Positions 1-64,000 of a stretch of 64,000 bases of DNA are shown in pieces. The position numbers and the translations under genes were made by a program. Origin of the DNA: Lelliottia wanjuensis (GTDB lineage: Bacteria > Pseudomonadota > Gammaproteobacteria > Enterobacterales > Enterobacteriaceae); NCBI RefSeq assembly GCF_030238365.1, contig NZ_JASSOT010000048.1:62001-126000 (forward strand), given 5' to 3'. The notes beneath the pieces were generated by a model. It had not been told where the DNA came from and did not search any database. It saw only the letters and a list, made by a program, of their open reading frames with translations. Position 1 is the stretch's first letter, and the number at the start of each line of letters is the position of its first letter.

Positions 1-491
1 CAGGCTTTGCCGCGCAGGCCGAAGATGTTTCCGCCACGCTGTCGATTACCGGGAATGCCACCAGTGGACCGACGGGTTGCGAAGTGATTATGAACCCACA
101 GACCATCGCATTAGATACTATCGATCTGGATGCGCTGCCATGGCAGGGGGGAAATACCATTCCGAAGAATCCAATTAACCTGCATGTTTCAGGTAGCAGC
201 GAGTGTTATGCATTAGTGGCAGCGAATCGCATGGCTTATCGTTTTGTGGGTACGCCAGATGCCGGTGAAGGGTCGGTGTTAGCCAATACAGATACGTCAT
301 CTCTCGCCGCGCAAGGCGTAGGGATTGGCATATTTGATATGCACGGTAAATTCCTGGATATCAGGAAAACTGTATCGGCGCTGGATATAGAACGTATTAC
401 CCTGCAGGTCGTGTCTCTCAAAGGAACGGAACAAAGACCTACCGAGGGGAATGTGAACGGCGATCTCACGGTCCAGATTGAACGTCTGTAA
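1..491 (+). CDS. Fimbrial (pilin-like) protein, 5' truncated by window edge
   Basis: The reading frame is open from the first bases and ends in TAA at 489-491; the true start lies outside the window. The first visible residues (GFAAQAED) look like the end of a signal peptide, followed by about 155 mature residues with two cysteines (in GPTGCEV and SSECYAL), spaced as in chaperone/usher pilin subunits, where they form a disulfide. The C-terminus (DLTVQIERL) resembles a pilin donor-accepting strand. The gene is convergent with two other pilin-like genes and shares a terminator with the first. Which fimbrial type this is cannot be told from the fragment; it may be the last gene of an operon lying to the left. 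Confidence 0.7.
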   Translation, partial: GFAAQAEDVSATLSITGNATSGPTGCEVIMNPQTIALDTIDLDALPWQGGNTIPKNPINLHVSGSSECYALVAANRMAYRFVGTPDAGEGSVLANTDTSSLAAQGVGIGIFDMHGKFLDIRKTVSALDIERITLQVVSLKGTEQRPTEGNVNGDLTVQIERL

Positions 492-537
492 TCCATAGCG
501 ACAACCACCCGTTTTGTGGAATTTAAAACGGGAAATA

Positions 538-566
538 AAAAAGCCCGAAGTCTCTTCGGGCTTTTC
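538..566. terminator. Bidirectional Rho-independent terminator
   Basis: The GC-rich stem GCCCGAAG/CTTCGGGC is flanked by an A run on the left and a T-rich run on the right, so it can end transcription from both convergent pilin genes. Confidence 0.8.
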
Positions 567-587
567 ACTCACAACGTGAGAATCAAC

Positions 588-1145
588 TTACAGGAAGTTA
601 ATCTGGACGTTGGCATTCGCTGCAATCGTCCCTGCGGTTGCGGGTTTAGTGTTATCAGACAGCACAACATCCGTCTGAATGGCGATGTGTGCTTCGCCCA
701 TCTCGTTAATATTGCGCGAGGTCGTGCTCCCCGAGTTGATTGGGACTAACGGATGCAGGTCATTACCTACCTGTTCGTAAAAACCAATCGCCACGTTTTG
801 CGCGGCACCCGCAGCGGCCGATTGGGTGCTGAGCAGTTTGCCGTTCACGGCATCAGCGGCACCCAGTACGGTGGCGGAAACATGCATACCCTTGTGGCAA
901 CCCATAATGTCAATCATATACAGCTGGGCATGCTGAGGGCCGTCTTCCGCGCGGCGGATCTCATCCGGGCCTGAGATGTTGTCAAAAGTTAAGCTTGTCG
1001 GGGCCGAAATGACGCAATCACTGGCGGAGATCACCTTTGCGGTGACGTCCATATCGTATGTCCCCAACGTGTCACTCGCATTAACCGTTCCTGCACAACC
1101 CAGGGCTACGGCAGTCAACGCAAAACAGAGAAGTTTTTTATTCAT
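588..1145 (-). CDS. Fimbrial subunit (FimA-type pilin)
   Basis: A 185-residue secreted protein. Residues 1-23 form a signal peptide (basic MNKK, hydrophobic core, cut near VNA-SD). The mature part has a cysteine pair (ASDCVIS and IMGCHKG), alternating beta-strand composition, and a C-terminal strand ending NVQINFL, all usual for structural subunits of chaperone/usher fimbriae. Such subunits are folded by a periplasmic chaperone and added to the fibre through the outer-membrane usher. No chaperone or usher gene is in the window. It lies 70 bp after another pilin gene on the same strand, so the two may be co-transcribed. Family assignment is good; the particular fimbria is unknown. Confidence 0.75.
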   Translation of the reverse strand: MNKKLLCFALTAVALGCAGTVNASDTLGTYDMDVTAKVISASDCVISAPTSLTFDNISGPDEIRRAEDGPQHAQLYMIDIMGCHKGMHVSATVLGAADAVNGKLLSTQSAAAGAAQNVAIGFYEQVGNDLHPLVPINSGSTTSRNINEMGEAHIAIQTDVVLSDNTKPATAGTIAANANVQINFL

Positions 1146-1215
1146 AATAGTTGCCTTGATGAAATCGATATAGGCGAACAGATCAATGTGGCGATCTCTT
1201 CACGCTAAATAAAAA

Positions 1216-1767
1216 TTACAGATAGTCGATTTTGAATTGTGCAGAAGAGGTCACCAGACCAGGTTCAATTGTTTTTGCGCCATCTGTTTTCGCCAGCGCG
1301 ACAATTAAGTTAATGCCCAGGTTTGTAACCCCGGCAGGTTTCGCGAACGTACTGGCTTCACCCCCGACGGTGAGTTGTTTAAAGTCAGGGAAAGTCCAGA
1401 CGCCAACGCCCACATTAGATGCGGCACCGGATTGCGAGGTATTGGTTAACAGAGAGGCATCCGTTGCATCCGCCGATCCCTGGAGGCTCACAGAAAGTAC
1501 GCTTTCCGCTGACGCACAGTTTTCAAATGAGAGGGTCGTCGCGCCCGTCATGGCCTGCGGTGCCTGATCGCTGGTTTTGATATCGGTATCGATAACTTCG
1601 CCAAGATCGAGGGAGGGTTTGATGTTGACCGTGCATTTTTCACTCGAAACAATCGCACCGGATATTTCCAGTGGCAATGTGCTGTCCGTCGCGGCATTTG
1701 CCATTCCTGGTGCCAGTATCAGGGTGACCAGTGAAGCCAGTGCCATATTTGTGCTGAATTTTTTCAT
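1216..1767 (-). CDS. Fimbrial subunit (FimA-type pilin)
   Basis: A 183-residue secreted pilin-like protein. I chose the ATG at 1767 because MKKFSTNMALASLVTLILAP is a clean signal peptide preceded by an AAAGGAAA ribosome site; an upstream in-frame start would add ten residues. The mature chain has the pilin cysteine pair (SSEKCTVN and FENCASA) and ends in QFKIDYL, close in pattern to the ends of the two neighbouring pilins. It is first of a two-gene minus-strand pair. The pair is convergent with the truncated fimbrial gene at the left edge. Adhesive specificity cannot be inferred. Confidence 0.75.
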   Translation of the reverse strand: MKKFSTNMALASLVTLILAPGMANAATDSTLPLEISGAIVSSEKCTVNIKPSLDLGEVIDTDIKTSDQAPQAMTGATTLSFENCASAESVLSVSLQGSADATDASLLTNTSQSGAASNVGVGVWTFPDFKQLTVGGEASTFAKPAGVTNLGINLIVALAKTDGAKTIEPGLVTSSAQFKIDYL

Positions 1768-2081
1768 ACTCTTTTCCTTTGAGTTTATAAATACCAAATC
1801 TTATCCATGAGGAATGAATAGGATTTGCTATTTATTTAAAATTCCTTCCCGTCTACATATCTTTCTATTAATGGTAAATCGTAGAGCGCGTTCAGCTTAG
1901 CCTAAAAAGATATATTCCTGTATTTAACGCGGGCTTTTCTGAGGTCTAAAAATATACCTTCTGGCGCTATATTCTTCGGTTAATTTCAGGTCGGGCAAAA
2001 GCGCGTCTTTATGAGAATGGGACTTTCCCTCTACTCTTCCTGCGATTAGGAGGTATCCTTAGGGTCAGTCGTTGGTCGTTA
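1768..2081. other. Divergent intergenic region, AT-rich
   Basis: About 310 bp between the divergent pilin pair and the mechanosensitive channel gene. It is AT-rich on the pilin side and must hold promoters for both directions. A strong ribosome-site-like TAGGAGG at 2047-2053 has no in-frame start at normal distance. I see no conserved operator or coding sequence. Confidence 0.4.
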
Positions 2082-4544
2082 ATGTTTCGAATTCGCGGAT
2101 CTCACCAAACTATGCAAAAAATGTTCAGAATGCCGCTGCTCCTGGCATTGTTGTCGTGCCTGATGATGATGCCTTTTCTCTCGCAGGCAGAGGACGCCCC
2201 CTCGCAAACCGAGGCAGAGCAGCCCGTCAAGGTCAACGTCGGCACGGCGTTGCCGGCCCTGCAAAAACGCCTGGATACCCTCAAACAGCAGGTGTCTGCG
2301 GTCAAAACCGACAAAAAATTCACCGCCCTGAATGACGATGCGCTCAAGCTCGCCGAAGACGCCAACAAACTGGCGGTGGTGCTTGCCCCGCAGCTGACGC
2401 AGATTCAGGCCCAGCTGGATGTGCTCGGTCCGGCTCCCGCGCCTGGCACGGTCACGGAAACGGCGCAGGTGGTCGGCCAGCGTAAGCAGCTTAATAACAG
2501 CAAAACGCTGCTGACCACCCAGATTGAGCAGGTCAAAGCCATCGCCGTTAACGCCCAGAATCTCTCCAGCCAAATCTACGGCCTGCGACGCGATGCGCTG
2601 AAAACCCAGATCGCCCTCAATACCGGCAGCATTCTGGGAGAGAAATTCTGGTCGCCGCTGATCTCGCCTAACGAGAAAGACACGCAACGGTTCGACGAGT
2701 TCGGCTCGCAGGTGAGCGACGCCTGGCATCAGGCGTGGGACGAAGACTGGTATTTCGGCTCCGGGTTCTACCTGCTGTTGGCCTTGGTCATCGGCCTGTT
2801 CGGGCGCAAAGCGCTGGACAGACCGATGAACTGGATCTTGCCGCGCTGGCTGCCGCAGGGGCGTTTTCGCCGCAGCTTCCTCGCCTGTTTCACCACGCTC
2901 AGCACCACGGTGACACTCGGGATCAGCATGCAGCTGATCTGCTATATCTTCACGCGTCTGCCGGACACCTCCCGCCTGGTGATGGATTTCGCCGATCAGC
3001 TGGTTGAGCTGACCTGGTTCTCGGCGATCATCGCAGGCCTGGGTATCGCGCTGCTCTCGAACAGCCACCCGTCGTGGCGTCTGCCGGGCATCGCCGATCC
3101 GCTGGCGAAAACCCTCGCCTCGTTCCCGATTCTGCTCGCGGCCTCCATTTTCATCTTCGGTATTATCGAGCAGCTCAATGGCCTGGTGGGCTCGAGCATT
3201 GATGCGACCCTGTTCGGTAACGGTCTGTCGGCGCTGCTGGTGGCGCTGAACTGCCTGATTGCGCCAATCCGCGTTAACCGGATGCGGCGTAAAATGCGCG
3301 CGGAAGGGGAGCAGACCGAGGCGCGTTCGACGATGGCGGGGCTGATTCACCTGGTGATCAGCCTGACGGCGTTCGTCATTCTGCTCGCGCTGCTAATTGG
3401 TTATATCCCGCTGGCACGCTTTGTCACCTTCGAACTGCTGTGGATTGGCCTGGTGGTCAGCTGCCTCTACCTGCTGATCCACTTCGTGGTGGATCTCTGT
3501 GAAGCGGTGTTCTCGCCGACCACCCAGAGCGGGAAAATCCTCCAGAGCACCCTGAGCGTCAACGAGCGCCACCTGTCTCTGGCGTCGACCTTATTCTCTG
3601 CCTTGGGCAAAACCACGCTGCTGTTGATGGCCCTCGTGGCGCTGCTCAACGGCACTTTCGGCACCACCACGCCGCTGGAACTGGTCAGTAAAATCGCCGA
3701 TATCTGGGGCGGCAAAGGCCTCGAGAGCATGAATATCATCCCGGCGCATGCGGTGAATGCCGTGCTGTGTCTGGTGGTCGGATGGTATATCTTGCGCTCG
3801 TCGCGCCGCTGGCTGGATCACGAGTTCCTGCCGAAAACCACGATGGACAGAGGCCTGCGCGCCTCGCTGGTGACGCTCTTTACCAATGTTGGCTACGTGC
3901 TGCTGATCATGCTCACTCTGTCGATGCTCGGCATCGAGTGGAATCGTCTGGCGTGGATCGTCAGCGCCCTGTCGGTCGGTATCGGTTTTGGTCTGCAGGA
4001 GATTGTGAAGAACTTTATCTCCGGCCTGATCCTGCTGACGGAGCGCCCGGTAAAAGTGGGGGATTTGGTGAGTATCAGCGGCGTCGAGGGCGATATCCGC
4101 CGCATCAACGTGCGTGCGACGGAAATTCAGCTGAGTGATAAATCCACGGTTATCGTGCCGAACTCGCAGCTGATTTCCCAGAACGTGCGTAACGCGACCA
4201 TGGGCAATGCGCAGGGCGTCGCGACTATCGCGCTGACCTTCCCGCTGGATATCGACCCGGAGCAGGTGCGTAATCTGCTGCTGGAGGCCTATAGCCTGCA
4301 TGAATCTATTCTGGAAGCGCCCGCGCCGTCGGTCAGCTTTAAAGAGCTGGGGCCGAACGGGATTGTGCTGAGCGTCACCGGGTACGTGAACAGCCCGCGC
4401 ATGGTCAGCGGAACGCGCAGCGACCTGCTGTATGAGATCCTCAAAATGCTGCGCGCGGCGGGCATCAGCCTCAGTCAGACGCAGACGATGGTGCTGGAAC
4501 AGCCGCACCGCGTCACAGTTGAGGATGAAGCGAAAGGTCAGTGA
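2082..4544 (+). CDS. MscS-family mechanosensitive channel with DUF3772-type N-terminal domain
   Basis: A large 820-residue member of the small-conductance mechanosensitive channel family, which opens under membrane tension to release solutes during hypo-osmotic shock. A signal peptide (hydrophobic MPLLLALLSCLMMMPF, cut after SQA) leads into a helical periplasmic domain of about 180 residues of DUF3772 type, then around ten membrane segments, then the conserved MscS core (glycine-rich pore helix near IVSALSVGIGFGLQEIVKNF, beta domain ERPVKVGDLVSI). The start is uncertain: ATG 2082 or ATG 2112; the latter gives a more usual signal peptide, but neither has a strong ribosome site. It resembles the multi-domain YbiO/MscM class in layout, not in detail. 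Confidence 0.85.
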   Translation: MFRIRGSHQTMQKMFRMPLLLALLSCLMMMPFLSQAEDAPSQTEAEQPVKVNVGTALPALQKRLDTLKQQVSAVKTDKKFTALNDDALKLAEDANKLAVVLAPQLTQIQAQLDVLGPAPAPGTVTETAQVVGQRKQLNNSKTLLTTQIEQVKAIAVNAQNLSSQIYGLRRDALKTQIALNTGSILGEKFWSPLISPNEKDTQRFDEFGSQVSDAWHQAWDEDWYFGSGFYLLLALVIGLFGRKALDRPMNWILPRWLPQGRFRRSFLACFTTLSTTVTLGISMQLICYIFTRLPDTSRLVMDFADQLVELTWFSAIIAGLGIALLSNSHPSWRLPGIADPLAKTLASFPILLAASIFIFGIIEQLNGLVGSSIDATLFGNGLSALLVALNCLIAPIRVNRMRRKMRAEGEQTEARSTMAGLIHLVISLTAFVILLALLIGYIPLARFVTFELLWIGLVVSCLYLLIHFVVDLCEAVFSPTTQSGKILQSTLSVNERHLSLASTLFSALGKTTLLLMALVALLNGTFGTTTPLELVSKIADIWGGKGLESMNIIPAHAVNAVLCLVVGWYILRSSRRWLDHEFLPKTTMDRGLRASLVTLFTNVGYVLLIMLTLSMLGIEWNRLAWIVSALSVGIGFGLQEIVKNFISGLILLTERPVKVGDLVSISGVEGDIRRINVRATEIQLSDKSTVIVPNSQLISQNVRNATMGNAQGVATIALTFPLDIDPEQVRNLLLEAYSLHESILEAPAPSVSFKELGPNGIVLSVTGYVNSPRMVSGTRSDLLYEILKMLRAAGISLSQTQTMVLEQPHRVTVEDEAKGQ

Positions 4545-4638
4545 TAAACTGGATTGGGGCCGGGAACGGCCCATTTTAACTTTGTTGTTTTTTTTCAATT
4601 CTGCATGGTGTGTTTTTTGTAATTAAAAGGGTTGTGTA

Positions 4639-5664
4639 ATGGCATCTGCTCATCTCGGTTTCCCGACGGAAACCGTCGTTGTATTTGTGGTGATGGCGGT
4701 GGGGGCGATGTTTATCGATCTCTTCATGCATCGTCACGACAAACCTGTCTCGCTGAAAAGCGCCGTGATGTGGTCCATTTTCTGGGTCATGCTGGCGATG
4801 GCGTTTGCCGGGTTCCTGTACGTTCACCATGGCGCCGAAATGGCGAGCCTGTTCCTCACCGGCTATGCGCTGGAAGAGGTGCTGTCGGTCGATAATCTGT
4901 TCGTGATGATGGCGATTTTCGCCTGGTTCGGCGTGCCGGATAAATATCGTCACCGCGTGCTCTACTGGGGTGTGCTGGGGGCGATTGTGTTCCGCGGGAT
5001 TTTCGTGGCGATCGGCACCAGCCTGCTGAGTCTTGGCCCGTATGTGGAAGTGGTTTTTGCGCTGGTGGTCGGCTGGACCGCGCTGATGATGCTCCGTCGT
5101 AACGAAGAGAGCGACGAAGTGGAAGACTATTCTCACCATCTGGCGTATCGCCTGGTGAAACGCTTCTATCCGGTGTGGCCGAAGATCAGCAGCAACAAGT
5201 TTTTGCTGACCCAGAAAGAGGTGGATGCCGAGCTGGAAAAACCGGAAAACCAGGATGTGATGGTGGGCCGCGTGAAGAAAGCGAAGCGCTACGCGACGCC
5301 GCTGCTGCTGTGCGTGGCGGTGGTGGAGCTGTCGGACGTGATGTTTGCTTTCGATTCGGTGCCCGCGATTATCGCCGTCAGCCGTGAACCGCTGATCATT
5401 TACAGCGCGATGATGTTCGCGATCCTCGGCTTACGTACGCTCTACTTTGTGCTGGAAGCGATGAAACAGTATCTGGTCCATCTGGAGAAATCCGTGGTGC
5501 TGCTGCTGTTCTTCGTGGCGTTTAAGCTGGGGCTGAATGCCACCGACCACTTCTGGCATCACGGGTATAACATCTCCGCGAACATGAGCCTGTTTGTGGT
5601 GTTGGGTGTGCTGGCGCTGGGGATTATTGCGAGTGTGGTGTTCCCTGGGAAACGTGCTGCCTGA
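4639..5664 (+). CDS. TerC-family integral membrane protein
   Basis: A 341-residue protein with about eight or nine membrane segments and the acidic intramembrane motifs of the TerC family (EEVLSVDNLF near residue 75 and VELSDVMFAFDSVPAI near 230). TerC proteins are linked to tellurite resistance and, in relatives such as Alx, to manganese export. Length and N-terminus (MASAHLGFPTET) match the TerC of tellurite operons more closely than Alx. The usual partners terZABDE are absent, so this is an orphan copy and tellurite resistance should not be assumed. It follows the channel gene by 94 bp on the same strand and ends just before REP-type repeats. Confidence 0.85.
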   Translation: MASAHLGFPTETVVVFVVMAVGAMFIDLFMHRHDKPVSLKSAVMWSIFWVMLAMAFAGFLYVHHGAEMASLFLTGYALEEVLSVDNLFVMMAIFAWFGVPDKYRHRVLYWGVLGAIVFRGIFVAIGTSLLSLGPYVEVVFALVVGWTALMMLRRNEESDEVEDYSHHLAYRLVKRFYPVWPKISSNKFLLTQKEVDAELEKPENQDVMVGRVKKAKRYATPLLLCVAVVELSDVMFAFDSVPAIIAVSREPLIIYSAMMFAILGLRTLYFVLEAMKQYLVHLEKSVVLLLFFVAFKLGLNATDHFWHHGYNISANMSLFVVLGVLALGIIASVVFPGKRAA

Positions 5665-5665
5665 T

Positions 5666-5742
5666 GCCCTCACCCCGGCCCTCTCCCACAGGGAGAGGGA
5701 GAAAGTGTTGTAGGCCGGGTAAGGCGAAGCCGCCACCCGGCG
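5666..5742. repeat. REP/BIME-type palindromes
   Basis: Two palindromic units: a CCCTCTCCC/GGGAGAGGG inverted repeat at about 5679-5700 and a REP unit (GCCGGGT...ACCCGGC) at 5713-5741. They separate the convergent terC-family and HAD genes and recur elsewhere in the window. Confidence 0.8.
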
Positions 5743-5749
5743 ATACCGA

Positions 5750-6409
5750 CTACTTAATCGGCGAATGACGCCGCGCTCTTGGCGGATGGAAATGCCGCCA
5801 GTGCGGATCCTGCGCGGCGGCCAGCAACTCATGGTCGCCGCGCGTATCGCCCCAGGCGCGCAGGTGGTAATCGTTCAAATCACCATACACCCGCTCCAGT
5901 CTCGCGACCTTCTGCGCACAGCGGCAGTTATGTCCGGTGATCCGGCCCGTCAGTTTACCGTCCACCACTTCCAGCTGCGTACCAATCAGTTTAATACCGA
6001 GCTTATCGGCCCATGGCTGCAGGACCAGCGCCGGAGAGGCTGAACAGATCGTCACCTCCGCACCGGAATTCACTTCCGCCGCCACCGCCATTACGCCCGC
6101 CGGACGCATCAGCTTGTTCCAGTATTTCTCGCAAAATAGCTCCGCCTGCTCGCGCAGCCAGTGCTCGTCTACGCCAGTCAGGAAGGTCTTCACCAGCACC
6201 TCTTTCAGCTCATCGCGCGTCAGTTTGCGGCGCACGCAGTGGAGGGTCGGCAGCGCCATGCGCACCAGTCGTCCGGCAAAATAACGTTTACCAAAGGCAA
6301 ATCGCAGAAAGGGGATAAAGCTGTCGTGGTGCGTCAACGTCCCGTCAAAGTCAAAAACGGAGAGCACCCGGGATTTTGCCACTGCCTCATCGGCGATCAT
6401 ATTGGTCAT
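5750..6409 (-). CDS. HAD superfamily IB phosphatase
   Basis: A 219-residue soluble haloacid-dehalogenase family phosphatase of subclass IB (SerB/PgpC-like). Motif I is FDFDGTLT (nucleophile and acid aspartates), motif II is in TICSASPA, the conserved lysine lies in RCAQKVARL, and motif III is WGDTRGDHELL. These place the full catalytic set in order. Substrate is unknown: relatives dephosphorylate phosphoserine, phosphatidylglycerophosphate or small sugar phosphates. Its C-terminal tail is basic. It is divergent from the NlpC/P60 gene and convergent with the TerC-family gene, so it is probably monocistronic. Confidence 0.8.
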   Translation of the reverse strand: MTNMIADEAVAKSRVLSVFDFDGTLTHHDSFIPFLRFAFGKRYFAGRLVRMALPTLHCVRRKLTRDELKEVLVKTFLTGVDEHWLREQAELFCEKYWNKLMRPAGVMAVAAEVNSGAEVTICSASPALVLQPWADKLGIKLIGTQLEVVDGKLTGRITGHNCRCAQKVARLERVYGDLNDYHLRAWGDTRGDHELLAAAQDPHWRHFHPPRARRHSPIK

Positions 6410-6542
6410 AAAGATGTCTTAGCTGAAATACACATTCTGGTCATTAGTTTACCTGCTTTACCTTTCCAGTCCCTCAATCACGTGCTTTTTTTTCACAAAG
6501 TTGCGACCCGGCTGGAATGTCCGTTTTTGGACCAACTAGTGA

Positions 6543-6571
6543 TTGGATGAAAAGTGAGCTGTCTATATTAT
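6543..6571 (+). promoter_or_regulatory. Candidate sigma-70 promoter for the NlpC/P60 gene
   Basis: TTGGAT (6543-6548) and TATTAT (6566-6571) are separated by 17 bp, about 80 bp before the start codon. The -10 is a 5/6 match and the -35 only 3/6. Confidence 0.35.
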
Positions 6572-6649
6572 CACCGCATCGAAAGCCTATTCGAGGGACC
6601 ATTGCCCCCTCACCGGTAAGGAAAAACTCACTCACAGCTTAGAATTGAT

Positions 6650-7177
6650 ATGACCTTTAGACTGCTTTTTTCAACCCTCTTGTTAAGTTTTGCTTCGTTT
6701 TCCGCATTCAGTTTCGAACTGCCTGCATCCATGTTATCGCATCAGCATCAGCTGTCGCTCTCACCGGCAAAAACGTCGCTGGAGCATCAGGAACCGGGCC
6801 AGCTGCGTGGCCGCATCCTGGCGCAGTATCAACAATGGAAAGGGACGCATTACGTCTGGGGCGGCACCTCGCACCGCGGCGTGGATTGCTCAGCCCTGAT
6901 GCAACATCTGTTTAGCGAGGCTGCCGATCTGTCGCTGCCGCGTACAACGGGAGAACAGATCAACCGTGGCGTTCAGGTGGCGGAATACCGCCTCAAAGCG
7001 GGTGATCTGATCTTCTTCCAGACCGGGCCGCACCGCCGCCATGTTGGCGTGTATATTGGCCACGACCAGTTTATTCACGCCTCAACCAGTCAGGGCGTGA
7101 CGGTCTCGACGCTGGCGAACAACTACTGGCATTCGCACTTCATTACCGCCCGCCGGGTGACGGGCAGCAATGCCTAA
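6650..7177 (+). CDS. NlpC/P60-family peptidoglycan endopeptidase
   Basis: A 175-residue secreted cysteine peptidase. Residues 1-22 are a signal peptide without a lipobox, so the mature protein should be free in the periplasm. The catalytic domain has Cys80 in RGVDCSAL, His130 in HRRHVGVY and His142 in FIHASTS, the standard NlpC/P60 triad, and aligns in pattern with E. coli NlpC and MepS, which cut cross-links or stem peptides of peptidoglycan. It is longer than NlpC by about 20 residues at the N-terminus. Its stop overlaps that of the convergent dehydrogenase gene by 3 bp. Exact bond specificity is not visible. Confidence 0.85.
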   Translation: MTFRLLFSTLLLSFASFSAFSFELPASMLSHQHQLSLSPAKTSLEHQEPGQLRGRILAQYQQWKGTHYVWGGTSHRGVDCSALMQHLFSEAADLSLPRTTGEQINRGVQVAEYRLKAGDLIFFQTGPHRRHVGVYIGHDQFIHASTSQGVTVSTLANNYWHSHFITARRVTGSNA

Positions 7178-7968
7178 ATAATGTCGTCGACCACGCCACC
7201 GTCCACGCGCAATGCCGCGCCGGAGGTGGCGGAGGCCTGCGTTGAACAGACATACACCACCATATTGGCGACCTCTTCCACGGTCGATGCGCGCTGAATC
7301 ACCGACGTCGGTCGATTGGCCATGACAAACTCTTTCGCCAGCTGTTCGAGCGACTTGCCCGTTTTCTCCATCTCATCTTTCATCATCGCCGCGAATCCGT
7401 CTGACATCGTCGGCCCCGGCAGGACGCTGTTCACGGTCACGCCGCTGCCCGCCACAAATTTCGCCAGACCGCGCGCCAGCGACAGCTGGGCCGTCTTCGT
7501 CACGCCGTAGTGGATCATGTCCGCCGGAATATTGCATGCCGATTCAGACGAGATAAACACCACTCGACCCCAGCCTTTTTGCACCATCCCCGGCAGCAGG
7601 GCGCGCGACAGGCGCACGCCGGACATCACGTTGGTCTGCCAGTAGCGATCCCAGGTGTCGTCGTCGGTGGCGTAGAAATCCTCCGGCCCGTAAATCCCGG
7701 CGTTGTTCACCAGGATGTCGACGTTCGATGCCACCTTCAGCACCGACTCCACGCCTTCGGACGAGCTGAGATCGGCGATGGTCGCCCGCACCTGTGCGCC
7801 AGGCACCGCCTGCTGGAGCTGCTGAATACCGTTATTTACCGACTCCGCGCTGCGCCCGTTGATGATCACTTCCGCACCGCTTTCCGCCAGCCCGCGCGCA
7901 ATGGCGAGCCCAATGCCGCCGGTAGATGCCGTGACCAGTGCGACTTTTCCCGTCAGATCGATTTTCAT
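7174..7968 (-). CDS. Short-chain dehydrogenase/reductase (SDR)
   Basis: A 264-residue classical SDR. The NAD(P)-binding motif TASTGGIG lies at residues 13-20, the NNAG motif at 88-91, and the catalytic Ser140-141, Tyr154 and Lys158 are all present (FISSES ... YGVTK). A C-terminal GAALRVDGG strand is typical of the family. Substrate cannot be assigned from sequence; many close types act on sugars or small alcohols. It is divergent from arnB across a 513-bp gap and convergent with the NlpC/P60 gene, so it is likely transcribed alone. Confidence 0.85.
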   Translation of the reverse strand: MKIDLTGKVALVTASTGGIGLAIARGLAESGAEVIINGRSAESVNNGIQQLQQAVPGAQVRATIADLSSSEGVESVLKVASNVDILVNNAGIYGPEDFYATDDDTWDRYWQTNVMSGVRLSRALLPGMVQKGWGRVVFISSESACNIPADMIHYGVTKTAQLSLARGLAKFVAGSGVTVNSVLPGPTMSDGFAAMMKDEMEKTGKSLEQLAKEFVMANRPTSVIQRASTVEEVANMVVYVCSTQASATSGAALRVDGGVVDDII

Positions 7969-8314
7969 AGGCTGTTCCTTATGATGAGTAAAGTTCAGAC
8001 CCTAAAGCGTAGCAGTTCACGGGCCCTTCGATGACCTCATCTATTCTTGCTTTTAACCGGTAATATTAAATAAAAACGACAATCGTCGAGAATGAAAAGT
8101 TCCGACTCACTTCGCATTTATTTAAATGAAAACAAGGTTTTTTGGATCTGTTAAGCGTTCGTTTACTTTTATCCGGTGGGCGACTGAAATATATTCTTAA
8201 CATGACGTGAGCATTGTCACACAAATTTATTATGCGCAGGCGTTTCTTAAGTTACTGTTACTTATGATTTTTTATCGCTGTCTTTTCATGTCGATATGTT
8301 TTAGCTCTCCGTCT

Positions 8315-8331
8315 CTTAATTCTTTCCTAAG
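8315..8331 (+). promoter_or_regulatory. PmrA (BasR)-like box upstream of arnB
   Basis: CTTAAT, five bases, CCTAAG: two half-sites 11 bp apart, one mismatch from the PmrA consensus CTTAAT-N5-CTTAAG. PmrA control of arn operons is established in Salmonella and E. coli; the site here is inferred by pattern only. Confidence 0.5.
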
Positions 8332-8365
8332 AAAAGAAGATTACTTTGGCGTTATTGAGGCATTG

Positions 8366-8393
8366 TTGACATTAATGACGCTATGACTAGATT
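8366..8393 (+). promoter_or_regulatory. Candidate arn operon promoter
   Basis: A consensus -35 TTGACA (8366-8371) is followed after 16 bp by TAGATT (8388-8393, 4/6 match), about 90 bp before the arnB start. It lies about 35 bp downstream of the PmrA-like box. Confidence 0.4.
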
Positions 8394-8481
8394 TTATTTC
8401 GTCTTTATTTAAAAAGCATCCCGCACTATTCGGTGAACTGCCGTGACGATCGTTAAGAATAATATCGCAAGGAAATTAATA

Positions 8482-9630
8482 ATGAGTGATTTTCTGCCTT
8501 TTTCACGCCCGTCGATGGGCGCGGAAGAAATTGCCGCTCTGCAGGACGTTCTGGCGTCTGGCTGGATCACCACCGGGCCGAAGAATCAGGCGCTGGAAGA
8601 GGCATTCTGTACCCTCACGGGAAACCGCCACGCGATTGCCGTCAGTTCAGCCACGGGCGGAATGCACGTCACCCTGATGGCGCTGGGCATCGGACCAGGG
8701 GATGAAGTGATCACCCCGTCCCTGACCTGGGTGTCGACGCTGAATATGATCGTGCTGCTGGGTGCCACGCCGGTGATGATCGACGTCGATCGCGATAACC
8801 TGATGGTCACGCCGGAGGCTGTCGAAGCGGCGATCACACCGCGCACCAAAGCCATTATCCCGGTGCATTACGCCGGGGCGCCGGTGGATATCGACGCCAT
8901 TCGCGCCATCGCTGAACGCCACGGTATTCCGGTTGTCGAAGACGCCGCCCACGCCGCCGGGACGTACTACAAAGGCCGTCACGTCGGCTGGCAGGGAACG
9001 GCGATTTTCTCTTTCCACGCCATCAAAAACATGACCTGCGCAGAAGGCGGGCTCGTGGTGACGGATGACGAACAGCTGGCGCAGCGCATTCGCAGCCTCA
9101 AATTCCACGGTCTCGGCGTGGATGCATTCGACCGCCAGACGCTCGGTCGCGCGCCGCAGGCCGAAGTGATCTCCCCCGGTTTTAAGTACAACCTCGCCGA
9201 TATCAACGCCGCGCTGGCCCTGGTGCAGCTCGGCAAGCTGGGCAATGCCAACCGCCGCCGCGCGGAGATTGCCAGCCGCTATCTGCTGGAGCTTGCCGAC
9301 ACGCCGTTCAAGCCCCTGAGCGTACCCGCCTGGCCGCATCTGCATGCCTGGCATCTGTTCATCATTCGCGTGGACGAAGCGGCGTGCGGCATCACCCGCG
9401 ACGCGCTGATGGAAGCCCTGAAAGCCCAGGGTATCGGCACTGGCCTGCATTTCCGCGCGGCCCACACGCAAAAATATTACCGCGAGCGGTTCCCGGAGGT
9501 GTCCTTGCCGAACACCGAATGGAACAGCGCACGCATCTGTTCACTCCCTCTTTTCCCGGATATGACTCATGACGACACAACCCGCGTCATTACCGCGCTC
9601 CATCAGCTTGCAGGACATGGACATGTTTAG
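8482..9630 (+). CDS. arnB: UDP-4-amino-4-deoxy-L-arabinose aminotransferase
   Basis: ArnB, a PLP enzyme that transfers the amino group of glutamate to UDP-4-keto-arabinose, giving UDP-L-Ara4N. The 382-residue protein contains the PLP lysine Lys182 in FHAIKNMT and has the same length region and N-terminus ([10 protein letters not shown]) as E. coli ArnB. An upstream in-frame start at 8443 exists, but ATG 8482 follows an AAGGAAA ribosome site and matches the family start. First gene of the arn operon; its end overlaps arnC by 8 bp. Expected to be induced through PmrA/PmrB and PhoP/PhoQ. Confidence 0.97.
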
Positions 9631-10606
9631 TCTGCCGCCTGTGAAAAAAGTCTCGGTGGTGATCCCGGTTTATAACGAGCAGGAGAGCCTGCCGGAGCTG
9701 ATTCGCCGCACTACCGCCGCCTGTGACACCATGGGCAAGGAGTATGAAATCCTGCTGGTGGACGACGGCAGCAGCGACGACTCCGCGATGATGCTCACCG
9801 AAGCCGCTGAGCTCGACGGCAGCCACATCGTCGCCGTGCTGCTGAACCGCAACTACGGGCAGCACTCGGCAATCATGGCCGGGTTCAGCCACGTGACGGG
9901 CGATCTGATCATCACCCTCGACGCCGATCTGCAGAACCCGCCGGAGGAGATCCCGCGCCTGGTCGCGACCGCCGACGAAGGTTATGACGTGGTCGGCACC
10001 GTACGCCAGAACCGCCAGGACAGCGTGTTCCGCAAGCTGGCCTCGCGCACCATCAACCGCCTGATCCAGCGCACCACCGGCAAGGCGATGGGCGATTACG
10101 GCTGCATGCTGCGCGCCTACCGTCGCCACATCGTTGACGCGATGCTGCACTGCCACGAACGCAGCACCTTCATTCCGATTCTCGCCAATACCTTTGCGCG
10201 TAAGGCCACGGAGATCCCGGTGCTGCACGCCGAGCGCGAGCACGGGGAATCGAAATACAGCTTTATGCGCCTGATCAATCTGATGTACGACCTGATCACC
10301 TGCCTGACCACCACGCCGCTGCGTCTGCTCAGCGTCTTCGGCAGCATCATTGCCCTGATGGGCTTTGCGCTCTCTGTGCTGCTGGTGGTCCTGCGTCTGG
10401 CCTATGGCCCGCAGTGGGCGGCGGAAGGGGTCTTTATGCTCTTCGCCGTGCTGTTCATGTTTATCGGCGCCCAGTTTGTCGGCATGGGGTTACTCGGTGA
10501 GTACATCGGCCGTATCTACAACGATGTCCGCGCACGTCCGCGCTACTTTATTCAACGTGTTGTCCGTCAGGAACACAAATCCTCTCAGGAAGGAAATCAC
10601 CCATGA
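9623..10606 (+). CDS. arnC: Undecaprenyl-phosphate 4-deoxy-4-formamido-L-arabinose transferase
   Basis: ArnC moves formylated L-Ara4N from UDP to undecaprenyl phosphate on the cytoplasmic face of the inner membrane. The 327-residue protein has a GT2 glycosyltransferase domain ([17 protein letters not shown] at the start, [16 protein letters not shown]) and two C-terminal membrane helices near residues 235-300. I chose ATG 9623, which gives [13 protein letters not shown] like the E. coli protein; longer in-frame starts inside arnB are unlikely. Overlaps arnB by 8 bp and arnA by 4 bp, indicating translational coupling. Confidence 0.97.
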
Positions 10607-12585
10607 AAGCCGTTGTTTTTGCCTATCACGATATGGGATGTACGGGCACGTTAGCCCTTCTGGAAGCGGGTTATGACATCGCCGCTATTTTCACTCACCC
10701 GGATACCGCGGGCGAGAACCACTTCTTTAGCTCCGTGGCGCGTATCGCCGCTGAGCGTGAAATCCCGGTGTACGCACCCGATGACGTGAACCATCCGCTG
10801 TGGGTGGACCGCATCCAGAAACTCGCGCCCGATGTGATTTTCTCGTTCTACTACCGCAACCTGCTGTGCGATGAGATCCTCAGCGCTGCAAACGCCGGGG
10901 CGTACAACCTTCACGGTTCCCTGCTGCCGAAATATCGTGGTCGCGCGCCGCTGAACTGGGTGCTGGTGAACGGCGAAACGGAAACGGGCGTGACGCTGCA
11001 CCGGATGGTGAAAAGCGCGGATGCCGGGGCGATTGCCGCCCAGCAGCGGGTCGGTATTGAAGCGGATGACACCGCCCTGACCCTGCATCATAAGCTGTGT
11101 GCCGCGGCACAGACATTACTGCGCGACGCCCTGCCAGCCCTGCGTGAGGGCACGATTAAAGAGACCGAACAGAATCACAGCGAAGCCACCTGTTTTGGCC
11201 GTCGCACCCCGGAAGACGGGCGTCTCGACTGGACCAGACCGGCGGCACAACTCCACAACCTGGTGCGCGCGGTGACCGATCCGTGGCCGGGTGCGGTGGC
11301 TTACGTCGGGGCGAGTAAATTTATCGTCTGGAAATCCCGCGTGCGCGCCGACATTCCGGCGGCGAAACCGGGCACCGTCATTTCCGCTTCCCCGCTGGTG
11401 ATCGCCTGCGGCGAACAGGCGCTGGAGATTGTCACCGGACAGACGGAAAACGGCGTCTATATGCCGGGCACACAGCTGGCGCAGTCCTTAGGCCTGGTGA
11501 ACGGCGCACTGGTGACCAGCGCCCCGTTTGTGGCCCTGAAACGCCGCACCCGCGTGCTGATCCTCGGCGTGAACGGTTTTATTGGTAACCACCTGACCGA
11601 ACGTTTGCTGAAAGACGACAACTACGAAATCTATGGTCTCGATATTGGTTCGGATGCGATCAGCCGTTTCCTCGACTGCCCGCGCTTCCATTTCGTGGAA
11701 GGGGATATCAGCATCCACTCCGAGTGGATCGAATACCACATCAAGAAATGCGACGTGGTGCTGCCGCTGGTGGCCATCGCCACGCCGATCGAATACACCC
11801 GTAACCCGCTGCGCGTTTTCGAGCTCGATTTTGAAGAGAACCTGAAAATCATCCGCGACTGCGTGAAGTACAACAAGCGCATCATCTTCCCGTCCACCTC
11901 GGAGGTGTACGGCATGTGCACCGACAAAGTGTTCGACGAAGACACCTCGAACCTGGTCGTCGGGCCGATCAACAAACAGCGCTGGATTTACTCCGTATCG
12001 AAACAGCTGCTGGACCGCGTGATCTGGGCCTACGGCGAAAAAGAGAATCTGCGCTTCACCCTGTTCCGTCCATTTAACTGGATGGGGCCGCGCCTCGATA
12101 ACCTGAACGCGGCGCGCATTGGCAGCTCGCGTGCCATCACCCAGCTGATCCTCAATCTGGTGGAAGGCTCGCCGATCAAGCTGATCGAAGGCGGCAAACA
12201 GAAACGCTGCTTCACCGATATCAGCGATGGCATCGAAGCCCTGTTCCGCATCATCGAGAACAAAGACGGGCGCTGCGACGGGGAGATCATCAACATCGGC
12301 AACCCGGAGAACGAAGCGAGCATCCGCGAGCTGGCCGAAATGCTGCTTGAAAGCTTCGAGCGCCATCCGCTGCGCGACCGCTTCCCGCCGTTCGCCGGTT
12401 TCCGCGAAGTGGAAAGCAGCAGCTATTATGGCAAAGGGTATCAGGACGTTGAGCACCGCAAACCGAGCATTCGCAATGCGAAACGCTGCCTGAACTGGAC
12501 GCCGACGGTGGATATGGTCCAGACCATCGACGAAACGCTCGATTTCTTCCTGCGCACCGTGGAGCTGACGGAACAGGCATCATGA
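10603..12585 (+). CDS. arnA: Bifunctional UDP-L-Ara4N formyltransferase / UDP-glucuronate decarboxylase
   Basis: ArnA, 660 residues as in E. coli. The N-terminal domain (about 1-300) is a 10-formyl-THF formyltransferase with the catalytic [18 protein letters not shown] region; the C-terminal domain (about 315-660) is an SDR-type oxidative decarboxylase of UDP-glucuronic acid with the NAD motif [10 protein letters not shown] and an SxnYxxxK-type site ([17 protein letters not shown]). It supplies the keto-sugar for ArnB and then formylates its product. It starts within the arnC stop (ATGA overlap) and overlaps arnD the same way. UDP-glucuronate must come from Ugd, which is not in this window. 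Confidence 0.97.
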
Positions 12586-13484
12586 AAAAAGTCGGTTTAC
12601 GCATTGATGTCGATACCTTTCGTGGCACCCGCGACGGCGTGCCGCGCCTGCTGGAACTGCTGAGCGAGCACCAGGTGCGCGCCAGCTTTTTCTTCAGCGT
12701 CGGGCCTGACAACATGGGGCGCCACCTGTGGCGCCTGTTTAAACCGACCTTTCTGATGAAAATGCTGCGCTCGCGCGCGGCCTCCCTCTACGGCTGGGAT
12801 ATTCTGCTGGCAGGCACCGCCTGGCCCGGAAAACGCATCGGGGCGGGCAACGAAGAGGTGATCCGCGCCGCGGCCCTGAGCCATGAAGTCGGGCTGCACG
12901 CCTGGGATCATCACGCCTGGCAGGCCTGGAGCGGGGTGTGGAAAATCCCCCGTCTGACCCGTGAAGTCGAACGCGGTCTGATGGAGCTGGAGGCGATCCT
13001 CGGCAAGCCGGTCCACTGCTCGGCGGTGGCGGGCTGGCGCGCGGATCAGCGCGTCGTTCGCGCCAAAGAGCCGTTTAAGTTTCGCTATAACAGCGACTGT
13101 CGCGGCAGTGGGCCATTTCTGCCACAGCTCGGCGAATCGCGGTTCGGTACCGTGCAAATCCCGGTCACGCTCCCGACCTGGGATGAAGTGGTCGGGCGAG
13201 AAGTGACGGCGGAGAATTTTAACCGCTATATTCTCGACTGCATTCACCGCGATACCGGCACGCCGGTCTACACCATTCACGCCGAAGTGGAGGGGATTGC
13301 GTATCAGCAGGACTTCGCCGCGCTGCTGCAACTGGCCGCGCAGGAAGGCATTCAGTTTTGCCCGTTAAGCGAGCTGTTGCCTGACGACCTCAGTACCTTA
13401 CCCGTCGGCAAAATTGTTCGTGATGAAATGGCTGGCCGTGAAGGCTGGCTTGGCTATCAACAAACCGTGAGCCCAGCTCCATGA
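12582..13484 (+). CDS. arnD: 4-deoxy-4-formamido-L-arabinose-phosphoundecaprenol deformylase
   Basis: ArnD removes the formyl group from the undecaprenyl-linked sugar, which commits it to transfer. The 300-residue protein is a polysaccharide-deacetylase-fold (NodB-like) metalloenzyme; the metal-binding start RIDVDTF and the HAWDHHAWQ motif are visible. Length equals that of the family. It is coupled by 4-bp overlaps to arnA upstream and arnT downstream, the normal arn gene order. Confidence 0.96.
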
Positions 13485-15136
13485 AATCTGCGCGTTTTGG
13501 TGTCGCTCTTTTCGTTCTGTTTGCGCTTTACTATCTGCTGCCCGTCGATATCCGCCTGCTCTGGCAGCCGGATGAAACGCGCTATGCGGAGATCAGTCGG
13601 GAAATGCTGGCTACAGGAAACTGGGTGGTGCCGCATTTCCTTGGGTTGAGATATTTTGAAAAACCGATTGCCGGGTACTGGATTAACAGTCTCGGCCAGA
13701 TGCTGTTTGGCGACTCGAACTTTGCCGTGCGCGCCGGGGCGATTTTCTCCACCGGGCTGACCGCGCTGCTGGTTATCTGGCTCGCCTGGCAGATCTGGCG
13801 CGATAAGCGCGTGGCGCTGACCTCGGGCGTGATCTTCCTGACGTTGCTGCTGGTCTACGGCGTCGGCACTTACGCCGTGCTCGACCCGATGATCACCCTC
13901 TGGCTGGTCGCCGCGATGTGCAGCTTCTGGATTGCGGCGCAGGCGAACACCCGCGCGGGCAAAATCGGCGGCTACCTGCTGCTGGGGCTGGCCTGCGGCA
14001 TGGGCGTCATGACCAAAGGCTTTCTGGCGCTGGCGGTGCCGGTCGTTGCGGTACTGCCGTGGGTGATCGTGCAGAAACGCTGGAAAGAGGTGCTGTTGTA
14101 CGGCTGGCTGGCGGTGCTGAGCTGCGTGCTGATCGTCCTGCCGTGGGCGCTGGCGATTGCCCATCGCGAGCCGGATTTCTGGCGCTACTTCTTCTGGGTC
14201 GAGCATGTCCAGCGCTTTGCCAGCAGCGATGCCCAGCACAAAGCCCCGTTCTGGTACTACATTCCGTTCCTGATGGCGGGAAGTTTACCCTGGCTGGCGC
14301 TGCTGCCTGGCGCACTGCGCCTCGGCTGGCGCGATGTGAAAGAGGCGCGCGGCGGGTTCTACTTGCTAGGCTGGGTGGTGATGCCGCTGCTGTTTTTCAG
14401 CATCGCGAAAGGCAAACTGCCGACCTACATTCTGCCGTGCTTCGCCCCCCTGGCGATGCTGATGGCGCGCTACGCCTGTGGGCTTATCGGAAACGGCGTG
14501 AAAGTCCTGCGGGTCAACGCGATCATCAACCTGGCGTTTGGCGTGCTGGGCGTCGTCGCGGCGCTTGTCGTCTCGCCGTGGGGACCGACCAAACATCCGG
14601 TCTGGACCTCCGTCGAGCTGTACAAAGTCTTCTGCGCGGTGGTGGCGTTTCTGGTCTGGGCGCTGGTCGGCTGGTGGACATTACGCCGGGCGCAGCAGCG
14701 CTGGTGGCTGGCGGCGCTCTGTCCGCTGGGGCTGGGTCTGCTGCTTGGGTTCGCCGTGCCGAATCGGGTGGTGGATTCCAAACAGCCGCAGTCGCTGGTG
14801 GATACCGTGCGACAGCCCCTGACGGAGAGCCGCTTCGTGCTGGCGAACAACGTCGGGGTTGCCTCCGGGCTGGCGTGGGATCTGAAACGCAGCGATATCA
14901 TCATGTTTGGTCAGAGCGGCGAGCTGAAATACGGCCTGGATTATCCGGATGTGCAAGGGCGTTACGTGGGCAGAGACGAGTTCCGCAGCTGGCTGGCGGA
15001 GCATCGCGCGCAGGGGAAAATCTCGCTGGTAATTTTGCTGTCGAAAAACGATGACCTCGCGCGCGCCGATCTGCCGAAACCCGACAGTCTCTACATTCAG
15101 GGACGTCTGGCCTACCTGCAGTATCTCCCGCAATGA
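13481..15136 (+). CDS. arnT: Undecaprenyl phosphate-alpha-L-Ara4N transferase (lipid A arabinosyltransferase)
   Basis: ArnT is a GT83 inner-membrane enzyme that attaches L-Ara4N to lipid A phosphates on the periplasmic side, lowering negative charge and polymyxin binding. The 551-residue protein has about 12-13 membrane helices and the conserved first periplasmic loop motif [14 protein letters not shown] (residues 29-42) with catalytic acidic residues, followed by [10 protein letters not shown]-terminal about 90 residues form a soluble domain. Length is one residue more than E. coli. Overlaps arnD and arnE by 4 bp each. Confidence 0.97.
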
Positions 15137-15471
15137 CGGTCTGGATCTGGCTGGGACTGGCAAGCCTGCTGAGCTGCGCGGGCCAGCTGTGCCAGAAACA
15201 GGCCACGCGCCCGGCAAAAAACGGCGGGCGCGGCAGGCATATCATCTTTTGGCTCGGCCTGGCGCTGCTGGCGCTGGGCCTCGGCATGGTGCTGTGGCTG
15301 ATGGTGCTCCAGCGCGTGCCGGTGGGGATTGCTTATCCGATGCTGAGCCTGAATTTTGTCTGGGTGACGCTGGCGGCAAAAGCGTTCTGGCGCGAGAAGG
15401 TCGCGCTTCATCACTGGCTGGGCGTGGGGCTGATCATGGCCGGTATTGTGCTCCTGGGAGGTAGCCTGTGA
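15133..15471 (+). CDS. arnE: Ara4N-phosphoundecaprenol flippase subunit ArnE
   Basis: A 112-residue four-helix membrane protein of the small multidrug resistance/EamA-like fold. With ArnF it is thought to flip undecaprenyl-phosphate-L-Ara4N across the inner membrane. The C-terminal motif ([17 protein letters not shown]) is typical. Start codon overlaps the arnT stop and the stop overlaps arnF, matching the usual operon. Confidence 0.93.
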
Positions 15472-15857
15472 AAGGGACATTCTGGGCGCTGTGCAGCGTG
15501 GTGCTGGTGAGCGGGGCGCAACTCCTGCTGCGCTCGGCGATGGTCTCTTTGCCGCCGGTCGCTGAGCCGTTCACGTTGCTTAGCGCGTTGCTACACTTCG
15601 CCCCCGGCACCGGCATATTGCTGCTGGGACTGAGCGGGTATATCGCCTCGATGGGCTGCTGGTATCTGGCGCTGCACCGCATGGCGCTGAGCCAGGCCTA
15701 TGCGTTGCTCAGCCTGAGTTACATTCTGGTGTGGATTGCCGCTATCGTGCTACCCGGCTGGAATGAATCTTTTTCCTGGGCCGGGCTGGCGGGCGTCGGT
15801 TTGATTATCGCTGGGGTGCTGGTGATTTTTCGGCCAGCGGTTCAAAAGGCGAAATAG
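15468..15857 (+). CDS. arnF: Ara4N-phosphoundecaprenol flippase subunit ArnF
   Basis: A 129-residue four-helix membrane protein, partner of ArnE in lipid flipping. The [23 protein letters not shown] segment is the conserved part. It is the last arn gene, complete, and one residue longer than the E. coli protein. Its final 53 bp are also covered, on the other strand, by the end of acpT, so no intergenic terminator exists between the arn operon and the APE cluster. Confidence 0.93.
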
Positions 15858-16422
15858 ACTCAGCGGTCAGACTAAAAGGCGTTGGTGTACAGACCGCCAG
15901 ACTCAGAGAGCCGAACTGAAGCTGGCTCACGGAGTGCGGCTGCTTTGCCGCACTGTCGATGCTGACAATCTGCCAGGCACTGCCGCCGCGCTGTTTGACG
16001 ATGGCCTCTTTGCGCGTCCAGATGCGCCAGAATGCCGACAGTTTTTCCGCCGGTGGCTCACGCTCCAGCTCATCATGCTCGGCCACGCTAAACACGGCGT
16101 TGGCCAGCGCCTGCCAGTTATCGCGCGGGCGGATCACTTCGATATCGCAACCCACTTCGCCTTCATCGCTCAGCAGCAGCGCAATATCATCCCCGCTATG
16201 GCTCAGGTTGAACCACAGGGGACGGTCGTCCACAAACGCGGGTTTCCCCTGTTCACCAAAGACGATTTCCGGCAGCGGCGCGGGGGATAACACGCGGGTG
16301 AGCAGCGTCCGTCCCGCCAGCCAGCGGGCACGTCGGGCGCCCGGCGGCGCCATATCTGCCAGCGCTGAAGCATAAGGATCAGCGTTAAGAGTCGAAATTT
16401 TTCCCAGTACAAACTGGTACAT
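15805..16422 (-). CDS. acpT: 4'-phosphopantetheinyl transferase AcpT
   Basis: AcpT moves phosphopantetheine from CoA to a serine of acyl carrier proteins. The 205-residue protein has the Sfp/AcpT-type motifs WFNLSHSGD, GCDIEV (metal-binding acid residues) and FWRIWTRKEAIVKQRG, and is nearly identical through these to E. coli AcpT. In E. coli it lies next to yhhT; here an APE cluster separates them. Its likely clients are the two carrier proteins encoded at 27.9-28.4 kb. The C-terminus (after CTPTPFSLT) is about 10 residues longer than in E. coli and runs into arnF antisense. It follows apeR by 2 bp and should be the last gene of the APE operon. Confidence 0.95.
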   Translation of the reverse strand: MYQFVLGKISTLNADPYASALADMAPPGARRARWLAGRTLLTRVLSPAPLPEIVFGEQGKPAFVDDRPLWFNLSHSGDDIALLLSDEGEVGCDIEVIRPRDNWQALANAVFSVAEHDELEREPPAEKLSAFWRIWTRKEAIVKQRGGSAWQIVSIDSAAKQPHSVSQLQFGSLSLAVCTPTPFSLTAESISPFEPLAEKSPAPQR

Positions 16423-16424
16423 AG

Positions 16425-17654
16425 TTACGCCCAGCGTTTGATGATTATCGAGGTGTTTATGCCGCCAAACGCGAAGTTATTGCTTTGCAGGTATTCGCAA
16501 TCAATCCGGCGGGCTTCCCCCATAATATAATCTAAAGCGCCACATTGCTCGTCGGGTTGTCTTAAATTCAGCGTTGGAGCGAACCAGCCTTCGCGCATCA
16601 TCTGCAAACTCATCCAGGCTTCCAGCGCTCCGCAGGCCCCTAACGTGTGGCCAAAATAACTTTTTAACGACGAAATCGGCACGCTCTCGCCGTAAATGGC
16701 CGCTGTGGCCAGGCTTTCGGCGATATCACCGCGGTCCGTTGCCGTGCCGTGCGCCGAGATATAACCCATATCCGAGGCGCTCAGCCCCGCCATTTTCAGC
16801 GACTGCTCCATGCAAATCTGCATCGTTTCGCGCTGCGGCTGGGTGATGTGCGCGGCGTCGCAGTTGGTGGCGAAGCCGACGATTTCGCCGTAGATGGTCG
16901 CCCCGCGCGCTTTGGCGTGCTCCAGCTCTTCCAGAATCAGCGTGCCCGCACCTTCGCCAATCACCAGCCCATCGCGCTGGGTATCGAAGGGGGACGGTGT
17001 GGTTTTCGGCGCATCGTTGCGCTGGCTGGTGGCAAACAGGGTATCAAACACCGCTGCTTCGGACGGACACAGCTCTTCCGCGCCGCCTGCCACCATCACG
17101 GTCTGATAGCCGTGGCGAATCGCTTCCCATGCATAGCCAATCGCCTGGCTGCCGGAGGTACAGGCGCTGGAGGTGGGGATCACCCGTCCGCGCAGGCCGA
17201 AGAACAGGCCGGTGTTCACCGCCGTGGTGTGCGGCATCATCTGCACGTAGGTCGTGCCGGTGATGTTGTTGGTGTGCTTTTCCGTCAGCATGGTGGCAAA
17301 TTCGCTCACCGGGCCGGTGCTGCCGGTGGAGGAGCCGTAGGCGATCCCGGTTTCGCCGTTGGTCAGCACCGCTTCGCCGATCAGCCCGGCCTGCTCCAGC
17401 GCTTTTTCGGTGGCGCGCGTCGACATCAGCGACACGCGGCCCATCGCGCGGATACGCTTGCGGGTGTAGTGCTCCGGCAGAGTGAAATCGTCAATCGGTG
17501 CGCCGAGCAGGGTGTGCAGGCCGTCGTAAATCTGCCACTCCGGCATTTTACGCACCGCGTTAACGCCCGCCTGAAGCCCCGCCGAAACCGACTGCCAGTC
17601 CTCGCCAAAGGCGGTGACGCCGCCCATGCCTGTAATAACCACGCGACGTGTCAT
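16425..17654 (-). CDS. apeR: APE beta-ketoacyl-ACP synthase (FabF-like)
   Basis: A 409-residue condensing enzyme with the full Cys-His-His triad: Cys165 in SSACTSGS, His302 in AHGTAT and His336 in FGHTLGA. FabF-type synthases extend an acyl-ACP by two carbons with malonyl-ACP. In aryl polyene clusters a second KS of this sort is thought to take part in early chain extension alongside the KS/CLF pair. ATGA-type overlap (4 bp) with the upstream ketoreductase. The letter follows the published ape order as I remember it; family call is firm. Confidence 0.85.
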   Translation of the reverse strand: MTRRVVITGMGGVTAFGEDWQSVSAGLQAGVNAVRKMPEWQIYDGLHTLLGAPIDDFTLPEHYTRKRIRAMGRVSLMSTRATEKALEQAGLIGEAVLTNGETGIAYGSSTGSTGPVSEFATMLTEKHTNNITGTTYVQMMPHTTAVNTGLFFGLRGRVIPTSSACTSGSQAIGYAWEAIRHGYQTVMVAGGAEELCPSEAAVFDTLFATSQRNDAPKTTPSPFDTQRDGLVIGEGAGTLILEELEHAKARGATIYGEIVGFATNCDAAHITQPQRETMQICMEQSLKMAGLSASDMGYISAHGTATDRGDIAESLATAAIYGESVPISSLKSYFGHTLGACGALEAWMSLQMMREGWFAPTLNLRQPDEQCGALDYIMGEARRIDCEYLQSNNFAFGGINTSIIIKRWA

Positions 17655-18382
17655 AGCATTCCTCCATTAATGGAAATGACCTGGCGGGTGACGTAGCCCG
17701 CAATATCTGACATCAGGTAACTGGCAAGACCAGCCACTTCATCGGCCTGGCCCATACGTTTCATTGGGATGATGGACATCGCCTCTTTCAGCGCCGCCTC
17801 TTCCATTTCGATCATCCCGGTGTCGATTAACCCCGGAGCAATGCAGTTGACGGTGATTTTGCGCTTCGCCAGTTCAATCGCCAGCGCTTTGGTCGCGCCA
17901 ATGATCCCGGCTTTGGCGGCGCTGTAGTTCACCTGCCCACGGTTGCCCATCACGCCCGATACGGACGATAGAGTGATAATCCGCCCACCTTTGCGCAGGC
18001 CAATCATCGGCATGACGCACGGGTGGATGACGTTGTAAAAACTGTCGAGATTGGTGTGGATCACGCTGTCCCAGTCATCTTCGCTGAGGGCCGGAAACGC
18101 GCCGTCGCGGGTGATGCCCGCGTTGCTGACCAGGCCATACCATGCGCCGTGGGTCTCGATATCCTGCTCCAGCACCTCGCGGCACTGCTCGCGATTGCCG
18201 ACGTCAAAAGAGAGCAAACGGCCCTGACCGCCCGCCTGCTGGATGGCCTCCAGCGTCTGCTGCGCGCCGTCGGCATCGCGGTGATAATGCACGCCCACGG
18301 TAAAGCCGTCAGCGGCGAGCTGGCGGGCGATAGCGCGTCCGATGCCTTTGCTGGCTCCGGTGACCAGAACGGAACGATTCAT
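17651..18382 (-). CDS. apeQ: APE 3-ketoacyl-ACP reductase (FabG-like)
   Basis: A 243-residue SDR with the FabG pattern: TGASKGIG (8-15), NAG (87-89), catalytic Ser140, Tyr153, Lys157 (YSAAK), and the C-terminal VISINGGML. It should reduce the 3-keto group of the growing ACP-bound polyene after each condensation, using NADPH. Between a dehydratase and a ketosynthase gene with 4-bp overlaps on both sides, so it is part of a tightly coupled elongation block. It could serve general fatty acid synthesis, but the context favours polyene synthesis. Confidence 0.87.
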   Translation of the reverse strand: MNRSVLVTGASKGIGRAIARQLAADGFTVGVHYHRDADGAQQTLEAIQQAGGQGRLLSFDVGNREQCREVLEQDIETHGAWYGLVSNAGITRDGAFPALSEDDWDSVIHTNLDSFYNVIHPCVMPMIGLRKGGRIITLSSVSGVMGNRGQVNYSAAKAGIIGATKALAIELAKRKITVNCIAPGLIDTGMIEMEEAALKEAMSIIPMKRMGQADEVAGLASYLMSDIAGYVTRQVISINGGML

Positions 18383-18852
18383 GTGGAAGATCCCTGATTA
18401 AAAAGCGAAGTTAGCTCTTCCGCGCTCGGCTGGAAGGTATTCACGCGGCCTGTCGCCAGCGTTGCGCCGTTTGCGGCGATCGCGCACTCGAAGCTGCCGA
18501 AACGTTCGTCCTGCATCAGCAGTTTGACGGTTACGGTCAGGGTAGAGTCTGCCGCAAAGCGCCCCTCGGCGCACACCAGTTCGCGCGCGCCCAGCACCAT
18601 CCCGAGCGCAATGCTGCTTTGCCCCTGCTGGTGGCGATGCCAGCCGGACCAGACGCCGACGGTCTGCGCCATCAGCTCAAGGGCGTACCAGCCGGGCAAA
18701 TCGCCATCGGCATTGAGAAATGGCGCCAGAACGCTTTGGCTGCTGACGCGCACGCGGCACACGGCGCTCTCGTCCGTGACGCTTTCCACCGTTTCCAGCA
18801 GCAGCATTGGCGCATCGTGGGGCAAATAGTCCACGGGGGATAAATAACTCAT
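18379..18852 (-). CDS. apeP: APE hotdog-fold 3-hydroxyacyl-ACP dehydratase
   Basis: A 157-residue protein with FabZ/FabA-like hotdog composition (DYLPHDAPMLLLETV, LPGWYALELMAQTVGVW). In APE clusters two such dehydratases are known to work together to form the conjugated double bonds; the partner here is the gene at 25.6 kb. Start is ATG 18852, overlapping the apeO stop in an ATGA; a longer frame extends 84 residues into apeO but is implausible. The usual HxxxGxP catalytic motif is weak in this subunit, which fits a heterodimer with ApeI. Confidence 0.8.
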   Translation of the reverse strand: MSYLSPVDYLPHDAPMLLLETVESVTDESAVCRVRVSSQSVLAPFLNADGDLPGWYALELMAQTVGVWSGWHRHQQGQSSIALGMVLGARELVCAEGRFAADSTLTVTVKLLMQDERFGSFECAIAANGATLATGRVNTFQPSAEELTSLFNQGSST

Positions 18853-20018
18853 GACACTCTCCCCAGCAAAATGCTGGCATTGTTGCCACCAAACGCGAAC
18901 GAGTTGGACAAAATAACCGGTTTTTCCAGCGCTGCGGGCTGATGCAATACGCCGCAGGAGGGCAGCGCCGGATCGGGCGCGTAGCGGGTGAAATCCTGCG
19001 CGGGCAGCGGCAGTTTCTGGGTCAGAATCAGCCAGCTGAGAGCGGCTTCCGTAATGCCCGCCGCGCCCAGCGTATGGCCGGTCAGATGTTTGGTGGAGCT
19101 GCACGGCACGGCATCTCCGAAGAGATCGTGGATCACCTGGGACTCAATCTGATCGTTGAGCGGCGTCGCCGTGCCGTGCAGGTTGATATAGCCAATTTCG
19201 TCGGGTTTCAGGCCCGCTTCGTTGAGCGCCTGTTGAATCGCGCGAATCGCACCTTCGCCCTGTGGATGGGGCGCAGAAATATGGTACGCATCGCTCGACT
19301 CGCCGATGCCCAGCAGGGCGACGGGCTGCGGTTCGCGCGTCAGGATCATCAGCGCTGCGCCTTCCCCGATGGTGATCCCGCGACGGTCGCGGCCAAAGGG
19401 TTCGCACAGGGTGGTGGAGAGCGATTCGAGGCTATGGAATCCGTTGACCGGCATCCGGCTCAGAGTATCGGCACCGCCGACGATGGCGATATCCACCATC
19501 CCGGCGTCAATCAGACGGCGGCCGCTGATAATCGCTCGCGCGCTCGACGAGCAGGCGGTCGAGAGGGTAAACGCGGGCCCGTCGAGATTCAGCCAGTTGG
19601 CGAGAAAACGTGACGGATCGCCCAGCTCCTGCTGCGGGTACTGCCAGCGGGTGCTGGCTTCGCCGTTCAGCGACAGACGGACATGCTCATCGCCCTCGTC
19701 CAGCCCCGAGGTGCTGGTGCCGAGCACCACGGCCACGCGATCAAGGCCGACGCGGGCAATCGCCTCGTCGACGGCAGGCTGGATCTGCGCCAGCGCTGCC
19801 AGGAGCAGCTGGTTGTTTCGGGTTCGGTGGGCGGCGAGGTGATCCGGGATGGACGGCAGTTCGCCTTCAACGCCGCCGAGCACAATGTCCTCGCCTCCCT
19901 GCAGCCAGCCCGCGCGGCTGTGCATGCCCGGCGCGACGCCACGCGACAGGTTCGCGGCAATCTCTTCGGCGCTGTTTCCCAGCGCGTTCACCATGCCCAC
20001 GGCAGAAATGTAGATCAT
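18849..20018 (-). CDS. apeO: APE beta-ketoacyl-ACP synthase (elongating KS)
   Basis: A KS of 389 residues from ATG 20018 (GTG at 20027 would add three). Numbering from the GTG, the triad is Cys159 in STACSSSA, His284 in LHGTATPL and His318 in LTGHTLGA. From work on aryl polyene clusters, this KS pairs with a chain-length factor that lacks the cysteine, encoded here by apeC. ATGA overlap with apeP downstream; starts at the stop of the lipoprotein gene upstream. C-terminal NSFAFGGNN motif intact. Confidence 0.85.
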   Translation of the reverse strand: MIYISAVGMVNALGNSAEEIAANLSRGVAPGMHSRAGWLQGGEDIVLGGVEGELPSIPDHLAAHRTRNNQLLLAALAQIQPAVDEAIARVGLDRVAVVLGTSTSGLDEGDEHVRLSLNGEASTRWQYPQQELGDPSRFLANWLNLDGPAFTLSTACSSSARAIISGRRLIDAGMVDIAIVGGADTLSRMPVNGFHSLESLSTTLCEPFGRDRRGITIGEGAALMILTREPQPVALLGIGESSDAYHISAPHPQGEGAIRAIQQALNEAGLKPDEIGYINLHGTATPLNDQIESQVIHDLFGDAVPCSSTKHLTGHTLGAAGITEAALSWLILTQKLPLPAQDFTRYAPDPALPSCGVLHQPAALEKPVILSNSFAFGGNNASILLGRVS

Positions 20019-20019
20019 C

Positions 20020-20604
20020 TTAGTCACTCAGATATTGAATGGTGATGTGGTAGTTAAAGACATGCTGTTCAATGCTGATCGGCTCGCGTTTGCCTTTGCG
20101 CTGCAGATAGACAATCTCGGTTACCAGCTTGCCGCTGGCGTTGCGCAGCTCGCGGCGGTCGCCTTTATCCGTCAGCGTCCAGCCTTTAGGCAATTGCGGC
20201 AGCCAGGCGCCGATCGGCCAGTGACTGAGCATCACGTCGGCCAGCACCTGGCTGGCGGGCGGCAACTGCGGCACGATGATCGACTGCTCGGTGTGAATAC
20301 CGGTTTTGTCATAGGTGGCGAGGAACAGGCGGATCCCGACGGAGGAGAGCCCGGCCAGCGTAATTTTATCCGCATCGGCGTTGAGCATCACCAGCAGAGA
20401 CTGGGTCTGGCCGTTGAAACTGCCTGTCAGCAGCTGCTGGGAATTCACCGCCGGAGAGATCCCCGGTGCAGGCAGGGTCACTTTGGTACCCGGTTGTAAC
20501 CAGGCCTGCGGACGGGTGCCATCGCTGTTTTGCGTCGAGTGGCTACAGCCCGTCAGCCACAGGGCGGCCATCAGCGCAAGCGCGCGGCCAAAATGGGTCA
20601 TCAT
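20020..20604 (-). CDS. apeN: APE cluster lipoprotein (DUF3261)
   Basis: A 194-residue putative lipoprotein: signal sequence with lipobox LTGC at residues 17-20, then a beta-rich domain. DUF3261 proteins occur almost only in aryl polyene-type clusters and are presumed to help place the polyene lipid in the outer membrane, together with the LolA-like and MMPL proteins encoded next door. Residue 21 after Cys is Ser, so it should be sorted to the outer membrane. Overlaps the MMPL gene by 4 bp. Function is inferred from context. Confidence 0.75.
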   Translation of the reverse strand: MMTHFGRALALMAALWLTGCSHSTQNSDGTRPQAWLQPGTKVTLPAPGISPAVNSQQLLTGSFNGQTQSLLVMLNADADKITLAGLSSVGIRLFLATYDKTGIHTEQSIIVPQLPPASQVLADVMLSHWPIGAWLPQLPKGWTLTDKGDRRELRNASGKLVTEIVYLQRKGKREPISIEQHVFNYHITIQYLSD

Positions 20605-22922
20605 CGTTTTCTCTCTCGTTTAGCGGGCATCGCCAGCGGAGCCAGCAGGAAGGCGGTGAAAATACCGCTGACCAGCACAATGCCGAAGCTGCTGATCGCC
20701 TGGGTGGCGCTAAAGACCAGCATGCCGAGGGTCAGTAACGTGGTCATCATCGCCAGCGTAATCGCCAGCATGGAGGTGAGCGGTGTTCCGCGTGGATTGC
20801 TGAAGAACAGGGTGTAGTTAATGCCAATCCCTAAGACCAGCACCAGTGCCAGCAGCGAGAACAGATTCACCGGATGGCCGCTGGCCGCCAACGCCGCCAG
20901 ACCGCAGCCGAGCGACAGTACCGACGGCACCAGGCTTATCAGCCCTTTACGCCAGCCCAGACGCAGCATCGCCCCGCAGGCGATCACCGCCAGTGCGACC
21001 AACAGCAGGCCCGTCAGCACGCCGCGATAGAGCGAGAACAGGCTGTCGAAGCTCGCTTTGCGATCCACCCACACTACGCCCGGATGCGCTGCGGCTAATT
21101 GGCTTAGCGCCGCGCTGTTTTTCACGCCGTCGACCGGCACCAGCACGCCGCTTTCGCCGTCGGGCAGCGTCAGCCACAGCAGCCGCCAGCCTTCACTTGC
21201 CGGGCTGGCAAGCCAGTCTTCTGTGCTCACGGGCATGGCGTTCAGATCCGGCGTTACGGTCGTCAGCCCCGCGCTTTGCAGGACGTTTGTCACTGCCGGA
21301 GCGGCGTTGTGCAGGAGTGCCAGATCGCTTTTCTGCCGCGCCAGCGAGTTTAGCGGGAGGGTGCGGAACGTTTTAATGTCACCGGCCTTTTGCGACGCTG
21401 CCAGCGCAGGCGTGAAGGCTTCAAGCCGCTCCAGCGTTTGCTGGGCCGTTGCGCCGTGGACCACGAACCATTTCTGATCGACGCTCTGCCCGGTCAGTGC
21501 AGTGATGGTTTTTTCCTGTGCCAGAATATCCTTCGGCAGCGCCTGGAGCTGGGCGATATCGTCATCCACCCGCAGACTGGCGATGCCGACCACGGAGACG
21601 ACGGCCAGAATCACCGGCAGCCCGACGGAGACCGCCTTGTTACGTCGCCACGCGGCCAGCCAGCGCAGCATCAGCACCATTGCCGGAACCGGACGCACCG
21701 GCAAACCGCGGCACAGCCACGGATGCCAGAAGATCACCGTCAGGCACGAAGCGCTCAGCCCCACGGCAGCAAACACCGCCATCTGACGAATGCCGGGGAA
21801 CGGGGCAAGCATCATGATCAAATAAGCCGCCACGGTGGTCAGCAGCGCCAGCAGCAGGGCGTTACACACTTTGGCCAGGCTTTGCCACGGCGAATCCTGC
21901 ACGCCGTGGACCATGCGCTCGGTCAGGTAATAGAGCGTGTAGTCGGCGGAAATCCCGATGATGCTCATGCTCATTACCAGCGTCATCAGGTGCAGCTCGC
22001 CGAAGATCGTTAGTGTGGCGACGGTCCCGGCCAGCGCGCCGATGCCGATGGAGATCAGGCACAGCAGCAGCGGGCGCAGGGAGCGGAACACCGCCACGAT
22101 CAGCAAAATCACCCCCAGAATCGTGGCGATGCCGAGGGTGGAGATGTCCTGTTTCGCCTGCTGGCTGGCGTAGTCGCTATAAAATACCGTCCCGCGCGAG
22201 AGCAGCTGCGCCTGCGGGAAATGGGTTTTCAGCTGGCTTTCAAGGCCGTGCAGCGTTGTCACCAGACGGTGTGTTTGCTGCATATCGAACGACTCACCGG
22301 CCAGCTCGCCGTGCAGCAGATACCAGTAATTTCCGGCCTCGTCTTTGGTCACCAGCCAGCCGTCCATCAGCCGCAGCTTCTGGCTGTTTTGCGCAAGCGA
22401 AAGCTGCGAACCGCGCATCAGCATCAGCGGGTCGTTTTGCAGCTCTTTGCCGCTGACGCCGGAGAAGGCCGAATACAGCTGGGACAGGATCCACTGGGCC
22501 TGCGCCTCGCCGCCGTTTTGCAGACGGGCGCGGGTCGCGGTGTCGATGAGGCCGTTACGGTGCTGCCAGAAAAATTCGCCCCAGGCTTTCTGGCTGTTGG
22601 CATCCATTGGGCCTTTCACCTCATGGAGGGAACCCGATTTTTGCAGCAGAGTTAACCACTCCTGCGCCACGCGCGGGTTCGGCTCTTTGCCAGGGCTGAC
22701 TAGCCACACCAGCTGACGGTCCAGACGCTGCATAAATCCGTCGTTGAGCGCAGGTGGAATGGCGCCGAGCGTCTGCTTGGGCAGCATCGCCAGCACGCTG
22801 CTATTGAGCCGCGCGCCGGGCAACAGCGACAGCAGTACGCCCAGCAGCGCCAGGCATAACAGACCCCACAGCAGCGCCGGGCGCAGACGGTTACGGCGCG
22901 GCAAAGCGTTGGCGTTCGTCAT
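20601..22922 (-). CDS. apeM: APE cluster MMPL/RND-superfamily exporter
   Basis: A 773-residue inner-membrane protein with the two-halved layout of MMPL/RND lipid exporters: one N-terminal helix, a large periplasmic loop (about 40-255), five helices (about 260-430), a second periplasmic loop (about 455-645) and a final helix group. The first half includes IIGISADYTLYYLTERM and the second VLGIGINYTLFFSN, the conserved TM4/TM10 aspartate-tyrosine type motifs. Likely moves the aryl polyene lipid out of the inner membrane. It overlaps the LolA-like gene by 32 bp. Confidence 0.85.
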   Translation of the reverse strand: MTNANALPRRNRLRPALLWGLLCLALLGVLLSLLPGARLNSSVLAMLPKQTLGAIPPALNDGFMQRLDRQLVWLVSPGKEPNPRVAQEWLTLLQKSGSLHEVKGPMDANSQKAWGEFFWQHRNGLIDTATRARLQNGGEAQAQWILSQLYSAFSGVSGKELQNDPLMLMRGSQLSLAQNSQKLRLMDGWLVTKDEAGNYWYLLHGELAGESFDMQQTHRLVTTLHGLESQLKTHFPQAQLLSRGTVFYSDYASQQAKQDISTLGIATILGVILLIVAVFRSLRPLLLCLISIGIGALAGTVATLTIFGELHLMTLVMSMSIIGISADYTLYYLTERMVHGVQDSPWQSLAKVCNALLLALLTTVAAYLIMMLAPFPGIRQMAVFAAVGLSASCLTVIFWHPWLCRGLPVRPVPAMVLMLRWLAAWRRNKAVSVGLPVILAVVSVVGIASLRVDDDIAQLQALPKDILAQEKTITALTGQSVDQKWFVVHGATAQQTLERLEAFTPALAASQKAGDIKTFRTLPLNSLARQKSDLALLHNAAPAVTNVLQSAGLTTVTPDLNAMPVSTEDWLASPASEGWRLLWLTLPDGESGVLVPVDGVKNSAALSQLAAAHPGVVWVDRKASFDSLFSLYRGVLTGLLLVALAVIACGAMLRLGWRKGLISLVPSVLSLGCGLAALAASGHPVNLFSLLALVLVLGIGINYTLFFSNPRGTPLTSMLAITLAMMTTLLTLGMLVFSATQAISSFGIVLVSGIFTAFLLAPLAMPAKRERKR

Positions 22923-23496
22923 GAGTCAGGCTGGCGGGCGTCAGTTGATGATGGGAGAGGGCGATATCCGTGCGGTCGCCCTGTTTGTCGTTGAGCTGAA
23001 TCGACTCCAGATAGGTCGCGCCCCCCAGATTCATGGTGGCGAAAATCTTGTCCAGCGGCGTGGTGATGGGTGTCAGCACCAGCGACCAACGGCCCGCGCC
23101 GAGGTCTTTGAAATCAATGCGGAAGTTCTCCTCCAGCACTTTGCTATCGGCCTGGAACAGGGCGCGCAGCAGGTGGTTAAACTGGAACATCTGCGGATTA
23201 TTGTCGGCGGTGATGGTTTGCGGCGGTTGGCCGTTGATCGCCTGCACCATGCGTTTGTCGTCCAGCAGCAGGGTCATCGGGAACGGCGCTTTCTGATCCC
23301 ACAGCAAACCGTCGTCGCGGGCGATTAGCATTTCGCCCTGCGAACGCAGCGGCTGCGGGAGATCTTTGATGGTGCGGGTCTGCTCGAAGTGCGCGCGCAC
23401 CACGGGCTGCTCGGTAAAGCGCTGCTGGAGTTCATCCAGCGTGACCGCGCCGACCAACGGGCTGACCAGCAGGGCCAGCAGGGGCAACCATTTCAT
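22891..23496 (-). CDS. apeL: APE cluster LolA-like lipid/lipoprotein carrier
   Basis: A 201-residue secreted protein: signal peptide MKWLPLLALLVSPLVGA, then a LolA-fold sequence (HFEQTRTIKDLPQPLRSQGEM, WDQKAPFPMTLLL). LolA carries lipoproteins through the periplasm; this cluster-specific relative more likely shuttles the polyene lipid between the MMPL exporter and the outer membrane. That role is inferred from gene context. Overlaps the MMPL gene by 32 bp and the thioesterase gene by 4 bp. Confidence 0.8.
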   Translation of the reverse strand: MKWLPLLALLVSPLVGAVTLDELQQRFTEQPVVRAHFEQTRTIKDLPQPLRSQGEMLIARDDGLLWDQKAPFPMTLLLDDKRMVQAINGQPPQTITADNNPQMFQFNHLLRALFQADSKVLEENFRIDFKDLGAGRWSLVLTPITTPLDKIFATMNLGGATYLESIQLNDKQGDRTDIALSHHQLTPASLTHDERQRFAAP

Positions 23497-23915
23497 GGCA
23501 TCACTCCCATACGTTCAAACAAAATTGCCGGGCTGACGAAACACATTTCGCGGCTGCTCTCTTCGACGGCCACCTGGATGGTGTACCCGGTGGTGGTGCG
23601 CTTCCCGGTTTCGGTGTCGAAAATCTGGTAGGCGATGCGCAGGCGGTTTTCAAACTCTTCGATCTGCGCCCGCACGCGGATGCGTTGCTCGAATATCACT
23701 GCGCTGCGGTACTTCACGCGCGTATCGACCACCGGCCAGACGTAGCCAGACGCCTTCATCTGGCGATAGCCATAGTTAAACTGATTGAGCAGCGCCTCGC
23801 GGGCAATCTCAAAGTAGCGGAAATAGTTGCCGTGCCAGACGACGCCCATCATATCCACGTCGTGGAAGGGGACGGTCAGCTCAACTTCGGTCGTAAAACG
23901 GGGATCGGTCAGCAC
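23493..23915 (-). CDS. apeK: APE cluster 4HBT-type acyl thioesterase
   Basis: A 140-residue hotdog thioesterase. The motif FHDVDMMGVVWHGNYFRYFE carries the catalytic aspartate and histidine of the 4-hydroxybenzoyl-CoA thioesterase family. It may release aryl polyene acids from the carrier protein or edit wrong starter units. Overlaps the LolA-like gene by 4 bp and is 3 bp from the glycosyltransferase/acyltransferase gene. Family call is strong, substrate is inferred. Confidence 0.83.
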   Translation of the reverse strand: MLTDPRFTTEVELTVPFHDVDMMGVVWHGNYFRYFEIAREALLNQFNYGYRQMKASGYVWPVVDTRVKYRSAVIFEQRIRVRAQIEEFENRLRIAYQIFDTETGKRTTTGYTIQVAVEESSREMCFVSPAILFERMGVMP

Positions 23916-23918
23916 CCT

Positions 23919-25610
23919 TTACTCCTTCTCTTTGGCATCCGGCAGATGCCAGAAATCGAAAAAATTAAACCAGTCGAGCGGCGACATCAGCGCGTAGTGC
24001 TCGAGGCGTTGGGCATAGCGATCGATAGCGTGCTGGAGCGCCTGCTGGCGCTCGCCGCGCGGCAGAAGCAGCGGATCGGCAAAGGACTCGCAGTGAATGT
24101 GCAGCTTGTCCTGCTGGCGCAGGGCGAAAATCAGCACCACCGGGCAGCGCAAAATCGAGGCGAGGATAAACGGCCCTTGCGGGAACGGGGCGGGCTTGCC
24201 GAGAAACTCACTCCAGATCACGCGCCATTCGCCGCCGCGCTGAGGATTGACGGCGATACGATCGCCGACGATCGCCACCCACTCGCCGCGATCGAGCTTC
24301 TCTTTCAGGGCGATAGCGGTGTCCGGCCCGATATCGGTGACGGGCATCAGGTTCAGCCCGGCCTGCGGGGCCATCTCCTGCATAATCTGCTTAAAGCGCT
24401 GGGCATTGTCGCTAAACACCAGCGCGTTGATGGTCTTGCTGCCTTCGATCTGGGCCAGCGCGCGGCAGGCTTCGACGTCGCCGAGGTGCGAGGCCAGCAG
24501 CAGCTTGCCCTGAGGGGCGTCGACGTTGAGCGCCTCAGGAGCGCCCGGCGCGAAAACGACATCCCGGTTCATCTTCAGCTCGCCGCGCCAGCCCGCGACT
24601 TTATCCAGCATTGAATAGCCGAAACGCATGAAGTGGAAAAAACTGTTAAAGCGCGGCGGCAGCGGGCGCTGCTGCGTCTTGAGCTCATCAGCCACGCGCG
24701 CCAGCCACTGCTGCGACGCCTGTCGCGCCGGGCGGGCGGTGAGCCAGTAAACGCCGATCACCGGCCATAGCAGCAGGCAAAATGCGCGACGTCCGAACAG
24801 CTGCCAGACGCGCAGCATCAGGCGCATCCCCCACAGTCCTTTCACTTCCTTCTGCTCAGCCCAGTGCTCACGACGCCGCCGCATCAGAAGCGAAGGGATC
24901 CGCGGCAGCATGCCGAAGAACAGGCGGGTGTGCATCAGGGAGATGCGCACGTTGTCTTTCAGGGCGTCGAAATGGGACAGGCCGTCGTGGGGATAGGTCA
25001 CCCGCGTCGGCACAAAATAGCTGTCGTTGCCCTGCCAGTAGAGGCGGACCATCACTTCCGTATCAAAATCCATCCGCTTGCCGAGCGTAGCGTGTTCCGC
25101 CAGTTTCAGCGTCGGTGCGACGGGGTAAACGCGAAACCCGCACATGCTGTCTTTCAGCTGCAGGGAAAGGGTTTCGATCCACACCCAGACGTGGGTGACC
25201 CAGCGGCCATACAGGCGCGAGCGGGGGATCGAGTCGTCATAAATCGGCTGGCCGGAGATCAGTGCCTCCGGGTGGCGTTCGGCCAGAGCCAGTAGCTGCG
25301 GAATATCTTCGATGGCGTGCTGGCCGTCGGCATCCACCTGCACGGCGTGAGTAAACCCGGCGCGGGCGGAGGCTTGCAGGCCACGGATCACCGCCGTGCC
25401 TTTCCCGGCATTTTGGGGCAGGCGGATCAGCGTCACCTGCGGAAATTCAGCTGCCAGGCGTTCCAGCTCCAGTCGGGTGGGCTCGTCGCTGCCGTCATCA
25501 ACGATCAGACACGGCAGCCCGCACGATCCCAGCCGCGACAGCACGCTCGCCATCATCGCGCCGTGGTTGTAGCAGGGGATCAGCACGCAGGGGCGGAACG
25601 TCAGCGACAT
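23919..25610 (-). CDS. apeJ: APE cluster fused GT2 glycosyltransferase / lysophospholipid acyltransferase
   Basis: A 563-residue two-domain protein. Residues about 1-240 are a GT2 glycosyltransferase (LIPCYNHGAMMAS, VDDGSD, VQVDADGQH); residues about 300-555 are an LpxL/LPLAT-like acyltransferase (LLASHLGDVEACRAL, then a conserved IVGDRIAVN region). A hydrophobic segment near 275-300 should anchor it to the inner membrane. The fusion suggests it adds a sugar and an acyl chain to the same lipid carrier of the polyene. Overlaps the dehydratase gene by 10 bp. Donor and acceptor are not known from sequence. Confidence 0.8.
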   Translation of the reverse strand: MSLTFRPCVLIPCYNHGAMMASVLSRLGSCGLPCLIVDDGSDEPTRLELERLAAEFPQVTLIRLPQNAGKGTAVIRGLQASARAGFTHAVQVDADGQHAIEDIPQLLALAERHPEALISGQPIYDDSIPRSRLYGRWVTHVWVWIETLSLQLKDSMCGFRVYPVAPTLKLAEHATLGKRMDFDTEVMVRLYWQGNDSYFVPTRVTYPHDGLSHFDALKDNVRISLMHTRLFFGMLPRIPSLLMRRRREHWAEQKEVKGLWGMRLMLRVWQLFGRRAFCLLLWPVIGVYWLTARPARQASQQWLARVADELKTQQRPLPPRFNSFFHFMRFGYSMLDKVAGWRGELKMNRDVVFAPGAPEALNVDAPQGKLLLASHLGDVEACRALAQIEGSKTINALVFSDNAQRFKQIMQEMAPQAGLNLMPVTDIGPDTAIALKEKLDRGEWVAIVGDRIAVNPQRGGEWRVIWSEFLGKPAPFPQGPFILASILRCPVVLIFALRQQDKLHIHCESFADPLLLPRGERQQALQHAIDRYAQRLEHYALMSPLDWFNFFDFWHLPDAKEKE

Positions 25611-25954
25611 AACCGAATCTTCCCGCTGCTGGCGGTGTGGCGCTCGTCGCCGTCGTGACGCTGATAGCTAAAGGTGAGGATCTGGCGTTCGGCGTTCCAG
25701 CTGAGCGTCAGGGTCACGGTGGTGTCCGGCAGCAGGGGTGCCTGGAACTTCACGTTCTGAATGCTGTGAAAACGGTAGTCGGGGGCCAGCAGCGTAGTGG
25801 CGTAGTGCATCACCCAGTCGAGCTGCGCGACGCCCGGCAGCAGCGGCTGCACGGCAAAATGTCCCTGGAACCAGAACAACGCAGGGTCGAGATGCAGGAC
25901 AATCTCCAGATCCTCTGGCTGCGGCTGGTGGCGCTCGATTTCATGGATTTTCAT
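25601..25954 (-). CDS. apeI: APE FabA/FabZ-like 3-hydroxyacyl-ACP dehydratase
   Basis: A 117-residue hotdog dehydratase. WFQGHFAVQPLLPGVAQL matches the FabZ active-site pattern with the catalytic histidine. It would remove water from 3-hydroxyacyl-ACP to make trans double bonds that stay conjugated because the cluster lacks an enoyl reductase. Start chosen at ATG 25954 (MKIHEIERHQ); an in-frame start ten codons earlier lies within the AMP-ligase gene. Overlaps the neighbouring genes by 14 and 10 bp. Confidence 0.82.
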   Translation of the reverse strand: MKIHEIERHQPQPEDLEIVLHLDPALFWFQGHFAVQPLLPGVAQLDWVMHYATTLLAPDYRFHSIQNVKFQAPLLPDTTVTLTLSWNAERQILTFSYQRHDGDERHTASSGKIRLCR

Positions 25955-27302
25955 GAAATAACTCCTGTAACTGCGCATAGACACGCTTGTTCATACTGTT
26001 GACGGGCATCTCATCGATAATCCGCCAGTAGCGCGGCACGGCGACGGGCTCAAGCCACGGCAGCAGGGCACGACGCCAGGCAAACTCCTGCGCTTTGTTG
26101 CCCTGTTGGTTGAGTCGCTGACGCGCGTCATCGTTCAGAACCAGCAGTACGCCGATCCCCTGACGCCCGCCGCGCGTGACGGGCAGGGCCGCGACTTCGC
26201 GAATGCCGTCCAGCTCCAGCAGGCGCTGTTCAATTTCGTTGAGCGATACGCGCTTCTCTTCGATTTTAACCACTCGCCCACGGCGTCCGGCGATGCTGAA
26301 CATCCCGTTGCTGTCGAAGTGCAGAATATCGTCCAGCGGTAAGCCGTCCGGCTCATGGATCAGCGGAGAAGTCACGTGGCAGATCTCGCCTTCATGACGG
26401 AAATGCACGCCGGGGAACGGGAGCCATGGAATCGACTCCTCCTGACGATGTCGCCAGGCCAGAATGCCGGTCTCGGTGCTGCCGTAGATTTCATCCGGCC
26501 AGACGTTCATCCAGCGATGCGTGGCGGTCACTTCGTCCCACGGCAGCATGCCACCGGCGGAGAGCAACATCACCACGGGGGGCGGCGCGAGCTGGGTATC
26601 GAGCCGCTTCAGAAACGCCGGGCTGCTGATAAACACGTAGCGCCGATCATCGGGCAGCGCCGCCAGCTGTTCGGCGTAATAGAGCATCGCCGCGTGGAGC
26701 GGCAATCCTTGCGACATGGGTAAAAAGATGCGGAAAGTCAGGCCGTACAAATGCTGCGGTACTACGGAGGCGACGATACTGCAGCCCGTCAGACGCGTGC
26801 CAAAGCGCTCGGCAAGCAGAGTGGCTTCGCGATCGAGCCGGGCGATAGGTTTCACGATACGTCGCGGTGCACCGGTTGAGCCGGAGGTGAACAGCTCGAC
26901 AAAACTGTCGTCGGCAATCGGCGGCAGCGGGGTGAAGGCGTCACTCGTGCGGCGGGCGGAATTCACCACAATCAGGCGGCCCGGATAGTTCAGGGTTTGA
27001 TCGCTCAGCACGCCGCTGAACAGCGCGCGCTGTTCTTCAAGCAGCGAGACGCGGCTGTGGCCGGGGATCACCGGCGTCTTGCCTGCATGCAGCGTTGAGA
27101 GCAGGGCGACGATAAACAGATAGCTGTTTTCGAAGCACAGCGCCCAGCGCTCGCCTTCCTGCTGGATAAGCATGCTTGTCAGATTGGAGACGTCGTGACG
27201 AAGCTGCCCGAGCGTCCAGGTGTGATCCTCAAGCCAGGCGATCGGCGTCTCATCCGGACGCGGCGCATTCAGCCACTGGCTTAGCGGCAGGGGTTTATTC
27301 AT
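25941..27302 (-). CDS. apeH: APE cluster AMP-dependent aryl-acid ligase
   Basis: A 453-residue ANL-family adenylating enzyme. Visible core motifs: LFTSGSTGAPRRIVKP (P-loop-like A3), YGSTETG (A5) and GRRGRVVKIEEKRVSLNEIE (hinge/A8). In APE synthesis this enzyme activates 4-hydroxybenzoate-type starters and loads them on a carrier protein. It is shorter than full acyl-CoA synthetases, mainly in the C-terminal subdomain. ATG 27302 and ATG 27311 are both possible; I use the shorter. Overlaps the membrane-protein gene by 8 bp. Confidence 0.83.
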   Translation of the reverse strand: MNKPLPLSQWLNAPRPDETPIAWLEDHTWTLGQLRHDVSNLTSMLIQQEGERWALCFENSYLFIVALLSTLHAGKTPVIPGHSRVSLLEEQRALFSGVLSDQTLNYPGRLIVVNSARRTSDAFTPLPPIADDSFVELFTSGSTGAPRRIVKPIARLDREATLLAERFGTRLTGCSIVASVVPQHLYGLTFRIFLPMSQGLPLHAAMLYYAEQLAALPDDRRYVFISSPAFLKRLDTQLAPPPVVMLLSAGGMLPWDEVTATHRWMNVWPDEIYGSTETGILAWRHRQEESIPWLPFPGVHFRHEGEICHVTSPLIHEPDGLPLDDILHFDSNGMFSIAGRRGRVVKIEEKRVSLNEIEQRLLELDGIREVAALPVTRGGRQGIGVLLVLNDDARQRLNQQGNKAQEFAWRRALLPWLEPVAVPRYWRIIDEMPVNSMNKRVYAQLQELFHENP

Positions 27303-27882
27303 GTGCTTCACTTTTTTTCATCACCCGTTGACGCACCAGCCACTCCGTCGCCATCAGCGTCCCCATCAGGATGTACGCGATCATGCCGTTCCACAGCGTC
27401 CAAAGCTGCATATCACCGTGAATAACGGTGAACAGTGCCACCGAACCATTAACGATGAAAAAGCCGCACCACACGCGGGTCACATTGCGGGTATAGCGAA
27501 CGCCTTCTGGCGGCAACTGGGGATCGCGCAGGCGCGCCAGACGCTCGACCAGCGGCATCGCCGTCCACAGCGATCCGCCGAACACGGCCAGCATCACCAG
27601 ATTCACCACCACGGGATAGAGCAGCAGCCACTGGTGCGCTTTCAGCAGGTAGCTCGCTGTGCACAGTGCAATGCCCGCCAGCGCCACGCTTTGCACCACA
27701 AAGCGCATCGGCCCGGCGTTATGCCGCGCCTGGCGCAGACGGCAGACCAGCAGCAGCGCCATCAGCGGCAGCAGCCAGTGCAGACTGTTGTGCGTCAGCC
27801 CGAAGCCAATCAGAAATGGCCAGGCGAGCAGCATCAGCCCCGTCAGCAGCGGGATGGCCGGAAAAGATCGTCCGCCACGCAT
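27295..27882 (-). CDS. apeG: APE cluster integral membrane protein (COG4648-like)
   Basis: A 195-residue protein with about five or six membrane helices (TGLMLLAWPFLIGFGL, LLPLMALLLV, SVALAGIALCTASYLL, VVNLVMLAVFG, VWCGFFIVNGSVALF, LWTLWNGMIAYILMG). Members of this group are found next to acyl carrier proteins and AMP ligases in APE clusters. No catalytic motif is visible; it could anchor the synthesis complex or help move the product. The function is not known. Confidence 0.7.
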   Translation of the reverse strand: MRGGRSFPAIPLLTGLMLLAWPFLIGFGLTHNSLHWLLPLMALLLVCRLRQARHNAGPMRFVVQSVALAGIALCTASYLLKAHQWLLLYPVVVNLVMLAVFGGSLWTAMPLVERLARLRDPQLPPEGVRYTRNVTRVWCGFFIVNGSVALFTVIHGDMQLWTLWNGMIAYILMGTLMATEWLVRQRVMKKSEAHE

Positions 27883-27888
27883 GGCGTC

Positions 27889-28140
27889 TTACTCTTCGCG
27901 CAGAAGCTGTTCGACAGCGTCCACCACGTCCTGAACGGTACGCACCGATTTGAAGGTTTCAGGTTTGATTTTTTTACCTGTTTTCTTCTGCAGATGAACA
28001 ATCATGTCGACGGCGTCGATGCTGTCCAGCTCCAGATCTTCGTACAGGCGCGCCTCGGGGGAGATCGCGTCCGGTTCGATTTCAAACAGTTTGGTCAGGA
28101 GCCCGCAGACTTCCTGATAAATGGCGTTTTGTTCTGTCAT
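27889..28140 (-). CDS. apeF: APE acyl carrier protein 2
   Basis: An 83-residue acidic carrier protein with the phosphopantetheine attachment motif LELDSIDAVDM; the modified residue should be Ser40. Start is ATG 28140 (MTEQNAIY); a longer frame running into the other ACP gene is an artefact. AcpT at the end of the operon is the likely activating enzyme. Two ACPs in one cluster probably divide starter loading and elongation. Confidence 0.88.
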   Translation of the reverse strand: MTEQNAIYQEVCGLLTKLFEIEPDAISPEARLYEDLELDSIDAVDMIVHLQKKTGKKIKPETFKSVRTVQDVVDAVEQLLREE

Positions 28141-28153
28141 AGCAAATTCGTTC

Positions 28154-28414
28154 TCAGGCGCGTTGGGCATGGATAAATGATGCCAGCGTGGCGACGGAAT
28201 AGAAGTGCTGACGCATCTCTTCGCTTTCCGCGGATAGCACGACGCCATACTGGTTTTTCACGGCCAGGCCAAGCTCCAGCGCGTCGATGGAATCGAGGCC
28301 CAGACCATCACCAAACAGCGCCGCATCCGTATCGATATCGTCGGCGGTCAGTTCGTCCAGATTCAGCGTGGAGATAATAAGATTTTTAATTTCAAGATAA
28401 AGCGCTTGCATCAT
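28154..28414 (-). CDS. apeE: APE acyl carrier protein 1
   Basis: An 86-residue carrier protein with GLGLDSIDALEL; Ser42 is the predicted phosphopantetheine site. Acidic helical pattern as in FabC/AcpP-type proteins, with a longer loop 1 (DIDTDAALFGDGLG). It overlaps the acyltransferase gene by 23 bp and is 13 bp from the second ACP gene. The start has two adjacent ATG codons. Confidence 0.88.
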   Translation of the reverse strand: MMQALYLEIKNLIISTLNLDELTADDIDTDAALFGDGLGLDSIDALELGLAVKNQYGVVLSAESEEMRQHFYSVATLASFIHAQRA

Positions 28415-29207
28415 TAATTCCTGACAAAGATTGAAGACCTGATGTTAAGCGATGCTGCAGGTGCCGGTTTAGCTGGCGCGCGGCCAGGGCCGGTTCTTGT
28501 TCTGTCGCATCGTAAAAATCGTGAATATTGACCCGCTCACGGACGTCGACCGTGAAAAAGGGTTTGCGCGGCGGTACGTCGTACCAGCGGCTTTTTTTAT
28601 CGAGCAGGTGTTCGCTGCAGTGGATCACCACGACCCGCAGGTCGCTGCCGCAGCGCACGGCGATATTGGCCGCGCCGCGTTGCAGCGTCATGGCCTCCCC
28701 GATGCGGGTGCGCGTGCCTTCGGGGAAAATGAGTAAGGTATCGCCCTGCGCCAGACGGCGCTGGCTGGCGGCGAGCAGGGTGTCTGCTTCGCTGTTGATC
28801 AGATAATCCGCCGCGCGAATCACGCCGCTGACGAAGGGGTTACGCAGCAGGGCGCTTTTCACCAGGCAGTCCGTTTCCGGCATCACTGAGGCGAGGATCA
28901 CGTAATCAATCAGCGTGGGATGGTTGGCGATCACCAGACAGCCGCGTTCGCTGCGCAGGGCGTCGAGATTATCAATGCGGTAATCGAGTACGCCCGTCAG
29001 GCGCATCACGTTCATGAAGAAACGGAAGCTGGCGGAAATACTGCGGCGCGCCAGGCGGCGGCGTTTGGCGCGATCGCGCTGAACCATCAGCAGCAGGTTG
29101 AACCAGACCAGCGACAGCAGCAGACCGCCCACGCCAAACAGCGCGAAGCAGAAGCCGGTCATGACCAGACGCCACACCCGATTCATACTGCTGGCTAACG
29201 CGTTCAT
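28392..29207 (-). CDS. apeD: APE cluster 1-acyl-glycerol-phosphate-like acyltransferase
   Basis: A 271-residue LPLAT/PlsC-family acyltransferase. One or two N-terminal membrane helices precede the catalytic NHPTLID (HX4D) and LIFPEGTRTR motifs. It probably transfers the polyene acyl group, or a fatty acid, to the glycerol/lipid carrier. I chose ATG 29207, which overlaps the apeC stop as ATGA, rather than GTG 29219. Substrates are inferred from context only. Confidence 0.8.
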   Translation of the reverse strand: MNALASSMNRVWRLVMTGFCFALFGVGGLLLSLVWFNLLLMVQRDRAKRRRLARRSISASFRFFMNVMRLTGVLDYRIDNLDALRSERGCLVIANHPTLIDYVILASVMPETDCLVKSALLRNPFVSGVIRAADYLINSEADTLLAASQRRLAQGDTLLIFPEGTRTRIGEAMTLQRGAANIAVRCGSDLRVVVIHCSEHLLDKKSRWYDVPPRKPFFTVDVRERVNIHDFYDATEQEPALAARQLNRHLQHRLTSGLQSLSGINDASALS

Positions 29208-29926
29208 GCGCGCGACCACTGCCAGAGCAGGCGTTCGCCGGAGACCACAAACTGCGGCTCGTCGCTCAGATAGCGTTGCAGGAACATCAGGCTTTGCGGC
29301 AGCGGCGGCTCTTCGCCAGTACTGCCAGAACGGGTTTCGCAGCGCAGCGTATCACCGGCTTCGATAACGACAGCCAGCGCATAGGGCCAGGTCGGCATTT
29401 GCGCGGGTAAGTGCGGGTGGTAAAACACCGGCAGCGCCCCGTCGAAATCGACCAGCAGCACGCGGGAATAGCCCGCCTGCAGCAGGCACAGCACTTCGCA
29501 CAGGCCCTGCTGGAAAGTATCCAGCCCGGCAGAGAGAGAAGAGGAGACAATCGGCTGACGCGCGGCGATGGTGAGATTCCCCACCGCTGAGTTGTGCACG
29601 GACATGGCAAAATCGGTGGGTGACACGGCCTGATCCGTCGCCAGGGCATGCAGAATGCGGTAGTTGCGCTCCAGTTCGCCGTGGCGGCTGGTGTAAACCA
29701 CCGCGTCGATGGCATGCTTTCGCAGCATGGACAGGCCGCAATCGACGGCCAGTTTGCTGCCCGAGTTGAGGCGGCGCGCGGTCATCATCGGCAAATCCGT
29801 GAGTTTTGCCTGTGGCGCAGTGGGATCAATGGCGAGCGAATCGCGTGACCACGCCTGCCATTGATCGGCATCACTGAGACCAGGCGCTCTGGCCTGCCAG
29901 TCGATAATGTTAAGTGCAAATTTCAT
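29204..29926 (-). CDS. apeC: APE chain-length factor (cysteine-less KS-like)
   Basis: A 240-residue protein related to the N-terminal half of ketosynthases. Where a KS has its catalytic cysteine, this one reads SVHNSAVGNLTIA, with no cysteine, and it is far shorter than a true KS (about 400). This fits the chain-length factor that pairs with ApeO in aryl polyene synthesis. It starts 64 bp after the methyltransferase stop, the widest gap inside the cluster. Confidence 0.78.
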   Translation of the reverse strand: MKFALNIIDWQARAPGLSDADQWQAWSRDSLAIDPTAPQAKLTDLPMMTARRLNSGSKLAVDCGLSMLRKHAIDAVVYTSRHGELERNYRILHALATDQAVSPTDFAMSVHNSAVGNLTIAARQPIVSSSLSAGLDTFQQGLCEVLCLLQAGYSRVLLVDFDGALPVFYHPHLPAQMPTWPYALAVVIEAGDTLRCETRSGSTGEEPPLPQSLMFLQRYLSDEPQFVVSGERLLWQWSRA

Positions 29927-29990
29927 CTACGCGCGTCCGCGATCTATCGTCATCAAATAACGGCGTGAACCCTCAGGTATTTCACCGAAT

Positions 29991-31055
29991 TTATTGTTCT
30001 TTTTTCTGACAAATCAGTAAGGTATGACCCAGGCCTAAATTGTCCAGTCGTTGCTCTACGTGGAAACCGGCCTGTTCCAGGTAGTGATAAAATTTCTCGA
30101 CGCTATAAAAGCGGCTGTTGCCATTCGCCATACAGGTGAAATAGAGCGAGGTCGCATTGAGGCTAAACGAGGCCGCTTCGAATTTCTGGGCATCCCAGAA
30201 CAGTTCCATAATGCATAACCGCGCGCCGGGCTTCATGACCTGCGCCACGTTGCTCAGCATGGTGACAATCTGATCGGGAGAGAAGCAGTCGAGGAACTGA
30301 CTCATCCACCATACGTCTGCTTCGCCCGGCAGCGCCGCGTTGCTAAGCATATCGACAGCATGGAACCCAATGCGATGAGATAATCCTGCATTTGCGATAT
30401 TTTCCTGCGCCAACGCTATTTGCTGCGGGAGGTCGAGGAGGGTAACGGCGACATTTTCATCATACCGGCAGCAGCGTAAAGCCCATTTGCCTGTATTACC
30501 GCCTACATCGTACAATTTTGTCGGCTTGCTTGCGAATATATATGGCAAAGCGGCATCAAAAGCAGCGTCAGAATAGTAATGATCAAACGCAAACCAACTC
30601 TCTTTTGCCTGCACAGGTAATTGCGACAATGCGGGATAGATGGTCGGCCATTCGCCAAATACCGATAATCCCGCGGGTTTTTCATGTTTTAGGGAATCGG
30701 AGAGGTGGAATAATCCCTGATAACAAACGTCCTGGGTAAAATCCATATTTACGCGGGTCATCGCATCGTGCAGGAGAAAATGTCCCACTTTTGCCAGATA
30801 GTAATGTCCCTCTTTATGGGTAACGATCCGTCCGCTTAATCCCATATCCAGCAAAACGCTGACAGCGTATTCATTCAGGGTACTGTTCTCGACAATGTCT
30901 TCAAGGCGTGCGCCCTGTTTCCCTTGTTTATCGAGCCAGGCCAGAACGCCAGAGTTACGCAAACAAAGCGCGGTTTGAAACAACATCGGAGCAAAAGCAA
31001 TACGTTGTGCTTCTGTAATGGCATCCAGCGCGCTGAGCGAGTCCGTTTCGTACAT
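29991..31055 (-). CDS. apeB: APE cluster SAM-dependent methyltransferase
   Basis: A 354-residue methyltransferase with an N-terminal winged-helix-like dimer domain and a C-terminal Rossmann domain; the SAM-binding motif is YDVGGNTGKWA near residue 185. This is the O-methyltransferase layout. In APEs it probably methylates the aryl head group. The gene is visibly more AT-rich than its neighbours at several stretches. It is separated from the rest of the cluster by 64 bp and from the upstream lipoprotein gene by a 7-bp-stem hairpin, so it may have its own promoter. Confidence 0.82.
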   Translation of the reverse strand: MYETDSLSALDAITEAQRIAFAPMLFQTALCLRNSGVLAWLDKQGKQGARLEDIVENSTLNEYAVSVLLDMGLSGRIVTHKEGHYYLAKVGHFLLHDAMTRVNMDFTQDVCYQGLFHLSDSLKHEKPAGLSVFGEWPTIYPALSQLPVQAKESWFAFDHYYSDAAFDAALPYIFASKPTKLYDVGGNTGKWALRCCRYDENVAVTLLDLPQQIALAQENIANAGLSHRIGFHAVDMLSNAALPGEADVWWMSQFLDCFSPDQIVTMLSNVAQVMKPGARLCIMELFWDAQKFEAASFSLNATSLYFTCMANGNSRFYSVEKFYHYLEQAGFHVEQRLDNLGLGHTLLICQKKEQ

Positions 31056-31089
31056 TATTGCGTAACCTTTCGCGGGGTTGAGGAATACA

Positions 31090-31107
31090 TTATCGGGCCG
31101 ATAGCGG
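31090..31107 (-). terminator. Hairpin between lipoprotein and methyltransferase genes
   Basis: CGGGCCG-ATAG-CGGCCCG is a perfect 7-bp stem with a four-base loop, but no T run follows on the minus strand. It may attenuate or protect the transcript rather than end it. Confidence 0.4.
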
Positions 31108-31124
31108 CCCGACTTTAGGCAATT

Positions 31125-31514
31125 TTACTGCGCGGCGCTTCTGGCGAGATTCAGCTGAATATCTTTGTCGAGATTACGAACCCAACGGTTGTAATTTTTG
31201 TGAATTTTACCGTCGCTGGCTTTCAAGTTGAGGCTGTTTTCGTAATTAATTGAATAGCTTGTGGCCGTGTAAGGGATGCGAACTTCGGCGCTGTGGTCGC
31301 GTGCCTGCAGGCGGCCTTTAATGACGCCAGGGCTGACTTCAGTCATGATCCAGTCACGCTGAAGGCCCGCTTTCAGAATGGCAGACTTCACCTGTTCCGC
31401 AGAATGGCCCGCGCTAACGGTAGAGTGAACCTGATCCACCGGGGCAGTACGCGCACAGCCTGCCAGCGCACCCATAATGGCAAAAGCCGCACACCATTTA
31501 ACAATCTTCTTCAT
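31125..31514 (-). CDS. Putative lipoprotein at the head of the APE cluster
   Basis: A 129-residue protein from ATG 31514 (MKKIVKWCAAFAIMGALAGC), a clear lipoprotein signal with lipobox LAGC and Ala at +2, so outer-membrane sorting is expected. The rest is a small alpha/beta domain (VPGVIKGRL-type, ATSYSINYENSLNLK) without a motif I know. It lies 69 bp upstream of the methyltransferase gene on the same strand; by position it would be the first (apeA) gene of an 18-gene ape cluster. That assignment is by gene order only. Confidence 0.65.
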   Translation of the reverse strand: MKKIVKWCAAFAIMGALAGCARTAPVDQVHSTVSAGHSAEQVKSAILKAGLQRDWIMTEVSPGVIKGRLQARDHSAEVRIPYTATSYSINYENSLNLKASDGKIHKNYNRWVRNLDKDIQLNLARSAAQ

Positions 31515-31811
31515 CAACAACTCCGTATCAATAATAGTGATCTCGTCCACGATATTTACGCAATATAATTCTTAAGGCAAATTTTAACCATTGCGGTAAA
31601 TATCATTTTTGCATTATTTATTTTTTGACATTGCCAATTTAACTTTAATTAACGCGCTGGCAATGTAGACAACGCTTTTGTTATCGGCTTTGCTAAGAAA
31701 ATATTCACTTAAAAACAACAATTATGCCGATTCTAAAAAAATCGGCACAGAGTTTATAGATCTGATGAAGTCCGTAAACCTACCTCGTTGGGTAGGTTTA
31801 CGAGAAAATTG
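31515..31811. other. APE cluster upstream region and yhhT 3' hairpins
   Basis: A 297-bp AT-rich gap. On the yhhT side two hairpins lie in tandem: GTAAACCTACC/GGTAGGTTTAC (31774-31801, 11-bp stem, 6-base loop) and TGCCGATT/AATCGGCA (31725-31747). On the minus strand the second is followed by a T-rich stretch, so the pair may end yhhT transcription. The rest, next to the lipoprotein gene, should hold the APE promoter, but I cannot point to a clear -35/-10. Confidence 0.55.
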
Positions 31812-32861
31812 TTACCCCGGAAGCCGACTTTTCGGTCGCCCTGGCCCGAGCAGGATGGCCAGTTTTCCGCCGCCTTTAGTGGTCTCCATCCATATTTTAC
31901 ACACGCTGGTCAGCGGTACTGAAAGCAGCATACCCACAGGTCCCAATAGCCATCCCCATATTAACAATGACAAAAAGACCACCATGGTCGACATTCCCAG
32001 GCGATGGCCCATCATACGCGGCTCGACGATATTTCCGAGCACCATGTGAACGACCAGGAATAATGCGCCCACCAGCATACATTCATAAAAGCCATTGAAA
32101 AGAAACGCCTGAATCATCGGCGGCACGGCGGAAAGCACCGCGCCGATGTTGGGCACGTAGTTGAGCAGAAACGCCAGTACGCCCCACATCAGCGCGAACT
32201 GAACGCCCATAAGCGACAGCCCGAGCCAGATAATCGCCCCGGTCCAGAGGCTGAGTAAGGTTTTCAGCGCCAGATAGTGGGAAACACCCTTCAGCGCCCG
32301 GTGCAGGCCAGCAATGTGAATCTGTGGATTGTTGAGGGCGAAGCGCAGTTTGTACGGCACGTGGCGCACCTCGAACAGCATAAACACTACCGTCATCACC
32401 AGCAGCAAAATGCTGGCCATCGCGCCGGAAAGCCCGGTCATCAGCGTGGTGGCGAAGGTCATCACTTTCTCTGAATCCATGCGCTTGAGCATGCGTTCAG
32501 GCGAGATATGCAGGTTAAGGAACGGCAACATCTCCTGCAGATCGACAATCTTGCGCGTCAGCTCTTTATTGTATTTCGGCAGCAGGGTGGAGAATTCGCT
32601 CAGCGATGCCGCCAGCACGCCGAACAGGGCGGTGAGGACCACCAGCATCACCAGCACCACAATGGTGATGGCGACAGGGCGACGCACGCCGCGACGGATA
32701 AACCAGGTGACTAACGGATTAAGAACAATGGCGAAAAAGAGCGCCAGCAACAGCTGAACGATAATATCCGCCGCCGCGTGAATACCGGCGAGGATCACCA
32801 CCAGACAGGCGAGTTTTAATAATATGTGCAGGCCCGTCTTGTCGGGCTGGGGGGTTGTCAT
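31812..32861 (-). CDS. yhhT: AI-2E family transporter YhhT
   Basis: A 349-residue inner-membrane protein with about eight helices, same length as E. coli YhhT, of the AI-2 exporter-like (PerM) family. The C-terminal region (NYVPNIGAVLSAVPPMI, GNIVEPRMMGHRLGMS) is the conserved part of the family. Transported substrate is not established. It is divergent from yhhS, as in E. coli, where the next gene is acpT; here the APE cluster has that place. Confidence 0.93.
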   Translation of the reverse strand: MTTPQPDKTGLHILLKLACLVVILAGIHAAADIIVQLLLALFFAIVLNPLVTWFIRRGVRRPVAITIVVLVMLVVLTALFGVLAASLSEFSTLLPKYNKELTRKIVDLQEMLPFLNLHISPERMLKRMDSEKVMTFATTLMTGLSGAMASILLLVMTVVFMLFEVRHVPYKLRFALNNPQIHIAGLHRALKGVSHYLALKTLLSLWTGAIIWLGLSLMGVQFALMWGVLAFLLNYVPNIGAVLSAVPPMIQAFLFNGFYECMLVGALFLVVHMVLGNIVEPRMMGHRLGMSTMVVFLSLLIWGWLLGPVGMLLSVPLTSVCKIWMETTKGGGKLAILLGPGRPKSRLPG

Positions 32862-33005
32862 GCTGATTCCTTATGTTGTGTGCCCGTTAAGTGTAGTGCG
32901 TAGGGACCGCTGCGTTTGACGCCGTTAATCTGAAAGTCGCTGCTGCTTTTCGCCGCATGACGTGGTAATAGTGAAACACTGTTGCAAAATACCAGGTAGA
33001 ACCTC

Positions 33006-34220
33006 ATGCCCGACCCTGCCGCCGAACCGGCACTGAGCGGATTGCGCCTCAATCTGCGCATTGTTTCTGTTGTGATGTTTAACTTCGCCAGCTATCTCAC
33101 CATTGGCCTGCCGCTCGCGGTGTTGCCCGGTTACGTCCATGACGTGATGGGATTCAGCGCCTTCTGGGCGGGGCTGGTGATTAGCCTGCAATATTTCGCC
33201 ACCCTGCTGAGTCGCCCGCAGTCAGGGCGTTATGCGGATCTGTTTGGCCCGAAAAGTATCGTGGTCGTGGGGTTGTGCGGCTGTTTCCTCAGCGGTCTGA
33301 GCTATCTTCTGGCGGCGACCACCAGCGGCTGGCCGCTGCTCAGCCTGGCGCTGCTGTGTCTGGGGCGTGTGATTTTAGGCATCGGGCAAAGTCTGGCGGG
33401 GACCGGCTCGACGCTGTGGGGCGTAGGCGTGGTCGGCACGCCGCATATCGGGCGTGTGATTTCGTGGAACGGGATTGTCACCTACGGCGCGATGGCCCTC
33501 GGCGCGCCGCTGGGTGTGGTGTGCTATGCGTGGGGTGGGCTGCACGGACTGGCGATCACTATTATGGTCGTCGCGCTGATGGCGATTTTACTCGCGCTCC
33601 CACGACCGAAGGTGAAAGCCAGCAAAGGCAAGCCGCTGCCGTTTCGCGCAGTGCTCGGGCGCGTCTGGCCTTACGGCATGGCGCTGGCCCTGGCATCCGC
33701 CGGTTTTGGCGTGATCGCCACCTTCATCACCCTGTTTTACGACGCCAAAGGCTGGGACGGTGCGGCGTTCGCCCTGACGCTGTTTAGCTGCGCCTTCGTC
33801 GGCGCGCGCCTGCTGTTCCCGAACGGTATCAACCGCCTTGGCGGGCTGAACGTGGCGATGATCTGCTTTAGCGTGGAGATTGTCGGCCTGCTGCTGACGG
33901 GCATTGCGGGTGAGCCGTGGGTGGCGAAGATCGGCGTATTCCTCGCGGGCGCGGGTTTCTCGCTGGTCTTCCCCGCGCTGGGCGTGGTGGCGGTGAAAGC
34001 GGTGCCGCAGCAGAATCAGGGTTCGGCGCTGGCGACTTACACGGTGTTTATGGATATGTCGCTGGGAGTGACCGGGCCACTGGCCGGGCTGTTGATGGCC
34101 TACGCGGGCGTTCCGGTTATCTATCTTGCGGCGGCGGGGCTGGTGGGCGTTGCGTTCCTGCTGACCTGGCGCTTAAAAAAACGGCCCCCGGCGCAAGCGA
34201 CGGAGGCCGTTGAATCGTGA
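33006..34220 (+). CDS. yhhS: MFS transporter YhhS
   Basis: A 404-residue major facilitator with 12 helices. The MFS signature loop between helices 2 and 3 appears as SRPQSGRYADLFGPK. E. coli YhhS is linked to arabinose export and glyphosate resistance on overexpression; the natural substrate is uncertain. It is convergent with dcrB, and its last codons contain the dcrB terminator on the other strand. Confidence 0.92.
   Translation: MPDPAAEPALSGLRLNLRIVSVVMFNFASYLTIGLPLAVLPGYVHDVMGFSAFWAGLVISLQYFATLLSRPQSGRYADLFGPKSIVVVGLCGCFLSGLSYLLAATTSGWPLLSLALLCLGRVILGIGQSLAGTGSTLWGVGVVGTPHIGRVISWNGIVTYGAMALGAPLGVVCYAWGGLHGLAITIMVVALMAILLALPRPKVKASKGKPLPFRAVLGRVWPYGMALALASAGFGVIATFITLFYDAKGWDGAAFALTLFSCAFVGARLLFPNGINRLGGLNVAMICFSVEIVGLLLTGIAGEPWVAKIGVFLAGAGFSLVFPALGVVAVKAVPQQNQGSALATYTVFMDMSLGVTGPLAGLLMAYAGVPVIYLAAAGLVGVAFLLTWRLKKRPPAQATEAVES
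34174..34211 (-). terminator. dcrB terminator embedded in the yhhS coding end
   Basis: On the minus strand AACGGCC...GGCCGTT (34211-34205 with 34186-34180) is followed by seven T residues, a strong intrinsic terminator, lying wholly inside the yhhS reading frame. Confidence 0.8.
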
Positions 34221-34226
34221 TGAAAA

Positions 34227-34784
34227 TTACTGAATCACGAGGGTATTGATGATGTTTTCTGCGGCGGTCTGCGCTTTCTGCTGATCGTCAGCTGGCAGGG
34301 TGATTTGCATGGTCAGCAGTTTGCCGTCCACTTTGCCGAGCACCACGGAAGAGTAAGCGGTCTGGCCTTTGGCAGAGATAATGCTGTCCAGCTGTTGCAG
34401 GGTGTGGCCTTTCAGTTCGATGGACTTGTTGGTCACCACCTGCAGCTGCGGATCGCGGCTACGCTGTTGATCTTCCAGACGCTTGGTCAGCACCGCCAGA
34501 TCTTCATTGGTGTCGTCACCGACAATCACGATGACCGCTTTCTGCCCGGTGGCATCGGAATAGACGTGCATGTTGTTCGCCTGGGTGCCCAGCTTGCCGC
34601 TCTGATCGGTCATATCCGCTGGCAGAGAGAAGCTGAGTTTGCCATCCATCAGATTAACCGGCTGTCCGGTGGCATTACTTTCCGCGGACGCACCCTGAGC
34701 AGGGGTCTTCGTATCGCTGTTATCACAGGCCGCCAGACCCACTACCAGCAGGCCAATCCCGACATATTTAACCAGATTGCGCAT
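34227..34784 (-). CDS. dcrB: DcrB family lipoprotein
   Basis: A 185-residue lipoprotein ([20 protein letters not shown] lipobox LAAC), equal in length to E. coli DcrB. It is required there for C1 and C6 phage infection and is synthetically linked with envelope lipoprotein maturation. The start at 34784 matches the E. coli N-terminus; an in-frame start 18 codons upstream is not needed. Asp at +2 of the mature lipoprotein predicts inner-membrane retention. Confidence 0.94.
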
Positions 34785-34856
34785 TAACTTATTCCTTTCG
34801 ATAAACGGCCATAACGGCTCATTCATCCATCTTATCACAACTGATAAACCGAACCT

Positions 34857-35522
34857 TTAACCTGCCTGCAATGCCGAGATTTCAGATTTATCCGCCAGCC
34901 TTTTCAGTAGCATATTCAGCAGCACGCCGTACATCGGCAGGAAGAAGACAATGCTGATCAGCACTTTGAAGCAGTAGTCCACCAGCGCGATTTCCATCCA
35001 GTGGGCGGCCATAAAGGCATCCGGGCTGCGCCAGAAGGCGATGAAGAAGAAGGCCAGGGTGTCGCTGACGTTGCCGAACAGCGTCGACGCCGTCGGTGCC
35101 ATCCACCAGCGGTGGTTCTGTCGCAGACGGTTAAAGACGTGAACGTCGAGGATCTGCCCCAGGGCGTAGGCCATAAAGCTGGCGGCAGCGATACGGGCGA
35201 CAAACAGGTTGAAGTGCGTCAGCGCCTCAAAGCCCTGCCAGCTTCCCATGTAGAACAGGGAAGAGATGACGTACGAGACGAACAGCGCAGGCAGCATCAC
35301 CGCAAAGATAATGCGTCGGGCCAACGGCGCGCCAAAGATACGCACGGTCAGATCGGTCGCGAGGAAGATAAACGGGAAGCTGAATGCGCCCCAGGTGGTA
35401 TGGAAACCAAAAATGGAGATCGGCAACTGCACCAGATAGTTACTGGAAGTGATCACCAGCAGATGGAATAGCGATAGCCAGAACAACGCTTTTACGCGCT
35501 GCGATTGAGAGAACTGCGTCAT
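34857..35522 (-). CDS. yhhQ: Queuosine precursor transporter YhhQ
   Basis: A 221-residue, six-helix membrane protein of the VUT family. E. coli YhhQ imports 7-cyano-7-deazaguanine and 7-aminomethyl-7-deazaguanine for queuosine tRNA modification. Length and sequence (TASTLFGNVSDTLAFF, ILDVHVFNRLRQ) match. Divergent from tusA, interestingly another tRNA-modification gene. Confidence 0.94.
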   Translation of the reverse strand: MTQFSQSQRVKALFWLSLFHLLVITSSNYLVQLPISIFGFHTTWGAFSFPFIFLATDLTVRIFGAPLARRIIFAVMLPALFVSYVISSLFYMGSWQGFEALTHFNLFVARIAAASFMAYALGQILDVHVFNRLRQNHRWWMAPTASTLFGNVSDTLAFFFIAFWRSPDAFMAAHWMEIALVDYCFKVLISIVFFLPMYGVLLNMLLKRLADKSEISALQAG

Positions 35523-35695
35523 ATTGTGACCTTTTTAATTAATATTTGGGGTGAGGGAACCCAATTAAGCCGCCGCATATTACTGCTTTCAGTCCGTATT
35601 GCAATGGCTAATTTTCGCGCAATCGTTAACCTGGTTTGCTTTGCCGAAAACGCGGCGTAAACTACAGCCGTTTTTTTGATGTAAACGAGAAGATG

Positions 35696-35938
35696 ATGAC
35701 CGACCTGTTTTCCAGCCCCGACCATACCCTTGATGCGCAGGGCCTCCGCTGCCCGGAGCCGGTGATGATGGTGCGCAAAACCGTGCGCAACATGCAGACC
35801 GGCGAGACGCTGCTGATCATTGCTGACGATCCTGCGACCACCCGCGATATCCCCGGTTTTTGTACCTTTATGGAACATGAGCTGGTGGCGCAAGAGACGG
35901 GCTCCCTTCCGTATCGGTACCTGGTGCGCAAAGGGTAG
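35696..35938 (+). CDS. tusA: Sulfurtransferase TusA
   Basis: An 80-residue sulfur carrier that takes persulfide sulfur from IscS and passes it to TusBCD for 2-thiouridine in tRNA. The active cysteine is Cys19 in LRCPEP. Start ATG 35696 matches the E. coli N-terminus ([14 protein letters not shown]); a second ATG three bases upstream and a longer frame from 35636 are less likely. One residue shorter at the C-terminus than in E. coli. Confidence 0.95.
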
Positions 35939-35946
35939 TCGTGGTT

Positions 35947-36013
35947 TGCCGGGTGAACCCGGCATACAAGGGTACGGAAACGTAGGCCGGGTAAGGCGAA
36001 GCCTCCACCCGGC
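35947..36013. repeat. Palindrome and REP unit, tusA-zntA
   Basis: A perfect 8-bp stem TGCCGGGT/ACCCGGCA with 2-base loop (35947-35964) and a REP unit (GGCCGGGT...ACCCGGC, 35984-36013) lie between the convergent tusA and zntA ends. Confidence 0.8.
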
Positions 36014-36018
36014 GTTTA

Positions 36019-38196
36019 TCATCTCTGGCGCAACAACCGCAGCGCGTTCGCCGTCACCAGCACCGTCGCCCCCGTATCCGCTAATACTGCCAGCCACAGA
36101 CCCGTGATCCCCAGCAGCGTGGTGACCAGGAAAATCCCCTTCAGCCCCAGCGCAATCGTGATGTTCTGACGAATATTGGCCCGCGTCGCACGTGCCAGCG
36201 AAATCATCTGCGCGAGCCCGGTTAACCGGTTGTGCGTCAGCGCCGCATCGGCAGTTTCGAGCGCCACGTCGGTCCCGCTGCCCATCGCAATCCCAATCGT
36301 CGCGGCTTTCATCGCCGGAGCGTCGTTGATGCCGTCGCCGACCATCGCCAGCGGGGCCTGAGCGTTCAGACCCGTCACGGCCTGTACTTTATCCGCTGGC
36401 AACAGCCCGGCCTTAAACTCCAGACCCAGCTCATTGGCAATCGCTGCCGCCGCGCGCGGGTTATCCCCGGTCAGGATCACGCCCTGAATCCCCAGCTGAT
36501 GCAGCGCCGCCACGGCCTCTTTGGCATCTTCACGCAGGGTATCGCGCAGGGCCAGCACCCCTTTTGCCACGCCGTCGACCACGACGATGACCACCGTCTG
36601 CCCGGCCTGCTCCAGCTCGCGGATCTGCGCGCTGAACTCGTCAGCCGGGAATTTATCGGCAGCGCAAATCAGCACCTTGCTGCCCTCAACTTCCGCTTCG
36701 ATGCCTGAGCCCATCAGCGCTCGCTGCGCGCTGGCCTCTGGAATCGTCAGCCCGCGCGACTGCGCTTCACGCACTATTGCCTGCGCCAGCGGGTGAGTGG
36801 AACCCTGCTCGACGGCGGCGGCCAGCGCCAGCAGGGCGTCATCGGCAGGATAAATGCCCGTGACCTGCGGTTTGCCGACGGTCAGCGTGCCGGTTTTATC
36901 GAAGGCGATCTGTTGAACCTGGCTGAGCTGTTCCAGCGCCGCACCGCCTTTAATCAGCGCCCCGCGTCGTGCAGCCGCCGCCAGACCCGAGGTGATGGCC
37001 GCAGGCGTTGAAATCACCAGCGCACACGGACAGCCGATCAGCAGCAGCGTCAGCCCTTTATAGATCCACGCCTCCCACGGGGCGCTGAACAGCAGCGGCG
37101 GAACCACCGCCACCAACAGGGCAATCAGCATAATCACCGGCGTGTAGATGCGGCTGAAGCGATCGATAAACCGCTCGACGGGCGCGCGGCGCTCTTCGGC
37201 CTCTTCGATCAGTTTCAGAATGCGGTCAATGGCGCTGTCGCCGGGTTCGGAAAGCACTTTGAGCTGCACCAGACGGTCCACGCTGGTGGCTCCGGCGGGG
37301 ACTTTCTCGCCGGTTTCGCGCTCAACGGGAATCGATTCGCCGGTCAGGGCGCTTTCGTCGAAACTGGCCGTCGCGGTGAGAAGCGTCCCGTCCGCAGGCA
37401 GACGCCCCCCGGCGGCCACCTCCATCACATCACCCGGACGCAGCGCCGTGATAGCGACCGTCTGGCGTTCGCCATTCACCACCACTGTGGCAGTTTCCGG
37501 TTTCAGCGCCATTAACGCGCTAACCCCTTTGCGTGCCCGGCTCGCCGCCCAGCCCTCAAGGCGTTCGCCGATCAGGAACAGGAGCAGCACCATCGCCGCT
37601 TCTGCCGTCGCGCCAATAAACAGCGCGCCGATTGCCGCGACGCTCATTAAGGTTTCAATCGCGAACCAGCTGCCGGTTTTGATCAAACGCAGAGCCTGGC
37701 GCGCGATGGGGAACAGCCCAACCAGCGTGGTGGCAATAAACGCCAGATTGCCAAACGGGTGGTTAACCTGCTCCAGCGCCCAGCTGAGCGCCATCATGAT
37801 AATCAGGGTGATGAGTGGCAGATTTTCCCGCAGGGGAGAGATTTTTTCGGCAGGTTCCTGTTCGCTACGCAGGGAGTAGCCGGCTTTGGTCACCGCCGCT
37901 TCAACCTGCTTGCTGACGTCAGCATCGGCGCTGACCAGCAGTTTTTCGGTGGCGAACAGCACCTGGACCTGGTTGACGCCCGCCACCTGTTTCACCGCAT
38001 TTTCGACTTTGCGGGCGCAAGCGGCGCAGTCCATGCCGTTGACGATCCAGGTGTAGCGATCGCCGCTTTCAGGCAGTACGGGCGCAGCCTGGGTTTCGCA
38101 TCCGCTGTCGCAGCAGCAGTCGTCTTTTGCGGGGACGGGATTGAGTTTGAGTGCCGAAAATTGCGGCACTTTTTTCGGTGTTTCTGGAGTCGACAT
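36019..38196 (-). CDS. zntA: Zn(II)/Cd(II)/Pb(II)-translocating P-type ATPase
   Basis: ZntA pumps excess zinc, cadmium and lead out of the cytoplasm. The 725-residue protein has a cysteine-rich N-terminus (DCCCDSGC), a heavy-metal domain with GMDCAACARKVENAV, membrane helices with the CPC ion site (GCPCALVISTP), the phosphorylated DKTGTLT, and GDGINDAPA. Start ATG 38196 matches E. coli (MSTPE...); a 23-codon longer frame would run through the promoter. Controlled by ZntR: the operator and spaced promoter lie just upstream. Confidence 0.96.
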   Translation of the reverse strand: MSTPETPKKVPQFSALKLNPVPAKDDCCCDSGCETQAAPVLPESGDRYTWIVNGMDCAACARKVENAVKQVAGVNQVQVLFATEKLLVSADADVSKQVEAAVTKAGYSLRSEQEPAEKISPLRENLPLITLIIMMALSWALEQVNHPFGNLAFIATTLVGLFPIARQALRLIKTGSWFAIETLMSVAAIGALFIGATAEAAMVLLLFLIGERLEGWAASRARKGVSALMALKPETATVVVNGERQTVAITALRPGDVMEVAAGGRLPADGTLLTATASFDESALTGESIPVERETGEKVPAGATSVDRLVQLKVLSEPGDSAIDRILKLIEEAEERRAPVERFIDRFSRIYTPVIMLIALLVAVVPPLLFSAPWEAWIYKGLTLLLIGCPCALVISTPAAITSGLAAAARRGALIKGGAALEQLSQVQQIAFDKTGTLTVGKPQVTGIYPADDALLALAAAVEQGSTHPLAQAIVREAQSRGLTIPEASAQRALMGSGIEAEVEGSKVLICAADKFPADEFSAQIRELEQAGQTVVIVVVDGVAKGVLALRDTLREDAKEAVAALHQLGIQGVILTGDNPRAAAAIANELGLEFKAGLLPADKVQAVTGLNAQAPLAMVGDGINDAPAMKAATIGIAMGSGTDVALETADAALTHNRLTGLAQMISLARATRANIRQNITIALGLKGIFLVTTLLGITGLWLAVLADTGATVLVTANALRLLRQR

Positions 38197-38233
38197 GGCA
38201 CTCTCCGGTAATGATAATTTTCTCATTAACCGC

Positions 38234-38265
38234 AGCATACACTCTGGAGTCGACTCCAGAGTCAA
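38234..38265 (-). promoter_or_regulatory. zntA promoter with ZntR operator
   Basis: A perfect 22-bp palindrome (38241-38262, core CTCTGGAGTCGACTCCAGAG) sits between -35 TTGACT (38265-38260) and -10 TATGCT (38239-38234), giving a 20-bp spacer. The over-long spacer with a central dyad is the hallmark of MerR-family activation; the sequence matches the E. coli ZntR site. It is 7 bp from the yhhN stop codon. Confidence 0.92.
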
Positions 38266-38271
38266 GCACTA

Positions 38272-38898
38272 TTAAATATACAGCGAACGCACAATCAGGA
38301 AATGCCCGGCAAAGTAGCAGGCGGAGGCGATGGCGTTATCCGCGCGGAAGCGACGACGGTAGTGACTCCCGAGCCAGACGATGTTGCCAATCAGCAGCAG
38401 CGCAGCACCGAAGAACGCCGACATCGCAGGCGACGTTGGGCGGAAGAACCACAGCTCACCCGCAAGCCAGACCATCACCAGCGTCATGGCGATAAAGGTA
38501 CAGACCGGCCAGCGCATCTCTTCGAGCCGCGTCCAGATCACCGCCACCAGCAGCGCGCCCATCACCAGTAAAATCAGCGGTAACGGCCAGAAGAAGGAGA
38601 GGGTCATCTGGCTTGCGAAGTAGATGGTGTAGAGCAGATGCGAGAGAAAAAACGCCCCAATGGCATACAGCAGGCGCTGGCGTGGCAGCAGCGTGAGCGC
38701 GTCACCAATCAACGAGGCGCACAGACCCGCGAGCACCAGATAGCAGACGGCGTTGAACATCGGTGCCTGCCAGCCGAGCAGCAGCAGGAGCAGCAGCGTC
38801 ACCGGTTTAAACAGCCAGCGCTGCCACGCAGGGCCGCGATACGACGCATCGACATAAAGCCATGCGGAAAAACAGACAGCGATAAATGACCAAAGCAT
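38272..38898 (-). CDS. yhhN: Lysoplasmalogenase-family membrane protein YhhN
   Basis: A 208-residue protein with about eight helices, of the YhhN/TMEM86 family, whose animal members hydrolyse lysoplasmalogen. Its activity in enteric bacteria is not well defined. Same length as E. coli YhhN and near-identical motifs ([24 protein letters not shown]). Its stop is 7 bp upstream of the zntA -35, so read-through into zntA is possible. Confidence 0.92.
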
Positions 38899-39024
38899 AT
38901 TAACTCCCTGTATCTGTTATTTTTGAATAACACTCTGATTCAGTGTAGTGACGCGGGCAGGCGTTTGGCAATGGCGGATAAGGCGGGGTATCCTGATTTC
39001 CGCAAAATCTGATGGGATTCAACA

Positions 39025-39384
39025 ATGAGCAAAATGCCACTTTTCTTCGTGATCGTGGTGGCGATTATCGTCATCGCCGCCTCGTTCCGCTTTGTGCAGC
39101 AGCGCCGTGAAAAGGCCGATAACGACGCCGCGCCGCTGCTGCAAAAACGCGTGGTGGTGAGTAATAAACGCGAGAAAGCGCTCAATGAGCGCCGCTCACG
39201 TCAGCAGCAGGTGACGCCAGCGGGAACGCCGATGCGCTACGAGGCGAGCTTTAAGCCGCAGAGCGGCGGGCTGGAGATGACGTTTCGCCTCGACGAGAAG
39301 CAGTACCATCAGCTGACGGTCGGGGAGCGTGGTGTGTTGAGTTACAAGGGGTCGCGGTTTGAGGGGTTTACGGCGGAGCCGTGA
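39025..39384 (+). CDS. yhhM: DUF2500 protein YhhM
   Basis: A 119-residue single-pass inner-membrane protein: N-terminal helix (FFVIVVAIIVIAASF) followed by a charged linker and a C-terminal beta domain (MRYEASFKPQSGGLEMTF). Matches E. coli YhhM of DUF2500. Function is unknown. Divergent from yhhN. Confidence 0.9.
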   Translation: MSKMPLFFVIVVAIIVIAASFRFVQQRREKADNDAAPLLQKRVVVSNKREKALNERRSRQQQVTPAGTPMRYEASFKPQSGGLEMTFRLDEKQYHQLTVGERGVLSYKGSRFEGFTAEP

Positions 39385-39387
39385 TTT

Positions 39388-39456
39388 GCCGGGCGGCGCT
39401 TCGCTTGCACCGGCCTACAGGTCTCGTAGGCCCGGTAAGCGCAGCGCCACCGGGCA
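39388..39456. repeat. Paired REP units (BIME), yhhM-yhhL
   Basis: Two facing REP-type palindromes, 39388-39420 and 39426-39456 (CCCGGT...ACCGGGC), between convergent genes. Confidence 0.8.
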
Positions 39457-39471
39457 AAAAATGCACGCACC

Positions 39472-39753
39472 TTACTTCTTCGCCTGCGCCTTAAACTTCT
39501 TCATCCACACCAGCAGCTCGAACACGCCAAAAATAAAGACGCGCAGCTGCTGCCAGCCGGTCATCGGCGGTCCGTCTTTCGGCAGGCCGTTTTTCAGCAT
39601 CACCATCTGCAGGGCGTGCATAAAGGCGGTGAAAATCAGCGCCACGTTGACGAAAATATTCATCGGACGCGGGAACGGGTGGACCAGGTTCAGGATCAGA
39701 AATGCCCAGACGCCCAGCATCAGTAAACGGCCAAAATTAATCAGTACTGGCAT
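39472..39753 (-). CDS. yhhL: DUF1145 membrane protein YhhL
   Basis: A 93-residue protein with two or three membrane helices (LLMLGVWAFLILNLV, IFVNVALIFTAFMHAL). It matches E. coli YhhL (DUF1145). Start is ATG 39753, inside the end of rsmD with a 17-bp overlap, implying coupling to rsmD. Function unknown. Confidence 0.87.
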   Translation of the reverse strand: MPVLINFGRLLMLGVWAFLILNLVHPFPRPMNIFVNVALIFTAFMHALQMVMLKNGLPKDGPPMTGWQQLRVFIFGVFELLVWMKKFKAQAKK

Positions 39754-40336
39754 CAGGCTCTCCTTGTACTTCACGGTGATACAAACGGTAAGCGACCTGC
39801 CCGGCAACCTGTTCGCGGTGCAGATCCCAGTGAACGGGAACCGGCGGTAAGCCATTTTCCACTTCACTCTCGACATAAATCAGCGCGTCATCCGCCAGCC
39901 AGCCGTTGTTCTCCAGCAGCGTCAGCGTCTCTTCCAGCAGCCCTTTGCGGAATGGCGGATCGATAAACACCACGTCGTGCGGCGTGCCCTTTTGCGCCAG
40001 AAACGCCAGCGCGTTGGTGTTCACCACTTTGGCATTGGTCGCTTTCAGGGTAGTGAGATTTTGCTGTAACTGCTGGGAAACGCTGCGATCCATCTCCAGC
40101 AGGGTGGCGCTGGCGGCATAGCGCGACAGCGCTTCGAGGCCCAGTGCGCCGCTTCCGGCAAAACAGTCCAGGCAGCGAGCGTCAACCATTGACGGCGCCA
40201 GCCAGTTAAACAGCGTCTCCCGGACGCGATCGGTGGTCGGGCGCAGCCCAGGGCTGTCGGGGACGGGCAGTTTGCGGCCTCGCCACTGGCCGCCGATAAT
40301 GCGAATTTGTCCGGCCGGGCGGTTCGTTTTCTTCAT
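39737..40336 (-). CDS. rsmD: 16S rRNA m2G966 methyltransferase RsmD
   Basis: RsmD methylates N2 of G966 in 16S rRNA. The 199-residue SAM enzyme shows FAGSGALGLEALSR (motif I) and the catalytic IDPPFRKG (motif IV). Length matches E. coli (198). Divergent from ftsY as in other enterics; overlaps yhhL. Confidence 0.95.
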   Translation of the reverse strand: MKKTNRPAGQIRIIGGQWRGRKLPVPDSPGLRPTTDRVRETLFNWLAPSMVDARCLDCFAGSGALGLEALSRYAASATLLEMDRSVSQQLQQNLTTLKATNAKVVNTNALAFLAQKGTPHDVVFIDPPFRKGLLEETLTLLENNGWLADDALIYVESEVENGLPPVPVHWDLHREQVAGQVAYRLYHREVQGEPDASTD

Positions 40337-40463
40337 TTCAGGAAAGCTCTGCTAACAATTGGCCTGCGATTCCAGGCGGTGATGTTAATTAGGTAAAGTG
40401 TTAGACTATTTCATCATTTTTATAGCTTCCATGTATATAGCACCGCGAGGAGTGTCGTCGCAG

Positions 40464-41870
40464 ATGGCAAAACAAAAAAAACGTGGCTTCTTTTCCTGGC
40501 TGGGCTTCGGCGAAAAAGAGCAAGACACAGAACAAAAAATCGAAGAGCAGCAGACAGTTGAAGAACAGTCGCAGCCTGAAACCCCTGTCGAAACCGCCGC
40601 GGTAGTTGAAGCGGAAGCGCACGCGCACAGCAAAGAAGAGACCGAAGCTTTTGCTGAAGAGGTGGTGGAAGTCACCGAACAGGTTCAGGAAAGCGAGAAA
40701 CCGCAGCCGGAAGAGGTAAAAGCCGAAGCGATCGCGCCAGAAGAGTGGCAGGCGGAAGCTGAAACCGTCGAAATCGTGGAAGCCGTCGAAGAAGAAGCGG
40801 AAAACGAACCCGAAATCACCGACGAAGAGCTCGAAGCTCAGGCGCTGGCCGCAGAGGCTGCCGAAGACGCGGTGATTGTCGTTCCGGTCGAAGAGCCGGA
40901 AGCAGAGGCCCCGGCAGAAGAGATCGTTCAGGAGCAGGAAAAACCGACCAAAGAAGGTTTCTTCGCGCGCCTGAAACGCAGCCTGGTCAGAACCAAAGAA
41001 AACCTCGGTTCCGGATTTATCAGTCTGTTCCGCGGCAAAAAAATCGACGATGATCTGTTTGAAGAGCTGGAAGAACAGCTTCTGATTGCCGACGTCGGCG
41101 TGGAAACCACGCGCAAAATTATCGCTAAGCTGACCGAAAGCGCGAGCCGCAAACAGCTGCGCGACGCCGAGGCGCTGTACGGCCTGCTGAAAGACGAGAT
41201 GGGCGAAATTCTCGCAAAAGTTGATGAACCGCTTAATATTGAAGGCAAAACGCCATTTGTTATTCTGATGGTCGGCGTCAACGGCGTGGGTAAAACCACC
41301 ACCATCGGTAAGCTGGCGCGTCAGTTCGAGCAGCAGGGCAAATCGGTGATGCTGGCGGCGGGGGATACCTTCCGTGCGGCCGCCGTTGAGCAGCTGCAGG
41401 TCTGGGGCCAGCGCAACAACATTCCAGTGATTGCGCAGCACACCGGCGCGGATTCCGCGTCAGTGATCTTCGATGCCATTCAGGCCGCGAAGGCGCGAAA
41501 CATCGACGTGCTGATTGCCGATACCGCAGGGCGTTTGCAGAATAAATCGCACCTGATGGAAGAGCTGAAGAAAATCGTTCGCGTCATGAAGAAGCTGGAC
41601 GAAGACGCGCCGCATGAGATTATGCTGACCATCGACGCCAGCACCGGACAGAACGCCATCAGCCAGGCGAAGCTGTTCGATGAGGCGGTCGGGCTGACCG
41701 GGATTACGCTGACCAAACTGGACGGCACCGCCAAGGGTGGGGTGATCTTCTCCGTGGCGGATCAGTTCGGCATCCCAATCCGCTATATCGGTGTCGGCGA
41801 ACGTATCGAGGATTTGCGTCCGTTTAAATCGGACGACTTTATTGAGGCACTATTTGCCCGAGAGGACTAA
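40464..41870 (+). CDS. ftsY: Signal recognition particle receptor FtsY
   Basis: FtsY is the SRP receptor GTPase that delivers ribosome-nascent chains to the Sec translocon. The 468-residue protein has an acidic A domain (about 20-175, rich in Glu/Ala, EEVVEVTEQVQESEKPQPEE-like repeats) and the NG domain with G1 GVNGVGKTTTIGKL, DTFRAAA, DTAGR and TKLDGTAKGG. Start ATG 40464 follows GAGGAG and gives MAKQKKRGFFSWLGF like E. coli. First gene of ftsYEX, 2 bp before ftsE. Confidence 0.96.
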   Translation: MAKQKKRGFFSWLGFGEKEQDTEQKIEEQQTVEEQSQPETPVETAAVVEAEAHAHSKEETEAFAEEVVEVTEQVQESEKPQPEEVKAEAIAPEEWQAEAETVEIVEAVEEEAENEPEITDEELEAQALAAEAAEDAVIVVPVEEPEAEAPAEEIVQEQEKPTKEGFFARLKRSLVRTKENLGSGFISLFRGKKIDDDLFEELEEQLLIADVGVETTRKIIAKLTESASRKQLRDAEALYGLLKDEMGEILAKVDEPLNIEGKTPFVILMVGVNGVGKTTTIGKLARQFEQQGKSVMLAAGDTFRAAAVEQLQVWGQRNNIPVIAQHTGADSASVIFDAIQAAKARNIDVLIADTAGRLQNKSHLMEELKKIVRVMKKLDEDAPHEIMLTIDASTGQNAISQAKLFDEAVGLTGITLTKLDGTAKGGVIFSVADQFGIPIRYIGVGERIEDLRPFKSDDFIEALFARED

Positions 41871-41872
41871 CA

Positions 41873-42538
41873 ATGATTCGCTTTGAACACGTCAGCAAGG
41901 CCTATCTCGGTGGGAGACAAGCGTTGCAGGGGGTGACATTCCACCTGCAGCCAGGCGAGATGGCATTCCTGACCGGCCACTCCGGCGCGGGGAAAAGTAC
42001 CCTGCTCAAGCTTATCTGTGGGATCGAGCGGCCAAGTGCCGGGAACATCTTTTTTGGCGGCCACGATATCAGCCGCCTGAAAAACCGTGAGGTGCCGTTC
42101 CTGCGTCGCCAGATCGGCATGATTTTCCAGGATCACCACCTGCTGATGGATCGCACCGTCTTCGATAACGTGGCGATCCCGCTGATCATTGCGGGTGCCA
42201 GCTATGATGATATCCGCCGTCGCGTTTCCGCGGCGCTGGACAAAGTTGGCCTGCTGGACAAAGCGAAGAACTTCCCGATCCAGCTCTCCGGCGGTGAACA
42301 GCAGCGCGTGGGCATTGCTCGCGCGGTGGTGAACAAACCCGCCGTTCTGCTGGCGGATGAACCGACCGGTAACCTGGACGATGCGCTGTCGGAAGGGATC
42401 CTGCGTCTGTTTGAGGAATTTAACCGCGTTGGGGTGACAGTCCTGATGGCGACGCACGACATCGGGCTTATCTCCCGTCGTTCGTACCGCATGCTGACCC
42501 TGAGCGACGGTCATTTGCACGGAGGCCACGGTGAATAA
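41873..42538 (+). CDS. ftsE: Cell division ATP-binding protein FtsE
   Basis: FtsE is the ATPase of the FtsEX complex that activates septal peptidoglycan hydrolysis through EnvC. The 221-residue protein has Walker [10 protein letters not shown], signature [14 protein letters not shown] and Walker [12 protein letters not shown]. It follows ftsY by 2 bp and overlaps ftsX by 8 bp, so the three are translated together. Confidence 0.96.
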
Positions 42539-43586
42539 GCGCGACGCAATCAACCAGATTCGGCAGTTCGGAAACCGATTCGACCGTTTCCGCAAGCCGC
42601 AGGGCGGCGGGGATGGCAACCGCAATGCGCCAAAGCGCGCCAAAGCGGCGCCAAAACCGAACTCCCGTAAGACCAACGTCTTTAACGAACAGGTGCGCTA
42701 CGCCTTCCACGGCGCGGTGCAGGATCTGAAAAGCAAACCGCTGGCGACGTTCCTGACGGTGATGGTGATCGCCATCTCCCTGACGCTGCCGAGTGTCTGC
42801 TACATGGTCTATAAAAACGTCAACCAGGCGGCCTCGCAATACTATCCGTCACCGCAGATTACGGTGTATCTGGATAAGGCGCTGGACGATAACGCCGCCG
42901 CGCAGGTGGTGGGGCAACTCCAGTCGGAGCAGGGCGTTGAGAAAGTGAACTACCTCTCGCGCGACGAAGCGCTGGGCGAGTTCCGCAACTGGTCCGGGTT
43001 TGGCGGCGCGCTGGATATGCTCGAAGAGAACCCGCTGCCCGCCGTGGCGGTGGTGATCCCGAAGCTGGATTTCCAGGGCACCGATTCGCTTAACACCCTG
43101 CGCGACCGCATCACCCGCATCAACGGGATTGATGAAGTGCGCATGGACGACAGCTGGTTTGCTCGTCTCGCCTCCCTGACCGGGCTGGTAGGACGCGTAG
43201 CGGCGATGATCGGCGTGCTGATGGTGGCGGCGGTCTTCCTCGTCATCGGTAACAGCGTGCGACTGAGTATCTTCGCCCGTCGCGACAGCATTAACGTACA
43301 GAAGCTGATTGGTGCGACGGATGGATTCATCCTGCGACCGTTCCTCTACGGCGGCGCATTGCTCGGTTTTTCCGGCGCATTTCTTTCACTGATTTTGTCA
43401 GAAATTTTGGTGATGCGGCTCTCGTCTGCCGTCACTGAAGTGGCACAGGTTTTCGGAACTAAGTTTGATATCAGTGGGTTAGGCTTCGATGAGTGCCTGT
43501 TGCTCCTGCTGGTCTGCTCGATGATCGGCTGGGTTGCCGCCTGGCTTGCGACGGTACAACATTTACGTCACTTTACCCCGCAGTAA
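42531..43586 (+). CDS. ftsX: Cell division protein FtsX
   Basis: FtsX is the membrane partner of FtsE; its large periplasmic loop recruits EnvC. The 351-residue protein has a basic N-terminal cytoplasmic stretch, four helices ([35 protein letters not shown] and two near the C-terminus) and a periplasmic domain at about 100-220. Its extended N-terminus is proline/lysine-rich as in E. coli. Last gene of the operon; rpoH promoters start right after its stop. Confidence 0.95.
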
Positions 43587-43597
43587 AAAATCTCTGG

Positions 43598-43742
43598 TAT
43601 AATCTTTCCCTGCACTGAGTACTTCACGCTGCAGGGAAAGAGTCCCTGTTGACTCTCCCCCGCAATCAGTAGTCCATGTCACAATTTGTGCGTAATTTAT
43701 TCACAGCATTACATGGAACTTGTGGATAAAATCACGGTCTGA
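43598..43742 (+). promoter_or_regulatory. rpoH multi-promoter region with sigma-E site and DnaA boxes
   Basis: An extended -10 TGGTATAAT (TATAAT 43598-43603) fits the upstream sigma-70 promoter. GAACTT (43716-43721), 16 bp, TCTGA (43738-43742) is the sigma-E promoter, as in E. coli rpoH P3. A perfect DnaA box, TTATCCACA read on the minus strand (43721-43729), overlaps that -35, and TTATTCACA (43697-43705) lies nearby; DnaA repression of rpoH is known in E. coli. Confidence 0.88.
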
Positions 43743-43842
43743 TAAAAATGTGAATGTTAGTCTCACTGCTCAAATGCTTTGGCATGCTTGTTGCCTGATG
43801 GGGACAAACCACCGCCAGAAGACACTAAATTGAGAGGAATGA

Positions 43843-44700
43843 ATGACCAAAGAAATGCAAACTTTAGCTTTAGCCCCTGTTGGTAACCTGGAATCTTATA
43901 TCCGGGCTGCGAACACCTGGCCGATGTTGACGGCTGAGGAAGAAAAGGAGCTTGCTGAAAAGCTGCATTACCAGGGCGATCTGGAAGCAGCTAAGACGCT
44001 GATCCTGTCTCACCTGCGCTTTGTTGTTCACGTTGCTCGTAATTACTCGGGCTACGGCCTGCCGCAGGCGGACTTGATTCAGGAAGGCAACATCGGTCTG
44101 ATGAAGGCTGTACGTCGCTTCAACCCGGAAGTGGGTGTGCGACTGGTCTCCTTCGCCGTTCATTGGATCAAAGCTGAAATTCACGAATACGTCCTGCGTA
44201 ACTGGCGTATTGTGAAAGTCGCCACGACCAAAGCACAGCGCAAACTGTTCTTCAACCTGCGTAAAGCCAAGCAGCGTCTGGGCTGGTTCAACCAGGATGA
44301 AGTCGAAATGGTGGCGCGTGAGCTGGGTGTATCCAGCAAAGACGTGCGTGAGATGGAATCCCGTATGGCCGCTCAGGATATGACATTTGATATGTCTTCT
44401 GACGACGATGCGCAGGATAGCCAGCCGATGGCACCGGTTCTGTATCTGCAGGATAAAACCTCTAACTTTGCCGACGGCATCGAAGAGGATAACTGGGAAG
44501 ATCAGGCCGCGAACAAACTCACCCACGCGATGGAAGGTCTCGACGAGCGTAGCCAGGCGATTATCCGCGCCCGCTGGCTGGACGAAGACAACAAGTCCAC
44601 GCTGCAGGAACTGGCCGACCGCTACGGTGTCTCCGCTGAGCGTGTGCGTCAGCTTGAAAAGAACGCCATGAAAAAACTTCGCGCCGCTATCGAAGCCTAA
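43843..44700 (+). CDS. rpoH: Heat-shock sigma factor RpoH (sigma-32)
   Basis: Sigma-32 directs RNA polymerase to heat-shock genes. The 285-residue protein contains region 2 (NLIQEGN-like [25 protein letters not shown]-like [15 protein letters not shown]), the RpoH box QRKLFFNLR, and region 4.2 ([26 protein letters not shown]). The start region closely follows E. coli, where the first codons pair with the leader as an RNA thermometer; this is likely retained here. Flanked by a sigma-E promoter and a terminator. Confidence 0.97.
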
Positions 44701-44718
44701 TTTTCGCGAAGTATCCCG

Positions 44719-44757
44719 ATAACCCCTGGATGAAAGTCTGGGGGTTTTGTTTTTTAT
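44719..44757 (+). terminator. rpoH terminator
   Basis: AACCCC...GGGGGTT hairpin followed by TTTTGTTTTTTA, about 20 bp after the rpoH stop. Confidence 0.8.
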
Positions 44758-45018
44758 ACTCCCCAAAACCGTAGGCCGGATAAGGCGCAGCCGCCATCCG
44801 GCAAAGTGCGGGCACAGATGCCCGATGGCGCTTCGCTTATCGGGCCTACTGGTTTTTTTTATACTCCCCAAAACCTGTAGGCCGGATAAGGCGCAGCCGC
44901 CATCCGGCAAAGTGCGGGCACAGATGCCCGATGGCGCTTCGCTTATCGGGCCTACTGGTTCTTTTTATACTCCTCAAAACCTGTAGGCCGGATAAGGCGC
45001 AGCCGCCATCCGGCAAAA
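44754..45018. repeat. Tandem 106-bp BIME array
   Basis: REP unit starts (GTAGGCCGGATAAGGCG) occur at 44771, 44877 and 44983, exactly 106 bp apart. Each full unit holds two inverted REP palindromes (GCCGGAT...ATCCGGC and GCCCGAT...ATCGGGC) and a linker TTATACTCCCCAAAACC. There are two full copies plus a third partial one; copies differ at only a few positions. Confidence 0.93.
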
Positions 45019-45120
45019 CGCACCCAACCTCGCTTTTTTCATCACCCGCTCTGGCGAATTCTTCCCCCCTGGCAAACACTTACAGATGCGCTACGCATGC
45101 GAATCTCTCAGGGGGACAGG

Positions 45121-46386
45121 GTGAAAAATAATGAGTTAAATGAACGGCGTGTGCAGGCCACGCCGCGCGGCATCGGGGTGATGTGCGGTTTCTACGCCGA
45201 TAAAGCGGAAAACGCCACGCTGTGGGATGTCGAAGGTAACGAGGTGATCGACTTCGCCGCCGGGATCGCGGTGCTCAACACCGGTCATCGCCATCCCAAA
45301 GTGATCGCCGCCATCGAAAAACAGCTCCAGTCGTTTACCCACACGGCGTACCAGATTGTGCCGTACGAAGGCTACATCGCCCTCGCGGAGCGTATCAACG
45401 CCCGCGTGCCAATTGAGGGACCAGCCAAAACGGCTTTCTTCTCGACGGGCGCAGAAGCAGTCGAAAACGCAGTCAAAATTGCCCGCGCTTACACCAAACG
45501 TCCGGGCCTTATCACCTTCGGCGGTGCCTTCCACGGGCGCACCTTTATGACCATGGCGCTGACCGGCAAAGTGGCGCCGTACAAACTCGGCTTTGGCCCG
45601 TTCCCCGGCTCGGTCTATCACGCGCAATATCCCAATACGCTGCACGGCGTGAGCTCGCAGGACGCGCTGAAAAGTCTCGAACGTATCTTTAAAGCCGATA
45701 TCGCCCCGGACCAGGTGGCGGCCATCATCCTTGAACCGGTTCAGGGCGAGGGCGGTTTTAACGTCGCCCCACCTGATTTTATGCAGGGCCTGCGCGCCCT
45801 GTGCGACACCCACAGTATTTTGCTCATCGCCGACGAAGTGCAGACCGGCTTTGCCCGTACCGGCAAACAGTTTTCGATGGAGCATCACTGCGTGAAGCCA
45901 GATCTGATCACCATGGCGAAAAGTCTGGCGGGCGGGATGCCGCTCTCGGCGGTATCGGGCCGCGCCGAAGTGATGGACGCCCCCGCGCCGGGCGGGCTCG
46001 GCGGCACCTACGCCGGGAATCCGCTGGCGATTGCGGCGGCGTTGGCGGTGCTGGAGGTGATCGACGAAGAAGATCTCTGCACCCGCGCGTCACACCTGGG
46101 TCATCATCTGGTTGAGGTGCTGAGCAAAGCCCAGTCCAGCTGCCCGTTTATCGCCGATATCCGCGCACAGGGGTCGATGGTCGCGGTCGAGTTCAACGAT
46201 CCTGAGACCGGGCAACCCTCGCCGGAATTCACCCGCCAGGTGCAGGAGCGCGCGCTGGCCGAAGGGCTATTGCTGCTCAGTTGCGGCGTCTACGGCAACG
46301 TGATTCGCTTCCTCTATCCGCTCACCATCCCCGAAGCGCAGTTCCGTAAAGCGCTGGATATCATCTCTGCGGCGCTGACTCGATAA
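45121..46386 (+). CDS. 4-aminobutyrate aminotransferase (PuuE/GabT-like)
   Basis: A class-III PLP aminotransferase that moves the amino group of 4-aminobutyrate (or similar) to 2-oxoglutarate. I chose GTG 45121, with AGGGGG just upstream: it gives 421 residues, the length of E. coli PuuE, and MKNNELNERRVQATPRG aligns with its start. Motifs: GAEAVENAVKIARA, LIADEVQTGFARTG, and the PLP lysine in MAKSLAGGMP. E. coli has no such gene between rpoH and livJ. GabT and PuuE are close paralogs, so the exact pathway (putrescine or GABA use) is open. Confidence 0.87.
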   Translation: MKNNELNERRVQATPRGIGVMCGFYADKAENATLWDVEGNEVIDFAAGIAVLNTGHRHPKVIAAIEKQLQSFTHTAYQIVPYEGYIALAERINARVPIEGPAKTAFFSTGAEAVENAVKIARAYTKRPGLITFGGAFHGRTFMTMALTGKVAPYKLGFGPFPGSVYHAQYPNTLHGVSSQDALKSLERIFKADIAPDQVAAIILEPVQGEGGFNVAPPDFMQGLRALCDTHSILLIADEVQTGFARTGKQFSMEHHCVKPDLITMAKSLAGGMPLSAVSGRAEVMDAPAPGGLGGTYAGNPLAIAAALAVLEVIDEEDLCTRASHLGHHLVEVLSKAQSSCPFIADIRAQGSMVAVEFNDPETGQPSPEFTRQVQERALAEGLLLLSCGVYGNVIRFLYPLTIPEAQFRKALDIISAALTR

Positions 46387-46392
46387 AGCCAA

Positions 46393-46419
46393 AGCCCGGT
46401 CGCAAATGCGTGCCGGGCT
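46393..46419 (+). terminator. Hairpin after the aminotransferase gene
   Basis: AGCCCGG/CCGGGCT, a 7-bp stem starting 7 bp after the stop; no strong T run, so possibly a weak terminator. Confidence 0.45.
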
Positions 46420-46583
46420 CAGCATATATACATTTCAAATTAGCTATTCCAAAATCATAAAAATGGGGTATGTTTTAGCAGAGTGTGCTGAAAAAGCGCG
46501 AGCAGCAGACCAATAATTGAAATAAAGCGCTACACAACAACATCACAACAATCGTAATAACCATAATAATGGGGAATCTCAGG

Positions 46584-47684
46584 ATGAATATGAAGGGTAA
46601 AGCGTTACTGGCAGGATGTATCGCGTTGGCATTCAGCACTATGGCTCAGGCGGATATCAAAGTGGCTGTTGTCGGTGCGATGTCCGGTCCGGTAGCGCAA
46701 TACGGCGACCAGGAATTTACCGGCGCAGAACAAGCGGTTGCAGACATTAATGCCAAGGGCGGGATCAAAGGCGAAAAACTGCAGATCGTAAAATATGATG
46801 ATGCCTGTGACCCGAAACAAGCGGTCGCGGTGGCGAACAAAGTGGTGAACGACGGGATCAAATACGTTATCGGTCACCTGTGCTCCTCTTCCACTCAGCC
46901 AGCGTCTGATATCTACGAAGACGAAGGCATTCTGATGATCACCCCGGCGGCGACGGCGCCAGAGCTGACCTCACGCGGCTATAAACTGATTCTGCGCACC
47001 ACCGGTCTGGACTCTGACCAGGGCCCAACCGCAGCGAAATACATTCTTGAGAAGGTGAAACCGCAGCGCATCGCGATTGTTCACGACAAACAGCAGTACG
47101 GCGAAGGCCTGGCGCGCTCCGTGCAGGACAGCCTGAAGAAAGCCAATGCGAAAGTGGTGTTCTTCGACGGGATCACCGCCGGTGAGAAAGACTTCTCCAC
47201 CCTGGTGGCGCGTCTGAAGAAAGAGAATATCGATTTCGTTTACTACGGCGGCTACCACCCGGAAATGGGCCAGATCCTGCGCCAGGCGCGCGCGGCCGGT
47301 CTGAAAACCCAGTTCATGGGCCCGGAAGGCGTGGCGAACGTTTCTCTGTCTAACATCGCGGGCGAATCGGCTGAAGGGATGCTGGTGACCAAGCCGAAGA
47401 ACTACGATCAGGTTCCGGCGAACAAACCGATTGTGGATGCGATCAAAGCCAAGAAACAGGATCCAAGCGGCGCGTTCGTGTGGACCACCTACGCGGCACT
47501 GCAATCTCTGCAGGCGGGCCTGAACCAGTCAGCCGATCCGGCTGAGATTGCCACCTGGCTGAAAGCGAACTCTGTCGATACTGTGATGGGGCCGTTGTCC
47601 TGGGATGAGAAGGGCGATCTGAAGGGCTTTGAGTTCGGTGTCTTCACCTGGCATGCGGATGGTTCAGCGACCGACGCTAAGTAA
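46584..47684 (+). CDS. livJ: Leucine/isoleucine/valine-binding periplasmic protein LivJ
   Basis: LivJ captures branched-chain amino acids in the periplasm and hands them to LivHMGF. The 366-residue protein has a signal peptide ([23 protein letters not shown]) and the type I binding-protein fold; it is nearly identical to E. coli LivJ, including the cysteine pair in YDDACDPK...GHLCSSS. Start ATG 46584 is preceded by GGGGA. It has its own promoter region (46420-46583), AT-rich as in Lrp-regulated liv genes. Confidence 0.96.
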
Positions 47685-47689
47685 TTAAA

Positions 47690-47773
47690 TGCCCGGTGGC
47701 GCGCAGCGATCCGGGCCTACGGGAAGTGCGGTCTGATGCCCTCACCCTGGCCCTCTCCCTTTGGGAGAGGGCC
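47690..47773. repeat. REP-type palindromes after livJ
   Basis: A REP unit (GCCCGGTGGC...CCGGGC) at 47691-47717 and a CCCTCTCCC/GGGAGAGGG inverted repeat at 47751-47771. The second matches repeats at 5.7 and 61.8 kb. Confidence 0.75.
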
Positions 47774-47775
47774 TA

Positions 47776-48379
47776 AAAACGGCAACCTTTGGTTTTAATA
47801 CCAGTCAGTTAAGCAACATAATGAATTTAAATTTATTATGTTGCTTGCTCCAGGACCTTTATGGCATCAGTGGAATTGTTCCGTTCACTTTCGTTCCTCT
47901 GCTTCCGGTCTATCACTCTGCGGTGAACGTGCCAGGGTGGCTCAATCGCCACCACCCTGGCAACCCCGGCTCCCGGCAAAGAAAATCGCCGCTTCGCGGT
48001 GCCCTCAGCTTATTCCTTGCGGCTATCGGGTCGGGCGCGATCCTGCATCCATGCAGGTCGCACCCTCTCGGCGCTTCCCTGCGCCTCGACCCGGCCTCCA
48101 GGAAACGCTTCGGCGATTTTCAGCCGGACTCACGCTCCCTCCAGCTTTACAGCCGTCTGAATGTGGCACCGGTATGGGTCCCCGCAGGCAGCGGGCCGGG
48201 AGGTGTGCGCAGTGCGAAGCACCGATTTCATGGCGGGGCGCGGGGATTGACAAGGGGGCCGCGCAGCCCCCTTGTCACGTTCACAGGTTAAGACGCCATT
48301 ATATTCTGCTGAACATAAGGTGAACGGAATAACCTCAGATGCTTAACTGACCAGCATTACAACCTTTGGTTGCCGTTTT
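47776..48379. mobile_element. 604-bp gene-free element with 40-bp terminal inverted repeats
   Basis: The left end (47776-47815) and right end (48340-48379, reversed) match at 33 of 40 positions (both begin AAAACGGCAACC and end GTCAGTTAAGCA). Inside are nested inverted pairs: TTCCGTTCAC 47879-47888 with 48320-48329, TGAACGTG 47924-47931 with 48276-48283, plus local hairpins (47813-47844, 47931-47961, 48042-48057, 48248-48277) and CGGGTCG/CGACCCG (48027-48033 with 48087-48093). No transposase and no convincing gene; open frames across it are GC-driven. E. coli lacks this between livJ and panM. It could be a non-autonomous transposable unit or a structured RNA. No target-site duplication was seen. 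Confidence 0.6.
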
Positions 48380-48390
48380 GCGTTGAACTT

Positions 48391-48428
48391 GTAGGCCGGG
48401 TAAGGCGCAGCCGCCACCCGGCTTTTTT
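48391..48428. repeat. REP unit acting as panM terminator
   Basis: GCCGGGT...ACCCGGC followed by seven T residues on the plus strand, abutting the panM stop codon. Confidence 0.7.
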
Positions 48429-48811
48429 TAACGCCGCTGCCAGCCGCTCTCCCGCTCCACAAACCCCAGCGCCTGCATAAATGCGGTCATCACCGCGCGG
48501 TCTTCCACGCCGACATCCGCCATCCACCAGGAGGAGACGTCCGGGTTGTCGCGAATCACCTCTTCAATCAGATATTGCCCGACGCCGCGACGGCGGGTGA
48601 TTTCGCGCACACGCAGGGAGTCCAGCGCGCCTTCGCTGCCGCTCAGGGTCACGCGCACCGCGCCCAGCAGACGCTCGTTAAAGCGGGCGGCATAGATACG
48701 GTGAATATCATCCACGGCCAGTGAGGAAGGGGAATATTCCGGCCAGATCTTGCCCAGGTCGATATGATCCTGGTCGCTAAAGGACACCAGACGAAGGATG
48801 GTCAGTTTCAT
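48428..48811 (-). CDS. panM: PanD maturation factor PanM (PanZ)
   Basis: PanM promotes self-cleavage of aspartate decarboxylase PanD and, with CoA bound, restrains it, controlling pantothenate synthesis. The 127-residue GNAT-fold protein matches E. coli PanM (LRVREITRRRGVGQYLIEEV is the CoA-binding loop). Start ATG 48811 gives MKLTILRL; an in-frame ATG five codons upstream is less likely. It lies on the minus strand between livJ and livK, as in E. coli. Confidence 0.94.
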   Translation of the reverse strand: MKLTILRLVSFSDQDHIDLGKIWPEYSPSSLAVDDIHRIYAARFNERLLGAVRVTLSGSEGALDSLRVREITRRRGVGQYLIEEVIRDNPDVSSWWMADVGVEDRAVMTAFMQALGFVERESGWQRR

Positions 48812-49235
48812 TAGCTGCTTGTCCAAATCAGAAAGAATAAAGGCAGTGTACTCAATTTATCTCGCCAGCGGCTTCCCCTTTTTTAAACCATTCTCCAGGT
48901 GATTACTTTTTTAGCTGCGCGATGTGCAGTGCGAAAATGCATGGATCGAAAATTAAGCAGAATTTTAACCTGAAAGGCAGTGTTTTATTCGGCGCTTTGT
49001 ACCGTTATTTTATGCTGCAAACTGCACTTTTATTTGTTTATCTCTGTCGGATTTCAGAATATTATCTTTGCTTAATCGCCTGAAAAATAGAGATTTTAGT
49101 CTGGTTTTTAGCAAAAAACTGCGCTAAACCATTAAAGGCACTGGTAAAAATAGCGTTGTTCATTAAAAGTACAGAATGCTTTTTAACCATAATAAAACAA
49201 AATATATACATCACGTCACGAATGGGGATTCACAG
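48812..49235. other. Divergent panM-livK regulatory region
   Basis: A 424-bp AT-rich gap. In E. coli the livK leader is long and under Lrp control; similar AT-rich tracts are present here, but I could not mark a single promoter or Lrp site. No coding sequence is supported. Confidence 0.4.
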
Positions 49236-50345
49236 ATGAAAAGGAACGCGAAAGCATTAATCGCGGGAATGGTTGCATTAGCGATTTCGCAGGCAGCCAT
49301 GGCGGAAGACATAAAAGTTGCCGTCGTCGGTGCCATGTCCGGTCCGGTTGCCCAGTGGGGCGATATGGAGTTCAACGGCGCGCGTCAGGCGATCAAAGAC
49401 ATCAACGCCAAAGGCGGCATCAAAGGGGATAAGCTGGTTGGCGTGGAATACGACGACGCCTGCGATCCAAAACAAGCCGTCGCCGTGGCCAACAAAATCG
49501 TTAACGACGGCATCCAGTACGTGATCGGCCACCTGTGCTCGTCCTCGACTCAGCCTGCTTCCGATATCTACGAAGACGAAGGCATTCTGATGATCACGCC
49601 TGGGGCGACGAACCCGGAGCTGACGCAGCGTGGCTACCAGCACATCATGCGTACCGCCGGTCTGGACTCCTCTCAGGGCCCGACTGCCGCGAAGTACATC
49701 CTCGAGAAAGTGAAGCCGCAGCGCATCGCGATCATTCACGATAAACAGCAGTACGGCGAAGGCCTGGCGCGTTCCGTCCAGGACGGCCTGAAAAAAGGCG
49801 GCGCGAACGTGGTCTTCTTCGACGGCATCACCGCCGGTGAGAAAGATTTCTCCGCGCTGCTGGCCCGTCTGCAAAAAGAGAATATCGACTTCGTCTACTA
49901 CGGCGGCTACTACCCGGAGATGGGACAGATGCTGCGCCAGGCGCGCGCGACCGGTCTGAAAACCCAGTTCATGGGTCCGGAAGGCGTGGGTAACGCGTCC
50001 CTGTCGAACATCGCGGGCGATGCGGGCGAAGGCATGCTGGTGACGATGCCAAAACGCTATGACCAGGAACCGGCGAACAAAGCTATCGTAGAGGCGCTCA
50101 AAGCGCAGAAGAAAGATCCGAGCGGTCCGTACGTCTGGATCACCTACGCGGCGGTGCAGTCTCTGGCGACTGCCCTGGAACGTACCGGCAGCAAAGAGCC
50201 GCTGGATTTAGTCAAAGATTTGAAAGCACACGGCGCTGATACCGTGATTGGGCCGCTGAACTGGGATGAGAAAGGCGATCTAAAGGGATTTGAATTTGGT
50301 GTCTTCCAATGGCACGCCGATGGATCTTCCACGGTAGCCAAATAA
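49236..50345 (+). CDS. livK: Leucine-specific periplasmic binding protein LivK
   Basis: LivK gives the LivHMGF permease its leucine specificity. The 369-residue protein starts at ATG 49236 with signal peptide [23 protein letters not shown], equal in length to E. coli LivK. It is a close paralog of LivJ 2.6 kb upstream, with long identical stretches such as [14 protein letters not shown]. First gene of livKHMGF; a hairpin separates it from livH. Confidence 0.96.
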
Positions 50346-50353
50346 TCATCCCG

Positions 50354-50374
50354 CCGCCCGCGCAAAACGGGCGG
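50354..50374 (+). terminator. Hairpin between livK and livH
   Basis: CCGCCCG/CGGGCGG, 7-bp stem with 7-base loop. It likely lowers read-through or protects the livK message so that binding protein is made in excess over the permease. Confidence 0.55.
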
Positions 50375-50392
50375 TTATAAAAAGGTTTTCTT

Positions 50393-51319
50393 ATGTCCGA
50401 GCAGTTTCTCTATTTCTTGCAGCAGATGTTTAACGGCGTCACGCTGGGAAGCACCTATGCGCTGATCGCCATCGGCTACACCATGGTTTACGGCATTATC
50501 GGCATGATCAACTTCGCCCACGGCGAGGTCTATATGATCGGCAGCTATGTCTCCTTTATGATCATCGCCGCCCTGATGATGATGGGCATCGACAGCAGCT
50601 GGCTGCTGGTAGGTGCCGGGTTTGTCGGCGCGATTGTGATTGCCAGCGCCTACGGCTGGAGCATCGAGCGCGTGGCCTATCGGCCCGTGCGCAGCTCCAA
50701 GCGTCTGATTGCGCTCATCTCCGCCATCGGGATGTCCATCTTCCTGCAAAACTACGTCAGCCTGACGGAAGGGTCACGCGACGTGGCGCTGCCAAGCCTG
50801 TTCAACGGTCAGTGGATTGTCGGAGCCAGCGAAAACTTCTCGGCGTCTATCACCACCATGCAGTTGGTTATCTGGATTGTGACCTTCCTGGCGATGCTGG
50901 CGCTGACCATTTTCATCCGTTATTCCCGCATGGGCCGCGCCTGCCGCGCCTGCGCAGAAGATCTGAAAATGGCCAGCCTGCTCGGGATTAACACCGACCG
51001 CGTGATCGCCCTGACCTTTGTGATTGGTGCAGCGATGGCCGCCGTCGCGGGCGTGCTGCTCGGTCAGTTCTACGGCGTGATCAACCCGTACATCGGCTTT
51101 ATGGCCGGGATGAAAGCCTTCACCGCCGCGGTTCTGGGTGGGATCGGCAGTATTCCTGGCGCGATGATCGGCGGCCTGATTCTGGGCGTGGCCGAAGCGC
51201 TCTCCTCGGCGTACCTGAGTACCGAATATAAAGACGTGGTGTCGTTCGCCCTCCTGATTCTGGTGCTGCTGGTGATGCCTACCGGGATCCTGGGTCGTCC
51301 GGAGGTAGAGAAAGTATGA
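50393..51319 (+). CDS. livH: Branched-chain amino acid permease LivH
   Basis: LivH is one of the two inner-membrane subunits of the LIV-I/LS transporter. The 308-residue protein has about eight helices and the family loop [24 protein letters not shown] that contacts the ATPases. Same length as in E. coli. It overlaps livM by 4 bp. Confidence 0.96.
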
Positions 51320-52593
51320 AACCGATGCATTTTGCGATGGCGCTCCTCTCTGCCGCCATGTTCTTCGTCCTCGCGGGCGTCTTTATGGGCGTGCAGTTAG
51401 AACTGGATGGCACCAAACTGGTGGTCGATACCGCTGCGGATATCCGCTGGCAGTGGGTGTTTGTCGGCACCACCGTGGTGTTCCTGTTCCAGCTGCTGCG
51501 TCCGGTGTTCCAGAAGACGTTGAAAAACGTCTCCGGCCCGAAATTCGTGCTGCCTGCCATTGATGGTTCGACCGTTAAACAGAAGCTGTTCCTCGTGGCA
51601 CTGCTGGTAGCCGCTGTTGCATGGCCGTTCGTGGTCTCTCGCGGGACGGTGGATATCGCCACCCTGACCATGATCTACGTGATTCTGGGCCTCGGTCTGA
51701 ACGTGGTGGTCGGTCTGTCGGGCCTGCTGGTGCTGGGCTACGGCGGGTTTTACGCTATCGGTGCTTACACCTTCGCGCTGCTGAACCACTATTACGGGCT
51801 GGGCTTCTGGACCTGTCTGCCGCTGGCGGGCCTGGTCTCTGCCGCCGCCGGTTTCCTGCTCGGCTTCCCGGTGCTGCGTCTGCGCGGCGACTATCTGGCG
51901 ATTGTGACCTTAGGCTTCGGCGAAATCGTCCGTATCCTGTTGCTCAACAACACCGAAGTGACCGGCGGCCCGAACGGCATCAGCCAGATCCCGAAACCGA
52001 CCTTCTTCGGCCTGGAGTTCAGCCGTTCCGCGCGGGAAGGGGGCTGGGATACGTTCAGCAACTTCTTCGGTGTGAAGTACGATCCGTCCGACCGTGTGAT
52101 TTGGCTCTATCTGGTGGCGCTGCTGCTGGTGGTCATTACGTTGTTTGTGATTAACCGTCTGCTGCGTATGCCGCTCGGCCGCGCGTGGGAAGCGCTGCGC
52201 GAAGATGAAATCGCCTGCCGCTCCCTGGGCCTGAACCCGACGCGCATCAAGCTGACCGCCTTTACCATCAGCGCCGCGTTCGCCGGTTTTGCCGGAACCC
52301 TGTTTGCCGCACGTCAGGGCTTCGTCAGCCCGGAATCCTTCACCTTTGCCGAATCGGCCTTTGTGCTCGCTATCGTAGTGCTCGGCGGGATGGGTTCGCA
52401 GTTTGCGGTGATCCTCGCGGCAATTCTGCTGGTGGTTTCTCGCGAGCTGATGCGTGACTTTAACGAATACAGCATGTTGATGCTGGGTGGTTTGATGGTA
52501 CTGATGATGATCTGGCGTCCGCAGGGCTTGCTGCCGATGACCCGTCCACAGTTGAAGCTGAAGAACGGGCAAGCGAAAGGAGAGCAGGCATGA
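51316..52593 (+). CDS. livM: Branched-chain amino acid permease LivM
   Basis: LivM is the second membrane subunit of the branched-chain amino acid ABC transporter. The 425-residue protein has about ten helices and the EAA-like coupling loop [25 protein letters not shown]. It is joined to livH and livG by 4-bp ATGA overlaps, fixing the subunit ratio by coupled translation. Confidence 0.96.
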
Positions 52594-53357
52594 GTCAGCC
52601 ATTATTATCCGTGAACGGCCTGATGATGCGTTTTGGCGGCCTGCTGGCGGTCAATAACGTCTCGCTAGACCTGTTCCCGAAAGAGATTGTCTCCCTGATT
52701 GGCCCGAACGGCGCGGGGAAAACCACGGTGTTCAACTGCCTGACCGGTTTCTACAAACCGACGGGCGGGACCATCATGCTGCGCGATCAGCATCTTGAAG
52801 GGCTGCCGGGCCAGCAAATTGCCCGCATGGGCGTGGTGCGTACCTTCCAGCACGTGCGTCTGTTCCGCGAGATGACGGTGATTGAAAACCTGCTGGTGGC
52901 GCAACATCAGCAGCTGAAAACCGGCGTGTTCTCCGGTCTGCTGAAAACTCCGGCCTTCCGCCGCGCGCAGAGCGAAGCCCTGGATCGTGCCGCGACCTGG
53001 CTCGATCGTATCGGCCTGCTGCAGCACGCCAACCGTCAGGCGAGCAACCTGGCCTACGGCGATCAGCGTCGTCTGGAGATTGTCCGCTGCATGGTGACGC
53101 AGCCGGAAATCCTGATGCTCGATGAACCTGCCGCTGGTCTGAACCCGAAAGAGACCAAAGAGCTGGACGAGCTGATCGTCGAGCTGCGTAACCATCACGA
53201 CACCACCATTCTGCTGATTGAGCACGATATGAAACTGGTGATGGGCATCTCCGATCGTATCTACGTGGTCAACCAGGGCACGCCGCTGGCGAACGGCACG
53301 CCTGATGAAATCCGACATAACCCAGACGTGATCCGCGCCTATCTGGGTGAGGCATAA
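52590..53357 (+). CDS. livG: Branched-chain amino acid ABC transporter ATPase LivG
   Basis: LivG is one of two distinct ATPases of the LIV transporter. The 255-residue protein has Walker [10 protein letters not shown], the family signature [13 protein letters not shown] in place of LSGGQ, and Walker [12 protein letters not shown]. It overlaps livM by 4 bp and is 1 bp from livF. Confidence 0.96.
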
Positions 53358-53358
53358 A

Positions 53359-54072
53359 ATGGAAAAAGCGATGTTATCTTTTGACAATGTGAATGCCCAC
53401 TACGGCAAGATTCAGGCGCTGCACGACGTCAGCCTGCATATCAATCAGGGCGAGATCGTGACGCTCATCGGGGCCAACGGCGCGGGGAAAACCACGCTGC
53501 TCGGCACCCTGTGCGGCGATCCGCGTGCCACCAGCGGGCGCATCGTCTTTGACGGGAAAGACATCACCGACTGGCAGACCGCCAAAATCATGCGTGAAGC
53601 GGTGGCGATTGTTCCCGAAGGTCGCCGGGTGTTTTCCCGGATGACGGTGGAAGAGAACCTGGCGATGGGCGGCTTCTTTGCCGAGCGCGATCAGTATCAG
53701 ACCCGCATCAAGCGCGTGTATGAACTCTTCCCGCGTCTGTACGAACGCCGCATTCAGCGCGCAGGCACCATGTCCGGCGGTGAGCAGCAGATGCTGGCGA
53801 TTGGCCGTGCGCTGATGAGTCAGCCGCGCCTGCTGCTGTTGGACGAGCCGTCGCTCGGCCTCGCACCAATTATCATTCAGCAGATTTTCGACACCATCGA
53901 GCAGCTGCGCAAAGAGGGGATGACCATCTTCCTCGTCGAGCAGAACGCCAACCAGGCGCTGAAGCTCGCGGATCGCGGCTACGTGCTGGAGAACGGCCAC
54001 GTGGTGCTTTCCGATACCGGCGACGCGCTGCTGGCGAACGAAGCGGTGCGGAGTGCGTATTTGGGCGGCTGA
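53359..54072 (+). CDS. livF: Branched-chain amino acid ABC transporter ATPase LivF
   Basis: LivF pairs with LivG to power LivHM. The 237-residue protein starts at ATG 53359 (MEKAMLSFDNVNAHYG); the few in-frame codons before it lie in livG. Motifs: GANGAGKTT, MSGGEQQMLAIGRA, LLLDEPSLGL. Last gene of the operon; a REP palindrome follows. Confidence 0.96.
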   Translation: MEKAMLSFDNVNAHYGKIQALHDVSLHINQGEIVTLIGANGAGKTTLLGTLCGDPRATSGRIVFDGKDITDWQTAKIMREAVAIVPEGRRVFSRMTVEENLAMGGFFAERDQYQTRIKRVYELFPRLYERRIQRAGTMSGGEQQMLAIGRALMSQPRLLLLDEPSLGLAPIIIQQIFDTIEQLRKEGMTIFLVEQNANQALKLADRGYVLENGHVVLSDTGDALLANEAVRSAYLGG

Positions 54073-54083
54073 GCCGTCTGTTG

Positions 54084-54115
54084 TTGCCCGGTGGCGCTGC
54101 GCTTACCGGGCCTAC
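54084..54115. repeat. REP unit after livF
   Basis: GCCCGGTGGCGCTGCGC...ACCGGGC palindrome 15 bp beyond livF; may define its 3' end. Confidence 0.75.
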
Positions 54116-54136
54116 AAACCCTGAAAGGAGATCGGG

Positions 54137-54406
54137 ATGAAACGTATCTATCTGTTTGCCCTCGCGGCATGCTGTCTTACGGCAAACGCTGCAGAGAACA
54201 TTAACCCACGCGACCCTTCCATCTGGCAGGAGCCCAATAAGCCGGACGAAAACAAACAGGATCCGTGTGAAATCTTACAGTCGTCTGTCTGCCCGGGTTA
54301 TCAGGACCAGAAAACCGATATCCAGAAAGAGCAGAAGCGGCGGGAAGACAATCGACAACACAAAAGTCTGGAATCAGGCAAACCCTATTACCCGTCGTCA
54401 TTTTGA
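54137..54406 (+). CDS. Small secreted protein of unknown function
   Basis: An 89-residue protein with a good ribosome site (AAGGAGAT, 8 bp before ATG). Residues 1-18 form a signal peptide (MKRIYLFALAACCLTANA). The mature part is hydrophilic, rich in Lys, Glu, Gln and Pro, with two cysteines (DPCEILQSSVCPGY) that may form a small disulfide loop, then a charged helix. No family recognised. It lies between the liv and ugp operons and ends at a REP/terminator, so it is probably a single-gene unit. Confidence 0.65.
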   Translation: MKRIYLFALAACCLTANAAENINPRDPSIWQEPNKPDENKQDPCEILQSSVCPGYQDQKTDIQKEQKRREDNRQHKSLESGKPYYPSSF

Positions 54407-54409
54407 ATC

Positions 54410-54448
54410 GTAGGCCGGGTAAGGCGCAGCCGCCACCCGGCTTTTTTT
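54410..54448 (+). terminator. REP unit with T run
   Basis: GCCGGGT...ACCCGGC hairpin followed by seven T residues, right after the small gene; a REP palindrome serving as terminator. Confidence 0.7.
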
Positions 54449-54490
54449 GCCATGCAACCGTCACCATTCCATCATTCCCCTGACCCCTGC

Positions 54491-54530
54491 CTGTCATCAT
54501 TCTGTAAATAAACAGTTATTTTTCTGTCAT
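54491..54530 (+). promoter_or_regulatory. Tandem PhoB (Pho) boxes of the ugp operon
   Basis: Four CTGTCAT-like 7-mers start at 54491 (CTGTCAT), 54502 (CTGTAAA), 54513 (CAGTTAT) and 54524 (CTGTCAT), exactly 11 bp apart, that is two adjoining Pho boxes. They lie about 75 bp before ugpB, the same place as in E. coli. They predict induction under phosphate starvation. Confidence 0.87.
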
Positions 54531-54604
54531 TCGAGCATGTCATGTTACCTCGCGAGCATAAAACGCGTGATATCGCGCATCCGGCACAATAAAGAGAGAT
54601 GACA

Positions 54605-55921
54605 ATGACTTCGTTACGACACACAGCTTTGGGTCTGGCAATCGGTCTGGCTTTTGCGACGAACGCAATGGCTGTCACCACGATTCCGTTCTGGCATTCC
54701 ATGGAAGGGGAGTTGGGCAAAGAGGTTGATTCCCTGGCGCAACGTTTCAACGACACCCACCCGGATTACAAAATTGTGCCGGTGTACAAAGGTAACTACG
54801 AGCAGAGCCTGAGCGCGGGTATCGCGGCGTTCCGTACCGGTAACGCACCGGCGCTGCTGCAGGTGTATGAAGTCGGCACCGCCACCATGATGGCCTCGAA
54901 AGCGATCAAGCCGGTCTACGAAGTGTTTAAAGACGCGGGCATTAACTTCGATGAATCCCAGTTCGTGCCAACGGTGTCCGGTTACTACACCGATTCCAAA
55001 ACCGGGCATCTGCTGTCTCAGCCGTTTAACAGCTCCACCCCGGTGCTGTACTACAACAAAGACGCCTTCAAAAAAGCCGGTTTAAACCCGGATCAGCCGC
55101 CGAAAACCTGGCAGGACCTGGCGGAGTACACCGCCAAACTGAAAGCGGCAGGCATGAAATGTGGCTACGCCAGCGGCTGGCAGGGCTGGATCCAGATCGA
55201 AAACTTCAGCGCCTGGCACGGTCTGCCAGTCGCGACCAAAAACAACGGCTTTGACGGCACCGATGCGGTGCTCGAGTTCAACAAGCCAGAGCAGGTGAAA
55301 CACATCGCCCTGCTGGAAGCGCTGAACAAGAAGGGCGATTTCAGCTACTTCGGGCGTAAAGACGAATCCACCGAGAAGTTCTACAACGGCGACTGCGCCA
55401 TCACCACCGCCTCTTCCGGGTCGCTGGCGGATATCCGTCACTACGCCAAATTCAACTACGGCGTCGGCATGATGCCTTACGACGCCGACGTCAAAGGCGC
55501 GCCGCAGAACGCCATCATCGGCGGGGCAAGCCTGTGGGTGATGCAGGGCAAAGACAATGGCACCTATAAAGGCGTGGCGGAGTTCCTCGACTTCCTCGCG
55601 AAACCTGAAAACGCCGCCGAGTGGCACCAGAAGACCGGCTATCTGCCGATCACTAAAGCCGCTTACGACCTGACGCGCGAGCAAGGCTTCTACGACAAAA
55701 ATCCAGGTGCGGATATCGCCACGCGCCAGATGCTGAACAAGCCGCCGTTACCGTTCACCAAAGGTCTGCGTCTGGGCAACATGCCGCAGATTCGTACCAT
55801 TGTGGATGAAGAGCTGGAAAGCGTCTGGACCGGTAAGAAAACGCCACAGCAGGCGCTGGATTCCGCGGTAGAGCGCGGGAATCAGCTGCTGCGCCGCTTT
55901 GAGCAGTCGACGAAGTCTTAA
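54605..55921 (+). CDS. ugpB: sn-glycerol-3-phosphate-binding periplasmic protein UgpB
   Basis: UgpB binds glycerol-3-phosphate and glycerophosphodiesters for uptake by UgpAEC. The 438-residue protein (same as E. coli) starts at ATG 54605; an ATG six bases earlier is too close to the AAAGAGAG ribosome site. Signal peptide through TNAMA, then [15 protein letters not shown]. It is followed by a BIME of two facing REP units before ugpA, which may favour a higher UgpB level. Confidence 0.96.
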
Positions 55922-55926
55922 TGCTT

Positions 55927-56012
55927 TTGCCGGATGGCGCTGCGCTTATCCGGCCTACAGAACGCACCATGTCGTCCTTGTAGGCCGGGTAAGGCGCAGC
56001 CGCCACCCGGCG
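55927..56012. repeat. BIME between ugpB and ugpA
   Basis: Two REP palindromes in opposite orientation (55927-55957 GCCGGAT...ATCCGGC; 55982-56011 GCCGGGT...ACCCGGC) inside the operon, a usual site for 3'-end protection of the binding-protein message. Confidence 0.85.
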
Positions 56013-56034
56013 TTTTCTGGAAAAGAGTCCCGCT

Positions 56035-56922
56035 ATGTCATCATCCCGTCCGGTATTCCGTTCGCGCTGGCTGCCCTATTTGCTGGTCGCCCCGCAGCTG
56101 ATTATCACCGTTATCTTTTTCATCTGGCCTGCGGGCGAAGCGCTGTGGTACTCAGTGCAAAGCGTCGATCCGTTCGGGCTCTCCAGCCAGTTTGTCGGCC
56201 TGGACAACTTCACCGCGCTGTTCCACGACAGCTATTATCTCGACTCCTTCTGGACGACGATCAAATTCAGCGCCCTGGTCACCGTCAGCGGCCTCGTGGT
56301 CTCCCTGTTTTTCGCCGCGCTGGTGGATTACGTGGTGCGCGGCAGCCGTCTGTATCAGACCCTGATGCTGCTGCCCTACGCCGTGGCACCCGCCGTCGCC
56401 GCCGTGCTGTGGATCTTCCTCTTTAACCCAGGGCGCGGGCTGATCACCCATTTCCTCGGTGAATTTGGATACGACTGGAACCACGCCCAGAACAGCGGTC
56501 AGGCGATGTTCCTGGTGGTCTTCGCCTCGGTGTGGAAGCAGATCAGCTACAACTTCCTGTTCTTCTTCGCCGCGCTGCAATCCATTCCACGATCGCTGGT
56601 CGAAGCCGCCGCGATTGACGGCGCGGGGCCGATTCGCCGCTTCTTCAAACTGGCGCTGCCGCTGATTGCACCCGTGAGTTTCTTCCTGCTGGTGGTCAAC
56701 CTGGTCTATGCCTTCTTCGACACCTTCCCGGTGATCGACGCCGCCACTGCCGGTGGACCGGTGCAGGCCACCACCACGCTTATCTACAAAATCTATCGCG
56801 AAGGCTTTGCCGGTCTGGATCTCTCAGCCTCAGCCGCGCAGTCCGTGGTGCTGATGGGCCTGGTGATTGTGCTGACGGTGGTTCAGTTCCGCTATGTCGA
56901 AAGTAAGGTGCGTTACCAATGA
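56035..56922 (+). CDS. ugpA: sn-glycerol-3-phosphate permease UgpA
   Basis: UgpA is a membrane subunit of the Ugp transporter. The 295-residue protein has six helices and the EAA coupling loop [23 protein letters not shown]. Length equals the E. coli protein. It overlaps ugpE by 4 bp. The ATG follows GGAAAAGAG. Confidence 0.96.
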
Positions 56923-57764
56923 TTGAGAACCGTCCGGGGCTGACGATTTTCAGCCACACCATGTTGATTCTCGGGATCATCGTCATCCTCTTCCCGCTGT
57001 ACGTGGCCTTTGTCGCCGCCACGCTGGATACCAAAGCCGTCTTCGACACGCCGATGACGCTGGTTCCCGGCGGCCATCTTTTCGAGAACATGGCGACCAT
57101 CTGGACCCAGGGCGTCGGGGCCAACAGCGCGCCGTTCTGGCTGATGATGCTCAACAGTTTCATCATGGCGTTTGGCATTACCGTCGGCAAAATCGTGGTG
57201 TCGATGCTCTCGGCCTTTGCCATCGTCTGGTTCCGCTTTCCCCTGCGTAACCTCTTCTTCTGGATGATTTTTATCACCCTGATGCTGCCGGTCGAAGTGC
57301 GTATTTTTCCGACCGTGGAAGTGATCGCCAATCTCGGGATGCTCGACAGCTACGCGGGCCTGACGCTGCCGCTGATGGCCTCGGCGACCGCGACTTTCCT
57401 GTTCCGCCAGTTCTTTATGACTCTGCCGGACGAACTGATTGAAGCGGCGCGAATCGACGGTGCCTCGCCGATGCGTTTCTTCCGTGACATCGTTTTGCCG
57501 CTTTCCAAAACCAACCTCGCGGCGCTGTTCGTCATCACCTTCATCTACGGCTGGAACCAGTATCTGTGGCCGCTGCTGATTGTGCAGGACGTCAATCTCG
57601 GTACCGCCGTGGCGGGCATCAAAGGCATGATCGCCACCGGCGAAGGCACCACTCTATGGAACCAGGTGATGGCGGCAATGCTGCTCACGCTGATCCCCCC
57701 GGTCGTTATCGTTTTAGCCATGCAGCGCGCGTTCGTGCGCGGTTTAGTAGACAGTGAGAAATAA
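56919..57764 (+). CDS. ugpE: sn-glycerol-3-phosphate permease UgpE
   Basis: UgpE pairs with UgpA in the membrane. The 281-residue protein has six helices and the coupling loop [23 protein letters not shown]. Same length as in E. coli. It starts within the ugpA stop and its stop is 1 bp before the ugpC start. Confidence 0.96.
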
Positions 57765-57765
57765 G

Positions 57766-58832
<1,067 letters not shown>

Positions 58833-58836
<4 letters not shown>

Positions 58837-59582
58837 GTAACTGGCCATATCCTCACATCGTCGCCCACCGTGGCGGCGGGAAACGAGCACCGGAAAACAC
58901 CCTGGCAGCGATTGATAAGGGCGCGTATTACGGTCATCAGATGATCGAGTTCGACGCCAAGCTATCGAAAGATGGCGAAATTTTCCTGCTGCACGACGAT
59001 AATCTCGAGCGCACCAGCAACGGCTGGGGCGTGGCGGGCGATCTGCCGTGGCGCGATCTGCTGAAAGTGGACGCCGGAAGCTGGTTCAGCGGCGAGTTCA
59101 AAGGCGAACCGCTGCCGTTGCTCGCGGAAGTGGCGGATCGCTGTCGTCAGCACGGGATGATGGCCAATATCGAAATCAAACCGACCACCGGCACCGGGCC
59201 GCTCACGGGCAAAGTGATTGCCCTGGCCGCGCGCGAAATGTGGGAAGGGATGACCGCGCCGCTGCTGTCGTCGTTTGAAATCGACGCTCTGGAAGCGGCA
59301 CAAGCCGCCGCGCCGGAACTGCCGCGCGGATTACTGCTGGATGAATGGCGTGACGACTGGCACGAGCTGACCACCCACTTAGAGTGCGTGTCGATCCACC
59401 TGAATCACCGTCTGCTGGATGAGGCGCGCGTGAAGATGCTCAAAGACGCCGGACTGCACATCCTGGTCTATACGGTGAACACACCCCAGCGAGCGGCAGA
59501 GTTGCTGCGCTGGGGCGTGGACTGCATCTGCACCGATGCGATCGACGTGATTGGCCCGAACTTTAATTCTGCGGATTATTGA
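58833..59582 (+). CDS. ugpQ: Glycerophosphodiester phosphodiesterase UgpQ
   Basis: UgpQ is the cytosolic enzyme that hydrolyses imported glycerophosphodiesters to glycerol-3-phosphate and an alcohol. The 249-residue TIM-barrel protein has the GDPD motifs [13 protein letters not shown] and [10 protein letters not shown]...LLHDD. It is joined to ugpC by a 4-bp overlap. Its last 20 bp overlap the convergent yhhA. Confidence 0.95.
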
Positions 59583-59940
59583 GCATATCGCCGTTCGAGC
59601 GCGGCGGCAGCATATGCTGCTGCTGACCGTCGCTCGTCCCGCCGCTTAACATCCCACCGTTGGTATTCGGCAACGGCTGCACGCGCGGCTGGCCCTGCTG
59701 AATCATCTGCGTATTGTTATTCATCTGATTTTGCAGGCTCTGCTGCTGAAGCTGAGTCTGGGTCTTCAGCTGCTGATTTAACATTCCTTTTTGCTGCTGC
59801 TGTTGGCCCAACATCTGGGTCTGCATCCGCTGCTGGCTCGGGATCTCATACCCCGGCTGGTTCGGGTTGTTCATGGTATTGAGTGGCTGTGCGAGCACGG
59901 CGAACGGAAGCAGTGCCGTTAAGATCAAGTAACGTTTCAT
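59563..59940 (-). CDS. yhhA: DUF2756 secreted Q/N-rich protein YhhA
   Basis: A 125-residue secreted protein: signal peptide [19 protein letters not shown], then a strikingly Gln/Asn/Met-rich chain ([20 protein letters not shown]) with little predicted fold. Matches E. coli YhhA (DUF2756), which is longer. Start ATG 59940 is 8 bp after AGGAGG; another ATG at 59946 is too close to it. Function unknown. Converges with ugpQ with a 20-bp overlap. Confidence 0.88.
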
Positions 59941-60062
59941 TCTCATCTCCTCCTTCTGAGGCTTCTCTTAAGTTTACCCCGAATCCGCCACTACGATGAT
60001 TTTTTAGGAGTTGTGAACCAGGCTTAAACGGGAATCTGGATCCCTTCACCTGGAGAACAACA

Positions 60063-61808
60063 ATGATAAGACCAACGTTTTTGCGCTGGGTAGCGATCGC
60101 TGCGCTGATGGCGGGCGGGACATTCACCGTGGCGGCGAACCCGCCTGCCGCACCGCCGGTCTCCTACGGCGTGGAAGAAGATGTGTTTCATCCCGTGCGC
60201 GCGAAGCAGGGGATGGTGGCGTCGGTGGACGCGATGGCCACGCAGGTCGGCGTGGATATTCTCAAACAGGGCGGTAACGCGGTCGATGCGGCGGTCGCGG
60301 TGGGGTATGCGCTGGCGGTGACCCATCCGCAGGCGGGGAATCTCGGTGGCGGGGGCTTTATGCTGCTGCGCACCAAAGACGGCAATACCACGGCTATCGA
60401 CTTCCGCGAAATGGCGCCGAATCAGGCGTCGCGGGATATGTTCCTCGACGAGCAGGGCAATCCGGACAGTAAAAAATCCCTGACGTCGCATCTGGCGAGC
60501 GGCACGCCGGGAACGGTCGCTGGCTTCTCGCTGGCGCTGGAAAAATACGGCACGTTGCCGCTGAACAAAGTGGTTCAACCCGCCATCAAACTGGCGCGCG
60601 ACGGGTTTGTGGTCAATGACGCCCTGGCGGACGATCTCAAAACCTACGGCAGCGAAGTGATCCCGAATCACGAAAACAGCAAAGCCATCTTCTGGAAAGA
60701 CGGCGAGCCGCTGAAGAAGGGCGATAAACTGGTGCAGGCCAACCTCGCCAAAAGCCTGGAGCTGATCGCCGAAAACGGCCCGGACGCGTTCTACAAAGGG
60801 GCGATTGCCGATCAGATTGCCGACGAGATGCAGAAGAACGGCGGGCTTATCACCAAAGCGGATCTGGCGGAGTACAAAGCGGTGGAGCGCACGCCAATCA
60901 GCGGGGAGTATCGCGGGTATCAGGTGTTCTCCATGCCTCCGCCGTCCTCCGGCGGAATTCACATCGTGCAGATCCTCAATATTCTTGAAAACTTCGATAT
61001 GCACAAATTTGGCTTCGGTAGCGCCGATGCGATGCAGGTGATGGCCGAGGCGGAAAAATTTGCCTACGCCGACCGCTCGGAATACCTCGGCGATCCGGAT
61101 TTTGTCAAAGTACCGTGGCAGGCGCTGACCAACAAAGCCTACGCCAAATCGCTGGCGGATCAGATTGATATCAACAAAGCCAAGCCGTCCAGCCAGATCC
61201 GCCCCGGCAAACTGGCACCGTATGAGAGCAACCAGACCACCCACTTCTCGGTGGTGGATAAAGACGGCAACGCGGTGGCGGTGACGTATACCCTTAACAC
61301 GGTGTTTGGCACCGGGATTGTGGCGGGCAACAGCGGCATTCTGCTCAATAACGAGATGGATGATTTCTCCGCCAAACCGGGCGTGCCGAACGTCTACGGG
61401 CTGGTGGGCGGCGATGCGAATGCCGTCGGGCCGAAGAAGCGTCCGCTGTCGTCCATGTCACCGACCATTGTGGTGAAAGACGGTAAAACCTGGCTGGTAA
61501 CGGGCAGTCCTGGCGGGAGCCGCATTATCACCACGGTACTGCAGATGGTGGTCAACAGCATTGATTTCGGCATGAACGTGGCCGAAGCGACCAACGCACC
61601 GCGTTTCCACCATCAGTGGCTGCCGGACGAACTGCGGGTAGAGAAGGGCTTTAGCCCGGACACCATCAAGTTGCTGGAGCAGCGCGGGCAGAAAGTGGTG
61701 GTGAAAGAGGCGATGGGCAGTACGCAGAGTATTGTGGTCGCGCCCGACGGTACGCTTTCCGGGGCATCAGATCCGCGGTCGGTGGATGATTTGACAGCGG
61801 GGTATTAG
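60063..61808 (+). CDS. ggt: Gamma-glutamyltranspeptidase
   Basis: Ggt is a periplasmic enzyme that hydrolyses or transfers the gamma-glutamyl group of glutathione. The 581-residue precursor has a signal peptide (to about residue 25) and self-cleaves before Thr392 (SNQ-TTHFS) to give large and small subunits; the new N-terminal Thr is the nucleophile. The small-subunit motif SSMSPTIV and GSPGGSRIITTV (oxyanion site) are intact. Length is close to E. coli (580). Confidence 0.96.
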   Translation: MIRPTFLRWVAIAALMAGGTFTVAANPPAAPPVSYGVEEDVFHPVRAKQGMVASVDAMATQVGVDILKQGGNAVDAAVAVGYALAVTHPQAGNLGGGGFMLLRTKDGNTTAIDFREMAPNQASRDMFLDEQGNPDSKKSLTSHLASGTPGTVAGFSLALEKYGTLPLNKVVQPAIKLARDGFVVNDALADDLKTYGSEVIPNHENSKAIFWKDGEPLKKGDKLVQANLAKSLELIAENGPDAFYKGAIADQIADEMQKNGGLITKADLAEYKAVERTPISGEYRGYQVFSMPPPSSGGIHIVQILNILENFDMHKFGFGSADAMQVMAEAEKFAYADRSEYLGDPDFVKVPWQALTNKAYAKSLADQIDINKAKPSSQIRPGKLAPYESNQTTHFSVVDKDGNAVAVTYTLNTVFGTGIVAGNSGILLNNEMDDFSAKPGVPNVYGLVGGDANAVGPKKRPLSSMSPTIVVKDGKTWLVTGSPGGSRIITTVLQMVVNSIDFGMNVAEATNAPRFHHQWLPDELRVEKGFSPDTIKLLEQRGQKVVVKEAMGSTQSIVVAPDGTLSGASDPRSVDDLTAGY

Positions 61809-61811
61809 TGA

Positions 61812-61930
61812 TTTGTTGCCGGGTGGCGGCTTCGCCCCTCACCCTAACCCTCTCCCCATAGGGGAGAGGGGACCGCACGGAGCCGTCTTTTCCCCCTCGC
61901 CCCTTTGGGGAGAGGGCCGGGGTGAGGGGG
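61812..61930. repeat. Nested inverted repeats between ggt and yhhY
   Basis: CCCCTCACCC (61835-61844) pairs with GGGTGAGGGG (61920-61929); inside it CCCTCTCCCC (61848-61857) can pair with GGGGAGAGGG at 61860-61869 or 61907-61916. A REP-like GCCGGGTGGCGG is at 61819-61830. Two alternative folds are possible. Confidence 0.8.
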
Positions 61931-62419
61931 CTATTTCACCCGCGCCATATAATACGCATCCACATACTCGCCGTTGCGCAGGGCATATTTCTTCCCGGTC
62001 CCTTCGATTTCAAAACCAAACTTGCGATATACCGCGACCGCCGGTTCGTTGTCGACAAACACCGTCAGCTCAATACGATCGACGCGCAGCCAGTTGTCGC
62101 ACATATCAATCATGGTGCGGATCAGCGCGCTGGCGACGCCGCGGTTGTGCCACTGGGCACCGACGCAGATACCAAAATCCGCCACGTGGCTGCGGCGCGG
62201 GCGCTGCGTCACTTCAATGCTCAGATGGCCGACCACGATACCGTCAATGCAGGCGACAAGCTGTTTCACGCCAATACGCTCCGCTAGCCGGTTATGCCAC
62301 ATCTCTTCGGAAGGATGAGGAACCTGTAGCGTGTTGTGATACACCTCCGGCTGCGCGTGGATCTGACGAATCGCGTCGTAATCTTTCGGTTCAGCGTGGC
62401 GTATCACTATCTCACTCAT
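61931..62419 (-). CDS. yhhY: GNAT N-acetyltransferase YhhY (AaaT)
   Basis: A 162-residue GNAT acetyltransferase matching E. coli YhhY, which acetylates certain L-amino acids such as phenylalanine and methionine. The CoA-binding loop is WHNRGVASALIRTM; the C-terminal FGFEIEGTGKKYALRNGEYVDAYYMARVK is nearly invariant. Divergent from ryhB, as in E. coli. Confidence 0.94.
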   Translation of the reverse strand: MSEIVIRHAEPKDYDAIRQIHAQPEVYHNTLQVPHPSEEMWHNRLAERIGVKQLVACIDGIVVGHLSIEVTQRPRRSHVADFGICVGAQWHNRGVASALIRTMIDMCDNWLRVDRIELTVFVDNEPAVAVYRKFGFEIEGTGKKYALRNGEYVDAYYMARVK

Positions 62420-62501
62420 TCCTTCATCCTCGTTAGGTTAATGTCCTCTTTAACATCATGGAGTTTGAAAGGTGAGTCAACTCACTTTTTTGCAAAAAAC
62501 A

Positions 62502-62537
62502 TTGGACAAGTGCGAATGAGAATGATTATTATTGTCT
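62502..62537 (+). promoter_or_regulatory. ryhB promoter with Fur box
   Basis: TTGGAC at 62502-62507 (-35) and TATTAT around 62527-62532 (-10) flank a Fur box (core GAATGAGAATGATTATTATT, 62514-62533). Fur with iron should repress RyhB; the arrangement matches E. coli. Confidence 0.88.
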
Positions 62538-62538
62538 C

Positions 62539-62632
62539 GCGTTCAGGAAGACCTCTACGGAAACCTGAAAGCACGACATTGCTCACATTGCTTCCAGTAT
62601 TACTTTAGCCAGCTTCTAGCTGGCTTTTTTTT
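62539..62632 (+). ncRNA. ryhB: Small regulatory RNA RyhB
   Basis: RyhB is the iron-sparing sRNA that, with Hfq, base-pairs with mRNAs of iron-using proteins (sodB, sdh, fum). The conserved core AAAGCACGACATTGCTCACA and the following TTGCTTCCAGTATTACT are identical or almost identical to E. coli RyhB; the 5' stem-loop differs. A terminator AGCCAGC/GCTGGCT plus eight T residues ends it at about 62632. Position between yhhY and yhhX is as in E. coli. Length is about 94 nt. Confidence 0.96.
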
Positions 62633-62670
62633 ATCCTGTTTCAGCCTGGCTTACTTGCCATTTTGCCCCC

Positions 62671-62775
62671 GGGAAGTGCTCGCAATCCTCACGTACATTA
62701 AGTACGCTCCGGTTGCTGCGCGCTTGCCGTGCGCAAACTGGCTGCGCCGCCGACGGCTGTTGCGCGAGCATTTGT
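62671..62775. repeat. Structured repeat downstream of ryhB
   Basis: A GC-rich stretch with end repeats TGCTCGC (62678-62684) and GCGAGCA (62764-62770), an inner palindrome around GTACATTAAGTAC (62693-62705) and TTGCCGTGCGCAA-like pairs. It has no coding frame of note and resembles a dispersed enterobacterial intergenic repeat, though I cannot name it. Confidence 0.5.
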
Positions 62776-62834
62776 TGGGGCGATGAGAAAACTTGCGCTA
62801 TGGTAGTCCCAGCAACCTTAACAAGGACTGAGCC

Positions 62835-63872
62835 ATGACATTACATTGCGCATTTATTGGATTTGGTAAAAGCACCACCCGCTATCACCTTCCGTATGTT
62901 CTCAACCGTAAAGACAGCTGGCATGTGGCGCACATCTTCCGCCGCCATGCGAAGCCGGAAGAGCAGTCCCCGCAGTATTCCCATATTCATTTCACCAGCG
63001 ATCTTGATGAGGTCTTAAACGATCCTCAGGTCAAACTGGTGATCGTCTGTACCCACGCCGACAGCCACTTTGAGTACGCGAAACGCGCGCTGGAAGCGGG
63101 TAAAAACGTGCTGGTGGAAAAACCCTTCACCCCGACCATGGCGGAAGCGAAAGAACTGTTCGCGCTGGCAAAAAGCAAAGGGCTGACCGTCACGCCGTAC
63201 CAGAACCGTCGCTTTGATACCTGCTTCCTGCTGGCGAAACAGGCCATTGAGAGCGGCAAGCTGGGGGATATCGTCGAGATCGAAAGCCATTTCGACATGT
63301 ATCGTCCGGTAGCGGAAACCAAAGCCGGTCTGCCGCAGGACGGCGCGTTTTACGGCCTGGGCGTGCACACCATGGACCAGATCATCTCCCTGTTTGGCCG
63401 CCCGGATCACGTCGCCTACGACATCCGCAGCCTGCGCAACAAAGCCAACCCGGACGACACCTTTGAAGCCCAACTGTTCTACGGCGACCTGAAGGCGATC
63501 GTCAAAACCAGCCATCTGGTGAAAACCGACTACCCGAAATTTATCGTTCACGGCACCCGCGGCTCGTTTATCAAATACGGTATCGACCAGCAGGAGACCA
63601 GCCTGAAAGCCAATATCATGCCGGGCGAACCGGGCTTTGCGGCGGATGCATCGGTAGGCCAGCTGGAGTACGTTAATCGCGACGGCGTGACGGTGAAAGA
63701 GGCGCTTACACCGGAAACTGGCGACTATGGCCGCGTCTACGATGCCCTGTTTGCGACAATCACGACCGGCGCGCCGAATTACGTCAAGGAATCTGAAGTT
63801 CTGACCAATCTGGAGATCCTCGAACGCGGGTTCGAGCAGGCAACTCCCGCCACGATTACCCTCGCGAAGTAA
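62835..63872 (+). CDS. yhhX: Gfo/Idh/MocA-family oxidoreductase YhhX
   Basis: A 345-residue NAD(P)-dependent oxidoreductase: Rossmann domain (CAFIGFGKSTTRYHLPYVL) with EKPFTPTMAEAKEL, then the C-terminal substrate domain (GLGVHTMDQIISLFG). Same length as E. coli YhhX; substrate not known. Start ATG 62835 follows AAGGACTGA. A hairpin terminator follows the stop. Confidence 0.94.
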   Translation: MTLHCAFIGFGKSTTRYHLPYVLNRKDSWHVAHIFRRHAKPEEQSPQYSHIHFTSDLDEVLNDPQVKLVIVCTHADSHFEYAKRALEAGKNVLVEKPFTPTMAEAKELFALAKSKGLTVTPYQNRRFDTCFLLAKQAIESGKLGDIVEIESHFDMYRPVAETKAGLPQDGAFYGLGVHTMDQIISLFGRPDHVAYDIRSLRNKANPDDTFEAQLFYGDLKAIVKTSHLVKTDYPKFIVHGTRGSFIKYGIDQQETSLKANIMPGEPGFAADASVGQLEYVNRDGVTVKEALTPETGDYGRVYDALFATITTGAPNYVKESEVLTNLEILERGFEQATPATITLAK

Positions 63873-63880
63873 GCCCAATC

Positions 63881-63921
63881 GACTCCTCTGTGCTTGTTCA
63901 TAATTTTTGAACAGAGGAGTC
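63881..63921 (+). terminator. yhhX terminator
   Basis: A perfect 11-bp stem GACTCCTCTGT/ACAGAGGAGTC (loop 19 bases) begins 8 bp after the yhhX stop and is followed by AATTTT. Confidence 0.7.
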
Positions 63922-63995
63922 AATTTTCACCCTCTATGATCCCAGGCGGTTTGCGTCCACACTTACTCCATCGAAACGAACTGGGGTGAAAAACA

Positions 63996-64000
63996 ATGAT
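63996..64000 (+). CDS. yhhW: Probable start of yhhW (pirin-like), truncated by window edge
   Basis: ATG at 63996 follows GGGGTGA at a normal distance; the first codons read M-I as in E. coli YhhW, the next gene there. Only five bases are in the window, so this is inferred from synteny. Confidence 0.35.

Follow-up and report, generated by a model that had tools for sequence, protein, structure and literature searches.

The livJ-panM locus

The window, a stretch of 64,000 nucleotides from Lelliottia wanjuensis, contained between a livJ-like open reading frame and panM (panZ) a segment flanked by the two halves of a predicted terminator hairpin (Table 1). The gene order was the same in E. coli K-12, in line with the E. 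coli layout mentioned in the preliminary description of this DNA. That description had delimited a 604-bp fold-back element with 40-bp terminal inverted repeats, and the symmetry behind it was reproduced by our inverted-repeat search. Namely, the arms 47776-47815 and 48340-48379 (40 nt) were 83% complementary (33/40), and nested inverted pairs were found further in, at 47876-47891/48317-48332 and 47923-47942/48265-48284. The limits of the element were different, however. In the relative G047, which had no insertion at this place, the terminator was intact, and the left and right flanks overlapped there by 12 bp. Compared with this empty site, the true terminal repeats measured 20 bp, and the boundaries shifted to a 564-bp element, 47796-48359; the distal ~20 bp of either 40-nt arm belonged to the target, where they formed an arm of the livJ/panM terminator. 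The uninterrupted hairpin of G047, read from the other strand, was AAAACGGCAACC-TTT-GGTTGCCGTTTT. It is a predicted bidirectional intrinsic terminator between converging genes, and at livJ/panM the insertion split its stem.

A protein-coding element was rejected: four open reading frames inside the 564 bp had no Pfam match at E values up to 1, in keeping with the earlier remark that no transposase and no credible gene were present. A phage origin was rejected as well (phages gave no match, and one core pattern was nowhere matched exactly among viral contigs), and so was a plasmid origin, for which 23 records, several of them chromosome-length and all non-mobilizable, gave a best coverage of 31-34% among the matches listed. 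Scanned for promoters and terminators, the element had two promoter-like sites, both weak, and nothing resembling a terminator. A GC-rich hairpin repeat, CCCTCACCC...CTCTCCC...GGGAGAGGG, adjoined it on the left, at about 47734-47773 of the window; when a similar stretch from a sister locus was searched in three relatives, it had dozens of matches.

Table 1. Features of the livJ-panM locus (positions in the window)
Feature	Position	Strand	Evidence or remark
livJ-like ORF, 371 aa, upstream, reading into the element	46569..47684	+	ORF list; K-12-like layout; the name livJ rests on position
Left part (arm and loop) of the split terminator hairpin; its end is the left target duplication	47776..47795	no strand	intact hairpin in G047
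Left copy of the target duplication, 13 bp	47783..47795	no strand	12/13 identical to the right copy
MITE	47796..48359	no strand	564 bp; duplication and empty-site comparison
Left 20-bp terminal repeat	47796..47815	+	19/20 identical to the IS4 right end of E. coli K-12; 20/20 in sister copies
AT-rich palindrome adjoining the left end	47811..47846	no strand	inverted-repeat search, 94% complementary
Intact structured RNA unit, core and two 3' hairpins	47873..48140	-	aligned in alignment A1
Core of the RNA unit	47960..48130	-	model R1, 208.1 bits; training member of R1
Decayed second RNA unit, divergent	48149..48250	+	model R1, 19.9 bits, E 0.0026 (rough)
Place of missing sequence in the livJ-panM copy	48182..48187	no strand	lacks ~90 bp relative to most sisters, ~170 bp relative to L014, L017 and L021
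Perfect-stem hairpin	48248..48277	no strand	stem sequence differs between copies, pairing kept
Right 20-bp terminal repeat	48340..48359	-	2 mismatches to TAATRCCAGTCAGTTAAGCA
Right target duplication, then right arm of the terminator and T-run	48360..48379	no strand	duplication itself 48360-48372
panM (panZ), converging on the element	48428..48826	-	PF12568 PanZ, 172.5 bits, cut-off 22

Ends of the IS4 subgroup and copies in the genome

The left end of the element was TAATACCAGTCAGTTAAGCA and the right end, read inwards, was TAATGCTGGTCAGTTAAGCA. The right end of the K-12 IS4, read inwards, was TAATGCCAGTCAGTTAAGCA, identical to the left ends of sister copies (20/20) and matching the livJ-panM copy at 19/20. 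Because of this match, the element was most probably a non-autonomous MITE of the IS4 subgroup. The 20-bp ends, the end pattern -AATR...WTW and the duplication length fitted this subgroup as published (De Palmenaer et al., PMC2266710, 2008; Table 1, with duplications of 10-13 bp). When up to one mismatch was allowed, the IS4-type end pattern was present in 42/392 family genomes, with no control match among the matches listed. IS4 itself and its deletion derivatives without RNA cargo (L099, L102, L108, L121, L130, L131) had the same ends and lay mostly at hairpins. Derivatives such as L102 and L108 retained IS4 sequence inside, whereas the livJ-panM MITE did not; its interior was a repeat, here called X, which consisted of two inverted halves and occurred both with and without IS4 ends. 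One 104-bp element (L138, 1417-1520) combined IS4-type ends with a perfect duplication of 11 bp; it carried neither IS4 nor X cargo, and its site was no strong hairpin.

The search of the same genome gave 69 match pieces, which formed 26 stretches with 27 places. Both ends were present in nine copies, counting the one at livJ-panM, with lengths of 527-737 bp and duplications of 10-14 bp. In seven of the nine (L009, L010, L013, L014, L017, L018, L019) BLAST gave empty sites whose left and right borders were both flush to within 2 bp, with G047 as the reference except for L018, where it was G004. The left side of L011 was flush, with support for its right side coming from a three-way alignment only, and the empty site of L012 was not flush in BLAST against relatives. 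The dispersal of the copies, their empty sites, the target duplication and the ends of IS4 type supported the earlier guess of a non-autonomous transposable unit in part.

Among the 79 contigs of the draft assembly, InsG, the IS4 transposase, had no homologue at E 1e-5, and the same query had a match at 1e-30 in 29/295 family genomes. The MITE is no longer mobile by itself. A related transposase in its own genome would be needed for present movement only, not for its origin.

The whole 564 bp did fold back: its RNA fold had an energy of -262.7 kcal/mol, whereas 100 dinucleotide shuffles averaged -197.4 kcal/mol (sd 7.0) and none of them was as good (z -9.3). The self-complementarity seen in the preliminary description was confirmed, and it speaks for an element with long terminal repeats that is mobile by its own symmetry and unrelated to IS4. 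We nevertheless consider such an element extremely improbable. The ends found equalled those of IS4 and the target duplications were IS4-like, the same ends were found on IS4 and on cargo-free IS4 deletion derivatives, and the outer 20 bp of the presumed long repeats were target sequence, as the empty site of G047 demonstrated. Folding back was unsupported as the defining feature. The inner symmetry was not that of a single continuous terminal repeat; it arose because one RNA unit was present in two inverted copies.

Terminator hairpins as insertion targets

The scan for paired ends covered 71 loci, 32 of which were unpaired. From the 39 paired rows, eight were dropped, either at contig ends (L083, L086) or as repeats of places already counted (L117, L122, L123, L126, L127, L136), and 31 sites were left. 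They belonged to full-length relatives of IS4, to its deletion derivatives and to MITEs with X cargo, and were a non-random sample of the best-ranked loci in which both ends were found with at most five mismatches. The 31 reconstructed sites formed more stable hairpins than 3048 random 40-mers, with median energies of -17.3 and -8.6 kcal/mol, respectively (Mann-Whitney p 2e-13), and 25 of the 31 folded at -12 or below, compared with 20% of the controls.

A strict rule demanded a stem of at least 6 pairs, a loop centred no more than 3 bp from the middle of the duplication, and an A- or T-run of at least 4. It was applied to 30 sites (nine from this genome, 20 others with a duplication, and the K-12 IS4). 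The rule was passed by 20/30 sites, against 169/9126 positions of the window and 94/5708 flank positions (1.6-1.9%; binomial 6e-28). Six of the nine own copies passed it. The other three (L010, L013, L017) failed though folding at -17, -23 and -12, respectively, and appeared hairpin-like by eye, as did the failing sites L084 and L085. In the remaining failures (L091, L095, L138, L140 and the K-12 IS4, L043) the hairpin was absent or barely there. Since 10/30 sites failed, this was a strong preference and not an absolute rule. On these statistics, IS4-type elements in enterobacteria chose terminator hairpins as their targets. The target palindrome might be read by the transposase or through DNA bending. 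IS4 has reportedly also been seen in the pheST attenuator.

It could be argued that terminators were not chosen at all and that insertions survived there by harming no gene. Regions at the 3' side of genes are permissive, five of the nine own sites were between converging open reading frames (by a crude ORF call), and selection could retain rare harmless landing sites. However, survival alone would scatter insertions across intergenic DNA, and it leaves unexplained the centring on the loop, where the duplication centre was at most 3 bp from the loop centre in 20/30 sites versus 1.6-1.9% of positions. We therefore consider it unlikely that survival accounts for the pattern.

The structured RNA cargo

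The fold of the RNA unit was examined on the minus strand of 31 aligned left units, and 22/58 of its pairs changed on both sides. There were 139 cells with a change on both sides, against 40 (sd 7.5) in shuffles, and none of the 500 shuffles was as high. Paired cells made up 98.4% and fell to 36-44% once the partners were slid. Because the minus strand had 43 G-U cells against 4 A-C cells, it was likely to be the RNA strand. The earlier guess of a structured RNA was thus matched by a covarying fold within the element. The segment was neither confined to a single locus nor drifting without compensatory change: its copies were dispersed, and such change was present. Divergent pairs recurred, and two good units were recognised by model R1 (effective number of sequences 1.19, with rough E-values) in both L182 (165.9 and 161.3 bits), which had an IS4-type end on one side, and L186 (157.5 and 147.7 bits).

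Judging from position and fold, our best guess for a candidate role is that the RNA gives the genes at a split terminator a stable 3' end. A candidate promoter before the short RNA units was read by eye.

Rfam gave nothing at gathering score in the window between 40000 and 56000, that is, across the MITE and its surroundings. We regard the RNA unit as a relative of the Rfam family TwoAYGGAY (RF01731) rather than a member of it, and the livJ-panM copy was below the gathering cut-off. In the same genome RF01731 had 13 hits (E 0.003-0.27), none of them over the cut-off and all 13 inside X copies; with E values of up to 10 allowed, one of 14 control genomes matched too. In E. coli, copy L041 scored 36.6 bits, below the cut-off of 43, and a match of 49.2 bits, over this cut-off, adjoined the RNA unit at L188 in the relative G064. 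Another Rfam family, AaHKsRNA22 (RF02902, an Aggregatibacter sRNA), matched a module in four sister copies only just over its cut-off (40.2-40.7 versus 39.8; e.g., L014 1459-1550 and L021 1173-1264), had below-cut-off matches in 7/14 control genomes, and was absent from the livJ-panM copy.

Occurrence in other genomes

The core model R1 had matches in 47/159 family genomes and 44/153 genera; at most 17 candidates were scored per genome, so copy numbers were lower bounds. A distant partial DNA match was found in 5375/5426 E. coli genomes, and none of these matches covered 80% of the element. Between asmA and yegH, K-12 had a deleted remnant and strain HS a fuller RNA unit. MITEs with X cargo and IS4 ends were also present elsewhere, with identical 12-bp duplications in G053 and G005 (L144) and with 10/12 in G324, which is from another genus. 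In addition, L143 of G005 had IS4-type ends without a clean duplication, and one-ended MITEs with X cargo were found in G044 and in a Pluralibacter MAG, which we assigned to another genus than the present genome because the neighbouring gene was 84% identical. An orphan structured RNA, present across genomes of the family and as partial matches in E. coli, is hereby tied to mobile DNA.

Some R1 units formed same-strand arrays, as if a larger repeat unit had been amplified (four units with ~637 bp spacing at G066:C1:3256215-3258301, and G207:C1:1789655-1791393). At two places one E. coli strain had an RNA unit where K-12 had other repeats (L042 versus K-12 L080, and L041 versus K-12 L079); the K-12 repeats were REP-like at proX-ygaY and a GAGAGGG repeat at alx-sstT. 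E. coli repeats seem to replace one another at the same intergenic spot.

Units without IS4-type ends, namely the X-only copies of this genome and short single units in relatives and E. coli, would suit a structured RNA gene that was spread by recombination and had its IS4 ends incidentally, and so would the E. coli unit that replaced another K-12 repeat without a clean duplication. On the other hand, the livJ-panM copy and its eight sisters had IS4 ends and duplications. The X-only copies L023 and L027 also lay where relatives without X had a terminator hairpin in the corresponding gap, as if they were decayed MITEs, whereas relatives showed no such hairpin in the gap of L020. That X-only copies are old MITEs with decayed ends fits these observations and is not proven by them. 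Overall, spread by recombination appeared to us very unlikely.

Proposed origin of the element

We assign a probability of about 0.88 to the following reading: 47796-48359 is a gene-less, non-autonomous MITE with IS4-subgroup ends, which was moved in trans into the loop of the livJ/panM bidirectional terminator with a 13-bp duplication, and its cargo is a divergent pair of structured RNAs. The ends, the target duplication, the empty sites, the copies, the target preference and the covarying fold were all observed. As for the pathway, a trans-acting IS4-subgroup transposase would have cut out or copied the MITE and would since have been lost from the lineage or from the assembly. Insertion at the terminator loop duplicated 13 bp of the hairpin top. 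The divergent pair of TwoAYGGAY-related RNA units stands in place of the IS4 gene and would presumably be expressed; of the two units in the livJ-panM copy, the left is intact and the right decayed.

A wider scenario is offered tentatively, and we think it rather doubtful. What IS4-subgroup transposases recognise might be the hairpin of an intrinsic terminator itself, and IS4 ends might have been captured repeatedly by a selfish TwoAYGGAY-type RNA. This RNA would then ride into terminators as a divergent pair, and in its folded form it would become the 3' end of the neighbouring transcripts. If this were true, the insertion would be tolerable, and the conservation of the fold rather than of the sequence would be explained.

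Comparison with known systems

The preliminary description had called the element undescribed. Among open-licence articles in PubMed Central, our literature search found no earlier account of such a MITE or of terminators as IS4 sites; the term applied only within the searches made here, the IS4 ends being known and the RNA core being close to a listed Rfam family. The TwoAYGGAY RNA, as outlined in the relevant part of its source (PMC2864571), has two hairpins with AYGGAY-type loops. The unit described here has two hairpins with a covarying fold and CAKGGATG-type loops, and its full-length alignment was below the family cut-off.

With the IS4 subgroup, as tabulated in PMC2266710, the MITE shared the 20-bp ends, the end pattern and the duplication length; it differed in that it had no transposase gene and its cargo was foreign. 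The word "terminator" has no occurrence in the main text of that article, and reading the arms of IS4-subgroup targets as terminator hairpins is our interpretation, not that of its authors. The target arms described for these elements would then have a simple explanation, namely as the A- and T-runs and the stems of intrinsic terminators.

Palindrome targeting is common to our sites and to IS elements that target REPs. In the account of PMC1525189 consulted here, ISRm22 of the IS4 family was in REPs at 10/10 sites and IS4 at 3/11 in Shigella flexneri 2a 2457T; the targets there were REPs rather than terminators with A/T runs. Another parallel was IS1272/TnSha1 of the IS1182 family, which, in the relevant parts of PMC4923244 and PMC5678879, inserts into palindromes including terminator hairpins, as the MITE did. 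For TnSha1, 3/7 sites were at terminator hairpins (PMC4923244). However, these elements belong to another family and, as described there, make no target duplication and delete part of the target, whereas the IS4-type sites reported here duplicated 10-14 bp. If our interpretation is true, IS4-type elements would represent a second, duplication-making route for transposons seeking transcript ends.
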